Below are positions 1 to 64,000 of a DNA stretch of 64,000 bases, piece by piece. The notes under the pieces are model-generated. The model was not told the origin of the DNA and searched no databases. It saw nothing but the letters and a program-made list of their open reading frames with translations. Position 1 is the stretch's first letter. The number at the start of each line of letters is the position of its first letter. The position numbers and the translations under genes were made by a program. Origin of the DNA: Candidatus Saccharimonadota bacterium (GTDB taxonomy: Bacteria; Patescibacteriota; Saccharimonadia; Saccharimonadales; Saccharimonadaceae); NCBI GenBank assembly GCA_017545595.1, contig JAFWLO010000012.1, positions 1-64,000 of the forward strand, written 5' to 3'.

Positions 1-17
1 ATATTATTGAGCTGGTT

Positions 18-977
18 TTAATATGTCGAGAAGAATTCTGACCAGTAGGTTTTGTATTTAGCTTCGGGGTCAAAAACGAAGCCGACGGAGAGATTTGTGA
101 AGTTTTCGTTTAAGATGTTCGCACGGTGATCCGGGGAGTTCATCCAGGCCGAAACAACTGTTTCGGGAGATACGGCAGCATTCCCCGCCATTAGATTTTC
201 TCCACTCCAACCTCCGGTTTCTGGGATAGGACAGGCCGTTTCCCAGCTGCTTCCGTCGGGACGAGTGTGAGAGTAAGACGACATGAGCTCGCGGGCACGA
301 ATCGCGGCGGCGGTTTCACAGGTTGTTCCCCATCCTAGCGCCGACAAACCATTCTTTTCTCGTTCTTTGTTTACTAAACTCAAAACTTCTCGTTTCCATT
401 GTTCGACAGGGACACTAACAACATTCACCGTGATCGAATCGTGACGACTGCCATCGTAGGTTCCTGCGGTTATGGTCGTTGTTCCTGGGTTTTTTATTAT
501 GGGGTAACGGCAGATATCGGAAGAATACCCGAGCCATGTTCTGGCGGTCGAGTAGAAGCCGGAAATAACATCTTGGTTTGATGATTGCCAATACATTGAG
601 CCGAGTCCGGAGAGGTTCCCGCCAACACAAATGTCGATGTCGGCGGTTTCGAAAATAGTTATGGAAGTTTCATTCCAGAGTTCGCCGGAACGGACCGGGT
701 CGGAAGAAATCCACCCGTTCGCAGCAACTTGATATGTCGCTCCGTCCGCCGAAGCTATAGTTTTTCCCTCGGAAGAGTTCGAAACGCTTTGGAGTAGTTC
801 GGTTTCTTCCGGGGACTCTGTAACTTCGTCTGAACGTTCGTCGATTGCGCGAAACTCAAGCTTTCCACCCCAAATCGCAGAAGCGATCAGGATACCAGCA
901 ATAAGAATCGCAGCAGCATTAACCGAAAGGAGGATAGTTATTCTAGTTTGTTTTAAGGTCGCAGCAGCTGCGCTCAT
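18..977 (-). CDS. CAP-domain secreted/membrane-anchored protein with Ig-like domain
   Basis: 319 residues. A hydrophobic segment at about residues 15-37 acts as an uncleaved signal anchor and puts the rest outside the cell. Residues about 100-190 look like a small Ig-like (BIG2-type) domain (pattern ..GTTTITA..). Residues about 195-319 form a CAP/SCP-like domain: the motifs LVNKEREKNGL, SYSHTRPDGSSW, GENLMAG and SPDHRANILN are the classic bacterial CAP signatures. CAP domains are common on the surface of bacteria; the substrate is unknown. Its start overlaps the stop of the upstream 7TM sensor gene by 4 nt, so the two are probably co-transcribed. Family call is firm; the role in attachment to a host cell is only a guess. 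Confidence 0.88.
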   Translation of the reverse strand: MSAAAATLKQTRITILLSVNAAAILIAGILIASAIWGGKLEFRAIDERSDEVTESPEETELLQSVSNSSEGKTIASADGATYQVAANGWISSDPVRSGELWNETSITIFETADIDICVGGNLSGLGSMYWQSSNQDVISGFYSTARTWLGYSSDICRYPIIKNPGTTTITAGTYDGSRHDSITVNVVSVPVEQWKREVLSLVNKEREKNGLSALGWGTTCETAAAIRARELMSSYSHTRPDGSSWETACPIPETGGWSGENLMAGNAAVSPETVVSAWMNSPDHRANILNENFTNLSVGFVFDPEAKYKTYWSEFFSTY

Positions 978-2332
978 TTTTTAGACTTCTTTCTGTGAAT
1001 TTTGCTTTCGGAGGAGATAACTATCGCTACTAGATTTATAATCATTTCTAGTTGAATTAAATCTCTTCTTTCGAATTTTATCTTTCCGACGGGTTTTCCG
1101 ACGAGGATTTGTCCAAATGATGTTCCTTCAGAATCCTTCAATTCGGCGACAGCTTTAATGTTGCTTCTTGAGAGAATTTCTCCGACAGGCTGGTTGAAGT
1201 CCTGCCAGATGCCATTTTCTTTGTAGGATTTTAATAATTCTATCTGTTTTATTTCTTCGGTAGAGATGGCGACGGAATCTGAGCCATAAATTTTTCCGTC
1301 AATCAAAAATCCGACGTATTCAAAATGTAGGTGTTCGGCAAGAAAAGAGGCGAGTTCTTTCAAATCGACGGAATCTTGGGCGATTTTGTTAAGTTTTTTG
1401 ATGATATATGGGAGGTCAACTTCTTTCGTGGAAATGAGGGACTTCGTAAAAGATGTAAGTTCACTAAACGCCGGCATCAATAAGAATACTATTAGAATCA
1501 TGACGGAGTTCAAAACTATGACTTGAGTCGAAGGTTTCGCCCCACGGAAAATTGCTGTGAAGATAATATAAAAAATCAGCATATAAACTATCGCGGCGAG
1601 AGAGACAAAAACGACATATGTTAGGACCTTCAACCAGCCAGAATTCAAGCGAATTGAGTGATATTTTACGATAGCGTAATAAAACGTCAGCATCGTAATA
1701 CTAATCGCCAGTGGCCCAATCCAAATTAAACTATAATCCTTCAAGGGCAGAATGAGGTCAAATATGCAAGCAAGAAGGCCAGCAATAGATTGCCCGACGA
1801 AAAACACATTCAGGCCGATTCTTTGGCCTTTGTTTTTTGTGTTTTTAATGGCAAAAACGATACTTCCGAGCAATGCGAAGGTTAGAATCGTGAAATAAAC
1901 CAGATAAGTCCAGTAATACCAGCCATTCACAAGCGTAACGTAGTTTTCTGTTCGAGAAATCGTGATGGATTCGTATAGCACGGAAGGGTTCGAGAGAAAA
2001 ATACCGATGATAACGGCGCCTATGAGGAGAAAAATGACAGTAAGAAGTTTTCCTAGGTCATATTTCCAACTATTGTACGCGAGAATGCCGACATCCATAA
2101 TAACGGCACCAAGATAAATTCCGACGACGAGAAGCGGGGCGAGAGATTCTTTTTCTGGAGAGAGTGACAAAAAGAGGCCGATAGAGACCGTCCAAATAGC
2201 ACAACCCAGGGTCGCAATTAAAAACCAGAGAGAGCGTTTTTTCTCGGGCTTTGTCGAACCAACAAAAACCGCCAAACCGCACATCGTAGTCAAAATTGCT
2301 GTCGTTAAGAGCAGAAAAGTATTTAAGCGCAT
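974..2332 (-). CDS. Seven-TM sensor protein with GAF-like tail, no kinase domain
   Basis: 452 residues when started at the ATG preceded by AGGAGG; an upstream in-frame ATG would add 30 residues but lies in the terminator region. The N-terminal half holds about seven to eight hydrophobic segments resembling the 7TM region found at the N-terminus of some histidine kinases. After residue about 300 comes a soluble part (about 150 residues) that resembles the GAF-like segment normally placed before HisKA. The protein then ends in a basic KKSKK tail; no H-box, N-box or G-boxes are present. It is therefore a kinase-less sensor, or a truncated kinase. It overlaps the CAP-protein gene by 4 nt. Function unknown; topology call is reasonably safe. 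Confidence 0.7.
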   Translation of the reverse strand: MRLNTFLLLTTAILTTMCGLAVFVGSTKPEKKRSLWFLIATLGCAIWTVSIGLFLSLSPEKESLAPLLVVGIYLGAVIMDVGILAYNSWKYDLGKLLTVIFLLIGAVIIGIFLSNPSVLYESITISRTENYVTLVNGWYYWTYLVYFTILTFALLGSIVFAIKNTKNKGQRIGLNVFFVGQSIAGLLACIFDLILPLKDYSLIWIGPLAISITMLTFYYAIVKYHSIRLNSGWLKVLTYVVFVSLAAIVYMLIFYIIFTAIFRGAKPSTQVIVLNSVMILIVFLLMPAFSELTSFTKSLISTKEVDLPYIIKKLNKIAQDSVDLKELASFLAEHLHFEYVGFLIDGKIYGSDSVAISTEEIKQIELLKSYKENGIWQDFNQPVGEILSRSNIKAVAELKDSEGTSFGQILVGKPVGKIKFERRDLIQLEMIINLVAIVISSESKIHRKKSKK

Positions 2333-2377
2333 ACAACCTCCTAAAATGCTTGTTTTAAATATAACAAAGAAATCTAA

Positions 2378-2404
2378 AAAAATAAAGCCCCTTGCGGGGC
2401 TTTT
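2378..2404 (-). terminator. Intrinsic terminator after methyltransferase gene
   Basis: Perfect 8-bp stem (2384-2391 with 2396-2403) with loop TTGC. On the minus strand it is followed by TATTTTTTT. It sits directly after the stop of the methyltransferase gene. Confidence 0.85.
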
Positions 2405-2405
2405 G

Positions 2406-3446
2406 TTAATCAACAAGAGCATATTTGTTCACGGCGAACATTACTCCCGTCGGAGGGTTGTTTGTCGAATCGGGAGTTACGACGAGTGAAGCTGTCGGAA
2501 TATAGCGACGAATGATGTTTCTCACTTTTTCCGTAGCTCTTTCTTTCGACTCGATCAGCTGCATCTGAGGCGTTGTCTTAAAATCGAAAACAATAGCATC
2601 TCTTGCTAAATTCCAGTGCATAAGCTGGAGGTCGAAGACAAAAACTCCGTTCGGGTTCAAAAGATGAAAACAGTTTACGATATTTTCTTCAAGCTTGTCG
2701 AGATAGTAACTCTGGATTCCATTCATTATGATTGCGTCGAAGTGGCCGTAATTGTCTTTCATCTTAAAAAATGACTGGATGCTTAAACTGCGATAGGAGA
2801 TTGAGATGTTGCTGATTTTTTTCAGTTCGAGCTCAATAGCATGAGTGTTTACGTTCGGATCAATGTCGAAAGCAAGAACTTCCTGCTTGTCCACGCGTGG
2901 TTCGTAGCAAGCCTTGCGGAACTCGGGAAGATAACCAGCTCCGAGAACAAGGACACGATTTTTTCCCTTTACAAGGTCAGCGGTTCTTCCAGCACGTTCG
3001 CGAAGATACTTGAACATGGGTTCCTGAACTGTCCACCGAAAAAACGGATCTTCAGGCTCGATTTTCTTCCAGTTTCCTGCGATGTCGTATCCCCAACCAA
3101 ATGCGCCTTCGAGACATCTTGCCGACGGCACTTCGAGAAGCCAAGGAATAAAATATGCGCTTTTTACGCCATAATCTTCCATGAACTGCGCAAGACCGTG
3201 GTTTGTTCTCAGTCTCGGGATAATTTTCGTGAAGCATTCGACGATTTCTACGTCTGAAAAGCCTTTTTCTCTTTGTTCGCGTTTAAATGCTTCAAAAATT
3301 TTCTGGATTCTCGCTTCGGAAACGGGACCCTTTTTCTGTCCTTCGAGGGCGATACGGATGTAGTTCTCTCCGTGTTCTTCCCTTGTAATAGGTGGGAAAC
3401 GGTAAAGGTCAGCCATTTCCTTTTCGAAGCAATCAAAATATTTCAT
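2406..3446 (-). CDS. Class I SAM-dependent methyltransferase-like protein
   Basis: 346 residues from the ATG preceded by AGGAGGTG; a longer in-frame start 24 nt upstream lacks a ribosome-binding site. Residues about 165-270 form a Rossmann methyltransferase core: motif I is VLVLGAGYLPEF, followed by the acidic strand-end AFDIDP that would bind the SAM ribose, then FDAIIMNGIQSYY and NPNGVFVFDLQ as later core strands. The first 150 residues are helical and not recognised. Substrate unknown. It stands alone: a terminator follows it and the tRNA-Ala terminator lies upstream. The fold assignment is fairly safe; the reaction target is not known. Confidence 0.72.
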   Translation of the reverse strand: MKYFDCFEKEMADLYRFPPITREEHGENYIRIALEGQKKGPVSEARIQKIFEAFKREQREKGFSDVEIVECFTKIIPRLRTNHGLAQFMEDYGVKSAYFIPWLLEVPSARCLEGAFGWGYDIAGNWKKIEPEDPFFRWTVQEPMFKYLRERAGRTADLVKGKNRVLVLGAGYLPEFRKACYEPRVDKQEVLAFDIDPNVNTHAIELELKKISNISISYRSLSIQSFFKMKDNYGHFDAIIMNGIQSYYLDKLEENIVNCFHLLNPNGVFVFDLQLMHWNLARDAIVFDFKTTPQMQLIESKERATEKVRNIIRRYIPTASLVVTPDSTNNPPTGVMFAVNKYALVD

Positions 3447-3524
3447 ATGTTTACACCTCCTAATGTACATAACTGTCAGCTACTGGTGTATATTATAATA
3501 TAAAAATCTTATTTTGTATAGAGA

Positions 3525-3553
3525 AAAAGCTCTCCTTCGAAAAGAAGGAGAGT
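3525..3553 (-). terminator. Intrinsic terminator of tRNA-Ala
   Basis: Stem 3531-3537 paired with 3545-3551, followed on the minus strand by CTTTTTC. Lies 13 nt after the tRNA 3' end. Confidence 0.8.
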
Positions 3554-3565
3554 CTGGAACGAAAA

Positions 3566-3641
3566 TGGTGGAGTAGAGGAGACTCGAACTCCTCACCTCA
3601 GCAATGCGAATGCTGCGCTCTACCAGATGAGCTACTACCCC
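3566..3641 (-). tRNA. tRNA-Ala (anticodon CGC)
   Basis: 76 nt. Minus-strand cloverleaf: acceptor GGGGTAG/CTACTCC with one wobble, D-stem GCTC/GAGC, anticodon stem CAGCA/TGCTG with loop TTCGCAT giving anticodon CGC (reads GCG), T-stem AGGAG/CTCCT with loop TTCGAGT, and an encoded CCA end. Confidence 0.95.
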
Positions 3642-3659
3642 GCAGTTCCCCACGGGGAT

Positions 3660-3690
3660 ATTATAGCATACGCGCAAATTTATTTCTAGT
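3660..3690 (-). promoter_or_regulatory. Promoter of tRNA-Ala
   Basis: Minus-strand extended -10, TGCTATAAT (hexamer at 3660-3665), with a weak -35-like TAGAAA about 17 nt upstream. The predicted start is about 10 nt before the tRNA. Confidence 0.6.
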
Positions 3691-3696
3691 TTCGCA

Positions 3697-5064
3697 CTAG
3701 ATTCCGGGAACTGGAAATTTTTTCGCTAGGGATTTTACTTCTTCGCGAATTTTGGATAGTTCTTCTTCAGCGCTAACGAGGAGATTTTCATCACCAAGAC
3801 CGACGCAAATATCGACGACTCTTCTCATCCATTCTGCGATTTTTTCCATTTCTTTTTCACCGAGACCTCGAGTCGTGATGGCTGGAGTTCCGAGACGAAC
3901 GCCGGAAGGACGGAATGCGGCACCCTTGTCGGAAGGAACAGCGTTTGCATTTAAGTTCAAACCGACACAATCAAGAGCTTTTTCGAGGAATTTTCCGTCT
4001 ATGCCGAAGCTTTCCTTTACATTTACAAGAACGAGATGATTCTCTGTTCCGTCGCCTTGAAGGATAAATCCACGGTTTTTAAGCTCTAGAGCGAGTTTTT
4101 TCGCATTTTTTACGACTTTTTTCACATAATCTTTAAATTCGGGCTTTAAGGCTTCGCCGAACGCAACAGCCTTCGCGGCAATGATGTGTTCGAGAGGGCC
4201 ACCTTGAGTTCCTGGAAATACTGCTCGGTCGATCAAGACAGGGATGTTTTCGAGAGTTCGTTCTGGCTTTTTTAGAGGATTTTTAACGTTTCCTTTCGAG
4301 AGGATTAGCCCGCCTCGAGGACCGCGGAGAGTTTTATGCGTAGTCGTTGTCATGACATAGAAGCCGAAGTCTAGGGGGTTTGGGTGAACTCCGCCAGCAA
4401 TAAGCCCGGCGACATGCGCCATGTCCGCCATAAGGAGGCAGTCGGGGATTTTTTCAGCAATCTTTTTTATTCGTGCGAAGTCAGGAATTTTCATAAACGC
4501 TGAATAACCGACGAGAATAATCTTAGGCTGTTCTTCGAGAGCGATTTTTTCGAGTTCGTCGTAATCTATATCGCCAGATTCATCAACACCATAGCCGACG
4601 AAATTATAAATGTTTGCAGAACGAGTGACGGGCGCACCATGAGTGAGATGCCCTCCCGAGGCTAAAGTCATAGCAAGAATCGTATCGCCCGGACGACACC
4701 AAGCCCAATAAACCGCTTCGTTTGCGTTCGCGCCAGAGTGGGGCTGGACGTTCGCATGATCAGCATGAAATAGTTTGCACGCACGAGAAATTGCTAGCCT
4801 CTCTATTCGATCGATATTTTCCTGTCCGCCGTAGTAACGATAGTTTTTTAATTTTTCTTCGACAATTCTTTTTTCATCCCAGAATTCGCCGTTTTCTCCT
4901 ACGCCTTCGAATGAGGGATATCCTTCGGAATATTTATTAGTTAAGATTGTTCCGGCCGCCTCGAGAACTTCTTTCGAAACGTAATTTTCGCTCGGAATAA
5001 GCTCGAGCCCCTCGCTTTGACGCTTTTTTTCGCTTTCGATAAGATTGAAAACTGGATCTTTCAT
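3697..5064 (-). CDS. glyA: Serine hydroxymethyltransferase
   Basis: 455 residues, slightly longer than the usual 415-430. A PLP enzyme that converts serine and tetrahydrofolate to glycine and 5,10-methylene-THF. Visible signatures: ELIPSENYVS near the N-terminus, NVQPHSGANANEAVYWA, ADMAHVAGLIAGGVHPNP, and the PLP-lysine motif TTTTHKTLRGPRGG. It is the last gene of a three-gene operon and overlaps folA by 4 nt. In this setting its product supplies methylene-THF for thymidylate synthase, and DHFR regenerates THF, so the operon encodes one closed dTMP-synthesis cycle. Very confident. Confidence 0.98.
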   Translation of the reverse strand: MKDPVFNLIESEKKRQSEGLELIPSENYVSKEVLEAAGTILTNKYSEGYPSFEGVGENGEFWDEKRIVEEKLKNYRYYGGQENIDRIERLAISRACKLFHADHANVQPHSGANANEAVYWAWCRPGDTILAMTLASGGHLTHGAPVTRSANIYNFVGYGVDESGDIDYDELEKIALEEQPKIILVGYSAFMKIPDFARIKKIAEKIPDCLLMADMAHVAGLIAGGVHPNPLDFGFYVMTTTTHKTLRGPRGGLILSKGNVKNPLKKPERTLENIPVLIDRAVFPGTQGGPLEHIIAAKAVAFGEALKPEFKDYVKKVVKNAKKLALELKNRGFILQGDGTENHLVLVNVKESFGIDGKFLEKALDCVGLNLNANAVPSDKGAAFRPSGVRLGTPAITTRGLGEKEMEKIAEWMRRVVDICVGLGDENLLVSAEEELSKIREEVKSLAKKFPVPGI

Positions 5065-5546
5065 GATTCCCTTTCGTATTTATTAATTTCGAAATTTATG
5101 TTGTTATAACTTGACGCTAGTAGATTTGATTTTTTGTAACTTGATTTTTTAAATTCGGGAAAGAAAACATCAGCGGATTTTTCTTCGGCGTCAATTTCAG
5201 TTAAATAAATAATTTTCGCTACTGGCAAAAACTGCTTATAAACCGACGCTCCTCCAATTATAAAAATTTCTTCACTCGAATCTTTGTTTTCTTTGATGAA
5301 TTTTTCTAGGTCGGAAATTATTTCGACATTTTCGTTAGAAAAAGTTTTTGAAGTTGTTATAACATAATTTTTTCTCCCTGGAAGAGGTCTTCCGATTGAC
5401 TCGAAAGTTTTTCGCCCCATGACGATTTTGTGCGACATGGTTGTTGTTTTGAAAAACTTTTGATCTTCTGGGATTCTAAAAATTAAACCATTGTTTTTCC
5501 CTAATTCGTTATTTTTTCCGACCGCCGAGATAATAGAGAACGACAT
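5061..5546 (-). CDS. folA: Dihydrofolate reductase
   Basis: 161 residues, normal DHFR length. Reduces dihydrofolate to tetrahydrofolate with NADPH. Signatures: SIISAVGKNNELGKNNGLIF, KIVMGRKTFESIGRPLPGRKN (read in two parts: the KIVMGRKTFESIG motif, then RPLPGRKN), and EIFIIGGASVYKQFLP with the GG pair that contacts NADPH. The Met20-loop tryptophan found in many DHFRs is replaced (LIFRIPED), a variation seen in divergent family members. Only 1 nt separates it from thyA, and it overlaps glyA by 4 nt, which shows tight translational coupling. Confidence 0.96.
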   Translation of the reverse strand: MSFSIISAVGKNNELGKNNGLIFRIPEDQKFFKTTTMSHKIVMGRKTFESIGRPLPGRKNYVITTSKTFSNENVEIISDLEKFIKENKDSSEEIFIIGGASVYKQFLPVAKIIYLTEIDAEEKSADVFFPEFKKSSYKKSNLLASSYNNINFEINKYERES

Positions 5547-5547
5547 T

Positions 5548-6513
5548 TTACTCCGTTACTGGCATTTTTATTACGCCGAGATGATTATAGTTTTCTAATC
5601 GGATGTCTTTTAGCTCTTTCGAGTTGTCGAAACTGTAAAAATCTTTTATTTCTGGGTTTAGAACGAGTTTCGGAGGTTCGGGAAGAGTGCCAGTCTTCAT
5701 AGCTTTGTCGTAGCGTGAGATTTGTTCACGAATTCCGTCAAGCTGGTTTTCGTAAATATGCGCATCGTTCGTAATGAAGGTAAACTGGCCTGGCTCAACG
5801 CCGACAGATTGCGCGATAAGACAGCATAAAACAGCATACTGAACAATGTTGAAGGGGAGACCGAGCGGAACGTCGGACGAGCGTGAAGTTACGAGTAGAT
5901 TGAGGCGACCGTTCGTCATATTCCATTGAGAATTCCAGACGCAACTTGGGAGCGCAGCAGTCGGGAGCCATTCGTTCTGCCAGAGGGAGAGAACCATTCG
6001 GCGGTTGCCTGGGTTTGATTTTAGAGTTTCTAAAAGATTTTCGATAAGAGAGTATTTTTTTACTATCCAGCCATAAGCCGTTCCGATTGTGTGAGCGAAG
6101 TTTTCTTCGGGAAGAGAAGGATGGAGGTCTTTATAAAGTTTGTTGATGTTTTTCCCCATGTATTCTCCGGATTCGGAAATTTCCCATTCGTCCCAAATTT
6201 TAACTCCACGTTCTCTCAGCCAGCGAACATCGTTCGAGGCGACTTGATATATCCAAAGGATTTCGAGAACGGCGGTTTTGAATGCAACCTTTTTTGAACG
6301 AAGTATTGGATATTCTTTCGAGAGGTCAAACTGGAAAAATTGGTGAGGAAGGCGAATTGTTTTAGCGGAGGACTTTCCTTGGGCGGAATGGTCGGGAATA
6401 GAGAGAGCGGATTTTTCAGATCGATTGTCAGTTTTTTTATAATTAGTGACTTCTTCTCCGTTTTTTATAATGTTTTTACAGAGATTTATATATTGCTCAT
6501 CAAAACTGGCCAT
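5548..6513 (-). CDS. thyA: Thymidylate synthase
   Basis: 321 residues; first gene of the thyA-folA-glyA operon, with ATG preceded by AGGAGGAAT. Makes dTMP from dUMP and methylene-THF. The catalytic cysteine lies in LPSCVWNSQW (usual form PPCH..Q), followed by the dUMP-binding stretch TSRSSDVPLGLPFNIVQYA and the FITNDAHIYENQLDGIREQ motif. The N-terminal RSEKSALSIPDHSAQGKSS segment and the YMGKNINKLYKDLHP region are longer than in E. coli ThyA, which accounts for the extra length. A nearby dCMP deaminase gene (39.6 kb) could supply dUMP. Very confident. Confidence 0.96.
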   Translation of the reverse strand: MASFDEQYINLCKNIIKNGEEVTNYKKTDNRSEKSALSIPDHSAQGKSSAKTIRLPHQFFQFDLSKEYPILRSKKVAFKTAVLEILWIYQVASNDVRWLRERGVKIWDEWEISESGEYMGKNINKLYKDLHPSLPEENFAHTIGTAYGWIVKKYSLIENLLETLKSNPGNRRMVLSLWQNEWLPTAALPSCVWNSQWNMTNGRLNLLVTSRSSDVPLGLPFNIVQYAVLCCLIAQSVGVEPGQFTFITNDAHIYENQLDGIREQISRYDKAMKTGTLPEPPKLVLNPEIKDFYSFDNSKELKDIRLENYNHLGVIKMPVTE

Positions 6514-6563
6514 ATTCCTCCTAGCTAATTATATTTTAGCGAAGAGAAGAATATGTTTCAAGT

Positions 6564-7628
6564 CTATTTTATGTTCGCCCAGAATGTGTCGAACTTTTTT
6601 ATATTCTCGCCGACATTCTTGATATAGGTTCCGTTTTTTAGAATTTCGTAGAGCTCGTCCGGCGATAAATTTTCAGCAGACTTGTTTGGGGAGATGTACG
6701 GATATTCTTCGACGATGCGTTTCGAAACATCATCGCGAAGGAGATAATTTATAAACTTATAGGCAGAGTCGCGGTTTTTTGCGTTTTTTAGGATGACGTA
6801 GTTGTCCATGCTGAGTGTAAATCCTTCGGCAGGATAAACTATCTTCAAATTATCGTTTTCTTGTTTCGCGAGGAGAGCTTCGGCGTTCCAAACTATGCCA
6901 GCATCTACTTCTTTTGTAATGAAAAATGTTTTTGGAGAGTCGGAGTCGAAAGCTTTTACGTTTGGCTTTAATTTTTTATAAAAGTTTTGAGCTTTTTCGA
7001 GATGTGCGTCATCAAAGTCGCTCGAGTCGAACCCTTCGGCGTTTAGAAAAGCTCCTATCATCACGCGTTGGTCGTCGAGAAGAACGACGTTGTTTTTTAG
7101 TTCGGGTTTTAATAAATCTCGATAGCTTGTTAAAGAATCTAGTTTTGAAGAGTCGTAAATTAGAACAGTCGTTGCGAGAAGAAAAGGAAGAGAAAACTTA
7201 TTATCGGTGTCGTATTCTTGCGACAAGAAAAGTGGGTTTAAGTTTTGCTTGTTCGGGAGTTTTTCTAAGTCGAGAGGTTCGAGGAGGTCGCGAGCTGACA
7301 TAAGTTCAACCATATAATCACTCGGAAAAACAAGATCATATGTTCCTGGCGCAGCAGACGAAACTTTCGCGAGGAGTTCTTCGTTCGAGGAATATGTTCC
7401 GTAGTTGACTTTGATTTTTTCTTCTTTTTCGAAATCTTGTATTATTTCTTCGGGAATATAACTTGTCCAGTTTAGGACGTTTAGTTCGCCGATGAATTGG
7501 TTTTCTTTGTTATTGTTTTTTATAATGAAAATTATCGAAACAAAAAGGATAATTAAGACTCCGACTATTCCGAATTTGGTTTTTTCGTTCAGCTTCACTA
7601 GACTTCTCCTAAAAAATTTCTGAAACAT
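6564..7628 (-). CDS. potD: Polyamine ABC transporter substrate-binding protein
   Basis: 354 residues. A hydrophobic segment at residues 20-41 anchors it to the membrane; there is no lipobox cysteine, so it is tethered by an uncleaved TM rather than by lipid. The periplasmic-binding fold begins at LNVLNWTSYIPEEII, the hallmark of PotD/PotF, and continues with TYDLVFPSDYMVE and later FTLSMDNYVILK. Binds spermidine or putrescine outside the membrane and delivers it to PotBC. Last gene of potABCD. Which polyamine is preferred cannot be read from the sequence. Confidence 0.93.
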   Translation of the reverse strand: MFQKFFRRSLVKLNEKTKFGIVGVLIILFVSIIFIIKNNNKENQFIGELNVLNWTSYIPEEIIQDFEKEEKIKVNYGTYSSNEELLAKVSSAAPGTYDLVFPSDYMVELMSARDLLEPLDLEKLPNKQNLNPLFLSQEYDTDNKFSLPFLLATTVLIYDSSKLDSLTSYRDLLKPELKNNVVLLDDQRVMIGAFLNAEGFDSSDFDDAHLEKAQNFYKKLKPNVKAFDSDSPKTFFITKEVDAGIVWNAEALLAKQENDNLKIVYPAEGFTLSMDNYVILKNAKNRDSAYKFINYLLRDDVSKRIVEEYPYISPNKSAENLSPDELYEILKNGTYIKNVGENIKKFDTFWANIK

Positions 7629-7642
7629 TAATAATCATCATT

Positions 7643-8503
7643 TTATTTGCCTTGTCTCCGGGAAAGGGTCTGCGCTTCGATTTTTGAGGAAATGAATAGC
7701 GCCAGGATCGTTACGACGAGCATGAGTGTCGTCAGGGCATTTACATCGGGAGTGATTCCGGTTTTTATGTTTGAATAAATGTAGAGCGGAAGGGTGTTTG
7801 TCCCGGGGCCGGCGGCAAAATAAGAAATAACGACATCATCTAGGCTAAGAGTGAAGGCGAGGATTGCTCCGGAGATGATTCCTGGTTTTATCATGGGGAG
7901 AGTGACGTAGCGGAAGGTTTCGAAATTTGTCGCGCCGAGGTCTTCGGCGGCTTCTTCAATGTTTTCCGAAAAAGAATAGAGAGTTGAACGGACGCTTGTG
8001 ATGACGAAAGGAATAGAAAAAGCGATATGAGCGAGGAGAACCGTAAAAAAGCCAAGTTCGATTTTGAAAAAAGTGAAAATTGCGAGAAGACTGATTCCCA
8101 TGACGATTTCCGGAATAACAATTGGAATATATATTAATTTTCCTACGAACTTTTCGCCAAAAAAATTATATTTTTTAAAACCAACGGCGGAAATTGTGCC
8201 GATAACGGTCGAGATGAGCGTGCTTAAAACTGCGATAAGCAGAGTGTTTCGAAAAGCCTCGAGAAGAGCGCGATTTTCAAAAAGGTTTTTGTACCAATCG
8301 AGCGTAAATCCTGTAAAAATAATGTTCATCTGTGATTCGTTAAAGCTAAAAGCAACCAATATCAAAATCGGCAAAAACAAAAACGCAAGAACAAGAATGA
8401 TAAACAAGGTTTTTAGAACTTGTTCTTGAGAGCGTGCGCCTGGTTTTTTTGTGACGACCATTTTCGAAACTGGTTCGTATTTTGAAAGAATTAAATTCGG
8501 CAT
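7643..8503 (-). CDS. potC: Polyamine ABC transporter permease PotC
   Basis: 286 residues, six hydrophobic segments. The cytoplasmic EAA loop that docks on the ATPase is visible as NIEEAAEDLGATNFETFRYV. N-terminal FLPILILVAFSFNE and LDWYKNLF are typical of PotC. A basic leader of about 25 residues precedes the first TM segment. Its ATG follows the potB stop codon immediately, so the two subunits are coupled. Forms the membrane channel with PotB. Confidence 0.93.
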   Translation of the reverse strand: MPNLILSKYEPVSKMVVTKKPGARSQEQVLKTLFIILVLAFLFLPILILVAFSFNESQMNIIFTGFTLDWYKNLFENRALLEAFRNTLLIAVLSTLISTVIGTISAVGFKKYNFFGEKFVGKLIYIPIVIPEIVMGISLLAIFTFFKIELGFFTVLLAHIAFSIPFVITSVRSTLYSFSENIEEAAEDLGATNFETFRYVTLPMIKPGIISGAILAFTLSLDDVVISYFAAGPGTNTLPLYIYSNIKTGITPDVNALTTLMLVVTILALFISSKIEAQTLSRRQGK

Positions 8504-9361
8504 TTATCCTCCTCCTAGTTCGTCAAGGTTGCCACCGATTTTTTCGTAGAGCTTCACTAGTCCGAAAGTCATGACAAGAAGAACAATCGACAGAGCTGCG
8601 CCTAAAGGCCAATTTCTTGCCGTTAAAAATTGGTTTTTTATTAAGTTTCCGATTATCATGGCTTTCCCTCCACCGAGGATGTCGGAGATGAAGAAAAATC
8701 CAATCGCAGGAATAAAGACCATAAGCGAGCCATTAAACGCGCCTGGGAGGGTAAGCGGAAGATAAACTCTAAAAAAACGTCTGAGCTTTCCTGCGCCGAG
8801 ATCTTCAGCGGCGTCAAGATAATTTTGATCAACTTTCGAGACGGCGGAGTAGACCGGAAGAATCATAAACGGAAGAAGAGTATAAACCATACCGACGATC
8901 ACTCCGAAATTGTTATACATTAAATTTAACGGAGAATCGATTATTCCGAGCGAAAGCAAAGAGGAATTTACTACACCATTTTTGCGAAGTAAAGTTATCC
9001 AGCCGTAAGTTCGGATGAGTGAATTCGTTAGAAACGGCACCATGACGAGTTTTATGATGAGGTTTTGAGTTTTTTGCGACTTATCACGGAGAAAAATTGA
9101 AAAAGGATACGCAATTAAAAGACAAATTAGCGTCGTCGTGAGGCCGATGAATATCGAGACGGCGAAGATTTTTAAATAAGCTGGGTTGAAAATTTCTAGA
9201 TAGTTTTTTAGAGAAAAAGATATTTCGAAACCGCCGTAGTTATCGCTTTTGAAAAATGAGATGAAAAAAATATAAACGAGCGGAAGCAAAATTAGAAAAA
9301 ATGAATAAATTATGACGGGGATAGTCGTTAGAAGTTTGAACGGGTCGAGACGGGGTTTCAT
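8504..9361 (-). CDS. potB: Polyamine ABC transporter permease PotB
   Basis: 285 residues with about six TM segments. EAA loop: [31 protein letters not shown] and FLTNSLIR are characteristic of PotB-type permeases. Overlaps potA by 4 nt and touches potC. Pairs with PotC as the transmembrane heterodimer of the polyamine importer. Confidence 0.93.
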
Positions 9362-10440
9362 TTTTTTCTCTCCAGAAATTCGGGATGGTTTCTTTGTATT
9401 TTCGGAATTTGACGAGAATTTTCAGAAACTTGTCGATTAGCTTTAGAACTTTGTCCACGTGTTTCCGGAACATGACGAGAAGATTCAGAAACACGAGGGA
9501 TAACTTTAGAAGTTTGTTCGTGAGTTTCCGGAACATGACGAGAAGATTTTTTTTCTTGCTCGGAAGAATCGGAAGAACGCGAGGAAGGGAGCTTATCCTT
9601 AGATTCTATTGAGGCGGAGCTTCTCGGAGAATTCGGAGTGGGCGCGGAAGTGCGCGACGAGGCGGGCTTATGGTTTTTGTAGCGGGCGAGACGAGTCTTC
9701 TGGAAATTTATTAAATCTATGTCGGAAATAAAGCTCGAAACGAAGGCGTTTTTAGGGTTTTTGTATATTTCTTCGGGCGTTCCGAGTTGGATAATACGAC
9801 CGGCGTTCATGACGGCGATTCTGTCGGACATCGTTAGAGCTTCGTCTTGGTCATGAGTGACATAAACGAAGGTTATCGCGAGTTTTTCTTGGAGATTTTT
9901 AAGCTCGGTTTGCATCTCGCGTTTTAGCTTTAAGTCGAGAGAAGCGAGGGATTCGTCGAGAAGTAGGAGTTTGTGTTTCAAAACGATTCCACGAGCGATC
10001 GCGACGCGCTGTTGTTGGCCACCAGAAAGCTGAGAAGGGTAGCGATCTTCGAAACCGGAAAGTTTAACGAGACGAAGGGCGGAGCGGATGCGTTTTTCTG
10101 CTTCAAAGCGAGGAATATGAGTTATTTTAAGGCCAAAATTTATATTCTTGAAAACAGTCAGATGCGGGAAGAGAGCGAAATTCTGAAAGATGGTGTTCAC
10201 GGGGCGTTTAGAGGCGGGGAGTTCGGTCACGTCAGAGCCGGAAATATAGACCTTCCCCGAAGAGACGGATTCGAGACCAGAGATAAGGCGGAGGACAGTC
10301 GTTTTTCCGCAACCGGAAGGGCCGAGCAAAGTCAAAAACTCACCCTCGAAAATATCGAGAGTGAGGGATTTTATAATCTTCTTGTCGCCGAAGGATTTCG
10401 AGACGTTTTCTAGACGAACTATAGCCTCACCCGATTTCAT
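9358..10440 (-). CDS. potA: Polyamine ABC transporter ATPase with repeat tail replacing TOBE
   Basis: 360 residues. The first 240 form a complete ABC nucleotide-binding domain: Walker [11 protein letters not shown]-loop region, signature [14 protein letters not shown], Walker [13 protein letters not shown] (serine where proline is usual) and switch histidine [11 protein letters not shown]. After [14 protein letters not shown] the TOBE domain normally present in PotA is absent. In its place are about 115 hydrophilic residues, including imperfect 7-residue repeats ([35 protein letters not shown]). Transcription probably starts at the A of the ATG: an extended -10 (TGCTAAAAT) lies exactly 6 nt upstream and there is no ribosome-binding site. 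Energises polyamine uptake with PotBCD. Confidence 0.93.
9400..9565. repeat. 21-bp tandem repeat array inside the potA 3' end
   Basis: Eight imperfect 21-bp units. The TTG/ATG anchor triplets fall at 9409, 9430, 9451, 9472, 9493, 9514, 9535 and 9556, exactly 21 apart. The plus-strand consensus resembles TTTNNGAAACTTGTCGANTAG and is shared with an array at 34972-35085. Confidence 0.85.
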
Positions 10441-10446
10441 ACAATG

Positions 10447-10475
10447 ATTTTAGCACAAGCAGAATCGACTGTAAA
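10447..10475 (-). promoter_or_regulatory. Leaderless promoter of potABCD
   Basis: Minus-strand TGTGCTAAAAT with the -10 hexamer at 10447-10452 and a 6-nt gap to the ATG. The predicted +1 is the start codon itself. Confidence 0.6.
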
Positions 10476-10509
10476 GTTCGGGCGAGTGATTTGTTTTGTT
10501 CTCAAAAAT

Positions 10510-11397
10510 TTAGATTTCTACAAGTTCGTAGCTCGTAGAACCGAGACCGAGAGATTCGGCATACGGCAAGATTTTTTCTCCTTCGCGGGAAGTTATTCGT
10601 TTTATCAACTTTTCTTTTCCTTTATCTTCGGAATTCCAGATAAGGTCGAGAAAAGCTTGGTCGTTTGCGACGGGGTCGAGTGAGCCGACAATTCCCAAGT
10701 CGACCATGACCGGATCGTCTTGATGAGAGTCGCAGTCGCATGAGGTCGAGAGGGCATTCATGACGGTAATGTAGAGGATAGGTTTGTTGTTTTCTTTAAG
10801 ATAATCTGCGACAGCCATGGCTGCTTCGGCCATAGATTCGATAAAATCGATTTGTTTGTATTTTACTTTCCAGGCTTCGACAGGATCCTCGGTTTGTCCG
10901 CAAGAATGAATGTAACCTTTCCCGTTTCTCGAAGCGATTCCGATGGATTGGTTTTTTAGATTCGCGCCGAAACCACCCATCATGTGACCCTTCCCGTGAG
11001 CAAGGTTAAGAATAGAATCGTAATTTTTGAAATGATCTCCGACGATGTCGTATTTGAGGTGCTTTCCGTTTTTGACGGGAATTTTAAATTCACCTTCTGC
11101 GTCCATGATATCTACTTCAGCGAAAGACGTAAAACCGTGATCTTCAGCGACTTTCATGTGGTCTTCGACGGTGTTTCTCTTGCCGTCGTACGCAGTATTA
11201 CATTCGATAATTGTGCCGTTCAATCTTTTTACGAGCGGAGCGATTAAATCGGCTTTAAGATAGCCCTTGGCACCAGCTTCGCCGGTCGAGACTTTCACAC
11301 CGACCTTTCCTTTTAGCTCAACCCCGAGAGCTTCGTAGATCCTTATCAATGCTTCTGGTGAGATTTCTTTAGAATAAAAGACCTTTGATTTTTGCAT
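10510..11397 (-). CDS. DUF362 domain-containing protein
   Basis: 295 residues with a clear AGGAGG before the ATG. Recognised as a DUF362-family protein by the pattern of KVGVKVSTGEAG, GGFGANLKNQSIGIASRNGK, the IHSCGQ segment and CDCDSHQDDPVMVDLGIVGS. DUF362 proteins often carry ferredoxin-type 4Fe-4S domains; here only scattered cysteines (HSCG, STSCDCDSH) are seen and no CxxCxxCxxxC cluster. No signal peptide or TM segment, so it is probably cytosolic. The function of the family is not established. It stands alone, divergent from the surface protein gene to its right. Confidence 0.8.
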   Translation of the reverse strand: MQKSKVFYSKEISPEALIRIYEALGVELKGKVGVKVSTGEAGAKGYLKADLIAPLVKRLNGTIIECNTAYDGKRNTVEDHMKVAEDHGFTSFAEVDIMDAEGEFKIPVKNGKHLKYDIVGDHFKNYDSILNLAHGKGHMMGGFGANLKNQSIGIASRNGKGYIHSCGQTEDPVEAWKVKYKQIDFIESMAEAAMAVADYLKENNKPILYITVMNALSTSCDCDSHQDDPVMVDLGIVGSLDPVANDQAFLDLIWNSEDKGKEKLIKRITSREGEKILPYAESLGLGSTSYELVEI

Positions 11398-11514
11398 TTT
11401 CCTCCTTGTTCTGAATTATTTTAGCATAAAACTAAAAATTGTAAACGGCTATGCTTGCGAATCTTAAAACTTTTGATATAAAGGAATTATTATCAATTAA
11501 GCGAGGAGTGCTAG
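11398..11514. promoter_or_regulatory. Divergent promoter region
   Basis: On the minus strand an extended -10 (TATGCTAAAAT) precedes the DUF362 gene, which also has AGGAGG. On the plus strand TTGCGA (11455-11460), a 16-bp spacer and TATAAA (11477-11482) precede the surface protein gene, whose ribosome-binding site is GAGGAG. Confidence 0.6.
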
Positions 11515-13821
11515 ATGAAACACATGCACAAAACTCTCTTTGGTCTAGCTTTGATGGCAACTCTTGGTTTTGTTGCCCCGACACTAGCGTATGCTGAATC
11601 TGGGACCGGAAATTTGCCGGCTTATGATTTGCAGACAAAAGAGGAAGCTGTTAGAGTTAAGTATTCTTTCTATATTGAAGACGAACTCGTCAGCGAACAA
11701 ACAATTGTTTCTGGAAACTTTCTTTATGAGCCAGAAGCAAAAGTCATTAACGGAAAGGTCTTTGTCGGATGGTTCGACGAAGACGATAACAAAATCGACT
11801 TTTGGTCTTCGATTTCTGTTTCGGAGAGCGGAGAGAAAAAGATTGTCGCGAAATATGAAGACGCGGGAATTGTTGCACATTTCGTGCAAGAAATCGACGG
11901 AAAAGACGTCGTTATCGCTTCGCAAGTCGCCGGAGAGGACGGAAAAATTTCTCTCGACGTTGAGCCTGACCTGAAGATTAGCGAATATCTCAGAGGTTGG
12001 GATGATAACGGAACGATTGTTAGCCCAAACCAAGAAATTACGATAACGGAAAGTAAAATTTATCGCGCGGTTATCGAAAATAAAGTTTGGGTCGAATTTG
12101 AGACCGGAGAAAACGCTACGGAAATTAGCGCTGTCGCAGTTGTTCCTGGTTCGACAGTCTCTAAGCCTGCAAATCCAGAAAGAAAAGGTTATGAATTTGT
12201 TGAGTGGCAACTTAACGGAGCGAAATATGATTTTTCTCGCACTGTAAATTCCGATATTACGCTTGAGGCGGTTTGGAAACCGGTTCTTGCGCCTTATACT
12301 ATCGTTGTTCGTCGCGAAAACACCGAAGGTGAAATGAAACCTGTTCAAATTATTCTCGACAGAGAAGCTGAGACGGAATCGAGCGTTACGGTCAGTGCGG
12401 ACGACGAAGAAATTAATTTCTCTGACATTGACTATTATGAGCCGGTCGCAGAATCCGTCACGGAAACTATCGCCGGAGATGGAACAACCGTCTTTATTGT
12501 TGAGTTTAAGAGAAAAGAATATACATTCGAATTCGATTTTGAGAGCAACACTGGGTTTGGAGCGCTAGCTGGTCAGAGGTACCTCACCGATGGAGCTGGG
12601 AACCAACATTCTTCGAGCGAAGGATACTCCTTCTCTGCTAAAATTGGCGACGATATTTCTCAGGAATGGGCGACGACAGTCGGAAACATGAGAAATACGT
12701 TCGGAGTTGCGCAAAGATTTTACGCTTGGATGGCCGATAATCTTCCTGGGCGACCATATTTCGGGGGAAATATCAGAATGGTGACACCAGATATGCTTTC
12801 GACGACGGAAGACACGATAAATCTCTCGATTGTCTATGCGGGACTTTTCGAGCGACCTTATAATTCGCCTGAACAGAGCTGGACGCCTGCAAATGAAGTC
12901 GAAGAGCCAGAGTTCGAGACAGAACAGCCGACATATTATAGCGTCACAATAGACCTTGACGGGGGCGAAGGCGAAGATGCGCCAAATGGGATTAGAGTTC
13001 TTTCCGGCGAATATGCTGACTCTGTCGCCGATCCAACAAAAGACGGCTACACCTTCGGCGGATGGAAAGATAAAGACACTGACGAAACGTTTGACTTTGA
13101 GAAGGTAAAAATTTCTAAAGACACGAACATCATCGCAACTTGGATTTCCAACAAGGATATTATTCGAGTTTGTTATGTTGACGTTGACGACAATGAGATT
13201 TATGACGAACTGAACTATACCGATGGAGCAACTGCCATCGTTAAGGAATATGAAGGCGGAAGAAACGATCTTTATCCAGCGTTCGTTGGGTGGAGAACGG
13301 ATAGTGATTCTCATGTCGACGCCTACACGGAACTCTTCGAGCCCAACGGACTGATTAGCATCGCGGATTATGCTATCAACGGAATCGTCAGACTTGTCGC
13401 CGCGTTCGATTATCCTGAACCGACTGCAGAAATCTATTACAATTCAAACTATGAGGGGAGCGAAGAATATCTGTATTTCGACGGAATCAAGCGCAACGCC
13501 GACTATGAGATTATTCCAAATTCGTTTGAGAGAGAAGGATATAACTTTGTTGAGTGGAATACGATGTCGGACGGAAGCGGAAAGAGTTATCAACCTGGCG
13601 AGCTCCTCGCGCTAGACACGGATTACTTCACAAACGAACTCTTTGCGATTTGGGAAGAAAAGAAAGAAGAACCCGTTACCGAAGAAACGACCACTACGGA
13701 ATCGACAGAACTCGAAAACCCTGTCACATACGACGGAATCAATCTTTATATTTACACATTCATCTTTGCCGGAATCCTCGCTGGGGCAATTATGTTTGCG
13801 AAACAAGGAGAAGTCGCTTAG
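11515..13821 (+). CDS. Surface protein with Listeria-Bacteroides (InlB-type) repeats
   Basis: 768 residues. A signal peptide (about residues 1-27, ending LAYAES) exports it. The body contains several InlB B-repeat/Flg_new-type modules, each recognisable by a GYxFxxW signature: KPANPERKGYEFVEWQLNG, PTKDGYTFGGWKDKD and FEREGYNFVEWNTMSDGSG. A threonine/glutamate-rich linker (EETTTTESTELE) leads to ENPVTYDG, a hydrophobic helix and a short tail. This is the layout of a wall-sorting signal, although NPVTYD is not a canonical LPXTG. Such repeat proteins usually mediate adhesion. A strong terminator follows. Domain call is good; role is inferred. Confidence 0.85.
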   Translation: MKHMHKTLFGLALMATLGFVAPTLAYAESGTGNLPAYDLQTKEEAVRVKYSFYIEDELVSEQTIVSGNFLYEPEAKVINGKVFVGWFDEDDNKIDFWSSISVSESGEKKIVAKYEDAGIVAHFVQEIDGKDVVIASQVAGEDGKISLDVEPDLKISEYLRGWDDNGTIVSPNQEITITESKIYRAVIENKVWVEFETGENATEISAVAVVPGSTVSKPANPERKGYEFVEWQLNGAKYDFSRTVNSDITLEAVWKPVLAPYTIVVRRENTEGEMKPVQIILDREAETESSVTVSADDEEINFSDIDYYEPVAESVTETIAGDGTTVFIVEFKRKEYTFEFDFESNTGFGALAGQRYLTDGAGNQHSSSEGYSFSAKIGDDISQEWATTVGNMRNTFGVAQRFYAWMADNLPGRPYFGGNIRMVTPDMLSTTEDTINLSIVYAGLFERPYNSPEQSWTPANEVEEPEFETEQPTYYSVTIDLDGGEGEDAPNGIRVLSGEYADSVADPTKDGYTFGGWKDKDTDETFDFEKVKISKDTNIIATWISNKDIIRVCYVDVDDNEIYDELNYTDGATAIVKEYEGGRNDLYPAFVGWRTDSDSHVDAYTELFEPNGLISIADYAINGIVRLVAAFDYPEPTAEIYYNSNYEGSEEYLYFDGIKRNADYEIIPNSFEREGYNFVEWNTMSDGSGKSYQPGELLALDTDYFTNELFAIWEEKKEEPVTEETTTTESTELENPVTYDGINLYIYTFIFAGILAGAIMFAKQGEVA

Positions 13822-13855
13822 GATTTGTCTTTCCTTCAAGTGAAACAACTCCAAT

Positions 13856-13883
13856 AAAAAATCCCCCTTTCGGGGGATTTTTT
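13856..13883. terminator. Bidirectional terminator
   Basis: Perfect 12-bp stem (13856-13867 with 13872-13883), loop TTTC, with A-run and T-run on both sides. It serves the plus-strand surface gene and the minus-strand pilin gene that converge here. Confidence 0.92.
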
Positions 13884-13907
13884 CGTGACGTAAAAGCCTT
13901 TGACGGA

Positions 13908-14417
13908 TTAGCTGTTAGATTGACAGTAGGTTCCGTTGCCTGTTTCTAGGTTGCCATATATCGCGAAGGCACGTTTTGAAGCACTATATTGTGGCGTTCC
14001 GTCATTACAGACCGCATTACGAATTAGATATACGGTCGAAGCAGTATTACGATCCGTTGCAGTCAAGTTAGGAACGTTATTATCAGCCGTCATTTGAGCG
14101 TTCTGCATCTGATAGCAATAACCATTCGGATCTTCACCAGTGTCGTTTATATATTTTCTAGCGTCCGTATCTTCACAAGAGTTGGCATTTGCCGCATCAT
14201 TATCAAAAGCCCCTGTCGGCAACCTGCCATTGTTGTTGGTTATATAGGAAGTCATGTTTGCGCTAAAGGCGGCGTAATCGTTTCTACGCTGAGTGTCTCT
14301 CTGGGACCTCTGCATATTCGGGAGGGCGATGAAGACCATGAGGAAGATAAGACCGGCAATCGCAAGGACAAGCACGACCTCGATGATGGTAAAACCTTTT
14401 TTAGACTTTGTAGCCAT
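13908..14417 (-). CDS. Type IV pilin-like prepilin
   Basis: 169 residues. Class III signal: basic leader MATKSKK, then G/FTIIEVVLVLAIAGLIFLMV. Cleavage by prepilin peptidase is expected after the glycine, and Glu5 of the mature protein is conserved. The mature globular part carries four cysteines (SCEDT, GYCYQ, AVCND, TYCQS) that could form two disulfides, as in other type IV pilins. No assembly ATPase or prepilin peptidase is encoded in the window; an actin-fold ATPase at 62-63.5 kb is FtsA-like rather than clearly PilM. Such pili are used for attachment and twitching. AAAGGA precedes the ATG. Confidence 0.9.
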   Translation of the reverse strand: MATKSKKGFTIIEVVLVLAIAGLIFLMVFIALPNMQRSQRDTQRRNDYAAFSANMTSYITNNNGRLPTGAFDNDAANANSCEDTDARKYINDTGEDPNGYCYQMQNAQMTADNNVPNLTATDRNTASTVYLIRNAVCNDGTPQYSASKRAFAIYGNLETGNGTYCQSNS

Positions 14418-14544
14418 AAGAATTTTTATCCTTTCTAATTTATGCTTATTTTTATATTAGCAAGAGTTTTTTAGTTTTGCAAGAATTATTTATGGTTATT
14501 TTGCTCGAGAATGAAGGATTATTCGAAGCGTTTTTTATAGATAT

Positions 14545-14643
14545 GTTTTCACACTTTGTGACTTTTTTCAACGCTAATTTTTCACACATTGCGACCTTTT
14601 TGGAGGCGATTTTATCACACTTTGAGAGCTTTTAAACAAAAAT
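14545..14643. repeat. Three imperfect 33-bp tandem repeats
   Basis: Units start at 14545, 14578 and 14611. The core TCACAC recurs at exactly 33-nt spacing, followed by TTTGNGA or ATTGCGA, a T-run and (in the first two units) NNCGCTAAT/GGCGAT. There are no spacers between units. On the minus strand an open frame without a start codon spells an 11-residue repeat (KCDKIAS, MCEKLAL, KCENISI). The surrounding 14418-14635 stretch holds nothing else recognisable apart from the pilin leader. Confidence 0.75.
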
Positions 14644-14664
14644 CCCTTCCGGAGGCCGAAGGGT
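14636..14664 (-). terminator. Terminator, probably the original one of tRNA-Leu
   Basis: Stem CCCTTC/GAAGGG with A/T flanks. On the minus strand it is followed by ATTTTTGTTT. No gene ends here today. It lies 15 nt beyond the left 17-bp repeat, where the end of the tRNA-Leu transcript would be if the island were removed. Confidence 0.65.
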
Positions 14665-14678
14665 TTAATAATGTTTTT

Positions 14679-14695
14679 CTAGATTTGGTGCCCGA
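14679..14695. repeat. Left attachment-site repeat (att)
   Basis: CTAGATTTGGTGCCCGA, identical to 20575-20591. It comprises the last 11-12 nt of tRNA-Leu (minus strand) plus 6 nt downstream. Confidence 0.88.
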
Positions 14696-14698
14696 AAT

Positions 14699-14869
14699 CT
14701 AAACCTTTACGAACCACTTTGTTCGGCGGTTGATTGCATAATTTTGAAACGTGACTGGCGACCGACCTATGCCTTGATAGATAGCAAGGTTATCTTTAAT
14801 GCTAGCGGTTTTAAATAAATTAGCGTCAAGACAACCAGCCGTATTACGAACCACTAGTAAGTGCGCCAT
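14699..14869 (-). CDS. Hypothetical 56-residue protein
   Basis: Small open frame starting MAHLLVVRNTAGCLDA and ending KWFVKV, with AGAGG 7 nt before the ATG. No similarity recognised and no TM segment. It lies just inside the left att repeat and is divergent from the retron RNA promoter, a position where integrative elements often keep a small excisionase or regulator; that role is not supported by any motif here. It could also be a chance open frame. Confidence 0.4.
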   Translation of the reverse strand: MAHLLVVRNTAGCLDANLFKTASIKDNLAIYQGIGRSPVTFQNYAINRRTKWFVKV

Positions 14870-14898
14870 GAGAGCCTCTAAAAAGTCAAAAAATCCAC

Positions 14899-14926
14899 TT
14901 GATTTCTTATACGTTTTGTATATAAT
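14899..14926 (+). promoter_or_regulatory. Promoter of the candidate retron ncRNA
   Basis: TTGATT (14899-14904), 16-bp spacer, TATAAT (14921-14926). The predicted +1 is about 14933, a few nt upstream of the a1 arm, as expected for a retron transcript. Confidence 0.75.
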
Positions 14927-14932
14927 GAAAGT

Positions 14933-15213
14933 AGGGGGAGAAGTTTAAAATCGATTCAAGTTAGCATACCAGATATAAATCTAGACAATGTAAAATTGCC
15001 TGAACCATTAGCACGGTTCCTTCGTCGGTTGTTGCATCTCTCGTTCATGTTTTATGCATTGAGACATGTAGAAAAAAGACGGTTTTCCGCACTGAAGCTA
15101 CCATAACTTATTTAGTTTCTGCGGTTATTACAGGGTGACCTTATTTTATGTTATGGTAGCGACAGTACAGGAAGCCGTTTTTTTATTTAAGTCGACAGTT
15201 ATTATCAACTTTT
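14933..15213 (+). ncRNA. Candidate retron msr-msd RNA
   Basis: Elements in order. The a1 arm is 14939-14960 and is complementary to the a2 region 15186-15213: TCGATTCAAG pairs with TTTAAGTCGA with one mismatch, then AGAAGTTTAAAA pairs with TTATCAACTTTT with a bulge between. TTAGC follows at 14961-14965, matching the place of the branching guanosine in known retrons such as Ec86. Then come two msr-like hairpins, GAACC/GGTTC (15002-15019) and CATGTTTTA/TGAGACATG (15046-15068). Last is a 112-nt msd-like hairpin (15073-15184): basal AAAAAGACGGT/GCCGTTTTTTT, then TTCC/GGAA, ACTG/CAGT, and a perfect 11-bp stem GCTACCATAAC/GTTATGGTAGC (15097-15107 with 15150-15160). A reverse transcriptase gene lies downstream. 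Confidence 0.75.
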
Positions 15214-15232
15214 ATAAGGAAAGGATACGCCT

Positions 15233-15418
15233 ATGATGGGATCTTTATTCTTCTCAGCTGTTATTGAATCGTGTCACCCTTATCACAAGTTGGTAGGAGT
15301 TTTTAATGCTGGAAAAGGCATTAAGATTCGTGAAGAAAGCACTTTCAATTATCAAATTGATTGTCGAAATCCTCGCGATCTTAAAGAGCTTATTCTAGCT
15401 CCAACTACCAACTTGTAA
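15233..15418 (+). CDS. Small ORF of the retron locus, or a structured RNA
   Basis: 61 residues, MMGSLFFSAVIESCHPYHKL at the start, no known domain. AAGGAAAGG lies 8 nt upstream of the ATG, so translation is plausible. The same DNA contains a perfect 12-bp inverted repeat (15285-15296 with 15405-15416) enclosing three further perfect hairpins, which argues for an RNA structure. It sits between the msr-msd RNA and the XRE gene, on the same strand. Either a small retron accessory protein or a false ORF over a folded RNA; the sequence alone does not decide. Confidence 0.4.
   Translation: MMGSLFFSAVIESCHPYHKLVGVFNAGKGIKIREESTFNYQIDCRNPRDLKELILAPTTNL
15285..15416 (+). ncRNA. Candidate multi-branched structured RNA element
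   Basis: Closing stem ACAAGTTGGTAG/CTACCAACTTGT (12 bp, perfect). Inside are TTAATGC/GCATTAA with loop TGGAAAAG (15303-15324), TCAATT/AATTGA with loop ATCA (15345-15360) and GAGCT/AGCTC with loop TATTCT (15386-15401). The right arm ends 13 nt before the XRE start codon, so the element could regulate the XRE-RT unit or be an operator. Confidence 0.45.
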
Positions 15419-15429
15419 CCGAGATTATT

Positions 15430-15744
15430 ATGTATGATTTTCCAGAATTGTTAAGAAATATAAGGAAAGAGACAAAGCTTACGCAGTCTGAATTAGCGTC
15501 CAAGCTTGGAGTTTCAGCTGTTCTGATTGCCATGATCGAATCAGGCCAAAAAGAGCCATCCAAGAAGTTTGTGGAAATTTTAGCAAACAAGATGGAAGTA
15601 TCCCCTATGGCTATCATCCCCTTTGTTTATTCAGCCAATAAATATTCAGACGATTCAGGTTTCGAAAAACGTCTCTCGCAATTTGGGATGGACCTACAAA
15701 AGCAACTAATCTCTAAGAAAGCTAAGAATATTCTCAAATGTTAA
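15430..15744 (+). CDS. XRE-family helix-turn-helix protein of the retron locus
   Basis: 104 residues. Residues about 6-60 form a Cro/C1-type HTH: LLRNIRKETKLTQSELASKL, GVSAVLIAMIESGQKEPSKK. The C-terminal 40 residues are basic and unassigned. It overlaps the reverse transcriptase gene by 7 nt, so the two are translated together. HTH proteins are known accessory genes of some retron types; it may be the effector/antitoxin partner or simply a repressor of the locus. DNA-binding assignment is firm, role is inferred. Confidence 0.88.
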   Translation: MYDFPELLRNIRKETKLTQSELASKLGVSAVLIAMIESGQKEPSKKFVEILANKMEVSPMAIIPFVYSANKYSDDSGFEKRLSQFGMDLQKQLISKKAKNILKC

Positions 15745-16790
15745 ATCAAGGTTACCCAAAATTAAATCTTTATACTAAAAAACAGTTAGCCGATGCAATT
15801 CGCGGTAAAGACTTGTCGTTTGACTCCGCAATGAAATTGATCGATGATTGCCTTATAAATAAAGATAAATACTGGTCTGATAACTCAGAAGAATCGAAAT
15901 CGAATGAAAATAAATGGGTACGTAATGCTTCTGGAACGCCGCTAGGAAAGCTGCAAAAAAGAATCGACCAGAAAGTCCTAGCACTACATGATAGCGAGCT
16001 CCCAATTTTCATCTATGGCGGCGTTGGCAAAAAAGGAATAAAGAATGCCGTAATCGCCCTCCAAGGTAAGCGAAATAAACGCACTTTATTAAAATTAGAT
16101 ATGAGTCATTTTTTCGAACATATATCGTATGGAGATGTGATAAAAATACTAGTTTGTCACTGTGGTTGCGGCAAAGATGTTGCGCATATAATAGCCGAGA
16201 TAGCCTGTATTCAGAGCGGCAAAAAGTCATCAAACAACACCAACGAAAAAGTCTTGGCGAGAGGTTTTTCTACGTCCAGTCGGCTCGCCGTTTGGCGCAA
16301 TTTGAGCCTATTTAGGAGTCTTTTTTACTGCATGGCGAAAAGGCTCAATAAGCACGATCCAAGAATTGCCGTTTATATGGACGATATAGGTATCACTGCG
16401 AGCAGAATTGATCCTGTTTCGTTATCTTCACTTTATAAAGACATCACTAAGCTTATCGAAAATTCGTCAAAATTAGTAGTGAACAAAAACAAGACAAAAA
16501 TAATCGATTATCTTCAGCACGAATATGACGTCACTGACGGACACTTACTAGAAGACAAAATTGCTCAATTCGAATTTCTTGGAATCGGAATCGGTAGAAA
16601 TCGTTTATATCCAGGCGTTAAAATTCGTAGCAAAATGGCGAAACTGATAAAGAAGTCACACCTTTCCGATGAAGAGTTGCGAACGCTAAAAGGACAAAAA
16701 CGATACGTTAAATTTATTACGGGCAAAAAACTAGGATTACCGCCAAATGACGCATCTCTAAACAGAAAGGGGTTATTATGGCAAAATTAG
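15738..16790 (+). CDS. Retron-type reverse transcriptase
   Basis: 350 residues, within the usual retron RT length. RT core motifs in order: NAVIAL (103-108, in the place of retron motif X, NAxxH), motif A LKLDMSHFF (118-126, catalytic Asp121), motif B GFSTSSRLAVWRNL (176-189), catalytic YMDD (213-216), NKNKTK (249-254) and FLG (280-282). The C-terminus has FITGKK (326-331), reminiscent of the VTG motif of retron RTs. No maturase, endonuclease or En domain follows, which argues against a group II intron. A structured RNA with the layout of msr-msd lies about 0.5 kb upstream under its own promoter. It would copy the msd into branched RNA-linked DNA in an antiphage system. RT call very firm, retron class likely. 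Confidence 0.9.
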   Translation: MLNQGYPKLNLYTKKQLADAIRGKDLSFDSAMKLIDDCLINKDKYWSDNSEESKSNENKWVRNASGTPLGKLQKRIDQKVLALHDSELPIFIYGGVGKKGIKNAVIALQGKRNKRTLLKLDMSHFFEHISYGDVIKILVCHCGCGKDVAHIIAEIACIQSGKKSSNNTNEKVLARGFSTSSRLAVWRNLSLFRSLFYCMAKRLNKHDPRIAVYMDDIGITASRIDPVSLSSLYKDITKLIENSSKLVVNKNKTKIIDYLQHEYDVTDGHLLEDKIAQFEFLGIGIGRNRLYPGVKIRSKMAKLIKKSHLSDEELRTLKGQKRYVKFITGKKLGLPPNDASLNRKGLLWQN

Positions 16791-16840
16791 CACCGCTTTC
16801 TCGACCGGATGAGATTACTAGAGAAAAGCATATTGAGTAA
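16778..16840 (+). pseudogene. 20-residue stub following the RT gene
   Basis: ATG preceded by AAAGGGG, coding MAKLAPLSRPDEITREKHIE and then TAA. It overlaps the RT end by 13 nt. It has the look of the intact start of a longer gene that was cut off, possibly a lost retron accessory gene, but could be a genuine micro-ORF. Confidence 0.35.
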
Positions 16841-16888
16841 ATCAGAAAATAGTTCATTTTAGATTTAGTATTGTTCGCGATTCTGAAG

Positions 16889-16894
16889 TATAAT
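16889..16894 (+). promoter_or_regulatory. Probable -10 element of the restriction-modification operon
   Basis: TATAAT 25 nt before the methylase start codon; no convincing -35. It suggests that the R-M genes are transcribed apart from the retron. Confidence 0.45.
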
Positions 16895-16918
16895 AATATG
16901 CAGAATAAGCGAGGTGAT

Positions 16919-17983
16919 ATGAATTATATTTCAGCAAAAGAAACTGCTACAAAATGGGATATCTCTCAAAGGAGAGTAGCGACTTTATGTTCTGAAGGGC
17001 GCGTTGTTGGCGCCATGTTCGTCGGGAATTCATGGATAATTCCATGTGATGCCGCAAAACCAATAGACGCACGAACGAAAGCCGCATCTTTAGCAAGTAA
17101 CGACGCAAAGCCCTTCCTAAAATGGGCTGGCGGTAAAGGGCAATTGCTCAAAGAAATCGAGCAATACTACCCTTTTACTAAAGATACTACTATAACAAAA
17201 TACGCAGAACCGTTTGTTGGTGGCGGCGCAGTTCTATTCGACATCTTAAATAAGCACGAACTTCAAGAAGTTTATATTAGTGATATCAACGCAGAACTAA
17301 TAAATACGTACACGATAATCCGAGACAATATCGACGCGTTATTAGACATTTTAAAGCGATTTGAGAGCGATTACCTAACATTAGATAACGATGGACGTAA
17401 AGAAGCTTATCTTGCCAAACGTGCGCGATTCAACGAGCTTAAGGGCAGAAAAGAAAACGGAGTCGTGTTAGCTGCCTTGATGATATTCCTTAACAAAACC
17501 TGCTTTAACGGTTTGTATCGCGTAAATCGAAAAGGCGAATACAACGTACCAATGGGTGCCTATAAGAATCCACTTATTTACAATGAGCATAACTTGAAAG
17601 CAGTCTCCAAGAAACTACAGAACGTAAAAATAGTATGTGGCGATTACAAGGAATCTGGTGATTTTATAGATAACAAAACGTTCGTTTACTTCGATCCACC
17701 GTATCGTCCACTAACACCGACTGCCAACTTTACATCATACACAGAGGGCATGTTTGACGATAAGAATCAGTTAGAGCTTGCAAAATTCGTTCAAGAACTA
17801 GACCAAAAAGGAGCTAAGATAGTCGCAAGTAATTCCGATCCAAAGAACACCAACGAAGATGATAACTTCTTCGACGATGCCTACGCAAAACAGAACATCA
17901 AGCGCGTTTCCGCAACACGCATGATAAACCGAAATAGTAACAAACGCGGAAAAATTAACGAATTATTAATATCAAATTTTTAA
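16919..17983 (+). CDS. DNA adenine methylase (Dam/D12 class) with N-terminal HTH
   Basis: 354 residues from the ATG preceded by GAGGTGAT; a start 48 nt upstream has no ribosome-binding site and lies in the promoter. Residues 1-50 are a small excisionase/MerR-like HTH (ISAKETATKWDISQRRVATL). Residues 64-354 are a D12-class N6-adenine methylase: KWAGGK (68-73), FVGGGAVLF (99-107), DPPY catalytic motif (259-262), then NRNSNKRGKINELL near the end. D12 enzymes commonly methylate GATC. It is the first gene of an R-M cluster and would protect self DNA; the HTH may also let it control the operon. Target site is an inference. Confidence 0.93.
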   Translation: MNYISAKETATKWDISQRRVATLCSEGRVVGAMFVGNSWIIPCDAAKPIDARTKAASLASNDAKPFLKWAGGKGQLLKEIEQYYPFTKDTTITKYAEPFVGGGAVLFDILNKHELQEVYISDINAELINTYTIIRDNIDALLDILKRFESDYLTLDNDGRKEAYLAKRARFNELKGRKENGVVLAALMIFLNKTCFNGLYRVNRKGEYNVPMGAYKNPLIYNEHNLKAVSKKLQNVKIVCGDYKESGDFIDNKTFVYFDPPYRPLTPTANFTSYTEGMFDDKNQLELAKFVQELDQKGAKIVASNSDPKNTNEDDNFFDDAYAKQNIKRVSATRMINRNSNKRGKINELLISNF

Positions 17984-17997
17984 AGAAAGGGACAAAA

Positions 17998-18537
17998 ATG
18001 AAGAAAGGTGGCATCTATGGTGGGAATACAAAAACAGGTTTAATCTTTGAGGGCAAAACCGATTTGGCGACATTTCTCTCAAAACAGGATGGTTATCGCG
18101 TAGAGAACGACGAGGAAATTATCTACAATGATGAGCTGGTTGCAAGAGTTTTTAAGAAACACAAATTCTATAATGTATTCCTTAAAGAGCTTGGTATAGA
18201 TTGGGAAGAACATATCTCAAGGCGTCTTTATCCAGATGACAGTATCTACGTTTTGTTGAATAATATACTTTTTATTATTGAGTGTAAACATCAAGAAACG
18301 GAAGGCTCCGTTGACGAGAAACTGCAGACTTGTGATTTTAAGAAAAAACAATATCAAAAATTGATGTCGCAAGCAAATATCGACGTTGAATATATTTACC
18401 TGCTCGATAACTGGTTTAGAGATCCGAAGTATAAGGATGTCCTAGACTACATCCACAGTGTAGGTTGTGATTATTATTTTGAATATATTCCACTGACGAG
18501 ACTTGGCTTGCCGGTTCCAGAAACCGAAGAGGGGTAG
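17998..18537 (+). CDS. PD-(D/E)XK type II restriction endonuclease-like protein
   Basis: 179 residues. Catalytic signature RRLYPDDSIYVLL then LFIIECKHQ: Pro79-Asp80 and Glu95-Cys-Lys97 fit PD-(D/E)XK. This is followed by GSVDEKLQTCDFKKKQY, which I recall from small restriction endonuclease-like proteins. Spaced 14 nt after the Dam-type methylase and 7 nt before a second methylase, i.e. in the middle of a methylase-endonuclease-methylase cassette like DpnII or MboI. It is shorter than the DpnII and MboI endonucleases, so it is not simply their homologue. Would cut unmethylated incoming DNA. Confidence 0.8.
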   Translation: MKKGGIYGGNTKTGLIFEGKTDLATFLSKQDGYRVENDEEIIYNDELVARVFKKHKFYNVFLKELGIDWEEHISRRLYPDDSIYVLLNNILFIIECKHQETEGSVDEKLQTCDFKKKQYQKLMSQANIDVEYIYLLDNWFRDPKYKDVLDYIHSVGCDYYFEYIPLTRLGLPVPETEEG

Positions 18538-18544
18538 ACTACTT

Positions 18545-19303
18545 ATGCCCGACAAGAAAATTACAAAATGGGAACCGGACGACTTTGAACTGGAGATGAC
18601 TAGCGTCTGGAGTTTCCCTAATCGTGGTAATTGGGCTACCCACGATGCGAAATGGCGCGGAAACTGGTCGCCATATATTCCGCGCAATATTCTTCTCCGC
18701 TACTCTAGCGAGGGCGACATGGTGTTAGATCAGTTCGCCGGAGGCGGAACTACTTTAGTAGAGGCGAAATTATTAAATAGAAATATTCTAGGCTTAGACG
18801 TAAACGACGACGCTCTTAAAAGATGCCGAGAAAAGATTAAGTTTAAGCATGACGGCGCCGACGGAAAAGTCTATATCCGTAAGGGAGATGCGCGAAAACT
18901 AAAAGGAGTGCCGAACGATAGTATAGATTTAATATGCACGCATCCGCCTTACGCAAATATTATTCATTATAGCGAGGGTCAAGATATACCGGCCGACCTT
19001 TCGAATTTCAAAGTAGATGAGTTCTTAGAGCAAATGAAAGCCGTTTCAAGTGAAAGTTATCGCGTATTAAAGAAAGGTAAGTTCTGCGCGATTCTAATGG
19101 GCGATACGCGCCAGAAAGGCCATGTTATTCCCCTTAGTTTTAAAACGATGCAAGTATTCGAAGATGCCGGCTTTAAGCTAAAAGAAATCATCATGAAAGA
19201 ACAACATAATTGCCGAGCGACCGGATACTGGAAAACGAATAGCGTTAAATATAATTTCCTATTATTGGCACACGAATATTTATTTATTTTTGAGAAAGGG
19301 TAA
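18545..19303 (+). CDS. Site-specific DNA methyltransferase (N4-cytosine/N6-adenine, beta-type)
   Basis: 252 residues from the ATG that follows GAGGGG; an upstream in-frame ATG would overlap the endonuclease gene. The order of motifs is FPNRGNWATHDAKWRGNW, WSPYIPRN, motif I LDQFAGGGTTLVEA (61-74), IGLDV-like ILGLDVNDDAL, motif IV THPPYANII (132-140), and a late KKGKFCAILMGDTRQKG. THPPY is close to the SPPY of N4-cytosine enzymes, but the class also contains N6-adenine enzymes. Second methylase of the cluster, as in DpnII-type systems where the second enzyme can modify single-stranded DNA. Confidence 0.88.
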   Translation: MPDKKITKWEPDDFELEMTSVWSFPNRGNWATHDAKWRGNWSPYIPRNILLRYSSEGDMVLDQFAGGGTTLVEAKLLNRNILGLDVNDDALKRCREKIKFKHDGADGKVYIRKGDARKLKGVPNDSIDLICTHPPYANIIHYSEGQDIPADLSNFKVDEFLEQMKAVSSESYRVLKKGKFCAILMGDTRQKGHVIPLSFKTMQVFEDAGFKLKEIIMKEQHNCRATGYWKTNSVKYNFLLLAHEYLFIFEKG

Positions 19304-19306
19304 TCC

Positions 19307-19969
19307 GTGAGAAAAACAGTAACTACGAAAAATAATTCAGGCATTGATATAGAATTTCCCAATAAATGTCCGAGATGTCATACTGGGATTTTGCCGACCG
19401 AGCTTTTTGCTTTCGATTATAAGGATAGCAAAAATGCAAGAATTGCTTATGTTGTTTTTCGATGTCCAGTATGCGAAAAACTGTTTTCGACAGAATATTT
19501 GATTAGCGAGCGTGGCGATTCTTTGGTGACTCTACGGAATTACCCGACTATGCATGTCGCCGAAGACTTTAGCGAAGAAATCAAAAAGCTATCGCCTAAG
19601 TTCTGTCAAATTTACAACGAGGCAAATTTTGCAGAAAACGAAAATCTCAACGAAATTGCCGGCATGGGCTACAGGAAAGCGCTAGAGTTTTTGATAAAAG
19701 ATTTTGCTACGAGAAATAATCCAGATAAAAAGAGCGCGATAGAGAAAAGCTGGATAGTTCAATGCATAAAAGACTATATTGATGATAAAAGAATCCAAAA
19801 TCTTGCCGAAAAAGCAGTGTGGCTCTGTAATGACGAGGCGCATTTTCTTAGAGAATATGGAGACATAGATACAGTTAGTAAAATTAAAGTATTTATAAAG
19901 GCAATAGTGAATTTTATTGAATCTTGTCTGGCAGTCGAGGAGGCTGAAAAGATAGAAAAACGAAAATAG
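19307..19969 (+). CDS. Zinc-ribbon DUF4145 protein of the R-M cluster
   Basis: 220 residues, GTG start preceded by GAAAGGG. An N-terminal zinc ribbon is formed by CPRC (21-24) and CPVC (53-56). Residues about 100-210 match the helical DUF4145 pattern (NEIAGMGYRKALEFLIKDFA, GDIDTVSKIKVFIKAIVNFI). DUF4145 domains are often found beside or fused to restriction enzymes and other defence genes. Spacing of 3 nt to the methylase gene shows it belongs to the same operon. The exact role is unknown. Confidence 0.75.
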   Translation: MRKTVTTKNNSGIDIEFPNKCPRCHTGILPTELFAFDYKDSKNARIAYVVFRCPVCEKLFSTEYLISERGDSLVTLRNYPTMHVAEDFSEEIKKLSPKFCQIYNEANFAENENLNEIAGMGYRKALEFLIKDFATRNNPDKKSAIEKSWIVQCIKDYIDDKRIQNLAEKAVWLCNDEAHFLREYGDIDTVSKIKVFIKAIVNFIESCLAVEEAEKIEKRK

Positions 19970-20002
19970 AAAACTTATGCTAAAAGACTTCGAGGCTGAA
20001 AA

Positions 20003-20512
20003 AAAACGACGGAATCTTGGCCTGGCGCCCAGATCGCCTCGCAAGAAACTCCATCGAAGCTGGGATGACAGTCGATATGGTCGATAGTGGCAAAATTAAA
20101 GATCTTAAATTCCCGACACTGTAATTCACAAATGATTCAAATGGAAAATTACTCTTAAACATTGTGTTTACAATGTCGAAACAATATTCTGAACATCTCT
20201 CAGAAGGCGTCCAGCGTGGCGTCAATTCTAAACGACTCTTTTTACTATGGTATTCTCGTCTAGGCTGGACAGAAAGTTGATTTGCGTGAGCTTAATCCGA
20301 ACTTTAAACCGATGATAACCGAGGAAGAATTCGGCATGCCTCAAGCGAAACGGCGCAACCTTAAGAAAGTCGTCTCAGCTTCGGTTAAAGCCGAGGAAGG
20401 TAAGGTGTTTGTTCCCTTCCACCAACTCGCAAGATGCGGGGTTTGTGGGAGTTTTATGCACGTGGCACGCTCGAAATCTACTTACGAACCTAGAAATCGG
20501 CAACAAAAATAA
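20003..20512 (+). pseudogene. Decayed site-specific serine recombinase
   Basis: Translating 20011 onward gives GILAWRPDRLARNSIEAGMT, then KIKDLKFP, which is the resolvase-domain core of large serine recombinases. A TAA stop interrupts it at 20122, after which the same frame resumes with FTNDSNGKLLLNIVF and MSKQYSEHLSEGVQRGVNSK, ending at TGA 20278. In another frame NPNFKPMITEEEFGMPQAK and FHQLARCGVCGSFM represent the recombinase/zinc-ribbon part. The N-terminal catalytic serine region, most of the recombinase domain and the second zinc pair are missing. It lies next to the right att repeat and was probably the island's integrase. Confidence 0.85.
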
Positions 20513-20537
20513 GGTCTCCTTCAGGTGGAAGAAACCT
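20503..20537 (-). terminator. Present-day terminator of tRNA-Leu
   Basis: Stem 20512-20522 with 20528-20537 (10 bp, one bulge), followed on the minus strand by TTATTTTTG. It lies inside the island, so it was brought in by the element. Confidence 0.7.
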
Positions 20538-20574
20538 CTTGAAAACGTCTTTAGTCAGGGTCTTAAGAACAGAA

Positions 20575-20591
20575 CTAGATTTGGTGCCCGA
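20575..20591. repeat. Right attachment-site repeat (att) in tRNA-Leu
   Basis: CTAGATTTGGTGCCCGA, identical to 14679-14695; covers the CCA end and part of the acceptor stem of tRNA-Leu. Confidence 0.88.
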
Positions 20592-20666
20592 GACTGGACT
20601 TGAACCAGCACGCCGAAAGGCATATGCTCCTAAGGCATACGTGTATACCAATTTCACCACTCGGGC
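20582..20666 (-). tRNA. tRNA-Leu (anticodon TAG)
   Basis: 85 nt, class II tRNA. Minus strand: acceptor GCCCGAG/CTCGGGC, anticodon stem TATGC/GCATA with loop CTTAGGA (anticodon TAG), long variable arm GCCTTTCGGC region, T-loop TTCAAGT, encoded CCA. It is intact and serves as the island's integration site. Confidence 0.95.
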
Positions 20667-20726
20667 AAACGAATCGAGGCGCGAAGAGGGGAGCTTTCGC
20701 TCAAAACGTTCTCGCGCGACAGTATA

Positions 20727-20755
20727 AATATATCAGATTGTTGGGGATTTTTCAA
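20727..20755 (-). promoter_or_regulatory. Promoter of tRNA-Leu
   Basis: Minus strand TTGAAA (20750-20755), 17-bp spacer, TATATT (20727-20732). The predicted start is about 54 nt before the tRNA. Confidence 0.75.
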
Positions 20756-20763
20756 GGATGGAG

Positions 20764-21372
20764 CTATATGTTCCTGAGGGAAATTTGTTTAGAGATGAGA
20801 TAGGCAGCAACGGAACCAAGAAGGAGCGCAAGACCTAGAACAGAAGAGGGGCCGGTTTGAGGGATTGAAGAGGAGCTGGAGTTTGAGGAGTTTGAAGAGT
20901 TCGAAGCGGAATTTGGGGTTTTTGATGGGTCGACGACGTTCGACGAAGGAGTGACGGTTGCGACAGCGGAGTTAGAAACAGGATTTAGATTTCCTTCTTC
21001 GGCGGAAGGGGCGCTAGAATCGGAGTTTGAGGAATTTGTGGAGTTCGCGGAGGATGTGTTTTCTGTTGAGCTATTCTCGGAGGAGGTGTTTTCTGAGGAA
21101 TCTCCAGAGGCGGCCGCGCCGTTTGCAGAGGTGTCTGAGGAATTGCTCGCCGAGGATGAATCTGTGGAGGATTTTTCTACGAGGTTTCCGTCTTTATCGA
21201 GGGTATAGGCGACGTTGTCTTCGCGGACAGGAAGAGTTGCGGTTTGACTTTTCTTAACTATCGCGGCAATGATAAAGCCAATCAAAATTAAGATAATTGT
21301 CCCCATAATAACAGAGACTATGATGATTTTTTTCTTTTCTGATTGTTGGGTCTGGTCAACATAACCGTACAT
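20764..21372 (-). CDS. Surface protein with LPXTG-like (IPQTG) sorting signal
   Basis: 202 residues with AGGAG before the ATG. A TM segment lies at about 17-38, after a basic KKK, then a long Ser/Asn/Glu/Thr-rich disordered stretch (about 70-165). The C-terminus is IPQTGPSSVLGLALLLGSV, a hydrophobic helix, and a short tail ending SLRNI. This is the layout of a sortase substrate, with Ile replacing Leu of LPXTG. The unusual point is that it also keeps a strong N-terminal TM segment that is not obviously cleaved (residues 1-12 are polar). No sortase gene is in the window. Function unknown. Confidence 0.75.
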   Translation of the reverse strand: MYGYVDQTQQSEKKKIIIVSVIMGTIILILIGFIIAAIVKKSQTATLPVREDNVAYTLDKDGNLVEKSSTDSSSASNSSDTSANGAAASGDSSENTSSENSSTENTSSANSTNSSNSDSSAPSAEEGNLNPVSNSAVATVTPSSNVVDPSKTPNSASNSSNSSNSSSSSIPQTGPSSVLGLALLLGSVAAYLISKQISLRNI

Positions 21373-21413
21373 TGTGAAACTCCTATTCTCAAACCCACCT
21401 CTGTTTTTTATTA

Positions 21414-22181
21414 TTATACCATAGATTCGGTAAATTTGGAAGAGGCTGGATCGTTTCTAAAAAGAGTAATGCGAGAATTGGCGTAGGTTCGGGACTTGAG
21501 GAGGACTAGAGGAGGAATTTTTTCATAAATTGAAGGCTCAAGAAATTCTGGGGTCGAGGAACTAGGCAATGTTTGAGGTTTTTCTATGATGGATGCTGGG
21601 TTAAAGGATTTTGGCGAGGAGAGGACGAAAATTCCGGAAGGATTCAAGAGGTTTAACATAGGGAGGAAATCTTCTGGATAAAAAGCGCCGTATGGGGGGT
21701 CAGCGAAGATAATATCGAAGGATTTGTCGGAGGCGTTATCTGCGCTTTCTGCGGTTTTTTGGGGGACTTTGGGGGATTTATCGAGGTTTTTGGGTGTTTT
21801 TGCGAGTTCGTCAGTGTTTTTTGAAAATTTAAGAGAATCGAGAACCGAGAAGGATAAAGTTTTCACGGAGGCTTTTACGACAGAGGCGGAGCTGACGTCC
21901 GGAGGGAGACTGAGCGAGAGGATGTTCGACCGTAAAGTTTTCAGGCACTTTTCGCTGTTCTCTACGAAAGTCGCGGAAGAGGCGCCCCGAGAGAGAGCTT
22001 CAAGGCCGAGAGCGCCCGTCCCAGCGTAGAGATCGAGGACTTTCAGGCCTTTGAATGAGCCGATTTCGCTCTCTAGCATATTAAACAGGGCAATTCGTTC
22101 CCTGTCGCCCATGGGATGCGTTGAATTGAGATTCGGAGACTGAATATTCTTGTTTTTGTTGATTCCGGAAATTATTCGCAT
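21414..22181 (-). CDS. rsmD: 16S rRNA (guanine966-N2)-methyltransferase with disordered insert
   Basis: 255 residues versus about 190 usually. Signatures: MRIISG at the start, HPMGDRERIALFNML, motif I VLDLYAGTGALGLEALSRGA, and the catalytic FADPPYG. Between the third core strand and DPPYG it carries an insert of about 45 residues rich in K/S/P/D (SKNTDELAKTPKNLDKSPK region), and a further variable stretch near the C-terminus. Methylates G966 of 16S rRNA during ribosome assembly. The next gene upstream, recG, is 80 nt away; the same gene order is common. Confidence 0.92.
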   Translation of the reverse strand: MRIISGINKNKNIQSPNLNSTHPMGDRERIALFNMLESEIGSFKGLKVLDLYAGTGALGLEALSRGASSATFVENSEKCLKTLRSNILSLSLPPDVSSASVVKASVKTLSFSVLDSLKFSKNTDELAKTPKNLDKSPKVPQKTAESADNASDKSFDIIFADPPYGAFYPEDFLPMLNLLNPSGIFVLSSPKSFNPASIIEKPQTLPSSSTPEFLEPSIYEKIPPLVLLKSRTYANSRITLFRNDPASSKFTESMV

Positions 22182-22261
22182 GGTGATATATTTTCCCTGT
22201 TAATCCTTGTTATTTTGGTCTAATTTTACGATTTATTGGGAGATTATTCGAATTTTGAATA

Positions 22262-24484
22262 TTAGTTTAGGGTAGTTAGCTGTTGGTATTTTTTTACGGA
22301 GATGGACAGTTCGGGATACTTTTGAAATAGTTCGGGAGACTTTGAGAATTCTTCGGCGGATTTTTTCGCTTCGTTCGAGGCGGCGGAGATGAGCTTTGTG
22401 TTCGTGAGACTCGCGAACTGAAGAGACATTGCGCCGTGTTGGAGGGAACCGTAAATTTCTCCAGGACCGCGAAGTTTAAGGTCGGCCTCAGCGAGATAAA
22501 AGCCGTCGTTTGATTTTTCTAGGACACGAAGGCGTTTTGCGGGCTCCGCCTCAGCAGGGCTAACAAGATAGCAAATCGCAGCGTTTTTTCCACGACCGAC
22601 GCGCCCACGGAGCTGATGAAGCTGAGCGAGGCCATATCCGTCGGCGTCCATAATGACCATGAGATTTGCGTTCGGAACGTTCACTCCAACCTCAACGACG
22701 GTCGTCGAGACGAGAATATTGATTTTTCCGCTTGCAAATTCGGACATTATCTGGTCTTTTTCATCAGTTTTCATGCGACCATGCAAGAAAACGACGTTTT
22801 CCTTCGGAAAGATTTCTTTCAGTTTTTCCGTTTGCTTCTTAACAGAGATAGTTTCGGAGAGAGAGCTATCTTCGATTGTGCGACAAATCCAATAGACTTG
22901 CTGGCCGGACTTGAGATATTCGCGAACCTTCGGGTAGAGTTCGTCGACGAAGTTCAGCTCGGTGATAATTTTTGTTTCTACGGGTTGGCGCCCCTTTGGG
23001 AGTTCATTCAAAACAGAAACATCAAGGTCGCCGAAAATCGCGAGCTGGAGAGAGCGAGGAATTGGGGTCGCCGTCATCATGAGAAGATGAGGAGCAAGAG
23101 GCTTTTTTAGGGCAGAAAAGTCGGGGTTTAGCGAGCCGTCGGGGATTTTTTCGGATTTTGCGGACTTTTCTTTCGAACTGGTCGAGGTTTTTAGAGGTTT
23201 TTCGGAATTCGCTTCGGAATTTGCGGAGCCGGAAATAACCTCTTCGCCAATGGCGGACTCGACGGTTTTTGCGAGGAGTTTTTGACGTTGGTTTACGCCG
23301 AAGCGGTGTTGCTCGTCGATTATACAGAGAGCTAGGTTTTTAAACTCGGTGTCGTCGGTGATGAGTGCGTGAGTCCCGACGACGAGGTCGATTTCTCCAT
23401 TTTTTATGCGAGCCTTCAGGGCTGGCTTGTTTTTCGTTGCTCCGGTTAAGAGAGCGACAGTGATTCCGAAGGGGGCGAGGAGTTCGTTCAGAGAGTCGGC
23501 ATGTTGATTTGCGAGGATGGCGGTCGGAGCAAGGAAGGCGACTTGGTAGCCAGCAGAGGCGACGGCAAAGGCCGAAAGGGCAGCGACAGCGGTTTTTCCG
23601 GAGCCAACGTCTCCCTGAAGAAGGCGGTTCATCGGGACGTTCTTCTCAAGGTCTTTGAAAATTTCGTAAGTCGCACGGCGTTGGGCGTTCGTGAGTTCGA
23701 AAGGAAGCTTTTTTACGACTTTTTGGATTTTTTCGGCATTAAACGGGATGACGGAAGCACGAAGTTTTTGATTTTCGCGCTTATTTAAGTTTGCGGCGAG
23801 AATAAGCTCGAAGAGTTCTTCGTAGGCGAGATATTTTCGAGCTTCTTTCACTTCTTTTTCGTCTTCTGCGAAGTGAGCCTTGAAAAGTGCGTCAGCACGG
23901 CAGCCTGGTTTGACAAAATCAGGAGAAGATTCAGAAATTGGCAATAAATCGGGAATAAAAGCAAATTCCGGACGGAGCGTTTCGAAGACTTTTTTGAAGT
24001 TTTCGGACTTAAAACTGCCCTTCACGGAGTAAATTGGTTTGAAACCGTTGCCCATGGCGCGAGATTCGTCAACATCGCTCGCGAGCTCGGCTTTTGGGGA
24101 GGTTAGTTGGTAACGATTGCGATTGTAATCGTAGGAGCCTGTGAAGTAATAATCTTTGTTTTTGTCAAATTGTTTAACTCGATAGGGCTGGTTGAACCAG
24201 ACCACGCGAATTGCGTCGGTGTCGTCATGAATGACTCCTTCGGTGATTGTGAAGTTTCTGCGGGCGGTTCGAATGATTCGGAGGTCGGAGATTTTCCCGC
24301 GAACAACAACCTTCCCCGGGCGAATATCAGCGAGGCGAGTTGTGTTTGTGAAGTTTTCGTATGTTCGAGGAAGATAATAGAGGAGGTCGCGAACTGTGAC
24401 GATCCCGGCTTTTTCCATTATCTCCTTCGTCTTCGGGCCGACACCCTTTATTTCTTCGACTTTAGAGAACATGTTTAGAGACAT
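22262..24484 (-). CDS. recG: ATP-dependent DNA helicase RecG
   Basis: 740 residues. Wedge/OB domain first, then SF2 helicase: Walker A LLQGDVGSGKTAVA, the DEQH box IIDEQHRFGVNQRQ, motif III MMTATPIPRSL, and the VVEVGVNVPNA and QLRGRVGRG motifs. An insert of about 45 low-complexity residues (SGSANSEANSEKPLKTSTSS and on) lies between the DEQH box and TATPIP. Remodels stalled replication forks and Holliday junctions. It overlaps trmD by 23 nt; a second ATG 12 nt in would reduce the overlap to 11 nt. Confidence 0.96.
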   Translation of the reverse strand: MSLNMFSKVEEIKGVGPKTKEIMEKAGIVTVRDLLYYLPRTYENFTNTTRLADIRPGKVVVRGKISDLRIIRTARRNFTITEGVIHDDTDAIRVVWFNQPYRVKQFDKNKDYYFTGSYDYNRNRYQLTSPKAELASDVDESRAMGNGFKPIYSVKGSFKSENFKKVFETLRPEFAFIPDLLPISESSPDFVKPGCRADALFKAHFAEDEKEVKEARKYLAYEELFELILAANLNKRENQKLRASVIPFNAEKIQKVVKKLPFELTNAQRRATYEIFKDLEKNVPMNRLLQGDVGSGKTAVAALSAFAVASAGYQVAFLAPTAILANQHADSLNELLAPFGITVALLTGATKNKPALKARIKNGEIDLVVGTHALITDDTEFKNLALCIIDEQHRFGVNQRQKLLAKTVESAIGEEVISGSANSEANSEKPLKTSTSSKEKSAKSEKIPDGSLNPDFSALKKPLAPHLLMMTATPIPRSLQLAIFGDLDVSVLNELPKGRQPVETKIITELNFVDELYPKVREYLKSGQQVYWICRTIEDSSLSETISVKKQTEKLKEIFPKENVVFLHGRMKTDEKDQIMSEFASGKINILVSTTVVEVGVNVPNANLMVIMDADGYGLAQLHQLRGRVGRGKNAAICYLVSPAEAEPAKRLRVLEKSNDGFYLAEADLKLRGPGEIYGSLQHGAMSLQFASLTNTKLISAASNEAKKSAEEFSKSPELFQKYPELSISVKKYQQLTTLN

Positions 24485-25304
24485 GAGAATCTCTCCATTT
24501 TTTTATTTCGCCGTGATTCCCTGAGAGAAGAACGTCGGGGACTTTCATGCCACGAAATTCGGCGGGTTTCGTGTATTGAGGAAATTCGAGGTTGTCGCCG
24601 TCGGAAAAGCTTTCGATTTCGGCGGATGTTTCTCCGCCAAGGACACCTGGAATGAGGCGGACGATGCTGTCGATTATAATCAAGGCGGGGAGTTCACCCC
24701 CAGTCAGAACGTAGTTTCCGAGAGAGATTTTATAGTCGACAAGGGAAAGGATTCGCTCGTCGTAACCTTCGTAATGGGGACATAAAATAATGTAATGGGA
24801 GCCGCTGTCGGTTGCTCGCTTGCGGTTGACAGTTCTTGTCGAGACACGGAGTTCTTCCGGCCCGTCGTTACGGGCGGAAGCCTCCTCTTCCTCGGCCCGT
24901 TGGCCTGCGGACGTTCTCGACAAAGAACATGTCTCCCCGCTCGCAAAGGCCTCATTTTTCCGGCTTGCAAAAGCTTCATCTTCCCCGCTCGCAAAAGCTC
25001 TTGCGTATTCTTGATTCCAAGTCATTCCAACCGGAGTTGGGAGGATGACCTTCGCGGAAGGGTCTTTTTCTTTTATACTTTCGACAGCGGCGAAGACTGG
25101 TTCGCATCGGAGCAGCATTCCATCGCCGCCTCCATACGGAGTATCGTCGACGGATTTGTGAGGGCCGAGGCCAAAATCGCGCAAATTTACGAAGTTAAAT
25201 TCGGCAATTCCCTTCTCGGAGGCCTTCCACATCATAGAGGCGGAAAGATAGGGTTTTAGGGCGTCTTCAAAGAGAGTAATTATGGTGAATTTGATTTTTG
25301 GCAT
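24462..25304 (-). CDS. trmD: tRNA (guanine37-N1)-methyltransferase with repeat insert
   Basis: 280 residues versus about 240. SPOUT-fold enzyme that makes m1G37 in tRNAs and prevents frameshifting. Signatures: DDTPYGGGDGMLLRCEPVF, HYEGYDERIL (usual RYEGIDER) and SLGNYVLTGGELPALIIID. Between the VGMTWNQE segment and HYIILCPHYEG lies an insert of about 60 residues that starts with three 8-residue repeats (AFASGEDE, AFASRKNE, AFASGETC). The insert falls before the trefoil knot, so activity may be kept. There is no ribosome-binding site; a TATAAT 14 nt upstream implies a leader of about 8 nt. Confidence 0.94.
   Translation of the reverse strand: MPKIKFTIITLFEDALKPYLSASMMWKASEKGIAEFNFVNLRDFGLGPHKSVDDTPYGGGDGMLLRCEPVFAAVESIKEKDPSAKVILPTPVGMTWNQEYARAFASGEDEAFASRKNEAFASGETCSLSRTSAGQRAEEEEASARNDGPEELRVSTRTVNRKRATDSGSHYIILCPHYEGYDERILSLVDYKISLGNYVLTGGELPALIIIDSIVRLIPGVLGGETSAEIESFSDGDNLEFPQYTKPAEFRGMKVPDVLLSGNHGEIKKWRDSHVSKHVL
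24938..25010. repeat. 24-bp tandem repeat inside trmD
   Basis: Three units with the GCAAA anchor at 24943, 24967 and 24991, exactly 24 apart, coding the AFASxxxE peptide repeats of the TrmD insert. Confidence 0.85.
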
Positions 25305-25351
25305 AAGTATATCTTTTCATTATATCACACTTATGCTTTTTTGTCAATGAT

Positions 25352-25903
25352 TTATTCTACCTTGAGGATTTTTCCGGTTCCGTTTTCTAAGTGGAGGAGG
25401 CGTTGGTTGCGGGAGCCTCGAAATTTTAAGCTGAGGTCGCGTTCTTCAAGAACGAAGGGGCCGTCTATGAGAGCGTCGAGAGATTTTAGGAATTCCCAGG
25501 CGGGACCGCCGCGTTCTTTTATTATTTCGTAAGTATAGCCAGAGAAGCTCCAGACATTCCAACCAAGCTCGTTTCGGCAGAAATCGGCAATTTCTTTGCA
25601 AGCTTCAGGTTGGAGAAAGGGCTCACCTCCGCAGAAAGTAATTCCGGATTGTCCTTTAAGTTCAGAGAGGCGCTTCTTTATCTCTTCGACATCAACGAGA
25701 AAACCTCCGGCTGGGTCCCAGGTTTCTGGATTTTGACAGCCCTTGCAATGAGTAAAACAACCTTGGGTCCAGAGAACGGCGCGGAGGCCGTAGCCGTTTA
25801 CGATGGAATCTCTTTCAATTGGGCCAGAGAGGCGGATTTTTCCCGCCTCCCCAACTTTCTTCTCTTTAGACTTCTTTTTGTCTCCGTTTTCTTTTGAGGT
25901 CAT
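25352..25903 (-). CDS. nrdG: Anaerobic ribonucleotide reductase activating enzyme
   Basis: 183 residues from the ATG that follows the nrdD stop by one base (TAA C ATG); an in-frame start 33 nt further upstream would overlap nrdD. Radical SAM protein with the cluster motif CFTHCKGC and the SAM-binding TFCGGEPFLQP. A lysine-rich leader of about 20 residues precedes the fold. Generates the glycyl radical on NrdD. Forms an operon with nrdD under NrdR control. Confidence 0.95.
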   Translation of the reverse strand: MTSKENGDKKKSKEKKVGEAGKIRLSGPIERDSIVNGYGLRAVLWTQGCFTHCKGCQNPETWDPAGGFLVDVEEIKKRLSELKGQSGITFCGGEPFLQPEACKEIADFCRNELGWNVWSFSGYTYEIIKERGGPAWEFLKSLDALIDGPFVLEERDLSLKFRGSRNQRLLHLENGTGKILKVE

Positions 25904-25904
25904 G

Positions 25905-28256
25905 TTAGATTTTTCCAAGGGCGGAGGCATATTCATCGGAGATTTTCGCTTCTTCGCGAGCAGATTTTTCTTCGGTTGAATAGACTCCTGTTACGTTGTG
26001 TTTTACGCGATCGTGCTCCTCGGCTTTCTTCCCATCATTCCAGCGGTCGAGAGTTCCGACGAGATAACCGGTTATGCGGCGAAGACGTTCGAACGGAATA
26101 TCACCTTCTTCGCGACCACAGGACGGACAAGTGTGGCCGGAGATGATTCCAGAGAATCCACAGACAGGGTCGCGATCGACTGGGTGGTTTACGGAGCCGT
26201 AGCCAATTCCACAATCGTGCATTTTTCTGATAACAGCTTCGAAAGCTTCGATGTTTTGAGACGGGTCGCCGTCAAGCTCGATGTAGGAGATGTGGCCGGC
26301 ATTACAGAGGGCGTGGTAGGGCGCTTCGATTTCTATCTTGTCGAAGGCAGAAATTGGATAATAAACAGGGACATGGAAGGAGTTTGTGTAGTAATCGCGG
26401 TCGGTTACGCCCTTTATCGTTCCGTATTCCTTGCGGTCGATGCGAGTGAAGCGACCGGCGAGACCTTCGGCAGGAGTCGCGAGGAGGGAGTAGTTTAGGT
26501 GGTGCTTTTTAGAAAATTCGTCACATTTTTCTCGCATATGAGAAATTATGTCGAGACCGAGTTCGCGAGCAGTTTCGTCTTCGCCGTGATGTTTTCCTGT
26601 CATGGCGACGAGGGTTTCCGCGAGGCCGATAAAGCCAATCGAGAGAGTGCCGTGTTTGATGACGTCGCGAAGAGTGTCGTTCGGAGAGAGTTTTTCGGAG
26701 CCAAACCAGTTTCCTTGTCCCATGAGGAAGGGGAAGTTGCGGACGTGCTGGTTCGCTTGGAATTCGAAACGTTCGTAGAGTTCACCTTCGCAGAGTTCGA
26801 GCATAGCGTCGAGATCGTTAAAGAATCCGGTCCAGTCAGCCTCCTCGCGCTCTCCGAGGGCGATGCCGTTTTTAATTCCGAGGCGGACGAGATTGATGGT
26901 TGTGAAGGAGAGGTTTCCGCGACCAGTTACAATTCCATCGGATTCTGGGAAAACAGAGGAGAAAACGCGAGTGCGACAACCCATAGTCGCGATTTCCGTG
27001 CGGTAGTCGCCCTTTTTGTAGTATTGAAGGTTAAACGGAGCGTCGATGAAGGTGAAGTTCGGGAAAAGGCGCTTCGCGGAGACTTCCATGGAACGTTTGA
27101 AGAGGTCGTAGTTCGGATCTTCGGGGTTGTAGTTTATGCCTTCTTTGACCTTAAAGATGGAGATTGGAAAGATTGGAGTTTCTCCCTTTCCGAGGCCTTT
27201 ATCGGTCGCTTCGAGAAGCATTTTTGAAACAAGTCGGCCGGCGGGAGAGGTGTCGGTTCCGAAATTTATAGAAGTGAAGGGAACCTGAGCGCCCGCGCGA
27301 GAGTGCATGGTGTTTAGGTTATGAATGAAGCCTTCCATGGCTTGTTTTGTCTCTTGTTCGGTGTCTTCGGTCGAGGCCTTTATGACGGATTCAGGGACTT
27401 TCATGCGAGAGAGCTTTTCGTCGTCGCCAAATTCGATGTAGTCGCCGATTTCTATGTCGAGTTTTTTCTTCGGATCAACGAACTCGTTGAATTTTTCGAG
27501 ATTGCGCTTTAGAGCTTTTCTGAAAGTTTTATCGACGCCTGGAGCCATAGCGTAGTCGAAGTTTGGAATGGACTGACCGCCGTGCTGTTCGTTTTGGTTC
27601 GCTTGGAGAATAATTGCAGCGAGAGCAGCGTAAGAACCGATACTTTGTGGGGTGCGGAGATGACCGTGGCCAGTGTTAAACCCGTGCTTAAAGAGCATCA
27701 AAGGATCAGTTTGACAACAGGTTAGAGTCCCCGTCGCATAAAAGTCGAGGTCGTGGATGTGAATATCGCCGTTGTTGTGGGCGTAGGCATATTCTGGCTT
27801 CATGAGTGAAGTTTTTGCGAAGACTTTTGAACCTTCGGCGCCAAACTGGAGCATTTTTCCCATCGCGGAGTTTCCGTCGACGTTCGCGTTTCCGCGCTTG
27901 ACGTCAGAATCTTCCGAGGCGTCGGCGCAGGCGATTGTGCGATAAATTTGCATGAGATCGGACTTTGAGATACGAATGTCAGAACGATGGGCGCGATAAT
28001 CGGAATAGGCGCGGGCGGTTTTTCTGAATCCGGCATTTTTAAGGACGGTTTCGACGGCATCTTGAACTTGTTCGACGGAAGGGATGCGGGATTTTATCAG
28101 CTCTTTTGAAGTTGTTTCAAATTCAGCGACGAGTTCTTTCGCGCGTTCTTTATCAAATTCTCCAGTCGCGGAGCCGGCCTTGCGGATTGCTTCTTCGATT
28201 TTTTCAGACTTGAAGTCGACGATTTTTCCGTCGCGCTTCACGATTTTTTTGAACAT
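25905..28256 (-). CDS. nrdD: Anaerobic (class III) ribonucleoside-triphosphate reductase
   Basis: 783 residues from the ATG preceded by GAGGT; an in-frame ATG further upstream lies in the operator region. The N-terminal ATP-cone (KKIVKRDGKIVDFKSEKIEE) gives allosteric control. The catalytic barrel includes SINFGTDTSPAGR and TFIDAPFNLQYYK. C-terminal zinc site: CGFSGIISGHTCPSCG. The glycyl-radical region is RRITGYLVGTLDRWNDGKKA, a form like that of Lactococcus rather than RVCGYLG. Makes dNTPs without oxygen, so this cell grows anaerobically at least at times. It works with the dTMP operon at 3.7-6.5 kb to feed DNA synthesis. Confidence 0.97.
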   Translation of the reverse strand: MFKKIVKRDGKIVDFKSEKIEEAIRKAGSATGEFDKERAKELVAEFETTSKELIKSRIPSVEQVQDAVETVLKNAGFRKTARAYSDYRAHRSDIRISKSDLMQIYRTIACADASEDSDVKRGNANVDGNSAMGKMLQFGAEGSKVFAKTSLMKPEYAYAHNNGDIHIHDLDFYATGTLTCCQTDPLMLFKHGFNTGHGHLRTPQSIGSYAALAAIILQANQNEQHGGQSIPNFDYAMAPGVDKTFRKALKRNLEKFNEFVDPKKKLDIEIGDYIEFGDDEKLSRMKVPESVIKASTEDTEQETKQAMEGFIHNLNTMHSRAGAQVPFTSINFGTDTSPAGRLVSKMLLEATDKGLGKGETPIFPISIFKVKEGINYNPEDPNYDLFKRSMEVSAKRLFPNFTFIDAPFNLQYYKKGDYRTEIATMGCRTRVFSSVFPESDGIVTGRGNLSFTTINLVRLGIKNGIALGEREEADWTGFFNDLDAMLELCEGELYERFEFQANQHVRNFPFLMGQGNWFGSEKLSPNDTLRDVIKHGTLSIGFIGLAETLVAMTGKHHGEDETARELGLDIISHMREKCDEFSKKHHLNYSLLATPAEGLAGRFTRIDRKEYGTIKGVTDRDYYTNSFHVPVYYPISAFDKIEIEAPYHALCNAGHISYIELDGDPSQNIEAFEAVIRKMHDCGIGYGSVNHPVDRDPVCGFSGIISGHTCPSCGREEGDIPFERLRRITGYLVGTLDRWNDGKKAEEHDRVKHNVTGVYSTEEKSAREEAKISDEYASALGKI

Positions 28257-28286
28257 ATTCTGTACCTCATTTTGATTTTTCTTCAT

Positions 28287-28339
28287 ACACCATATATAGT
28301 GCTTGTGTATATTGTATGACACTATATATAGCGTGTCAA
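28287..28339 (-). promoter_or_regulatory. nrdDG promoter with two NrdR boxes
   Basis: Minus strand TTGACA (28334-28339), 17-bp spacer, TACAAT (28311-28316). Box ACACTATATATAGCGT (28319-28334) fills the spacer, and box ACACCATATATAGTGC (28287-28302) lies downstream of the start. Both fit the known NrdR consensus and start 32 bp apart, about three helical turns. Confidence 0.88.
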
Positions 28340-28341
28340 TG

Positions 28342-29547
28342 CTAATTATGCTTATTTTTTTCTGACGTTATTGTGGTCGTTCTCTGTCGAGAAATAGTGA
28401 CGAAAAATGTAAAAATTACAATCGAAGAGAGAGCAAAAAGATGCTTGTAGGGGGAAAGTCCTGAGGCGGAAGTTGTTGGATTTTTTATGGTGATTTCCGG
28501 AGTTGTTAAAACTGTTTCGGTCGAAATCGTTTCTGAGGTTGACGGAGTTTCTGGTTCTTCTGGTTCTGGGGTTGGAGTTTCTGGTTCGGGATTTTCTGGC
28601 GTCGGGGTCGGGTTTTCTGGTTCTTCGGGCTCTTCGGGAGTCGGCTCGATCGGTTTTTCTGAGACTTTTAAAATCCAGGTATTAAAGCCATAAAACCAAG
28701 ACGGGCCGTCTTTGTAGATTGTTTTAGGGAACATGGTAATTTCTGTTAGTTCTTGAGGCTCTTCGTATGTCAGATCGTAATAGCTTGAATTTTCTGGGAT
28801 ATATTGTTTAATAAGTTCGAGAGCAGTCTCTTTTGAGATTAAGTCCTCGCGATTTTTTGCGCCGAGGATTTCTCCGTTATCGAAACAAATCGGAGAGGCG
28901 TTGCCGTCGCGCGCAACGAATGTTCCGGCTTTTATCTGGATGTTTTCTCCGGTTAAATTTTGATTTCCGATGATGGCACAGCCTTCAGTTTTAGAAATGT
29001 AAGTGTCTTCACCCTCGATAATGAGCTTTCCACCCTGAGCGACGCGAAGGTAAACTCTTTGTCCGCCTTCGAGAGAGATGCGAACATTTCTTAAAATCAT
29101 TGTTTCTCCAGCTTGGACTGTCGGAATGACGTTTCCGTTGATTGGGAGATAAATGTTTTTGTTGGTTTTGTAATTTTCGCAATTGTAAGGGTAGATTCCA
29201 GCTTCGGGATTGGGCTCGAGTTTTGAGTCAACGTACAGACAAAGCTCGTAAGTCCCGTCAAAAATCGTAACTTTCTCGGAACTGCCCTGTGTTTTATCTT
29301 CAGCTACGCCTGTTTTATCCGTATCGTACGAGTTGCTGGCGCTTTCTGCATCATTAGAATCTTCCGCGTCGCTAGAGTTATTTGAACTTGTAGTTTTTTC
29401 TGTTTCTTTGGTTTTTTGATTTGCCTCTTCTTCACTTTCTACTGCGTTTATTTCTTCGGATTCTAGCGCAAATGTTAGCGTCGCTGGAGAAACGGTAAGA
29501 AATATACTCAAAAAGAGCAGAAGACTTAGCTTTAGGGTTTTTCTCAT
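28342..29547 (-). CDS. Secreted surface protein with Pro/Glu-rich stalk and C-terminal TM
   Basis: 401 residues from the ATG preceded by GGAGGTAATA. Signal peptide at residues 1-25 (ending LTFALE). A serine/aspartate/glutamate-rich segment follows, then a domain of about 160 residues (FDGTYELCLYVDSKLE to LTYEEPQELTEITMF) that I do not recognise but which looks like a beta-helix or carbohydrate-binding-type domain. A proline-rich stalk of PEEPENPTPTPENPEPETP type leads to a single TM helix and a polar tail. Probably an adhesin-like protein anchored in the membrane. No sortase motif. Confidence 0.7.
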   Translation of the reverse strand: MRKTLKLSLLLFLSIFLTVSPATLTFALESEEINAVESEEEANQKTKETEKTTSSNNSSDAEDSNDAESASNSYDTDKTGVAEDKTQGSSEKVTIFDGTYELCLYVDSKLEPNPEAGIYPYNCENYKTNKNIYLPINGNVIPTVQAGETMILRNVRISLEGGQRVYLRVAQGGKLIIEGEDTYISKTEGCAIIGNQNLTGENIQIKAGTFVARDGNASPICFDNGEILGAKNREDLISKETALELIKQYIPENSSYYDLTYEEPQELTEITMFPKTIYKDGPSWFYGFNTWILKVSEKPIEPTPEEPEEPENPTPTPENPEPETPTPEPEEPETPSTSETISTETVLTTPEITIKNPTTSASGLSPYKHLFALSSIVIFTFFVTISRQRTTTITSEKNKHN

Positions 29548-29552
29548 TATTA

Positions 29553-29605
29553 CCTCCATAGAAATTTATGGAGGCATTATAAGAGCGAACTTAAGATTTG
29601 ACAAG
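29553..29605 (-). promoter_or_regulatory. Promoter and Shine-Dalgarno-overlapping inverted repeat
   Basis: Minus strand TTGTCA, 17-bp spacer, TATAAT (29576-29581). A perfect 8-bp inverted repeat, CCTCCATA/TATGGAGG (29553-29560 with 29567-29574), spans the predicted +1 and the ribosome-binding site. Confidence 0.7.
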
Positions 29606-32119
29606 TTTTTTATGAACTTCAGTAACCAGTATCGGAATGATAAACGAAACCGCTGTGGTTATAGTAAGCGCAAGAGGTTCGACAGGGACGGTTTTTGCGA
29701 AAATCGAAAGTGGGCCAAAAAGCACAAGCGCTTGAAGAAGAACTGCGGAAACGAGTGCGAGAAGAAAAAGATTGTTCTTAACTTTCAGACGAGCGAAAGC
29801 AGATTCGTAAGTTCCGCGAACGCAGAAGGCATTCGCCCACTGAGTGACGACGATGGCGGTGAAGGCGAGAGTGTTCGCTTCGTCGTGAGAAAAATGACGG
29901 AGCGCGAAGGAATAAACTCCGAGACCGATGGCCGCCATAGAGAGGGAGATGACAACCATTCGAGAAACGAGAATTTTCGAGAGAATCGGAGCGTCCTTTT
30001 TCTCGGGTTTTTGAGACATGAAGGCCTTTTCTTGAGGCTCGAGACCGATAGGTATAACCATGAGAGAGTCGGTTACCATATTTATCCAGAGGATTTGAAT
30101 CGGGAGTAGGATTTGAGACTTAAAGACGAGGAGGGCAATGATAGTAATAATAACTTCACCGGCATTTGTAGAAAGCAGATAGATCAGCATTCGGCGAATG
30201 TTTGCCAAGATAACACGGCTTTCTTTTATCGAGGCGACAATGTTCGCGAAGTTATTGTCGAGGAGGACGATATCTCCAGCATCTTGGACAATTGAGGGGG
30301 AGTCTCCCATGGCAATTCCGACATGAGCATTCGTTAGCGCGGGGACATCATTCACTCCGTCGCCCGTCATTGCGACGATTTCTGATTGTTTTATAATGTC
30401 GAGAATGCGGAACTTGTCTTCAGGAGTGACGCGCGCGAAGATGGTTGCGTTTTTTATCTTTTCACTGAGGTCGGCGTCGGGAATATCGCCGAGTTTAGAA
30501 CAGTCAAACACTTCTGAAAAATCTTTACAGAGGCCGAGCTCCTTTCCGATTGCGAAGGCAGTCTTTGCATAGTCGCCAGTAACCATCTTAACCTTCACGC
30601 CGGCGGTCGTAGCCTGAACAATGGCGTTCGTGACACCCGAGCGAAGCGTGTCAGCAATCGCGATCAGCCCTTCAAATTTAAAAACTTCGTCTTTAGAGAC
30701 GCGCTTAAGTTCGTTGATTTCGTGTGTTATATTCGCCGAAGCAAGAGTAATGACTTTATACCCTTTGTTAGAAAAAGCTTCTAATTCTGCTTCGGCGGAT
30801 TCTTTTTCTGCTTTAGAAAGTTTTTTGCATTTTTGAAAAATTGTTTCGGGGGCACCTTTTATGAAGAGTTTGAGCTTTCCGTTTTTGTCTTCGAAGAGAT
30901 TTCCAGAGGTTTTTAGTTCTTGATCGAAGGCATAAGTCTTAACGGGCTTTGAGTCGACAAGGTATGGTTTTTGCTCGCGGATAAAATTCCAGATTGCCAG
31001 GTCGAGCGGATCGCTCGCAGAGTCAACAGGAACGGCGGTTTTTGCGATAATCTCGAATAATTCATCTCTCGAGGATTTCGTTTCCTTTAAGTTATGTTTC
31101 CAGAAGTCTCGGAGAGAAAGGCGATTTTCTGTCAGTGTTCCGGTTTTATCACTCGCGATTGTCGTGACAATTCCGACTGACTGGATAGCTCGAAGCTCTT
31201 TTATGAGAGCGTTTTTCTTCGCGAGGCGAACTGCGCCGATGGCGAGGATAATTGCGGTCACAATAGGAAGATCCTCTGGGATAGCAGACACTATCATGGC
31301 GAGGGTAAACTGAGTTGCGTCATAAAATGGAATTCCGTCAATGAGTTGAATTCCGAGAACGACAGCCGCGGCAACGAGAATAACGCTCGCAATTCGAACG
31401 ACGAGCTTGTTGATTTTTTCTTGAATTGGAGAAGTGACGGAAACACCTGAGGCGAGGGAGGCGATTTTCCCATATTCGGTTTCGTTCCCTGTTGCCGTAA
31501 CAAGTATTTTTGAAGCTCCAGTTATAACGAAAGAGCCGGAGAAGACCATGTTTTTCTGTTCGTAAACTTTTTTCTTTCCAGAAATGGCTTTCGCGTCTTT
31601 TTCGATTCCATCAGATTCGCCCGTCAGCATAGACTCGTTTGTGAGGAGGCCGGATTCAGAGAGGATTCTACCGTCGGCCGGGATACGATCGCCTTCGTGG
31701 AGGATGACTACGTCACCTGGGACGAGTTCTTTCGCGTCTATTTCAACTTCTTTACCGCCCCGAACGGCGGTGATTTTTTGGATGGTTTTTTCTTTAAGAG
31801 AATTTAAAATTCGTTCGGTCGAAAAGCGCTGAAAATAAAAGACTGCAACATCAAGAATGATGTCGAGAGCAATAACTACGACCTCGGTCCAGGCTTTTTG
31901 GAAAATAGACAAGACAAGAGCAAAAAGCAGGATAATCATAAAAAGATCGGCGAAGGGCTCGAGGAGTTTTCTCCAGAGAGGCGTGGTTTTTATGTTGATG
32001 GTGTTTTCGCCGTGAATTTTTTGGCGGCGAGAAACTTCTTTTAGACTTAAACCTTTTTCGAGATCGGAACGAAGGTCGATTAACGAGTCTTTCGCGGATT
32101 TGTTATAAAAATTAGGCAT
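29591..32119 (-). CDS. Cation-transporting P-type ATPase (P2/calcium type)
   Basis: 842 residues. Actuator-domain motif LTGESDGIEK, membrane motif SAIPEDLPIVTAIIL (PEGLP in most calcium pumps), phosphorylation site SDKTGTLTENRL, nucleotide-domain KGAPETIFQKC, and hinge MTGDGVNDVPALTNAHVGIAMG. Eight to ten TM segments, ending with the ILWINMVTDSLMVIPIGLEP pattern of P2 pumps. Most likely exports Ca2+ or a similar divalent ion. The ATG lies exactly 6 nt after a minus-strand TATAAT and there is no ribosome-binding site, so the mRNA is probably leaderless. Confidence 0.92.
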   Translation of the reverse strand: MPNFYNKSAKDSLIDLRSDLEKGLSLKEVSRRQKIHGENTINIKTTPLWRKLLEPFADLFMIILLFALVLSIFQKAWTEVVVIALDIILDVAVFYFQRFSTERILNSLKEKTIQKITAVRGGKEVEIDAKELVPGDVVILHEGDRIPADGRILSESGLLTNESMLTGESDGIEKDAKAISGKKKVYEQKNMVFSGSFVITGASKILVTATGNETEYGKIASLASGVSVTSPIQEKINKLVVRIASVILVAAAVVLGIQLIDGIPFYDATQFTLAMIVSAIPEDLPIVTAIILAIGAVRLAKKNALIKELRAIQSVGIVTTIASDKTGTLTENRLSLRDFWKHNLKETKSSRDELFEIIAKTAVPVDSASDPLDLAIWNFIREQKPYLVDSKPVKTYAFDQELKTSGNLFEDKNGKLKLFIKGAPETIFQKCKKLSKAEKESAEAELEAFSNKGYKVITLASANITHEINELKRVSKDEVFKFEGLIAIADTLRSGVTNAIVQATTAGVKVKMVTGDYAKTAFAIGKELGLCKDFSEVFDCSKLGDIPDADLSEKIKNATIFARVTPEDKFRILDIIKQSEIVAMTGDGVNDVPALTNAHVGIAMGDSPSIVQDAGDIVLLDNNFANIVASIKESRVILANIRRMLIYLLSTNAGEVIITIIALLVFKSQILLPIQILWINMVTDSLMVIPIGLEPQEKAFMSQKPEKKDAPILSKILVSRMVVISLSMAAIGLGVYSFALRHFSHDEANTLAFTAIVVTQWANAFCVRGTYESAFARLKVKNNLFLLALVSAVLLQALVLFGPLSIFAKTVPVEPLALTITTAVSFIIPILVTEVHKKLVKS

Positions 32120-32126
32120 AAGTATA

Positions 32127-34928
32127 TTATATCACATAGAAACGGTCTCGGAGAGGCGTATATATTATATATATGCGCTCAGGGGCGAGATTTTGCGCAA
32201 GAATAACTTCAGAGTCGGTCTCTTCATAAAGAACGTCGAGTTTTTCTTCGTTCTTCGGAACGAAGGCATAGCGCGTCGACGGGTCGTAATTTGCAATATG
32301 TTCAATTCCGTAGATAAAACCTATGGCAAGTTCGACATCATCTTTCGACATTCCGGAGTATCTGGCAAGAACGCCTTCGAAGGAGTCGTCTAGCGGATTT
32401 TTCTCAAGCTTATCTTCGATATAGAGAGCAAGGGAGCTCTTTTTTGTGATACCCATGTTTTCGGCCTGACGGTCGTATTCGGCGAAGGCCTGATAGTAGC
32501 GACCTTCAGTTTGCCAGAAGCATTCGGACTTATCGCTGTTATTACAGGTCGAGACTTCGGGACGAGCAACGCAGTTATATCCCGTAATCCAGTTTCTGTC
32601 GGACTTAGAATCCATAAGTGATTGGACAGCGGAAATTATACTCCCGACAAGAGGGATTTTGTTCCACCAGTGGCTTGTCCTCTGGGACTGGAGAGCTTCT
32701 ACAATGCCTGCGTCTGCATTTCCAAAATCCGATGTGCGTTGACCGCAAAAGTTTATAAACTTTGCGAAGTTGCTGTCGTCAACGATTTCGTAATTCCCGG
32801 AGGAGTTCGGCGTAGCGGATTTTATGCCGCCTAGATTATAAACGATTTCTGCGAGTTCCTCAGGAGTTAGAGACGGAGTGATGGTCGAAGTGTCGGTGAT
32901 TATGAAGGGGACGCAGGCAAAATCGCCGACAGCGCCAATAGCCTTTAGGTTTTCACAATCGCCGATTTGGCTAACAAGATTTGTTTCCGCTATGGCTGAA
33001 GCAGAGGGGAGGAGTTTTTCGACGGAATTTGTTAGAGTTGAGCTGACATTTCGAAGAGCTGTCCCGACTCCGACTGACGTCGCAATCGGGAGAATATTAT
33101 AAACTATACTCCCGAGGAACGTATGTCTTGAGGAAGTATCAAAGGGGGAGCGAGTTTCTCTCTCATATTCCGCCTCACGCGCAAGAACAACCTCTTGTTC
33201 TCGACGATAAGCAAGAAGAGATTCTTTCGTGGCAATGCTTCCACCACCTATGGCGTGGTTCGAACCAAGATAGCGATCGGCGCCGGCGACGAGAGTATTT
33301 CCGGCAAGAGGGCCGAGAACATCAGTCGCGACGTTTTGAGTTAAGACTTTTCCGAAACTATCCCAGAACCATTCGGCTATATTCGAAAGAATCGGCTCGA
33401 GAACTAGCTGAGCTGCGCTAGAGATAACGCTCGAAACAACAGCGACGGCAGCGAGCTCAACAACAGCGCTCACTCCGCCGGTCACCGCGGCCGCTGCGAC
33501 AGAGACGGCCGTGCTAAGCAATGTCAAACCAGATTCTAAGTTGGTGCATGAAGCGATTGTGTCAGCCATGCTCGTGCCAAAGCCCATCAGGCCCGAAATG
33601 GCATTGTAAACTACGCTTCCGGACTCGGTCGCCTGCATATTAGAAATTGCACCTTGACTACTGACGGCTTGAGTTTCTTTGGACTTAAGATCTACGGTCG
33701 CACCAGACATTAGCGCGCCCATACCTTCGCTCTGCATAGCGTTCAGACCGGATTCTTCATCGACGGCGAGGAGATTCTCGGCGTATTCGTTCATAGCCTC
33801 TCCGTTATTAACGCCGGCTTGGACCCACTGGACAGACTCGGCGAAACCGGTAACATAGTTCATCTGTTGAAGATTTTGATAACCAGTGATTAGAGTTTGA
33901 GCCTTTGCGACAAGTTGAATGCCCTGGCAGGCGACGTTAGACAAAAGAGATATTCCGGATAGAAAAGTTGCAGCCTTGAAACCGACTTGGGCGAGCGACT
34001 CGGCGGAGTTTATCGAACTGTTCGCATCAATCAGCTTTCCGAGTTGCGTTCCACGCATTTTTTCTTGGATGTTTTCGCTGATAGATCGGCCTGTAAAGCG
34101 GTTTACTACTTTGTTCTCTATACTTTCCTTTCCAGTGTAGCCCAAAACTCTTCCAGAATTCCGAACGGAAAAGTTTAGCGAACGGATGTTGGTGTTTGCA
34201 AAGCGACTCCTTGAGAGGTTTCTTACGGACTCGTTCAAACTCGCACTGCCATCATACCAACCAGCGTTTCCTCCGCGCCAGGTTTTAGAGGCGGTATTGT
34301 ATTTATTGTAAAAGTTATGATCTTTCAAGGCCTCTTCTGCCGTGACGACAGAGGGCGAAGCGAATTTCGGAGCTTCTTCGCCTTCGAGAAGACCGGCAAG
34401 GAGAGACGTCACGTCGGAGTCAGCTCCTTCCTGAGACTTCCCAACAACAGCAGTCCAGTTTTTCTTGTTGTCTTGATAGAAGAGGGCGGTTCCGCCGTTA
34501 AATTCGGCGTTCAAGATACCTTCTTTTTCGAGACTGGACTTTTGATAATCGGTCAGAGCAAAATAGTCCGTGTTCGTTGAGAGTTGAACGTCGAGAACGT
34601 TGTCGGAGCGGAGAATCGAGGTAATTCCAACGCTGTTGAATTCTTCGTACATTCGAGCAACAATCGCGAAGGGCATAGCGGACTGAGCAAAGAACATAAG
34701 AACAGCAAAAAGCGCAACTAGGCCAATGATGACTCCGAGAGGAATAGATTTTTTGATGGAGAATTTAAAACCGAGTTTTTTAGGGGAGAAACTTTTTCCG
34801 ACGACGGAGTTCTCGAAGGAATCTTCTGCTTCGCGAGCATCAGAAACACTATCCTCAGACGAGGAGGCTGACCTCTCTTCGACGGAAGAGGATTCTAGAC
34901 TTCGCAAATAATCCGAACTGTCGTCCAT
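32127..34928 (-). CDS. Large membrane protein, paralogue of the next gene
   Basis: 933 residues, not recognised. Cytosolic acidic N-terminus, a TM segment at about 53-75, then LPFAIV-like AMPFAIVARMYEEFNSVG and TSILRSDNVLDVQLS. The central part has hydrophobic segments rich in Ala/Val (VSVAAAAVTGGVSAVVELAA). A second block, TFLGSIVYNILPIATSVGVG, is followed by LLPSASAIAETNLV and a pair-rich cysteine region. It shares this whole plan and many identical short motifs with the 920-residue protein encoded immediately upstream, so the pair arose by duplication. Presumably exported or membrane-embedded; no enzyme motif seen. Extended -10 TGCTAAAAT ends 8 nt before the ATG. Confidence 0.7.
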   Translation of the reverse strand: MDDSSDYLRSLESSSVEERSASSSEDSVSDAREAEDSFENSVVGKSFSPKKLGFKFSIKKSIPLGVIIGLVALFAVLMFFAQSAMPFAIVARMYEEFNSVGITSILRSDNVLDVQLSTNTDYFALTDYQKSSLEKEGILNAEFNGGTALFYQDNKKNWTAVVGKSQEGADSDVTSLLAGLLEGEEAPKFASPSVVTAEEALKDHNFYNKYNTASKTWRGGNAGWYDGSASLNESVRNLSRSRFANTNIRSLNFSVRNSGRVLGYTGKESIENKVVNRFTGRSISENIQEKMRGTQLGKLIDANSSINSAESLAQVGFKAATFLSGISLLSNVACQGIQLVAKAQTLITGYQNLQQMNYVTGFAESVQWVQAGVNNGEAMNEYAENLLAVDEESGLNAMQSEGMGALMSGATVDLKSKETQAVSSQGAISNMQATESGSVVYNAISGLMGFGTSMADTIASCTNLESGLTLLSTAVSVAAAAVTGGVSAVVELAAVAVVSSVISSAAQLVLEPILSNIAEWFWDSFGKVLTQNVATDVLGPLAGNTLVAGADRYLGSNHAIGGGSIATKESLLAYRREQEVVLAREAEYERETRSPFDTSSRHTFLGSIVYNILPIATSVGVGTALRNVSSTLTNSVEKLLPSASAIAETNLVSQIGDCENLKAIGAVGDFACVPFIITDTSTITPSLTPEELAEIVYNLGGIKSATPNSSGNYEIVDDSNFAKFINFCGQRTSDFGNADAGIVEALQSQRTSHWWNKIPLVGSIISAVQSLMDSKSDRNWITGYNCVARPEVSTCNNSDKSECFWQTEGRYYQAFAEYDRQAENMGITKKSSLALYIEDKLEKNPLDDSFEGVLARYSGMSKDDVELAIGFIYGIEHIANYDPSTRYAFVPKNEEKLDVLYEETDSEVILAQNLAPERIYIIYTPLRDRFYVI

Positions 34929-37617
34929 CTGAAATCATTTTAGCATAAGACGACTTTATTTTCGAGCGTATTTTTAAATCTTGTTCGCTAGTTTCAAAAT
35001 CTTGTCCTCGTGTTTTTGAAACTTGTCGACTAGTTTTTGAATCTTGCCCATTAACTTTTAAAACTTGTTCTTTAGTTTTTCCGAAAACAAGACGAGAGGA
35101 AGAATCATAATTTGCGAGATATTTGAGCGCGTCGAGATAGTCAAGCGCTAAAGAAACTTGTTCTTTAGACATCCCAGCATAACGCGCGAGGACTCCTTCG
35201 TACGAATTGTCAATTGGATTTTTCTCATAAAAGCTCACTAGGAGTTTTTCTGAAGGAGTTTCCTCGAGAACTCCGGCGTTTTTAAGGAGACGCCAATCTT
35301 CGGTTAGGCGACTGTATGTTTTTATTTCTTCGAGGTATGGATTCTCTTCAGAAAGGGTGCAGGCTTCACCAGAAATCCAGGGCATATTTTTCGCTTCGCC
35401 AGATGCGGAGATGATTTGCGCGAAGTCGCCGACGAGCGGAAGATTTGCGACGAGTGTTGAAGGATTTGAAACAAGAATATTAGCGGCTTGAGCATCAGGA
35501 AAACCAAATTCCGCAACGCGCTGGTCGCAAACCATGGTTTTCTTCCCGAGATTTGAAGATGGGTTGATTACCAGTTCGCCCGTCGTTTCGTTTTTCGAAA
35601 AGTTGTTCGCATCGAAGCTCATGGCTTTTTGAAGGTTTTCTTCATAGGAGATATTTATGGTCGAAGTATCAGCCACGAAATATGGATTACAGTTTGCGTC
35701 GCCGACAATTCCGACTGATTCGAGAATTGGACAGTTTCCGACAGAATTAATCATGTTAGTTTCGGCAATCGCGGAGGCAGAGGGGAGGACGGAATTTATC
35801 GAACCAGAGAAGATATTACTAAAGGATTTTATTACTCCGGAAATTGAAGAGTTTGTTGCGAGAGGAATTAGAGAATAGGTAAGCGAGCCTAAGAATGTGT
35901 TTTTGGAAGAGACGTCGAGCGGACTCTTTGTTCGACGTTCGGATTCCGCCTCTCGCGCAAGAACAGCATTTTTTTCTCGATAGAAAGCCTTTAAGGCCTC
36001 CTTCGAGGCGGGTAGAGCTCCGCCGGTTTGGGAATTTCCTCCCATGATTCCGCTCGAACCAGAAGAAAGTGCGTTAAATAGTTTTCCGCCAGTCCATTCT
36101 GTCGCAACGTCAGAGATAACTAAGTTTACGACTTTGTCGAAAATTTTCGGAATGATAACGGAGGCAATCGTGGCGGCAGTGACTCCGAGAGCGATTTTTC
36201 CGACAGTTTTCGCAGCAATATGAATTGCGAGAGAAGCTTGGCCGAGAATCGGAGTAAAGCTCATGATAGTTGTCGCAAAATTTGCAGCCGCAACACCCAT
36301 TCGAGCGTAGGAGCATACCTCAAAAGCTTTTGCGGTTAAATTAACGTTGCTCGAGAGCGCACCGACGGAAGAAATTAACGATTCGAAATTTACATCTTCG
36401 ATTCCCTCGTCGTGTGACGAAATTGTCGAGCCGGAGAACAGAGCTGCGGCGGGGGCGGACTCAATGGCGGAGCGTTTTGTCTCTGGATCTTTCTTCGTTA
36501 GACCTTCGATATATTCGTTCATTGGTCTTTCATCGTTCTGGCCGACTTGGGCAGATTGGACAGATTGGACCGCTTCGAGAAATCCGGAGGCGTAATTTAT
36601 TGTCTGGATCTGTTTCTGAAAATACATGACGCTATGGAGAGCAGTTCCAATTTCTACTCCGGCGCATCCGGCAGTTGCGGCAAGCTTTGAGACGCTAGCG
36701 ATTTTTGAATTAAGGGCGGAACGGACGCCTTCAGCCGTTGTTTGGGAAGTTAGCGACTCGGAGTCGACTTTTCCGGCGTTGGTTGAAGTTTTTATTTCGC
36801 CATTTTCTGAAGTTTCGGCGAAAGTTCCATAACTAGATATTCCGTCGTCGCCAGCATTCGAATTTAGCTTCGCGAGTTGTTTCCAGGCGTCTTTTGAGCC
36901 AGATTTTAAAGCGACCGTCGCGTAATTTGCAAAACGAGTGCGGGTGAAGGCGAGGCGAGCCTCGGTTAGTTGCTCGAGATAATCATACCAGCCTGAACTT
37001 CCTCCGCGCCAAGCTTTCGAAGCGGAGACGTATTTATCTTGAAAAGATGCGACCGATTGAGCTTCTCCGAAACTAAGGGGAGGTTCAGAAACGATAATAT
37101 CGGACAGTTGAGAATTTATTGCGGAGTTGATTTCTTCCGCAGAATAAGCCTCGATAAGTTTTTTAGGCACGACAGCAGAGAATTTGTTGCGGGATTTTTC
37201 GAAAACAAGTGCAGTCGAATTGTTCCCGCCGAGAGAAAAATCGACTGGAGTGATTTCTAGTTCAAGAAAAGATTCGCGTTGAGTTTTTGAGAGAGCGAGG
37301 ACCCCGGCGGAGTCCGAAAGTTGAGAGTCCAAAAGAGCATCAGAGCGGAGAATTGAGGTGTAGCCGACAGTGTTGTATTCTTCGCGGAGACGATTGACGA
37401 TTGCAAAAGGAAGAAGGGACTGAGAGATAAAAATCAAAGCTACTCCGACTAACAGTAAGAAAATTATCGCGAAGAGAGGAAGACGTTTTTTGAGGTTTGA
37501 CTTTTTGTTCTCGAAGAAAATTCGTTTTTTCGGAGCGGAGGAATCGAAATCTTTTCCTTCGACATGAGAAATAAAGTCTTCTTCCCTGTTTCTAGCCTCT
37601 TTAACCTCATCTGACAT
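34855..37617 (-). CDS. Large membrane protein with heptad-repeat C-terminus
   Basis: 920 residues, not recognised. Same plan as its downstream paralogue: a basic N-terminus, TM at about 45-67 (LPLFAIIFLLLVGVALIFIS), LLPFAIVNRLREEYNTVGYT, TSILRSDALLDSQLS, hydrophobic centre, TFLGSLTYSLIPLATNSS, LPSASAIAETNMI. It ends with five 7-residue repeats (QVLKVNG, QDSKTSR, QVSKTRG, QDFETSE, QDLKIRS) and then reads through the promoter and first codons of the paralogue, overlapping it by 74 nt. The repeat has probably pushed the reading frame past the original stop. The start has no ribosome-binding site, and an AT-rich -10 lies within a few nt of the ATG. Confidence 0.7.
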   Translation of the reverse strand: MSDEVKEARNREEDFISHVEGKDFDSSAPKKRIFFENKKSNLKKRLPLFAIIFLLLVGVALIFISQSLLPFAIVNRLREEYNTVGYTSILRSDALLDSQLSDSAGVLALSKTQRESFLELEITPVDFSLGGNNSTALVFEKSRNKFSAVVPKKLIEAYSAEEINSAINSQLSDIIVSEPPLSFGEAQSVASFQDKYVSASKAWRGGSSGWYDYLEQLTEARLAFTRTRFANYATVALKSGSKDAWKQLAKLNSNAGDDGISSYGTFAETSENGEIKTSTNAGKVDSESLTSQTTAEGVRSALNSKIASVSKLAATAGCAGVEIGTALHSVMYFQKQIQTINYASGFLEAVQSVQSAQVGQNDERPMNEYIEGLTKKDPETKRSAIESAPAAALFSGSTISSHDEGIEDVNFESLISSVGALSSNVNLTAKAFEVCSYARMGVAAANFATTIMSFTPILGQASLAIHIAAKTVGKIALGVTAATIASVIIPKIFDKVVNLVISDVATEWTGGKLFNALSSGSSGIMGGNSQTGGALPASKEALKAFYREKNAVLAREAESERRTKSPLDVSSKNTFLGSLTYSLIPLATNSSISGVIKSFSNIFSGSINSVLPSASAIAETNMINSVGNCPILESVGIVGDANCNPYFVADTSTINISYEENLQKAMSFDANNFSKNETTGELVINPSSNLGKKTMVCDQRVAEFGFPDAQAANILVSNPSTLVANLPLVGDFAQIISASGEAKNMPWISGEACTLSEENPYLEEIKTYSRLTEDWRLLKNAGVLEETPSEKLLVSFYEKNPIDNSYEGVLARYAGMSKEQVSLALDYLDALKYLANYDSSSRLVFGKTKEQVLKVNGQDSKTSRQVSKTRGQDFETSEQDLKIRSKIKSSYAKMISDGRQFGLFAKSRILFRRREVSLLV
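34972..35085. repeat. 21-bp tandem repeat array at the gene 3' end
   Basis: Five units, TTG anchors at 34981, 35002, 35023, 35044 and 35065. The unit TTTTTGAAACTTGTCGACTAG is nearly identical to a unit of the potA array (GAAACTTGTCGATTAG), 25 kb away. Confidence 0.88.
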
Positions 37618-37632
37618 ATATATTATATATAT

Positions 37633-37709
37633 AATACCATAAAACCAGGAGAAAAGCTAGTTTGGCGCGGGCAAACCCTGCTGACTAGCTTTTTCGGGGC
37701 TATGGTATT
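37633..37709. terminator. Large bidirectional hairpin/terminator
   Basis: Nested inverted repeats: AATACCATA/TATGGTATT (37633-37641 with 37701-37709), AAAAGCTAGT/ACTAGCTTTT (37652-37661 with 37684-37693) and an inner GCGGG/CCCTGC. T-runs on both strands. It ends the cutinase-VWA gene and lies upstream of the 920-residue gene. Confidence 0.75.
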
Positions 37710-37725
37710 TTTGTTTTATTTTCAA

Positions 37726-39516
37726 CTAGCGGCGGCCGGTTTTAGGAGCTTTCGGAATTACTTGTTCAGAAACCGTCGTCGAGGATCCTTTCCCTTCATC
37801 GGCGGAGATAGTTTCACAGACAGTTTCGGAGCGATAGCCGTTCGTACTTACTGAGGCCAGGCAGACGGTTGTTTCTTTCGAGAAGTCGAGGTCGGCAAGT
37901 TCTACGGTGTTTGTTTCGAGATAGCCAAGAACATCGTCGTTTACAATTAGAACTGTTCCGATTCCGTCAGTTTCGAAAGAGAGAGATGCCGAGGATGTTC
38001 CGGATTTTTGAAGATTAATGTTTGAAAGAGTCGAAACGACAGGCGCTCCGGAATTATAAGTCTCCGCGGGGTCAAAGGAAGAGAAATCTGTTTCGAAAAG
38101 CGCGAGAGCATCTTCGTCGTCGGTTGTGTAAACTTTTCCGTTCGTGAGAGAAGTTAATTCAGAAAATGCGTCCGCCATGCTGGGCTTTGTTAGAACGTAA
38201 ATATTCACAGGGTCAATTTCGTAACTGAGAGATTTTACTTGAGCTAGGGTCGTTCCATCACGGTCGGGGTTAAGAGGTTTGTTGTCCGTAACAACGAGTA
38301 CGGATTTGTTCGCTCCGAAACTCCAGTGAAGCTCTTGCATCATTTTATATGAGCCAGAAAGAACCGACTCGGGATCGTCACCTCCGCCTTTTGTTTCTAT
38401 CGAGTTTATGAGTGACGAGATATTTTCTTCGGAACAGGTCGAGAAGTCACAGAGTTGCTCAATGTCGCGCTCCTTCAAATCTCCGAAAGTGTAGAGCGCA
38501 ACTTTTCCTCCCTCAGAGAGCACTTTTTTCGCGGATTTTATTGTGTCGGATTTGTATTTTCCTATCATCTTATTCATGGATTCGGTTGCATCGAAGAGAA
38601 TAGCAAGGTTTTTTACTGGGTTTTCTTCAATTTCAAAAATCATGTCATAAACTTTCTTCGAGGCAACATCATAGGCACCGGTTTCCTTGTAAGAAGCGTG
38701 GCCAGAATACCAGCGATCAGGGTCGATATAAGCGCTACAAATGATGTCGTGGAATTGACAGTAGGCATGAACTTTTCCGTCGTATTCGCTTGAAGGTTGA
38801 TATGGGACGTAGCCGCCAAGAATGCCTTTGTAGGCATAGCAGTCTGGAACGTTCGCGCGATACGGAGAGTGGACGGCTCTGCCTTCGGAACAAGCAGGAG
38901 TCGAAACTGTTAGAGGGTTAAACTTTCCTTCGGGGAGATAGAGCTTCGGGTCGCCAAAAGTGAGGGCGGCGTAGATTTTTGACGGTGCGAGACTCTGGAG
39001 CGAGAGCGAGACAACTTGAGCGCCCTGAGAATAGCCGGCGAGGACGATTTTTGAATTTGGACAGGCGGACGAGTAACGGTTTACGAAATAAACCATCTCT
39101 CGAGCTCCTTCCTTTACAGATTCGCCGTAAGAATAAGTTTCTCCGGCGGAGATGAAAGCTCCGATGGAAGTTTTAAATCTTTGCCACGTTTCGATTCCGA
39201 CACCCGGAGATGGATAGGAGTTTCCGTCATAGCCTCCTTCTTTCGTTCCGAGTTCGTAAATTCCAATCGAGAGGCCGCTATCCTTAAAAGCTCCTAGAAA
39301 TGCAGTCGTGAATCGTTCGTAGTTTAAATCTCCGAGTTCTGCGCCAGATTCACGAGCGTAAACGAGTTTTATGTCGGAGCAATTAAAATTCGGGTCGTAG
39401 CTTTCTGCGAGCGCAGCGGAGCAAACTCCGAGAGTGTTCGAAAAAGACAAAATTAGCGCAGGTGCGAGATATTTTAGATGTTTTATGATGCGAAAATTAA
39501 ACCTGTGTAGTTTCAT
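37726..39516 (-). CDS. Secreted cutinase-like esterase with von Willebrand A domain
   Basis: 596 residues, AAGGAGG before the ATG. Signal peptide to about residue 38. Residues 45-285 are a cutinase-family alpha/beta hydrolase: nucleophile motif GYSQGA with Ser163, the FHDIICSAY segment with the acidic residue, and YSGHASY with the histidine. Paired cysteines fit a secreted fold. From about residue 305 a VWA domain begins with NLAILFDATESMN, a DxTxS MIDAS form, and VLVVTDNKPLN. The C-terminus is VIPKAPKTGRR: PKTG resembles a sortase motif but no hydrophobic helix follows. Cutinases hydrolyse ester bonds of cutin and lipids; on a bacterium that lives on Actinobacteria, envelope lipids are a possible target. 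Confidence 0.85.
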   Translation of the reverse strand: MKLHRFNFRIIKHLKYLAPALILSFSNTLGVCSAALAESYDPNFNCSDIKLVYARESGAELGDLNYERFTTAFLGAFKDSGLSIGIYELGTKEGGYDGNSYPSPGVGIETWQRFKTSIGAFISAGETYSYGESVKEGAREMVYFVNRYSSACPNSKIVLAGYSQGAQVVSLSLQSLAPSKIYAALTFGDPKLYLPEGKFNPLTVSTPACSEGRAVHSPYRANVPDCYAYKGILGGYVPYQPSSEYDGKVHAYCQFHDIICSAYIDPDRWYSGHASYKETGAYDVASKKVYDMIFEIEENPVKNLAILFDATESMNKMIGKYKSDTIKSAKKVLSEGGKVALYTFGDLKERDIEQLCDFSTCSEENISSLINSIETKGGGDDPESVLSGSYKMMQELHWSFGANKSVLVVTDNKPLNPDRDGTTLAQVKSLSYEIDPVNIYVLTKPSMADAFSELTSLTNGKVYTTDDEDALALFETDFSSFDPAETYNSGAPVVSTLSNINLQKSGTSSASLSFETDGIGTVLIVNDDVLGYLETNTVELADLDFSKETTVCLASVSTNGYRSETVCETISADEGKGSSTTVSEQVIPKAPKTGRR

Positions 39517-39588
39517 TGTTACCTCCTTAAATTAAGATAAAGATACTTGACAAAAGATAAAATCGCAAGCATAAGCTTGAGTGTGTGG

Positions 39589-39594
39589 TATAAT
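39589..39594 (+). promoter_or_regulatory. Extended -10 of the dCMP deaminase gene
   Basis: TGGTATAAT (hexamer 39589-39594), followed by AAGGAGG and the ATG at 39614. Confidence 0.6.
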
Positions 39595-39613
39595 CTAGCC
39601 AATAAGGAGGATA

Positions 39614-40231
39614 ATGAGTAAAAATAGTTCTGATAATGGCGACAAAAGTTATCGCGGATTTACAAGATGTTTTTCTAAAGAAGAAGTCGAAGGACAGAAA
39701 AAATGGGACTTGTATTTTATGGGAATTGCGAATGAAGTTGCGAAAAAGTCGAAAGACCCGAGTTCGAAGAATGGATGTGTGATTGTTGATTCTAGACATA
39801 GGCCCGTTTCCTTCGGTTATAATGGAACGATTCAAGGAGCCGACGAGTCAAAGATGACGCTGGAAGAGAGGCCGATGAAGTATTATTTCGCTATTCATTC
39901 GGAAATGAATGCAGTTCTCTTCGCTGGGAAAGATTTAACAGGTTGCACATTATATAACAAAATTGCAACTTGCGAAAATTGTTTGAAATATTGTCTTCAG
40001 GCGGGGATAAAAAGATTTGTTTATGAGGAACTCAGGGTAAATTCTCATTCGAATGAAAAAAATAAGTCGATGACGACCATAGATACGGACGAAGCGGTTA
40101 TTAGATTGCTCGCAGCTTGTCCCGACGTTGAAACTTTGAATCTTTCTAATGGAAAAAGTTATACGGAAGACATTTTAGCGCAATATGAAGCTGGGAGTGC
40201 GGAGCGAGATAGGCTTCTTAAGTGGGTTTAA
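39614..40231 (+). CDS. dCMP/cytidine deaminase family protein (ComEB-like)
   Basis: 205 residues. Zinc-dependent deaminase fold: IHSEMNAVLFAG supplies the zinc histidine and catalytic glutamate, and CENCLKYC supplies the zinc cysteines. SSKNGCVIVDSRHRPVSFGYNG is typical of dCMP deaminases (ComEB/Dcd-deaminase type). The C-terminal extension (VNSHSNEKNKSMTTIDTDEA onward) is longer than in ComEB. Probably converts dCMP to dUMP, the substrate of ThyA in the 3.7-6.5 kb operon. It is one of the few plus-strand genes in this part and has its own promoter. Confidence 0.88.
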   Translation: MSKNSSDNGDKSYRGFTRCFSKEEVEGQKKWDLYFMGIANEVAKKSKDPSSKNGCVIVDSRHRPVSFGYNGTIQGADESKMTLEERPMKYYFAIHSEMNAVLFAGKDLTGCTLYNKIATCENCLKYCLQAGIKRFVYEELRVNSHSNEKNKSMTTIDTDEAVIRLLAACPDVETLNLSNGKSYTEDILAQYEAGSAERDRLLKWV

Positions 40232-40245
40232 GTTTTAGAAGCTTC

Positions 40246-40953
40246 TCACCATATTATTTTTTCTAATCCCCATTCGGCGAGCTTGTTGTTTGTTTTTGTG
40301 AAAGGACGTGAACCAAAAAATCCGTGATAAGCAGAAAGTGGAGAAGGGTGAGCGGACTCGATTATGTAATGTTTTTGTTCGTTAATTAAAGATTTTTTAG
40401 AACGAGCGTCGCGTCCCCAAAGAATAAAGACGAGATGAGGACGAGTTTCGTTTAGATATTTTATTACATTTTCTGTGAAAGTTTCCCAACCATGACCACG
40501 ATGAGAGCCGGCGAGATGGGCCTCGACTGTTAAGACATTGTTCAGAAGCAGGACGCCTTGCTCTTGCCAGGATTTTAGGTTCCCGGTCTTATTCTTATGT
40601 CTATAATCTTCGGGGTTTAGCTTTAGGTTTGGGTTCATAGTCAAGAGGTCAGTCTTCAGCTGGCCGAGGTCAGAATCAATTTCTTTATACATATTAACGA
40701 GAGAAGGAGGAATTTTTTCGGTCTCTGGAACTGAAAAGGCCAATCCGTGGGCAGCTCCAGGAGTATGATAAGGATCTTGCCCTAGAATAACGACTTTTAT
40801 ACTGTTTAAATCGGTCGAAAAAGCCGAAAAAACAAGCTCTTTTTTAGGGTAGATAGTTTTTGTTTTGTATTCTTCGGACAAAAAAGCGGAAAGCTTTCTA
40901 AAATAAGGCTCATTGAACTCTTTTTCTAGGAAAGCTTTCCAAGATTCGTGCAT
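40246..40953 (-). CDS. ung: Uracil-DNA glycosylase, family 1
   Basis: 235 residues from the ATG at MHESWKAFLEKEF; a longer frame upstream would overlap the preceding gene and lacks family similarity. Motif VVILGQDPYHTPGAAHGLAF carries the catalytic Asp and His of the water-activating loop, and HPSPLSAYHGFFGSRPF is the DNA-intercalation/leucine-loop region. VFILWGRDARSKK also matches the family. Removes uracil from DNA. Follows the upstream membrane protein by 16 nt, so they share a transcript. Confidence 0.95.
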   Translation of the reverse strand: MHESWKAFLEKEFNEPYFRKLSAFLSEEYKTKTIYPKKELVFSAFSTDLNSIKVVILGQDPYHTPGAAHGLAFSVPETEKIPPSLVNMYKEIDSDLGQLKTDLLTMNPNLKLNPEDYRHKNKTGNLKSWQEQGVLLLNNVLTVEAHLAGSHRGHGWETFTENVIKYLNETRPHLVFILWGRDARSKKSLINEQKHYIIESAHPSPLSAYHGFFGSRPFTKTNNKLAEWGLEKIIW

Positions 40954-40969
40954 TTTTCTTTCTTGAAGC

Positions 40970-42211
40970 TTAGGCGGATTTTTTCTTCGGGGCAAAGATG
41001 AGTTTTGCGAGATAGCCAAAGCCAAAGCACAGGCTGACTGCGCCGACAAGGCCCCCGACAACTGGGATAAGTTTAAGGATTGCGACTATTACGATCCCAA
41101 TGGTGTATTTTAGGAAGATATGGAGGTTTTTCTTCTTTAGTAGGTTTTTTGCGACAAGTTCGCCAACGACACCACCCGTAACAGAAGTCGAAAGATAGAT
41201 CATCAAGCCATAAATGATTAGAGCGATAATTCCGAAAGGAATTCCAACAACAGTAATCATGACAAATAGAGCGGCGACTGGAACCAGCATGAGCGCAAGT
41301 AGGCCAATCCCGAGTTCTTTCCAGCTGGACTTTAGTTCGAACTTCTCGATAAGGTTTTTAGAGAACTTTGGAGTTAGCGCAAGAAGGATAATCGTGACAA
41401 GAAGCCTCCCGAGAAGAGAAATTATCTTCGACTCGATTTTTGAAAGTACCGATGTTGAGCTTGAAGGAGAACTTTCATAAGTCCCGCTAGTTTCGGTCGT
41501 TAGATTCTCGAGCCCCGTAACCTTAGCAGTGTTATTGTATCTAAAATCACCCGAGACCGAAGATTTTCCCTTGATGACGATTTCATCGAAATCGACTTTT
41601 AAATTCCCATTTATAGTAACGTTTTCAAGAACGAGACGGGTTCCGGCGAGGTATGCATTTCCGTATAAATTAGTCTTCAAAAGAACAGTGTCGCCGACCG
41701 CGAAGAGGTCGCGACCGATGCTCGCAGAATCGGTGATTTCGATAGCATTTCCCGCAACGAAAACATCGCTCGAAGTCGTTCCGGAGATATTCACGGAATT
41801 TCCGGCGATAAATGCGTGTTCGGCCCAACCTTTGAAGTTGACGAGATTTCCGGCAAGAAGAGCGATTCCGTCAATGTCGTCTTCGGAGGATACTTCGTTC
41901 CCTGCGAGGAAAGCTGAGTGATTTAACGAACGAGACTCGTTTAGAACTCCACCGGAGGAAAAGTATTCGTCGTCTATCGAATCTTTTTCAATGGCAGAGA
42001 TGAGGGATTCTCCTCCGTAATAATCGTCGCTTCCTTCGTCTTCGGATTCTTCTTCCGAATCTTCAGAAGTTCTTTCTTCGACGCAGTTCGTAACGTCGGA
42101 TTCGTCTTCCCCGCAAGCGAAGGCCGGACGATAAGCCGACGCGAAGGACAGAGTCAAAAACGCCAGAACGGCGAGAATAACTTGAGATATTTTTATGTGT
42201 TTTTTAGCCAT
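40970..42211 (-). CDS. Membrane protein with secreted beta-helix/bactofilin-like repeats
   Basis: 413 residues. Signal peptide (1-32, ending AFACGED), an acidic linker, then about 130 residues of regular repeats of the type AFLAGNEV, ALLAGNLVNF, AFIAGNSVNI, VFVAGNAIEI, LFAVGDTV, AYLAGTRL, a right-handed beta-helix pattern as in bactofilin or polymer-forming proteins. The C-terminal 150 residues hold four to five TM helices with a glycine-rich signature (ITVVGIPFGIIALIIYGLMI). AGGAGT precedes the ATG. Function unknown; a membrane-anchored scaffold is plausible. Confidence 0.75.
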   Translation of the reverse strand: MAKKHIKISQVILAVLAFLTLSFASAYRPAFACGEDESDVTNCVEERTSEDSEEESEDEGSDDYYGGESLISAIEKDSIDDEYFSSGGVLNESRSLNHSAFLAGNEVSSEDDIDGIALLAGNLVNFKGWAEHAFIAGNSVNISGTTSSDVFVAGNAIEITDSASIGRDLFAVGDTVLLKTNLYGNAYLAGTRLVLENVTINGNLKVDFDEIVIKGKSSVSGDFRYNNTAKVTGLENLTTETSGTYESSPSSSTSVLSKIESKIISLLGRLLVTIILLALTPKFSKNLIEKFELKSSWKELGIGLLALMLVPVAALFVMITVVGIPFGIIALIIYGLMIYLSTSVTGGVVGELVAKNLLKKKNLHIFLKYTIGIVIVAILKLIPVVGGLVGAVSLCFGFGYLAKLIFAPKKKSA

Positions 42212-42237
42212 AATACTCCTTATGGTTATAGTTTACA

Positions 42238-43674
42238 CTATTTTAGTTTTTTCTTCAAGATTTCCGAGACAGCGGAAGGATTTGCCTTTCCCTTGGACTC
42301 TTTCATAACTTGACCAACGAGAAAACCGAGAACTTTTTCTTGACCAGATCGGTAATCTTCTTGAGCCTTTTTCGTCGATGGATTCAAAAGGACTGTTTCA
42401 ACGATTTTTTCGAGGGCGGAAGAATCGTTTTCTTGTATTAGGTTTAATTCTTTCGCGAGGATGCGTGCAGATTTTCCTAAATGCTTCTCTTCGAACATTT
42501 TTAGGAAAACTTCTTTTGCGGAAGTTGAAGAGAGCTCGTTTTTCGCTTTCATTTCGGCGAGTTCGGAAAGCTTGAGAGCATCGGGGAGCGGATCATTTAG
42601 AAGGCTAGAATTTTCTTCAGCGAGGAGAACGGAAGAAAAGAGATTTGCGATATAATTAACTGTGTCTTCATTAGAATTATTTTCTTCAACTTCAGCAAGA
42701 CGACGAGCTAGTTCCGGATAATCGAGGATAATCTCGATTGTGTCGGACGAAACAGAGTTTTTGAATCGCTTGCGATAATCTTCTGGAAGTTCGGGACATT
42801 TTTCATATTCGGTTTTAATAAAATCTTCAGAAAGATTTAACGGGGCGAGGTCTGGCTCGGGCATATAACGATAATCTTGGGCGTTCTCTTTAGAACGCTG
42901 AGATGTGGTTTTTCCGGTCGCGTCGGACCAACCTCGGGTTTCTTGAATAACCTTCTCGCCATTGTCGAGGAGTTTAGACTGTCGAGAATACTCATATTCG
43001 ACTGCACGCTCGACGCTACGAAAGCTGTTCAGGTTTTTAATTTCGGCACGAGTTCCGAGAGCTTTATCTTCCGGTTTTTTCAGTGAGATATTTACATCAA
43101 AACGCATATTGCCGTTATAGAGGTCGCCGTTTGTAACGCCAGCATAAACCATATTACGCCAGAGTTCTTTGCAGTAGTCGCGGGCTTCTTCGGCGGAGGA
43201 AATGTCAGGCATGGAGACAATTTCAAGAAGCGGAGTGTCAACGCGATTTAAGTCGACGAGAGAATATGAGTCGAAGTGAGAAAGTTTTCCGGCATCACCT
43301 TCAAGATGAGCGTGTTCGATACGAATCTTCTTTCCTGAAGGGAGGGTAATTGAGCCTTCGCCAATGATCGGAGAGAAGAACTGAGTGATTTGATAGCCCT
43401 TCGGGGAATCGGGATAGAAATAGTGTTTCCTGTCAAACCTGGAGCGTGAATTTATTTTTGCATTCATGGCGGAGCCGGCGCGAATTGCAAGTTTGACGGC
43501 ATCTTCGTTTAAGCGAGGAAGCATCCCAGGGAGCGCATAATCAACTGGAGAGACGCAAGAATTCGGCTCTTTCCCCCGCGCGTCGTTGTCAACTTCGGAA
43601 AAAAGTTTAGTTTTTGTCTTAAGCTGGACGTGAGTTTCAATTCCGATTGTAATTTGATATTTTTTATCTGACAT
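42238..43674 (-). CDS. gatB: Asp-tRNA(Asn)/Glu-tRNA(Gln) amidotransferase subunit B
   Basis: 478 residues from the ATG at MSDKKYQITIGIETHVQ, preceded by AGGAGC; a frame extending 53 codons upstream lies inside the previous gene. Signatures: GIETHVQLKTKTKLFS, CSPVDYALPG region (usually C..C.GlPG), KHYFYPDSPKGYQITQ, and the C-terminal YqeY-like domain ending ILKKKLK. Binds the misacylated tRNA and activates it for amidation. Overlaps the upstream small gene by one base. Completes the gatCAB set and implies that GlnRS and/or AsnRS is lacking. Confidence 0.96.
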   Translation of the reverse strand: MSDKKYQITIGIETHVQLKTKTKLFSEVDNDARGKEPNSCVSPVDYALPGMLPRLNEDAVKLAIRAGSAMNAKINSRSRFDRKHYFYPDSPKGYQITQFFSPIIGEGSITLPSGKKIRIEHAHLEGDAGKLSHFDSYSLVDLNRVDTPLLEIVSMPDISSAEEARDYCKELWRNMVYAGVTNGDLYNGNMRFDVNISLKKPEDKALGTRAEIKNLNSFRSVERAVEYEYSRQSKLLDNGEKVIQETRGWSDATGKTTSQRSKENAQDYRYMPEPDLAPLNLSEDFIKTEYEKCPELPEDYRKRFKNSVSSDTIEIILDYPELARRLAEVEENNSNEDTVNYIANLFSSVLLAEENSSLLNDPLPDALKLSELAEMKAKNELSSTSAKEVFLKMFEEKHLGKSARILAKELNLIQENDSSALEKIVETVLLNPSTKKAQEDYRSGQEKVLGFLVGQVMKESKGKANPSAVSEILKKKLK

Positions 43675-44096
43675 TAAATAGCTCCTAGATCTTTTAAGGC
43701 TTGGCGGTAGATTCCGAGCGCACGCTTCGACTGTTCGTAAGAAACTGAGAATCTCGGTTCGTGGGCAATTTGGTTTCTGATTTTGTGCGCCGACCAGACG
43801 GAATTTAGATTTGAGAATTTTTCTTTTCCGCATTTTTTAAGGCGTTCGCCCATGGTCTTTCCTTGAACGCCACTTTCGCGGAGGGCTTTGTCGAGAAGTT
43901 TGTCGGCGTCAACAATTGCCATGTTGTAGCTTAAAGCATTCGAGCGGACGAGGGAGTTTTCGATTGCGAGAAAAACGGTTTGGTACTCTATCTTATTAAA
44001 GGTGTATTTTTTGTGCGAAGTGAGCAAAATCGCTACGAAAACTAGAACACCGATGATAAAAATCGAAACGAAAAGCGTAAAAAATGAAGAATCCAT
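43674..44096 (-). CDS. Small membrane protein with HEPN-like soluble part
   Basis: 140 residues. One TM helix (5-27), then a helical domain. Its C-terminal stretch HKIRNQIAHEPRFSVSYEQS contains RNQIAH, which fits the Rx4-6H motif of HEPN RNases, though few other features are available to confirm it. It is inserted between gatA and gatB with a 1-base overlap on each side, so it is translated together with the amidotransferase subunits. Whether it interacts with them or with tRNA is unknown. Confidence 0.6.
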   Translation of the reverse strand: MDSSFFTLFVSIFIIGVLVFVAILLTSHKKYTFNKIEYQTVFLAIENSLVRSNALSYNMAIVDADKLLDKALRESGVQGKTMGERLKKCGKEKFSNLNSVWSAHKIRNQIAHEPRFSVSYEQSKRALGIYRQALKDLGAI

Positions 44097-45517
44097 TATA
44101 CAATTTCTCCAGCGAGAGCTATGAGGTTTTTATCGCTTCGACGGGGGCCGATAAGCTGAAGGCCAAGCGGGACGGGAGTTTTGTAATCTTTGTTATTCTC
44201 GGAGGTGAAACCTGCGGGGAAAGCAACTGCGGGGAGACCAGCGAGATTAACCGGGACACTCATGACATCTTCGAGATACATCGAGACGGGATCGTCAACT
44301 TTTTCTCCGAGCTTAAACGCAGGGTTCGGAGCGACAGGAGACAAGATTGCGTCGACTTTTTCGAAGGCTTTTTCAAATTCTTTTATAATCAGCGTTCTCG
44401 CCTTCGCGGCCTTGAGAAAGTAAGCATCATAAAAGCCAGAACTTAGAACAAAGTTTCCAATCATGATGCGACGTTTGTTTTCGCGCATAAAACCTTCGGA
44501 GCGAGTATTCGAGAAGAGGAGGTCAAGCGGGGATTTTTCTGGGGAACTTTCGTCTTTAAGGTTTTTAGTACGATAGGCATAGCGAATTCCGTCGTAACGA
44601 GAAAGGTTCGAGGCAACCTCGGCGGGCTGGATAATATAGTACGCCGCAAGAGCATATTCGAGCGCAGGAAGAGAAAGTTCTACGATTTCGTAACCCTTAG
44701 ACTTAAAAAGCGAGACTTTTTCATCAAAAGCGGATTTTATTTCAGGGTTGAGAGCTGGGGATTCAACAAATTCTTTAATGAGACCAATTTTTTTCTTTTC
44801 GAGCGAGAAATCAGAAGTTCCATAGAAATCAGGAAGAGAGGTTTGGTCTTTGCTGTCTCGTCCTGAGGCAATAGACATAAGAAGATCAAGATCGGATGCA
44901 GATTTCGAGAAGAATCCGACGACGTCGGTCGAAGAAGCCATGGCAACGACGCCGTAGCGAGAAATTGTTCCATAAGTAGGCTTGATTCCGAAAACGCCGT
45001 TGAAGGAGGCAGGTTGGCGGATTGAGCCACCAGTGTCGGTCCCGGTCGCAAATTCAACACAATCTAGGGCGACGGCGACGGCTGAACCCCCGGAAGAACC
45101 GCCAGCAACACGAGAGTCGTCGTAGGCATTTTTTGTTGGACCGAAGAAAGAGTTCTCGGTCGAAGAACCGTGTGCGAAGGCATCGAGATTCGTTCGAGCA
45201 ACCATGATGGCACCTTCTTTTTCGAGTTTTTCGGCGCAAGTGGAATTTATTGGACTGTTCAGGCCAGTTAGGATTTTAGCGGAAGCGGTTGTTTCGCCTT
45301 CGGTCGAGAGAAAATTGTCTTTTAGGGCATACGGAACTCCAGCTAGCCTCCCGACCTGTTCGCCGTTTCTAATCTTTTTGTCGATTTCTTCAGCTTTTTT
45401 TAGAGCGTTTTCTTGATTTATGAAAGTAAAAATATTCTTGTCTTTGTATTTTTCGATTTTTTCAAGTGCAGATTTGACAAGAGAAACTGCGGAAGTGGAT
45501 TTATTAGCGACTTTCAT
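44096..45517 (-). CDS. gatA: Asp-tRNA(Asn)/Glu-tRNA(Gln) amidotransferase subunit A
   Basis: 473 residues. Amidase-signature enzyme: catalytic Lys in GVPYALKDNFLS, and the Ser-cisSer region RVAGGSSGGSAVAVALD followed by TDTGGSIRQPASFNGVFG. Releases ammonia from glutamine for the GatB site. Two nt after gatC; overlaps the HEPN-like gene by one base. Confidence 0.97.
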   Translation of the reverse strand: MKVANKSTSAVSLVKSALEKIEKYKDKNIFTFINQENALKKAEEIDKKIRNGEQVGRLAGVPYALKDNFLSTEGETTASAKILTGLNSPINSTCAEKLEKEGAIMVARTNLDAFAHGSSTENSFFGPTKNAYDDSRVAGGSSGGSAVAVALDCVEFATGTDTGGSIRQPASFNGVFGIKPTYGTISRYGVVAMASSTDVVGFFSKSASDLDLLMSIASGRDSKDQTSLPDFYGTSDFSLEKKKIGLIKEFVESPALNPEIKSAFDEKVSLFKSKGYEIVELSLPALEYALAAYYIIQPAEVASNLSRYDGIRYAYRTKNLKDESSPEKSPLDLLFSNTRSEGFMRENKRRIMIGNFVLSSGFYDAYFLKAAKARTLIIKEFEKAFEKVDAILSPVAPNPAFKLGEKVDDPVSMYLEDVMSVPVNLAGLPAVAFPAGFTSENNKDYKTPVPLGLQLIGPRRSDKNLIALAGEIV

Positions 45518-45518
45518 G

Positions 45519-45806
45519 TTATAAAACCTTCGGGACTTTTATTTGATTATCTTCTTGTTCTTTCGAGAGGGCGAGAAGAGCTTCTCGATCGGCATCTTGA
45601 GGAAGGATTTCGTCCTTTCTCCAGACGTTTTCCATTTCGAAAACTTGGTAAGTCGGTTCGACATTCTCCGTGTCAAGCTCGTTTAGCTTCGAAATATATT
45701 TAAAGATGTTTTGAAGATCTTTTTCGAGAGCCTTTTTCTCGTCTTTTTCGAGAGATAAATTTGATAATTCCGCAAGATGGTCAATTTCTTTTTCTGAGAT
45801 ATTCAT
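45519..45806 (-). CDS. gatC: Asp-tRNA(Asn)/Glu-tRNA(Gln) amidotransferase subunit C
   Basis: 95 residues, normal length. EIDHLAELSNLSLEKDEKK and LNELDTENVEPTYQVFEMEN are family signatures; the protein wraps around GatA and GatB to hold the complex together. First gene of the gatC-gatA-x-gatB operon. The minus-strand TGATATAAT ends 7 nt before the ATG and there is no ribosome-binding site, so the operon mRNA is probably leaderless. Confidence 0.94.
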   Translation of the reverse strand: MNISEKEIDHLAELSNLSLEKDEKKALEKDLQNIFKYISKLNELDTENVEPTYQVFEMENVWRKDEILPQDADREALLALSKEQEDNQIKVPKVL

Positions 45807-45835
45807 TAGAAAAATTATATCACTTTTCTAGGAGT

Positions 45836-46156
45836 TTAGAAAGACTCGAGGGAGTTGAGTTGGTTTTTGAGGTCTAAAATGTCTTCTTTGTAAGAGTCGT
45901 TTTCGGAGCGGAGGAGGGAAATCGTCGCACTATTCGAGAGAAGAAAGACGAGCGCGAGAATATTCAAGGCGACACTCACGATTAATGCGACAATAATAAC
46001 TGTCGTGTAAGGAGTTTTTTTCTCGGGAGGAGCGGACATGATGGACGTTCGGACTTTCGCGGGGGGTTCGGACTCGAGAGAGATTTTTGAAAATGAAGAT
46101 TTCGAAGGCTTCTCCGAGACGGAAGATTTTTGTTCTTGTTTTGTCGAACTGTTCAT
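45836..46156 (-). CDS. Small single-TM protein
   Basis: 106 residues, not recognised. Polar Ser/Lys/Glu-rich N-terminus (about 45 residues), TM helix at about 52-75 (VIIVALIVSVALNILALVFL), then a short coiled-coil-like tail (LLRSENDSYKEDILDLKNQL). A minus-strand TGCTAAAAT lies exactly 6 nt before the ATG, with no ribosome-binding site. Lies between uvrB and gatC. Confidence 0.65.
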   Translation of the reverse strand: MNSSTKQEQKSSVSEKPSKSSFSKISLESEPPAKVRTSIMSAPPEKKTPYTTVIIVALIVSVALNILALVFLLSNSATISLLRSENDSYKEDILDLKNQLNSLESF

Positions 46157-46181
46157 ATAATTATTTTAGCATAAACTCGTT

Positions 46182-48194
46182 TTATTTTAACTTATTTTTA
46201 GGTTTCATCTCGTTTTCAATTTCAGAAATTTGGTCACGAAGAAGCGCAGCGCGTTCAAATTCGAGGTTTGCGGCTGCAAGCTTCATTTGAGATGAGAGTT
46301 CTTTTACGAGTGAAGGTAAATCTTCTTTAGGAATGCGTTTTATGTCCAACTTCGACTCGACTTCTTTTTCGGGGATAATTGCGCGGAGTCCGGCAGAAAT
46401 TTCTTTTGCGACGGTTTTTGGAGTTATGTGATGTTCTTCATTGTATTTCTGTTGAATTTCGCGACGACGAACAGTTTCGGAAATAGCTTTTTCCATGCTT
46501 TCGGTTATAAAATTAGCATACATGATAACTTTCCCCTCGACGTGACGAGCGGCGCGGCCTATGGTTTGGATAAGAGCAGACTCGGAACGAAGGAACCCTT
46601 CTTTGTCAGCGTCTAAAATAGCAACAAGAGAAACTTCGGGAAGGTCGAGACCCTCACGGAGAAGGTTTATTCCTACCAAAACATCGTAAACCCCGGCGCG
46701 CAAATCTCTTAGAATATCTCCGCGTTCGAGGGTGTCGATGTCGGAATGGATATAGGCTGTTTTTACGCCATGCTCTTTTAGATGGTCGGTTAGATCTTCT
46801 GCCATACGCTTTGTTAGAGTCGTAACTAAAGTTCGCTGATTTTTTGCGATTCGGCGGTCGATTTCTTCCATGAGGTCGTCGATTTGATGATCGGGAGGAC
46901 GAACTTCTATTTCTGGGTCGAGGAGTCCAGTTGGGCGGATGACCTGTTCGGCGGGCTTTGGACAGTTAGATAGTTCATAATCGCCTGGAGTAGCAGAAAC
47001 ATAGACCGCGTGAGAGATGTGACGGTAAAATTCAGGGAAAGTCAGGGGGCGGTTGTCGAGGGCGCTCGGAAGGCGGAAACCATAATCAACGAGGTTTAGT
47101 TTTCGGGAATGGTCACCATTATACATTCCGCGAACCTGAGGAAGAGTCATGTGAGATTCATCAACGAGGAGTAAAAAGTCACTCGGGAAAAAGTCAAGAA
47201 GAGTAGAAGGCGGTTCTCCGGCCTTTCGACCTTCGAGATGACGAGAATAATTTTCAATTCCCTTCACAAAGCCAGTTTCTTTCAGCATTTCTAGGTCGTA
47301 TTTGATTCGCTGAGAGAGACGCTGAGCCTCGAGGTATTTTTCGTGACGCTCAAAAAAAGCGAGACGTTCTTTATACTCTTTTTCTATTTCGACGAGAGCG
47401 CGAGAAAGGTCGGACTCGGGAGTAGCATAATGGGTGTTTGGGAAAATGTGGATATGGTCGGGTTTTTCGCGAACTTCACCCGTTAGGGGGTCGATGATTT
47501 TAACTTCTTCGAGATTATCAAATCCAAACTCAAAACGATAAGCCCATTCTCCAGAAGCTGGAAAAAGATCAACCGTGTCCCCCATAACTCGAAAGTTCCC
47601 ACGCTCAAAAGCAAGATCGTTGCGATGATATTGGATTTTAACTAGAGCACGAATGAAGGAGAGCTGATCCGAAACAGGAACTTCACCCTCCATAACCCAA
47701 CCGGTCGGACGTTTCCAAAGCGGGATAGACATTTCTTGGTAATTGGCCGGGGAACCGATGCCATAGATACATGAAACCGACGCGACGATAATTACATCGT
47801 CACGAGTCAAGAGTGCTTCGGTTGCGCCATGGCGAAGCCGGTCGATTTCTTCATTTATTGCGGAGTCCTTTTCGATATAAGTGTCGGTCGAAGCGATGTA
47901 GGCCTCTGGCTGATAATAATCAAAATATGATACAAAATAGTGAACTTCGTTTTTAGGAAAGAACTCGCGAAATTCGGAATATAGTTGAGCGGCGAGAGTT
48001 TTATTATGCGCGAGAACCAAGGTCGGACGACCGTAATTTTGAATTAAGTTCGCCATGGTGAATGTTTTTCCAGAACCAGTCACACCAAGAAGACACTGTT
48101 CTTTTATGCCTTCCTTAAGACCCTTTGTTAGTTGCTCGATTGCCGCGGGCTGATCGCCGGTCGGCTGGTATTTTGAAACTAATTCGAACTTCAT
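46182..48194 (-). CDS. uvrB: Excinuclease ABC subunit B
   Basis: 670 residues. Walker [16 protein letters not shown], beta-hairpin region [40 protein letters not shown], and the helicase motifs [29 protein letters not shown] and [10 protein letters not shown]-terminal UVR domain ([20 protein letters not shown]) present. Verifies DNA damage and loads UvrC in nucleotide excision repair. One nt separates it from the upstream small gene. Confidence 0.98.
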
Positions 48195-48195
48195 G

Positions 48196-48591
48196 CTACA
48201 TTCTCATGTTTTCAAAATCGAGTTGTTGATATGTGAACTTTTCGGGTTTAGAAACTTTTCCGCTAGATTCGGACTTTACGAAGACATAAAATGTTTTTTC
48301 CTCTGAAAGGTGAAAGGTGTTGTAGTTTTGCCACTCGCAAGTTGAGGATTTTACTTCTTCGTTCAGGCAATAAACAAGATCTTTATCATCTCCGGCTTTA
48401 ACCGTCAATGTTTCTCCGTCGAGCGAGAGCGCGCCGATAACTGGGGTTTCTTTTATTTCGGTTTTAAAGTGTTTTAAGGTAAGTACGATGGCAAGAATTA
48501 AAAATATACCGACAAGAATTGAAAACACGATGGTAAGAAAATTTTTGTCGGTCAGTAGATTTTTCAGAGAAAGTTTTCTCGGGCTATTCAT
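48196..48591 (-). CDS. Single-TM protein cotranscribed with the giant surface protein
   Basis: 131 residues, not recognised. TM helix at about 16-40 ([20 protein letters not shown]), then about 90 residues outside, with two cysteines (VYCLNEE, SSTCEW) that could pair, and [13 protein letters not shown]. Its ATG overlaps the TGA of the 1397-residue gene (ATGA), so its synthesis is coupled to that protein. The extracellular part reads like a small beta domain similar to those in its neighbour. Confidence 0.6.
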
Positions 48592-51500
48592 AGTTCGCAG
48601 TTTGTCTCCATATTAAAGTCATTATCAGCATAACACAAATATTTCTCAAATGCATTATTTAATTCATCGGTGGATTTTCCGAGACTTTCTCGGGCATAGC
48701 CGTTGAACTTGTCGCGATAATAAGCTACGAAGGCTTCGGCCAGGAATTCCTCTTTTGAATTAAAAGCATAGTCGCTTAGGGGGAGGTTTTTTACCGAGAT
48801 ACTTCCCTTCCCAGTTTCTCTTTCGGACTTTAGCTTCTCAAAGGCTTCGGAAAATTCCGGATAGTCGCATAAACGAGTTTTTGTATGGTCGAGATAAAAT
48901 GCGTCGATTGAGTGACCGATTTCGTGGACGATGGCATGTTTGACGTCTTCATAGACGATGTTAGTATATGGAGAAAGAACGTCAATCTGCGCAAACGAAC
49001 CTAAATTCGAATAAGTTGTTCCCGCTGAACCTTCATAATTTTCGTAAGAATTGTATGTTCCGATGTTAGAAATACGCATTTTTCCATAACTTTGTTTGAG
49101 CGCGGGGATATTGGAAAAAATTTTATCTACATAACTCGAATATGCTTCGACCACGGACGGCTCAATTCCGGCTTCGAATTCAACAGGGTAATAGTCTCCG
49201 CTGACTGGATAATTCGTGGTGATTTTATGAGTTGTTCCGAGCTTGAAATTTTTATCATTTTCAATAAAATTCCAGACGCGAGAATATAACGTGGAGTTGC
49301 GTTTGAATCCAGAAGAGTATATTAAATATGGGTCACCAGTTTTTTCGGGAGAGAAGCCGAGAACTCGATTCCCCGTCGAGTAAACACGCGGAGCTTTCAC
49401 AACATTGCAATAAACTGAATTATAAACTACACAATCCGCTTCTCCGAAGCTAATACTATCAGCCATAATATTATTTTCTAGCCATGAGGTTAGAGAATTT
49501 GATTTTATGTTGTTGTTTTTTTCAAAATAAACCTTGCTGGCTTTTACGGCGATAGAATAAAATGTCCTTGACTTTTCTAGTGAGAAAGATGCTCCGGAAG
49601 ACAGTTCTGGATTTTTTGAGCTGAGGTCTTCAGACCAACCGAGCGCAACAAATCCGTTTTCTCCGGAAAGTTCAGGAGCGACGAGTTTGCAATCTATCTC
49701 AGAGTTGAACAAATAACAAGATTCACTGGACGAGTCATTTGAGACGGTTTTCTCTCCGTCGACTTCGACGACGGTAAAGTTTGCAATTACTGGTTCTTTT
49801 GATCTTGTGATTAGATAATATGTTCCAGAACCAGAAACTTCGAGCTTTCCGCCGACAGGAATGGAGGCAGTAGTCGCGGATTTGTCCGTGTTCCAGCCGA
49901 GAACAATCCTCTCCTCGCTTGACTCGACAAGCGGAGTCGTAATACCGCATGATGTTTTATCTCCGTAAAGGTAGCAAGTCGCGGACTTACCTTCGAGATT
50001 AAATCCATCTCCTTCTTGAGATTCAAAAATGATGCTGATGGCGGTTCGGGAGATTGCATAAAAATCCATGTCGGAAGTAGCAGTGTAGGTCATTCCTGGG
50101 GAATAATCAGCGACAGAAGTATTCGATTTCTTGGCCCAGCCAAGATATTCTACTCCAGCGGAAGAACTCGGAGTCGGAAAAGTAACTTCACAAGATCGCT
50201 CCGTTCCATAGAGCTCACAAGTGGTTGTTTCGACATTTGCTCCGGAGTGGAAATTTATTTTTATGCTTCTTACAATGACTGAGTAAAATCTTTCTCCTCC
50301 GGAAATGTCTATCATATCTCCGGAGCGGACTGACGCCTCTTTCGCGTCGGCATCCGTATTCCATCCTAGGGGGGAATATCCTTCGATTGTGGAAAGTGCC
50401 GGAGCAGTAACCTTGCAGGTTTTTTCACCGTTGTATTTATGGCAAGTTGCTTCCCCGCCTTTTTGAGAAGAGATGGTCGAATCGGTTAAATTGAAACTGG
50501 CGGAAAGGACTGAAGTTTCTCGAGTTATTGAATAGAAATCGACATTTCCGGAAATATTCGCGGAATCTGTTCCTCCGGATTTTTCTCCTGGGTTGGTTGA
50601 CCAGCCGACAAGCTCGTAGCCTTGCTTCGCCTCAAATTCCGGGAAGCTAACCTTGCAGAAATTATTTCCATTATAGAACTGGCATTTTCCTTCAGTTTCG
50701 GAAAGACTCCCGGCAGAAGAATCTTGGATGTTAAAAGTAGCGACAACTTCTTCTGTTCTTTTAGTAACGGAATAAAGAATCGTGTCGGATTTTATGTTGA
50801 GTTTTTCGGCAGGAACTTTTTCTTGAGTTTTATCTTCTTTAGAATCTTCCTTCTCTTCAGGTTTTTCTTCCATGAGTATTTCTTCGGAATTAGGCGACAG
50901 TGACCAACCTAAAAATTCGTAACCTTCCCTCGCGGAGACTTTCGGAAAGGAGGGTATCAGGCACTCTTCTTCGCTTTCCTCTTTTTTGCAGAATTTTTTA
51001 AGTTCCCCCTCAACTTCAACAGCTTCTGTATCTTGAATGACGAAGGTTAAGGTGTTTTGACTGCTGTTTTTTGTCACAGCGTAAAAAGTCTCTTCTGATT
51101 CTGAGGCGTATTCAATAAATTCTCCCGGCTTATATATCTCTGATTGATTCGTTTCTTCGGTTTTAGACTTTTCTTCTTTGGAGTTTTCGGAGGAATTTAG
51201 CTTTTCTGTTTCTGTTTTTTCTTGAGCTTGAGACTTTTCGGATTCTTGCCAACCCACGACATCATAACCTTCCTTCGCTCTCAGCTCGGGAGCAACGAGA
51301 GTGCACGACTCAGACCCGTTAAATCTATAACACTCCGTCGTCCCTCCTTCCATTTCAGCAGATTTTTCATCGAGAATAATGAAGTTTGCGCGGAGAGGGT
51401 TGTTTTCTTTAGTGACGGCGTAGAAAGTCGCATTATCTGAAATGTCGAGAATTTTTCCTTGTTCGGTTTTCGCGGATGTGTCGGTCTTTTTATCTCCCCA

Positions 51501-52781
51501 GCCAAGAACTTCGTAGCCCGCTTTTGCGGTTAGCGCCGGAGTCGTCACTAAACATGACGGTTGTTGATTAAATATTGTGCAGGAAAGTGTTTTTGGAAAA
51601 TTCGAGGAATTTTCCACGGCGTTTTCATCAGAAACGACGAACTTAGCGGAAACGGTTTTTTGAGTGACGGCATAATAAGTCATATTTCCAGAGAGACTAA
51701 CCTGTTGGCCTGGAGCAATCTCAGCTTTCATAGCGTTTTGATAAGTTGACCAGCCGAGAATTTCAAAACCGTCGCGCATGATTTGAGGAGTTGTGACGTT
51801 GCATGAAACATCGGTCGTATCACAGGATTGAGAGGAGAAAGTCGTCGACGCGCCGTTCCCGACAAAAAGCGCGGAAAAAGTGCGTTTTATAACGATCGGG
51901 GCCGGCTCAGGAGCCTTAGAAGGCTCTTCGGACTTATTATCGTTGTTTTCTGGAACTTGCTCGGAGGAATTGTCTTCGAAATTGATTTTTAGGGATTTTT
52001 TTGCTTCATTCCCTGCTTCGTCTTTTACAACGACGGAATAAGTTCCGCTAGACTTAACTGTAATAGAAGAGGAGGTTGCACCAGTATTCCATAGATAGCT
52101 TTTTATGCCTGAACCAGAATCTATAGCGATTGCGCTCAAAATCGCTTCCCTAGAGGAGACGTTTTCTTTCGAGATTTCTAGACTAGGAGTTTCCGAGTCG
52201 ATTTGGGTGATTTTTACTGACTTTATCTCCGAGAGGAATCCGAAATAATCTCGAGCCTGGATTTTATAGATGCCGTTTTTTGTGACTTCGGCAGTGTTTG
52301 ATTTTTGCCAGGTTTTTCCGCCGTTAAAGGAAAATTCGGCGTATTTTACGTCACTGTTGTTTTGAATATCGACGACAAGCGTCGCAGACCCAACCCATGC
52401 ATTCGGAACGCCACGAATATCTTCGATTGAGATAGTGGAAGAATTTTTAGGGAGCTTAGAGATTTTGTAATTGTAAGTTTTTCCGCTGATTTCTATGGAA
52501 TATTCGGTGTATTCAGATGTTAGCGGAAGAACACCGTCGCAACCTTCGATTTTTCCAGAACCAGAACAGGAGAAAGTCAAAGAGTTTTCGCTCGTATAAA
52601 TTCGATATTCGGTGGTCTTTTCATCGAAAGCGGGGTAACTTGAAGCGTTGTTTATTGTGATATTTGCGGAGGTTCTATCGCGAAAAACAAAAAAGTAAAC
52701 GGAAAAAATGCCGATGATGAGCATGACGACGCTCGGAATAACAATAGTGAAGAGTTTACTTTGTTTTTTCTCTTGTTCCAC
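48588..52781 (-). CDS. Giant surface repeat protein with C-terminal zinc metallopeptidase-like domain
   Basis: 1397 residues, GTG start after GAGGT. N-terminal TM anchor (13-33). Ig-like domains follow at about 40-270. Then come about ten repeats of 60-90 residues, each with a C..YxGxxxC pair, xxGYxxLGW and FYAVT (for example TPQIMRDGFEILGWSTYQNA, EGYDVVGWQESEKS): Listeria-Bacteroides-type repeats with a disulfide added. The last 200 residues end in HAIVHEIGHSIDAFYLDH (HEIGH at 1286-1290) and SKEEFLAEAFVAYY, a gluzincin pattern (HExxH plus downstream Glu) like lethal-factor/Pro-Pro endopeptidase folds. Could be a surface protease presented on a long stalk toward a partner cell. Confidence 0.82.
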   Translation of the reverse strand: MEQEKKQSKLFTIVIPSVVMLIIGIFSVYFFVFRDRTSANITINNASSYPAFDEKTTEYRIYTSENSLTFSCSGSGKIEGCDGVLPLTSEYTEYSIEISGKTYNYKISKLPKNSSTISIEDIRGVPNAWVGSATLVVDIQNNSDVKYAEFSFNGGKTWQKSNTAEVTKNGIYKIQARDYFGFLSEIKSVKITQIDSETPSLEISKENVSSREAILSAIAIDSGSGIKSYLWNTGATSSSITVKSSGTYSVVVKDEAGNEAKKSLKINFEDNSSEQVPENNDNKSEEPSKAPEPAPIVIKRTFSALFVGNGASTTFSSQSCDTTDVSCNVTTPQIMRDGFEILGWSTYQNAMKAEIAPGQQVSLSGNMTYYAVTQKTVSAKFVVSDENAVENSSNFPKTLSCTIFNQQPSCLVTTPALTAKAGYEVLGWGDKKTDTSAKTEQGKILDISDNATFYAVTKENNPLRANFIILDEKSAEMEGGTTECYRFNGSESCTLVAPELRAKEGYDVVGWQESEKSQAQEKTETEKLNSSENSKEEKSKTEETNQSEIYKPGEFIEYASESEETFYAVTKNSSQNTLTFVIQDTEAVEVEGELKKFCKKEESEEECLIPSFPKVSAREGYEFLGWSLSPNSEEILMEEKPEEKEDSKEDKTQEKVPAEKLNIKSDTILYSVTKRTEEVVATFNIQDSSAGSLSETEGKCQFYNGNNFCKVSFPEFEAKQGYELVGWSTNPGEKSGGTDSANISGNVDFYSITRETSVLSASFNLTDSTISSQKGGEATCHKYNGEKTCKVTAPALSTIEGYSPLGWNTDADAKEASVRSGDMIDISGGERFYSVIVRSIKINFHSGANVETTTCELYGTERSCEVTFPTPSSSAGVEYLGWAKKSNTSVADYSPGMTYTATSDMDFYAISRTAISIIFESQEGDGFNLEGKSATCYLYGDKTSCGITTPLVESSEERIVLGWNTDKSATTASIPVGGKLEVSGSGTYYLITRSKEPVIANFTVVEVDGEKTVSNDSSSESCYLFNSEIDCKLVAPELSGENGFVALGWSEDLSSKNPELSSGASFSLEKSRTFYSIAVKASKVYFEKNNNIKSNSLTSWLENNIMADSISFGEADCVVYNSVYCNVVKAPRVYSTGNRVLGFSPEKTGDPYLIYSSGFKRNSTLYSRVWNFIENDKNFKLGTTHKITTNYPVSGDYYPVEFEAGIEPSVVEAYSSYVDKIFSNIPALKQSYGKMRISNIGTYNSYENYEGSAGTTYSNLGSFAQIDVLSPYTNIVYEDVKHAIVHEIGHSIDAFYLDHTKTRLCDYPEFSEAFEKLKSERETGKGSISVKNLPLSDYAFNSKEEFLAEAFVAYYRDKFNGYARESLGKSTDELNNAFEKYLCYADNDFNMETNCEL

Positions 52782-52920
52782 ACTGACCTCGCTTTGTTCA
52801 TTTTATTTTATCACAAGCGCTAAACGTTTGTAAAGGATCATGTTTTTTTCGTCAGCTTTAAGGAGTGTAAAAATATCAGATGAGACTTAAAATGTTTTCG
52901 GGCTTTTCGAATCATTCAAC

Positions 52921-53071
52921 AAAAAAGACCAGATTTGGCTTTATCTGGTCTTTTGCTGATGCGCGCCCACCCGAGGGCACATTGTTTTGTTTTAATCCGC
53001 TGTTTTTGTTTTTAATGTAGTCTCCACACTCCACTAAGCTTTCAGTGGAACCCTGTGAAGCGTATCAGCTT
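52921..53071 (-). ncRNA. Unassigned structured small RNA gene
   Basis: Transcript of about 150 nt predicted from promoter to terminator. Closing helix GCTGATACGC/GCGCATCAGC (53060-53069 with 52955-52964, one mismatch). Inside, CTTCACA/TGTGGAG and TCCACT/AGTGGA form one extended hairpin (53022-53060), an A-rich single-stranded linker follows, then GCCC/GGGC (52965-52978). The terminator is AAAAGACCAGAT/ATCTGGTCTTTT (52923-52934 with 52943-52954). I do not recognise it as SRP RNA (no GGAA-loop consensus), tmRNA, 6S or RNase P RNA. No ORF lies inside. Confidence 0.7.
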
Positions 53072-53077
53072 ATGTTT

Positions 53078-53106
53078 ATTTTAAAAAACTTAAACGTTTT
53101 TGTCAA
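53078..53106 (-). promoter_or_regulatory. Consensus promoter of the small RNA
   Basis: Minus strand TTGACA (53101-53106), 17-bp spacer, TAAAAT (53078-53083). Predicted +1 at 53071, two nt before the closing helix. Confidence 0.85.
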
Positions 53107-53143
53107 TAGTTTTTAAAAATTTTAGATATTTTTAAGCTTAGAC

Positions 53144-54475
<1,332 letters not shown>

Positions 54476-54480
54476 TCATA

Positions 54481-55566
54481 TTAGTGGACAAATTGCCAGC
54501 TTGACCATTCTGCCTGAGAGACAGTTTTCGTGCCGACACGACCCCAGCCGGCGACACCGTTCATATCTGTAATTTCGATAGACCCGTCAGCGTTTACTCC
54601 TGTAACGATTCCAACGTGACCGTAATAACCCGCTTGGCTAACAAAAACATCTCCATATTGAGGGTTGCCGTCGACGGCATAACCTCTCGCGCCGAGCTGG
54701 CCAGCCCAATAGCGAGCGTTCCCGAGGCCGCCAGGAAGCGTCGAGCCGTTATCGGCGCGCCATTGCCAGGCGTACCATGTACACCAGCCATAAGGCATAG
54801 GGTTTGAACTGGTGGAATAGAGGGTTGTTGAAGGATAATAAGTGGAGTAGCTAGTCGTCGCGACGTAAGTCTGCGTAACAGGAGCCACGTATTCGGGACG
54901 TTCTTTCTCAGGGACAACACCGTTCGGAATGACAATTTTTGCGCCAGCGGAGAGGCCACGAGCAGTTAAGTTGTTCTTTTCTTCAATTTCTGAGGCGGTT
55001 GAACCGTATTTTTCGGCAATAGACTGAACAGTATCACCTTCATTTACACTATAGACGATTCCACTGACCCCTGGGAGATAAATGGTTTGGCCGGCATCGA
55101 GAGTAGTTTCTTTTAGACCGTTCGACCAGCGGATTTGGTCAGTCGTGAGACCAAAGGAGGAGGCAATGTCTTCCATAGATTCGCCCGCGCCAACTTCGTA
55201 TTCTATGACGCCTTTCGCGAGAGAAGAAGTGTCGACAATGTTGGTTTTTTCGATTTTAGTCGAGGCAGTTTGGTTGATGGAATATTGGGTGACGGCGGAA
55301 ATGTAATCCATGTTAAGGTAGCTCGAAGAGCTAAGAGAGACATTGTTTGCGATTTCGGCAACTATATAAAGTTCAGAAAGCTGATCGACAGAGACGGAAT
55401 AGTTGTTATCGGAGATGGCAAGCATAATAGGAACGCCATTTTCTTCGGCAACCTTATTTTTAGAGCCAAAATAAGCCGTTCCGAGAATCAACAGAGACGC
55501 AAAAGCATACAAAATAGCCCTTAGAACAGGATTAGTTTTTTCTGGTTGAATTTTCTTATTTGTCAT
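54481..55566 (-). CDS. LysM-CHAP peptidoglycan hydrolase
   Basis: 361 residues. TM anchor at about 15-35. Two LysM domains (EVGAGESMEDIASSFGLTTD and VNEGDTVQSIAEKYGSTASE) bind peptidoglycan. A C-terminal CHAP domain (about 255-361) has the catalytic cysteine in MPYGWCTWYAWQWRAD and the histidine in YYGHVGIVTGVN. Cuts peptide bonds in peptidoglycan, either for its own division or on a partner cell. Overlaps the start of the RuvX-MltG gene downstream side by 4 nt, so wall cutting enzymes are grouped. Confidence 0.9.
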   Translation of the reverse strand: MTNKKIQPEKTNPVLRAILYAFASLLILGTAYFGSKNKVAEENGVPIMLAISDNNYSVSVDQLSELYIVAEIANNVSLSSSSYLNMDYISAVTQYSINQTASTKIEKTNIVDTSSLAKGVIEYEVGAGESMEDIASSFGLTTDQIRWSNGLKETTLDAGQTIYLPGVSGIVYSVNEGDTVQSIAEKYGSTASEIEEKNNLTARGLSAGAKIVIPNGVVPEKERPEYVAPVTQTYVATTSYSTYYPSTTLYSTSSNPMPYGWCTWYAWQWRADNGSTLPGGLGNARYWAGQLGARGYAVDGNPQYGDVFVSQAGYYGHVGIVTGVNADGSIEITDMNGVAGWGRVGTKTVSQAEWSSWQFVH

Positions 55567-57245
55567 AATGAAACGTTACAGAGTTTCTGGCAATGACTGA
55601 CGATATTCTGGTTATGCTCAGACTCTGTAGAACTATAATACATCAAACCGTCGTCTCCTGTCAAGAAATAAAGATAAGGGTTGTCGGAGGGATTCGCTGT
55701 AGATATGAGAGCTAGGGCGCTCGGGTTTGAGATTGGCCCGCAAGGCAAACCGGCGTTTTTTCTCGTGTTGTAGCAGGAGTCTATCTCGAGGGCGGAGGCA
55801 TTGTCGGTGTAGATTTTTCGATCGGGGTCAACTTGATCAACGGCGTATTTTACGGTGACGTCGCTCCCTAAACTCATCCCGCTGTTTAATCTGTTGATAA
55901 AAACACGAGAAACGTTCGACATTTCTTCTTTCGAGAGAGTTCCGGCCTCTTTTTGGACGATACTAGCTAGAATTATTCCCTCATGAAGGGTTAATCCGAG
56001 ATTATTAAACTTTTGTTTGAGGTTGTTTTGCTGAACGACAGAGTAAAGTTCGTCAAGCATACGAATAACGATAGTTTCCACGGAATCAGTCAGATAAAAT
56101 TCGTATGTCTCTCCGAATAAATACCCCTCGAGAGAGGCGTCTTCGGGCTTATCCGCGAGGACAGGATGGTTGTAATTTTTAGCGAAGGCAGCGTCGATTT
56201 CCTCTGGCTTATAGCTGATAGAAATGAGGCGTTTTTTGATGTCGTTTAATGTTTCTCCTGGGAGAGCGGTAAAACGGAATACGATTTTGTTGTTCGAACC
56301 ATTCTCGAGGGTTTCTAAGAGTTTATCGATGGAGATAGAAGGAGAAATTTGATAAATTCCGGCTTTAAGGGCGCTATCTTTATTTTTAGACTTGGCGTAA
56401 AGTTTAAAGGAGAGACTGGATTTTATTATGTTGTTCTCCTTTAAGATGTCAGCGATACTTGAAAGAGTCGAACCTTCGGGGATTTCTATCTGTTTTGACG
56501 CGCAAGCCTCGGCGTTTTCCTCGGCGACAGCACTAGAACACTCTTCTTGAGAAACAGGGGATTTTAGGGAGTTCTTATACCAAGAAAAGCCACTAAAAGC
56601 CAAAATTGAGCCTAAGAAGGCGATTATTATTAAAACTCGGAGAACAGCCCACTTTTTTTGAGAGGACTTCTGGTGAGGCTCAAATTGGGGCCTTTTAGGC
56701 GATTTTGAGGGGGTTTCGGAAGAAACCTGACCATTAGCAAGGTTTTCGGAATTCGGCGCTCCTGAGGCCTCTGGGAGGCTCTGAGGGGCATTTTTCGAGG
56801 GATTTTGGCGATTTTGGAGCCTCGCAGTTAGATTTTCGAGAAAATCTTGAAGAATAATCGCGGCAGCCTCGGAATCTATCGTGCCGGATTTTTTGTCGGG
56901 GTTTTTCGCTTTTAAGCGATTCTTGGCCTCGACAGAGGTCAAAGATTCGTCCTGAAAGAAGATTTTGACGGTTTTATTATTAGGTTTTTTCGCGACAAGG
57001 GTTTTGTTGAGGATTTTTACGAAATTTTTGATATATTCACTCTGTTTTGTCTTCTCACCTTTAAGATTTCGGGGCATACCAACGATGACGACGTCGGCAT
57101 TGTTTATTCCTATATACCTAACTAGCGTGTCAATTTCTTTTCCATCGACCATAACAGCACCGACAGGGACAGCTATCCGAACAGAGGAGTCGGCTTTTGC
57201 GACTCCTATGCGTTTTTCTCCAACATCAAGTCCGATTAGTCTCAT
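55563..57245 (-). CDS. RuvX (YqgF)-MltG fusion protein
   Basis: 560 residues holding two normally separate proteins. Residues 1-140: YqgF/RuvX RNase H-like fold with RLIGLDVGEKRIGVAKAD, VVIVGMPRNLKGEKTKQ and DESLTSVEAKNRL plus DSEAAAIILQDFL (acidic active-site residues). Residues about 145-195: disordered linker. TM helix at about 200-222. Residues 240-560: MltG/YceG endolytic transglycosylase with LysM-like part, GYLFGETYEFYL, catalytic-Glu motif LASIVQKEAG, and PCGPISNPSALALISTANPS. RuvX (16S rRNA processing/junction nuclease) thus stays in the cytosol tethered to an extracellular wall enzyme. The genes are neighbours in Firmicutes. Confidence 0.9.
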   Translation of the reverse strand: MRLIGLDVGEKRIGVAKADSSVRIAVPVGAVMVDGKEIDTLVRYIGINNADVVIVGMPRNLKGEKTKQSEYIKNFVKILNKTLVAKKPNNKTVKIFFQDESLTSVEAKNRLKAKNPDKKSGTIDSEAAAIILQDFLENLTARLQNRQNPSKNAPQSLPEASGAPNSENLANGQVSSETPSKSPKRPQFEPHQKSSQKKWAVLRVLIIIAFLGSILAFSGFSWYKNSLKSPVSQEECSSAVAEENAEACASKQIEIPEGSTLSSIADILKENNIIKSSLSFKLYAKSKNKDSALKAGIYQISPSISIDKLLETLENGSNNKIVFRFTALPGETLNDIKKRLISISYKPEEIDAAFAKNYNHPVLADKPEDASLEGYLFGETYEFYLTDSVETIVIRMLDELYSVVQQNNLKQKFNNLGLTLHEGIILASIVQKEAGTLSKEEMSNVSRVFINRLNSGMSLGSDVTVKYAVDQVDPDRKIYTDNASALEIDSCYNTRKNAGLPCGPISNPSALALISTANPSDNPYLYFLTGDDGLMYYSSTESEHNQNIVSHCQKLCNVSL

Positions 57246-59089
57246 TATTCCTCAACCTCGAGTTCAATCTTGACTTTGTTGGGGTTTTTAGGGACAGAAC
57301 TGACCCAGAAATGAGATTTTTCTATAGAGACAGAGGCAATTCCGGGAAAATCGGTCTTCAAATCTGGCTCGACTCTTCCAATTTTCTTTCCCTGTACTTT
57401 ATTCAGAACTTCAGTTTCACTAATTTCTGGACCGAATTTATATGTGGTTTTTAACTTCGCAGAATAGGTGTTTTCGTCGGTTTCTGAGAAATATTCAACA
57501 AATGGCTCTCCGTAGGAATATAATTTTCTTCCCTCCTCTAAGTTTGCTTTCGATTTGATGAATTCTTCAACTTTAGCCTTGTCAACGGTAAGGATCGTAT
57601 AGGTCGTCTTCGTCGAGACGCTAGGGGTTGTTCCTTCAGGAACCTCCTCGCCGACGGCTGGACTAGCAACAGGGTCGGTCGTAGTTACTTTAAAGCTAGC
57701 GTCAATCGGTAAAACTGTCTCGGACAGCTTACTCATTAGGGCGTTTTTTCCGTCGCTTTGAGTCTCAGATTTTAGCTTGTCGAGGGCCATATCAACGTCG
57801 GATTGTTGGACGGTCGTGACGATTTTTGACGTTCCGCCTGACATATCAGAAGAATTATAAACACTTAGAGATGGATATTCTCGGGAAGACCAGCCATTTT
57901 GACGACCGGAGACGTTGTATTTTTCGCCTGGAGCGCTAGCCTTGACCGTGATAGAAGCTGACATCAGACAGCCCGTATCGGCCTCGTAGTCATCTTTGTT
58001 GTCGCAGACGTTGGTTTTCTTTCCGTCCCAATAAATGTTCGCTGTCGAAACAGAGGTGAAATCTAGACCGTTATAGGAGAAAGTCGAACCAGAGCCGACA
58101 TTAAAGGTAAAGGTCGAGGGGGATTGAAAATAGAGGACGAGAGTGCCTGTCGCCGATTCGCCGACGTCTTTTTGGCCGGTCGCGGTGAATTTTATAGCCT
58201 TCTCATCATCGACGGTTTCTTCGTGAGCGTAAAAAGTAGCTTTTTCGAGGTCTTCTTTAGTGATGTCCTTGGAAACGGTGATATTCTCAGCGAAGTTCCC
58301 GGAAGTTGTGCGGACCTTTACTCCGAGTTTAACCTCGGGCGCAAAGACAAAGGCCCAGACGAGAACAGCGACGAGGACGACGGCAGTAATTGAACCGAAA
58401 ATTATCCATTTTTTGTGAGCTTTGAGCCAATTTTCTTCTTTTTCGGGCGATTTTGAGGATTTTTTCGACTTTTTTTCGGACTTTTTGGAGGATTTTGAGG
58501 ACTTTTTGGAGGATTTTGAGGACTTTTCGGCAGAAGATTGGGAATTTTCGGCAATAACAGAATCGACGGCATCTTCGTCGTTTTCAGAATCGTCTTCGGA
58601 GGCGTCTTCGTCATCTTCTTCACCTTCATCAGAATCTTCTCGGGAGGAGGAGTCGCCTTCTTCTTCGCCATCGTCTTCTTCGGGGAATTCTTCTTCGGCT
58701 TCTTCGGACGCTCCAGAGACTAACTTCGAAGCTTCGGGCTCAGCGAGGAATTCTTCAGGGTCGGAGGTTTTAATGGAGGCAACGGAAGAGTCGGGAGTAG
58801 AAGATTCTTCAGCGCCTGGGAGGACTGGACGAGACTCGAGTGAGGGGGCGACAGGGAGTTTTGCAGACATGGCGAGCTTCGTAAGAGAGTCGTCGGTCGT
58901 AACGAGAACAATGACCTTGTTGTTCTTTTTAGCGGAGCGAGCGATGAGTTTTATATTGATGGAGCTAAGCAAGACAGAAGGGCGCTTAGGCGGAACAAGG
59001 GCGATGATTTTTTTCTCGGAAGATTGTATCTTCGAGAGAATTGAGGTTATATCGTCGTTTGTCTCAATATAAATTGTTTCTTTATTCAT
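57245..59089 (-). CDS. Conserved membrane protein, baseplate-J-like exterior, acidic linker
   Basis: 614 residues from the ATG at MNKETIYIETNDDITSILSK, which lies just after a minus-strand TATTAT/TATATT box; a longer frame upstream runs through the divergent promoter. Residues 1-95: cytosolic alpha/beta domain (KKIIALVPPKRPSVLLSSIN). Then a very acidic linker, a Lys/Ser repeat (KSSKKSSKSSKKS) and a TM helix at about 235-260. The exterior part has VGESATGTLVLYFQSP, FTFNVGSGSTFSYNGLDF and TVKASAPGEKYNV, a pattern seen in baseplate J-like proteins. Exact role unknown. Its stop overlaps the RuvX-MltG ATG by one base. Confidence 0.7.
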   Translation of the reverse strand: MNKETIYIETNDDITSILSKIQSSEKKIIALVPPKRPSVLLSSINIKLIARSAKKNNKVIVLVTTDDSLTKLAMSAKLPVAPSLESRPVLPGAEESSTPDSSVASIKTSDPEEFLAEPEASKLVSGASEEAEEEFPEEDDGEEEGDSSSREDSDEGEEDDEDASEDDSENDEDAVDSVIAENSQSSAEKSSKSSKKSSKSSKKSEKKSKKSSKSPEKEENWLKAHKKWIIFGSITAVVLVAVLVWAFVFAPEVKLGVKVRTTSGNFAENITVSKDITKEDLEKATFYAHEETVDDEKAIKFTATGQKDVGESATGTLVLYFQSPSTFTFNVGSGSTFSYNGLDFTSVSTANIYWDGKKTNVCDNKDDYEADTGCLMSASITVKASAPGEKYNVSGRQNGWSSREYPSLSVYNSSDMSGGTSKIVTTVQQSDVDMALDKLKSETQSDGKNALMSKLSETVLPIDASFKVTTTDPVASPAVGEEVPEGTTPSVSTKTTYTILTVDKAKVEEFIKSKANLEEGRKLYSYGEPFVEYFSETDENTYSAKLKTTYKFGPEISETEVLNKVQGKKIGRVEPDLKTDFPGIASVSIEKSHFWVSSVPKNPNKVKIELEVEE

Positions 59090-59138
59090 ATAAAAATAAT
59101 ATATCACATTTTTAAATGCTTGTGTTAAAATAAAAATA
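59090..59138. promoter_or_regulatory. Divergent leaderless promoters
   Basis: Only 49 bp separate two start codons. Plus strand: TGTTAAAAT with the hexamer at 59126-59131, 7 nt before the kinase ATG. Minus strand: TATTAT 6 nt or TATATT 8 nt before the other ATG. Neither gene has a ribosome-binding site. Confidence 0.65.
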
Positions 59139-60734
59139 ATGAGTTTGTTAGATTTCGTAAAAGGTAAGGGCAACAAGGACAAAAATCAGCTCGCGAAACC
59201 GAATAAGGATATAAACGTCACCCCTCAAACCGCCGTTGACGCGGGGAGGCTTGCTGAACTTGCTTTGAAATCTATCCAAGACGGGGTTATTATCATAAAT
59301 AAAGACGGGTTGATAAAATTTATAAACCCGGCCGCGGTGATGATGACCGGAGTTGAGAAGGAAGAAAACGCGCTTAATCTTGAATTTCCGTTGGTTTTAA
59401 AGCTTGAATTTTTGGACGGGACAAAGGTCGATTCTTCAAATAACGACCTCGAAAAAGCCGCGAGAGCAAATCAGCAGTTCGAGTCGAAAAAATACGTCAT
59501 TATCGGCACTTTAAGCGACAAGAAAACTCCCGTTAGGATTGTTCTGACGCCGACAGGAGGAGCGGGGAGCGATAGAATCATTACCTTCAAAGACATAGCA
59601 AAAGAGCTCGAGGAGGAGGGCGCGCAGGCAGAGTTCGTTTCTACGGCGAGCCATGAGATGCGTACGCCGATTGCTTCTATCGAAGGCTATTTGAGTCTTG
59701 CACTCAACCCTCAGACTGCGACGATTGATGCGAGAGCGAGACAATATATTGAGTCGGCACACGACGCCAGCCAGAGACTTGGAAATTTGTTCAAGGATCT
59801 TCTCGATGTTACAAAACTTGACGACAAGAGAGTTCGAGCAAGGATGGTTCCGGTCGAGCTAACAAGCTTTGTAAAGAAGTTTGTAAATGAATACTTGCCG
59901 AAGTTTAAGGAGAAAAATATCACTTATACTTTCGGAACAGAAGAGTCAGACAGGGGGAAATTTTCTAATGGAGGAATTAAAAAGCTCGAGCAGGTTGTTT
60001 ATTGTTCGATTGACGTTGATTTTATGGGGGAAATTATCGCGAATTTGATTGAGAATGCGATAAAATATACCCCTGTTGGAGGGGCAATTTGGGTGAATGT
60101 TAGAGGTGATGGAGATCAAGCTCTTTTGAACGTTACAGATACAGGAATTGGGATTGCTCCGGAAGATTTGCAACATATTTTTCAGAAGTTTTATCGAGCT
60201 GACAATTCTCAGACGAGAACCGTCGGTGGAACAGGGCTTGGGCTTTATCTTGTGAAACAACGCGTTGAAATAATGGAAGGGCGAGTTTGGGCGGAGAGTG
60301 CGTTCGGAGAAGGTTCGACATTTTTTGTGAGTTTACCGAGGCTTTCGAACGACGAATATGAGAAGCGAATGATTCAATACCGAAATCAGAGAGCGGTCGA
60401 ACAGATTGCGGAACAGAAACTTTCTCAGAATATTTCCGGGAATGCAATGAACATTCTTCAGGGGCAAAATCCAATGTATTTAGGGGCTCAAGGCGTTCAG
60501 GCAACTCCTCAAGTTCAAGGCGTTCAGGCAACTCCTCAAGTCCAGGGAGTTCAGGGGATGATGTATGGGAGGCCCCAGGCTATGTTTGCGCAAGCTCCTC
60601 GAAATTTCCCCATGCAAAACAATTTAGCGCAAAACATTCCAGGGCAGAATTTAGGTCCTCAAAATATAGCCATGCAAGCTAATTTACCCCCGAATCAACC
60701 AGTTTCTAGTCAAAATCCGCAAAATACAGTATAA
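59139..60734 (+). CDS. Soluble PAS-domain sensor histidine kinase with Gln-rich tail
   Basis: 531 residues, no TM segment, so it senses a cytosolic signal. PAS domain at about 35-150 (ALKSIQDGVIIINKDGLIKF). HisKA with H-box FVSTASHEMRTPIASIEGYL, HATPase with N-box NLIENAIKYTPVGG, G1 DTGIGIAPEDLQHIFQKFYR and G2 GGTGLGLYLVK. The last 120 residues are Gln/Pro/Met/Asn-rich and contain a 9-residue repeat (GVQATPQVQ). Pairs with the response regulator 23 nt downstream, whose tail is similar. Leaderless start. Confidence 0.93.
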   Translation: MSLLDFVKGKGNKDKNQLAKPNKDINVTPQTAVDAGRLAELALKSIQDGVIIINKDGLIKFINPAAVMMTGVEKEENALNLEFPLVLKLEFLDGTKVDSSNNDLEKAARANQQFESKKYVIIGTLSDKKTPVRIVLTPTGGAGSDRIITFKDIAKELEEEGAQAEFVSTASHEMRTPIASIEGYLSLALNPQTATIDARARQYIESAHDASQRLGNLFKDLLDVTKLDDKRVRARMVPVELTSFVKKFVNEYLPKFKEKNITYTFGTEESDRGKFSNGGIKKLEQVVYCSIDVDFMGEIIANLIENAIKYTPVGGAIWVNVRGDGDQALLNVTDTGIGIAPEDLQHIFQKFYRADNSQTRTVGGTGLGLYLVKQRVEIMEGRVWAESAFGEGSTFFVSLPRLSNDEYEKRMIQYRNQRAVEQIAEQKLSQNISGNAMNILQGQNPMYLGAQGVQATPQVQGVQATPQVQGVQGMMYGRPQAMFAQAPRNFPMQNNLAQNIPGQNLGPQNIAMQANLPPNQPVSSQNPQNTV

Positions 60735-60757
60735 TTAAATTCAATGGAGGAAAAAAG

Positions 60758-61429
60758 ATGACAAAAATCATGGTGGTCGAAGATGACCAAAGTTTAAGAG
60801 AAATTTATTCTATCAGATTGACTGCCGAAGGTTATGAAATTGTATCTGCGGGTGACGGAGAAGAGGCTTTAGCGCTCGCAGTTAAGGAAAGACCTGATTT
60901 GATTTTGTCTGATGTTATGATGCCGAAAATATCTGGGTTTGATATGCTGGATATTTTAAGGCAAACTCCGGAAACTAAGAACATTAAGGTTATTATGATG
61001 ACGGCGCTCAGTTCTGACGACCAGAGGAAGCGCGGAGAAGGACTTGGGGCGGATAAATACCTCGTAAAGTCTCAAGTCGGGATTGAAGATGTTATTGCCG
61101 CGGTTCATGAGGTTCTCGACGGAAAAGCTGCGCCCCTTGCGGGAGTCGCTCAAGAAATGCCCCAGCAGGTCGCAACTGAAGCTCCTCAGCCGACAGATGC
61201 GCAAGGAGGAGCTTTGAGCGCAAACATTCCCGTTGCGGCAGCCATGCCAACTCAGCCAGCTCAAACTATCCCCCAACCTCAACCCGCCGTTCAAGCTCAA
61301 CAAGTCGTTCCGCAACAAGCACCTCAAGGAATTCAAAATGTCCCAACGCAGCAACCAGTCCAACAACCTCAACAGAGCCAACCAGCCCAGCCCGCTCAGC
61401 CAATCCAACCAACAAATCCGGCTCAATAA
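60758..61429 (+). CDS. Response regulator, receiver domain plus Gln/Pro-rich tail
   Basis: 223 residues, AATGGAGGAAAAAAG ribosome-binding site and a TATAAT upstream. Residues 1-122 are a receiver domain: IMVVEDDQSL with the acidic pair, phospho-Asp in DLILSDVMMPKISGFDM, Thr/Ser in MMTALSS, and Lys in KYLVKSQ. There is no output domain; instead about 95 residues of Gln/Pro/Ala (VQPQQ-type) follow, like the tail of the partner kinase. It may act by protein contact through the tails. The gene's end overlaps the pseudouridine synthase gene. Confidence 0.93.
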   Translation: MTKIMVVEDDQSLREIYSIRLTAEGYEIVSAGDGEEALALAVKERPDLILSDVMMPKISGFDMLDILRQTPETKNIKVIMMTALSSDDQRKRGEGLGADKYLVKSQVGIEDVIAAVHEVLDGKAAPLAGVAQEMPQQVATEAPQPTDAQGGALSANIPVAAAMPTQPAQTIPQPQPAVQAQQVVPQQAPQGIQNVPTQQPVQQPQQSQPAQPAQPIQPTNPAQ

Positions 61430-62102
61430 ATTTCTTGCTGAAAGGCTAGGAATATCTCGGAGAGAGGCTGACGAGATTATTGAAAAAGGTTTGGTTTTTG
61501 TTGACGAAAAAACAGGGGTAATCGGGCAGAGGATTGACAAAAACTCGAAAGTGTGCTATAATAAGAAGGTTATACCGTTTTCTTTAGAAAAAATCTATAT
61601 TCTCATGAACAAACCGGTCGGATATGTGTGCTCGAGAAAAAGGCAGGGCGACTCTCCGACTGTTTATGAGCTTTTGCCGGAAAAGTTTAAGGATTTAAAA
61701 GCTGTCGGGAGACTCGATAAAGATTCGTCGGGACTAATTTTGTTTACGAACGATGGGGATTTTGCGTTTAGGATGACGCATCCGAAGTTTTTTAAGACAA
61801 AAATTTATCATGTTGAGCTTGATAAAAATCTTGAACCCTTGCATCAACAGATGATTGGAGATTTTGGCGTTCAGCTCGAGGACGGGATTTCTAAGCTCGG
61901 ACTTGTACGGCTCGAACCGGAGGGGGCGAGCGAGAGAAGGAGGTTTGAAGTTTCTATGCATGAGGGGAGAAACAGGCAGATTAGGCGAACGTTCAGAGCG
62001 CTCGGATATGAGGTTGTTAAACTGCATAGAATCGAATTTGGAAATTATAAACTGGAAAAACTCAAACCTGGGGAAATTATTGAGGTTTCTGGGGAGAATT
62101 AG
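61338..62102 (+). CDS. Pseudouridine synthase, RsuA/RluB/RluE/RluF family
   Basis: 254 residues from the ATG preceded by AAGGA; a further in-frame ATG lies 105 nt upstream. S4 RNA-binding domain at RLNKFLAERLGISRREADEI, catalytic motif GRLDKDSSGLILFTNDG with the conserved Asp, and the NRQIRRTFRALGYEVVKLHR motif. Converts a uridine in rRNA to pseudouridine. The first 26 residues before the S4 domain are Asn/Gln/Ser-rich and are read from the same DNA as the response regulator's tail in another frame, an overlap of 92 nt. Start choice is uncertain; the enzyme itself is not. Confidence 0.92.
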   Translation: MSQRSNQSNNLNRANQPSPLSQSNQQIRLNKFLAERLGISRREADEIIEKGLVFVDEKTGVIGQRIDKNSKVCYNKKVIPFSLEKIYILMNKPVGYVCSRKRQGDSPTVYELLPEKFKDLKAVGRLDKDSSGLILFTNDGDFAFRMTHPKFFKTKIYHVELDKNLEPLHQQMIGDFGVQLEDGISKLGLVRLEPEGASERRRFEVSMHEGRNRQIRRTFRALGYEVVKLHRIEFGNYKLEKLKPGEIIEVSGEN

Positions 62103-62197
62103 ACTCCGCAGAGTAAAACGAAGGTTAGAGCTTTGATTTTTAACAACATAAGCTCAAATTTAATGTTTTTCTTAGAAAAATGTGTTAAAATATATTC

Positions 62198-63526
62198 ATG
62201 AGCTTTATGAAGTCAGAAAAATCCTCGAAAAGCTCTAAAAAATCTGAGCTTTTTAAGACGATTTTAGCCCTTGATATTGGGACTGATTTTGTGCGTGCTG
62301 TTTTAGCTGCACCGGTCGAGACCGAGAACGGGAAGAAATCTCGCGGAGGACTTACGGACGGCAACATGAAGATTTTGGCTTTTTCTAAAGTTCGTCAACT
62401 TCCTGGAAATATGTCGAGAGGGGCGATTGCGAATATCAACGGAGTGATAAAAACCTGCGAAGAAGCGGTTTCTGAGATTGAGAAGAAATCTGGACGAAGC
62501 GCAAAAAACGTTGTGGTTGGTATTTCTGGAGAGCACGCGAAGGGCGAAGTGACGACTATTCGGTATAGGCGAGATTCGCCAAATAAGACCATTACTAGCG
62601 GAGAACTTGATGAACTGATGTCGAAAATCGAGACGAGGGCCGAGAAAAAGGTTAAAAACGAGATCTTGATGGAAATGGACAGTCCCGACGTCGAGTTGTC
62701 GCTGGTTAATTCTGCGCTTGTTTCCCTGTCAATTGACGGGTACAAAATCAATAATCCGGTCGGTTTTAGAGGGGCGGAAGTGTTGATAGAATATTACACC
62801 GCGTTTGCGCCGACGATTTCCGTCTCTGCGATTGAAAAAGTCTGTGTCGAGCTCGAACTCGAACTTCTTGCGGTCGCAGTTAATCCGTTTGCCGTTTGTC
62901 GAGCTATTCTAGGAGATGAAATTGATGCGGATTTTTCTGCGGTTCTGGTTGACATTGGGGGCGGGACGACAGATATTGGAGTGATTGACGCTGGGGAAAT
63001 CTGCGGAACGAAGAGTCTGAACCTTGCGGGAATAGATTTTACGCATCAAATCGCAAATCTGCTCGGAGTGAGGCCGATTACTGCTGAAAAATACAAAATT
63101 AACCTAGAAAACGAAGATATTCTCTCCGACTCGGTTATCTCTAAAACCATGGGGGCGTCGAGGCAATCGCTTTCGATATGGCTCGCGGGGCTTTCGATTG
63201 CGCTCGAAGATTTTAGAAACGTTTCGAGGCTCCCGGAAGACATTTTTATTTCTGGAGGAAGCTCAAAATTCATTCCGCTCGAGGAAGCGCTCGCAACTTC
63301 GGATTGGTTCGGAGATTTATGCTTCGAAAAACGCCCAGTTATTCATCTTATAGATATTTTTAACCTCCCCAACTTCACATTTTCGGAAAATGAGGAGGAA
63401 AACATGGGGCTTGATGAAGGATTTTTGACGGCGCTCGGGCTAGTTAGGGTTGCGGTCGACACCGTGCTCGTTTCTCCCGAGAGTCATGGGCTTAAAGCTA
63501 AGATTTCTAGATTGCTCTCACACTAA
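62198..63526 (+). CDS. FtsA-like actin-fold ATPase
   Basis: 442 residues. Phosphate-1 motif LALDIGTDFVRAVL, an SHS2-like insert (GAIANINGVIKTCEEAVSEI, VVVGISGEHAKG), phosphate-2 LVDIGGGTTDIGVID and adenosine motif IFISGGSSKFIPLEE. The layout of an SHS2 domain inserted after the first strand pair points to FtsA, although PilM-like proteins are related; the C-terminal amphipathic helix of FtsA is only weakly present (LKAKISRLLSH). Would tether FtsZ to the membrane. TAAAAT lies 6 nt before the ATG without a ribosome-binding site: leaderless. Confidence 0.85.
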   Translation: MSFMKSEKSSKSSKKSELFKTILALDIGTDFVRAVLAAPVETENGKKSRGGLTDGNMKILAFSKVRQLPGNMSRGAIANINGVIKTCEEAVSEIEKKSGRSAKNVVVGISGEHAKGEVTTIRYRRDSPNKTITSGELDELMSKIETRAEKKVKNEILMEMDSPDVELSLVNSALVSLSIDGYKINNPVGFRGAEVLIEYYTAFAPTISVSAIEKVCVELELELLAVAVNPFAVCRAILGDEIDADFSAVLVDIGGGTTDIGVIDAGEICGTKSLNLAGIDFTHQIANLLGVRPITAEKYKINLENEDILSDSVISKTMGASRQSLSIWLAGLSIALEDFRNVSRLPEDIFISGGSSKFIPLEEALATSDWFGDLCFEKRPVIHLIDIFNLPNFTFSENEEENMGLDEGFLTALGLVRVAVDTVLVSPESHGLKAKISRLLSH

Positions 63527-63551
63527 AATCGGCTCACAGGGAGCCGTTTTT
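63526..63551 (+). terminator. Intrinsic terminator of the FtsA-like gene
   Basis: Stem CGGCTC/GAGCCG (63530-63535 with 63541-63546), loop ACAGG, then TTTTTA. The remaining bases to 63631 hold nothing I recognise. Confidence 0.85.
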
Positions 63552-63631
63552 AGGGATGTTTGGAATTTGACGATTCTTAGGCGAGATTTAGAGTAGAAAG
63601 ATTCTTGAGCGACAACATATCTCTGTTAAAA

Positions 63632-64000
63632 CTACTCGAGAACAGCTTTTATGCGTCGAACGCCAGCGGAGGAGGATTCTTCTTTTTTGATTTTAAATTT
63701 CCCAAGAACGCCGGTGTGTTCGACGTGCGGACCGCCACAAACTTCGCGAGAAACAGGGGCGGATTCATCGCCAATTGTGTAAACTTTTAGAGTTTCGGGG
63801 TATTTTTCCCAGAACTGACCGTGGGCTTTCAAAACGTTTTTTGCGTATTCTTTATCATATTCAGCAAAAACAACGGGCAAATCAGCAGAAATCCACTCGT
63901 TGACCTGATTCTCTACGGTTTTTAATTCTTCGGCAGACATTTTATGGTCGAGATTGAAATCAAAACGAAGACGATCGGAGGTTATGTTCGAGCCTTTTTG
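63632..64000 (-). CDS. alaS: Alanyl-tRNA synthetase, 3' end (partial)
   Basis: The gene runs off the right edge; 122 codons are visible. The frame is open to the window end, starting with SNITSDRLRFDFNLDHKMSA, which matches the AlaRS editing region. The tRNA_SAD motif SREVCGGPHVEHTGVLGKFK includes the zinc-site Cys and His. The protein stops right after SSAGVRRIKAVLE, where most AlaRSs continue with a helical linker and the DHHA1/C-Ala domain. A short AlaRS lacking C-Ala is therefore predicted. Confidence 0.93.
   Translation of the reverse strand, partial: QKGSNITSDRLRFDFNLDHKMSAEELKTVENQVNEWISADLPVVFAEYDKEYAKNVLKAHGQFWEKYPETLKVYTIGDESAPVSREVCGGPHVEHTGVLGKFKIKKEESSSAGVRRIKAVLE

Follow-up and report, generated by a model that had tools for sequence, protein, structure and literature searches.

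The window analysed here, a stretch of 64,000 nt, sits on contig 9 of a 745-kb genome that is 98.8% complete. On its plus strand, a promoter is followed by structured, untranslated sequence, then by a 61-codon ORF and by genes for an XRE protein and a reverse transcriptase (RT) (Table 1). The original prediction had described a complete-looking retron, close in layout to Ec86, in a genome that was probably from Saccharibacteria. The host was rightly named, as the closest RT relatives (L002, L003 and L004; 80–82% identity) come from three rumen or gut Candidatus Saccharibacteria of the same genus. A retron-type cassette is likewise what the RT_VI and HTH_VI profiles and the RT tree point to, but the likeness to Ec86 is not supported, the nearest profiles being those of type VI. 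Further RT relatives (40–42% identity) were found in the same family (L009 and L010), with another (L015) in a different family of the order.

Table 1. Features of the retron-like cassette and of the island downstream, in positions of the window.
Feature	Position	Strand	Basis or remark
Sigma-70-type promoter, TTGATT-16 nt-TATAAT	14899–14926	+	Sequence; L002/L003/L004 homology begins here; upstream edge of the conserved cassette
Palindrome TATAC-GTTTT-GTATA, proposed XRE operator	14908–14922		In promoter spacer
a1 element CGATTCAA	14952–14959	+	First half of clamp; pairs with 15264–15271; covarying, 8/8 pairs kept, six loci
TTAGC with candidate branch G14964	14961–14965	+	Candidate of the original prediction
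msr-like region, small hairpins	14966–15066	+	Folding
msd-like long hairpin, stem GCTACCATAAC/GTTATGGTAGC, apical loop	15077–15180	+	Folding; stem kept in relatives
X element AGGGTGAC, msd apical loop	15132–15139	+	Second half of clamp; pairs with 15273–15280; compensatory change in 7/8 pairs
Leader ORF, 61 codons, own Shine-Dalgarno AAGGAAAGG	15233–15418	+	Layout identical in six loci; spans hidden ORF
a1' TTGAATCG, inside leader ORF	15264–15271	+	Pairs with a1
X' GTCACCCT, inside leader ORF	15273–15280	+	Pairs with X; one base beyond a1'
SD-stem 5' arm ACAAGTTGGTAG	15285–15296	+	Includes part of the hidden ORF's Shine-Dalgarno
Hidden-ORF Shine-Dalgarno GGTAGGAG	15292–15299	+	Sequence; conserved in relatives
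Hidden ORF, 30 aa MLEKALRFVKKALSIIKLIVEILAILKSLF, predicted amphipathic toxic peptide	15306–15398	+	Selection, amphipathicity, counterparts
SD-stem 3' arm CTACCAACTTGT	15405–15416	+	Overlaps leader stop codon
XRE/HTH protein	15430–15744	+	Pfam HTH_3 E=2.5e-12; best PADLOC profile HTH_VI E=1.2e-14
Reverse transcriptase, 350 aa	15738–16790	+	Pfam RVT_1 E=5.9e-10; best PADLOC profile RT_VI E=2.4e-20
D12-class adenine methyltransferase	16919–17983		Downstream island
PD-(D/E)XK-like protein	17998–18537		Downstream island
N4/N6 DNA methylase	18503–19303		Downstream island, which also holds an unknown ORF

Both larger proteins are those that had been predicted, and the YMDD motif of the RT is intact at residues 213–216. 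Among PADLOC profiles the RT scores 71 bits with RT_VI and 50 with the next best. Moreover, RT_VI is the top profile for all seven of the Saccharibacterial RTs examined, although their scores (60–80 bits) lie far below those of type VI RTs from Proteobacteria and Staphylococcus (260–320 bits). An RT tree that took in type VI references, the Ec86, Ec67 and Se72 retron RTs and other Saccharibacterial RTs unites the seven as one clade (100/100), which stands on a long branch beside the type VI references and on the retron side, as the retron assignment required; the other Saccharibacterial RTs lie far from it. This long-branch position marks the RT as a divergent outlier. At RT region X the window has NAVIA in place of NAxxH, a divergence that had been noted at the outset, and (A/G)AxxH is kept in L010 and L015. 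FITG, which had been taken for the VTG motif of region Y, is instead a C-terminal stretch: the VTG position aligns to FLG (FEFLGIG), with FLG, HLG, LLG or VLG throughout the Saccharibacterial clade and VTG or ITG in the type VI references. An HTH DNA-binding protein lies beside the RT in the window (L009 has none), and the small auxiliary gene between ncRNA and HTH gene is present as a hidden 30-aa ORF, described below, and not as the 61-aa ORF. Since architecture and best profiles are those of type VI but two usual retron RT motifs are replaced, we use the term type VI-like, and on these grounds we assign the locus as a divergent type VI-like retron composed of ncRNA, small ORF, XRE and RT. 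A PDB sequence search with the RT returned no match, and an AlphaFold model built from six sequences (pLDDT 46.7) was too poor for a fold search.

Several other RT loci came to light. The window RT has 350 aa compared with 331–333 aa in its relatives; its last ~19 residues (GLPPNDASLNRKGLLWQN, 16720–16790) have no counterpart and look as if the reading frame changed beyond ITGK. In another genome of the family (G010), locus L016 (1084–2223, reverse complement) has an RT gene and a small hydrophobic ORF of 70 aa and lacks an HTH gene; in the tree this RT is sister to the clade of the window RT (91/91). Same-genus Saccharibacteria (G169 and G225) carry a different RT of about 390–400 aa with RYVDDF (L018, L019 and L020), in two copies in G169, which the tree places as not retron-like. 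In Klebsiella michiganensis (L005, 3725–4906) an RT_VI-type RT (283 bits) has a 67-aa hydrophobic ORF directly 5' of it; from its sequence we classify this locus as an HTH-less type VI retron.

The element is patchy. Among 394 family genomes, matches at E<=0.001 were present in 7, and one of these was weak; samples of the order, class and phylum gave no relatives beyond those already used. The viral contigs searched contained no relative, a search of phages and plasmids with the window RT gave no direct match, and nothing in Rfam matches at the locus. When the window is aligned with L002, L003 and L004, conservation begins at the promoter and the upstream flanks are unrelated, so the element is a discrete cassette. 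The locus brings type VI-like retrons into a group of very small, host-dependent bacteria; in the literature that could be searched, retrons and Saccharibacteria are named together in just two incidental mentions. Directly 3' of the retron (16919–19969), as genomic context for a possible anti-phage role, lies a restriction-modification-like island of DNA methyltransferase and nuclease genes, and its first part (16846 onward) is 84–89% identical in six same-genus genomes where no retron adjoins it.

The promoter is present as had been proposed, with its two boxes at 14899–14904 and 14921–14926. The palindrome in its spacer is the sole such site in the window at <=2 mismatches (0.16 expected). 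At the same promoter position L010 and L015, whose RTs are only about 40% identical, carry TATACGTTTCGTATA, and L009 has neither an XRE gene nor a promoter palindrome. This joint presence and absence suggests that XRE represses its own promoter through the palindrome. The simplest form of the system is that of L009, whose retron belongs to the same clade and keeps the leader, the hidden peptide and the clamp but has no XRE or palindrome.

Downstream of the promoter, the small hairpins and the long imperfect msd hairpin that had been described are present and fold, so that an ncRNA of msr-msd type lies 5' of the RT as in retrons. TTAGC is also in place; neither it nor the branch G14964 is conserved in L009, L010 or L015. 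The a2 arm that had been drawn 5' of the small ORF was not confirmed. Within 14933–15213, where covariation of an Ec86-like a1/a2 stem had been expected, the best helix is one of just 7 bp (AGAAGTT/AACTTTT) that is lost in L002, and we rejected it. We see no clear conservation of a canonical a1/a2 stem here, and a1 covaries with a segment within the small ORF.

Three helices (a1:a1', X:X' and the SD stem) are conserved through compensatory change in a six-locus alignment of the elements. Standard pairs occupy 150/150 cells, with 16 of the 25 pairs changed on both sides, a result that 0/500 shuffles gave and that falls to 27–42% pairing with slid partners; these elements were picked after the helices had been seen, and a contiguous-helix search and hold-out loci are the less biased tests. 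A permissive RNAduplex test, in which large internal loops were allowed, left real sequence inseparable from shuffled sequence in most loci, which is why contiguous helices with fixed adjacency, and then hold-out loci, were used. The search fixed no position and imposed only the adjacency rule. It nevertheless found the clamp at leader nt 32–39 and 41–48 in the window, L002, L003, L010 and L015, despite their differing sequences, and, in L009, at the corresponding position (12 + 8 bp). The Fisher p was 1e-8 for 12 loci, which included 8 type VI references. Moreover, X and a1 pair better with the X' and a1' of their own family than with those of another, and swapping X' or a1' abolishes the match. 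As a1:a1' and X:X' cross, they form a pseudoknot. The clamp begins 32 nt 3' of the leader AUG in Saccharibacteria and need not block initiation, a point against the silencing role proposed below. From this computational evidence we consider the anatomy of the cassette as described highly probable, and such covarying elements in ncRNA and ORF make the mechanism answerable by one set of compensatory mutations. Another pairing was seen in the L015 transcript, where a 13-bp helix CTCTGGCTCGCTA/TAGCGAGCCGGAG (195–207 with 430–442, counted from the -10 box) joins the ncRNA to the Shine-Dalgarno arm of the hidden ORF as a second, upstream locking option; the window has a similar 10-bp option (15202–15211 with 15287–15296).

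The original prediction had treated the small ORF as the protein. However, an ORF that overlaps it in the +1 frame, with its ATG at 15306 behind GGTAGGAG, is the selected one. L009, L010 and L015 encode peptides of 29–31 aa and like character in the same place and frame, and across six loci the offset is always +1 and the leader ends 14–20 nt past the peptide stop. In the four close loci, variable columns of the hidden frame number 3/4/11 at codon positions 1/2/3, and all four base differences between L002 and L004 are silent in this frame. Amino-acid differences amount to 23 in the hidden frame compared with 34 in the leader frame, and the mean BLOSUM62 of the changes is 0.78 compared with -0.24. 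A Shine-Dalgarno and ORF of this type arise in 0–3/1000 shuffled sequences. The hidden peptides have high helical moments (p 0.002–0.06). The leader itself looks translated and terminates where the SD stem's 3' arm ends, but its peptide sequence is not conserved: outside the clamp it changes at all codon positions, the N-terminal part included. We tried the 61-aa ORF as effector and rejected it, as its conserved E-S/L-W/C-x-P-Y run is accounted for by RNA pairing and not by a peptide motif; clamp pairing covers these stretches (ESWRPY/ESCHPY), and we therefore read them as an RNA constraint. The substitution pattern indicates that the hidden +1 frame, and not the leader frame, is under selection, and the likely effector is the 30-aa amphipathic peptide. 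Small cationic amphipathic proteins, mostly of about 47–57 aa, occupy this position in type VI loci elsewhere, which makes the hidden ORF a plausible counterpart. An amphipathic peptide behind a locked Shine-Dalgarno may be a hok-like type I toxin, its toxic role being a prediction from sequence. Effectors of such loci can be mis-annotated when the ORF that is readily seen is a leader and the peptide under selection is concealed in another frame. Unannotated small amphipathic ORFs of type VI, each complete and with a Shine-Dalgarno in front, were also noted at L024 (1098–1244), L031 (966–1124), L036 (946–1101) and L037 (930–1091).

These data bear on the Ec86-like reading, in which an a1/a2 stem within 14933–15213 closes the msr-msd and the 61-aa protein is the effector. 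The order of the parts and the hairpins agree with it, but its stem is short and lost in L002, its effector frame changes more and less conservatively, with variation at all codon positions of the N-terminal part, and the RT is nearest to type VI profiles. We regard it as very improbable.

The same bipartite pairing is found in type VI retrons elsewhere: two adjacent stretches of the small ORF pair there with the transcript's 5' end and with ncRNA sequence further along. In the retron of phage KS5 the clamp is of 8 + 13 bp, and MuM16-1, P2_2H1, YenM_56.17 and others have one too. Hold-out loci gave a combined p=3e-4; among them, a Staphylococcus plasmid has a perfect adjacent clamp of 11 + 10 bp and an Acinetobacter locus a perfect one of 7 + 8 bp. 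Some proteobacterial loci (L025, L028, L037 and L038) failed the clamp test individually. Several proteobacterial loci have both a hairpin over the small ORF's own Shine-Dalgarno and an a1/a2-like stem distinct from the clamp, such as ATGGAGAAA/TTTCTCCAT in KS5. Another explanation is that the in-ORF pairing is simply the retron's own a1/a2 stem and serves priming, not translation control. The retron RNA would then reach into the leader ORF, and reverse transcription would begin at that point and run past the leader's ribosome-binding site, which would silence the message. The window offers this some encouragement, in that a1 directly precedes G-TTAGC, as in Ec86, and the upstream a2 is weak. 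However, TTAGC is not conserved, X:X' as the second helix falls past a2 and plays no part in canonical priming, and proteobacterial type VI loci such as KS5 possess a separate a1/a2-like stem besides their clamp. We therefore think it improbable that priming explains the clamp.

Instead, we propose that the locus is an RNA-gated suicide (abortive-infection) cassette of a type VI-like retron. XRE would repress the promoter and keep the operon low. Once the operon is transcribed, a1 and the msd apical loop would clamp the leader ORF silent, and without leader translation the peptide would stay locked in the SD stem, much as hok depends on mok. X lies within the msd, the expected RT template; hence reverse transcription and RNase H would erase X and release translation, and genes for RNases HI and HII are present in the genome. 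RT would thus copy the msd, and RNase H would destroy the msd RNA along with the X half of the clamp. The freed leader would then be translated, its ribosomes would open the lower stem, and the peptide would be made. A membrane-active peptide could damage the membrane and stop or kill the infected cell. The arrangement suggests that the peptide is switched on by the copying of the ncRNA into DNA, and we lean slightly towards the full mechanism with this RT-triggered direction.

The switch could run in the opposite direction, as RT or its complex would be equally able to stabilise the clamp. In that case the ncRNA clamp with bound RT (and msDNA) would be a standing antitoxin, and a phage that destroyed or blocked RT, ncRNA or msDNA would free translation of leader and peptide. 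The covarying clamp fits this equally well, and it would follow the general toxin-antitoxin logic of retrons, with RT-msDNA as antitoxin elsewhere (for example PMC12548924). Against this, the X half sits in the RT template, so that successful reverse transcription would itself open the clamp, and XRE repression suggests an induced system rather than a constitutive guard. We consider the opposite direction rather unlikely.

Extending the RT-triggered mechanism beyond Saccharibacteria is more tentative, and we put it at slightly short of an even chance that the type VI class consists of toxin messages clamped by RNA and triggered by reverse transcription, of which the Saccharibacterial form is a mok/hok-like relay of leader and hidden toxin. 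Copying of the msd and removal of the template by RNase H would, class-wide, erase the RNA that holds the ORF for a toxic peptide shut. The literature that could be searched, with subscription papers and most preprints outside it, gave no published mechanism for type VI retrons, and prior publication is possible.

The type VI class of retrons was reportedly defined by Mestre et al. in 2020. A type VI retron consists of an RT, a DNA-binding protein and a small auxiliary protein, and examples occur in phages KS5, MuM16-1, ST147-VIM1phi7.1 and P2_2H1 (PMC8541194). The window shares with these retrons the order ncRNA, small ORF, HTH and RT, the RT_VI and HTH_VI profiles, a promoter-near inverted repeat, a small cationic amphipathic peptide and the clamp from ncRNA to ORF. 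It differs from them in that its RT is highly divergent and lacks the VTG motif, X lies in the msd apical loop rather than near the msd end, and the predicted toxin has been split off: it follows a leader ORF that it overlaps in the +1 frame, and its separate ribosome-binding site is locked. In hok/mok/sok of plasmid R1, a small hydrophobic peptide needs translation of an overlapping leader, and RNA pairing to the leader provides the control. The window resembles this in layout only, with a peptide tied to an overlapping leader frame and RNA pairing on the leader; its controlling RNA, however, is the retron ncRNA, on the same transcript, with an RT that might erase it. Ec86 (type II-A, Escherichia coli) is similar in its 5' a1-TTAGC, msr hairpins and long msd hairpin, but its effector is a large protein encoded upstream and its RT groups elsewhere in the tree. 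The RT of DRT2 works on a neighbouring pseudoknotted ncRNA, yields a toxic product and builds a new repetitive gene through reverse transcription (PMC12039810). The likeness is an RT beside a pseudoknotted ncRNA that would lead to a toxic product; in the window, in contrast, the toxin gene pre-exists and it is an RNA clamp that would be removed.
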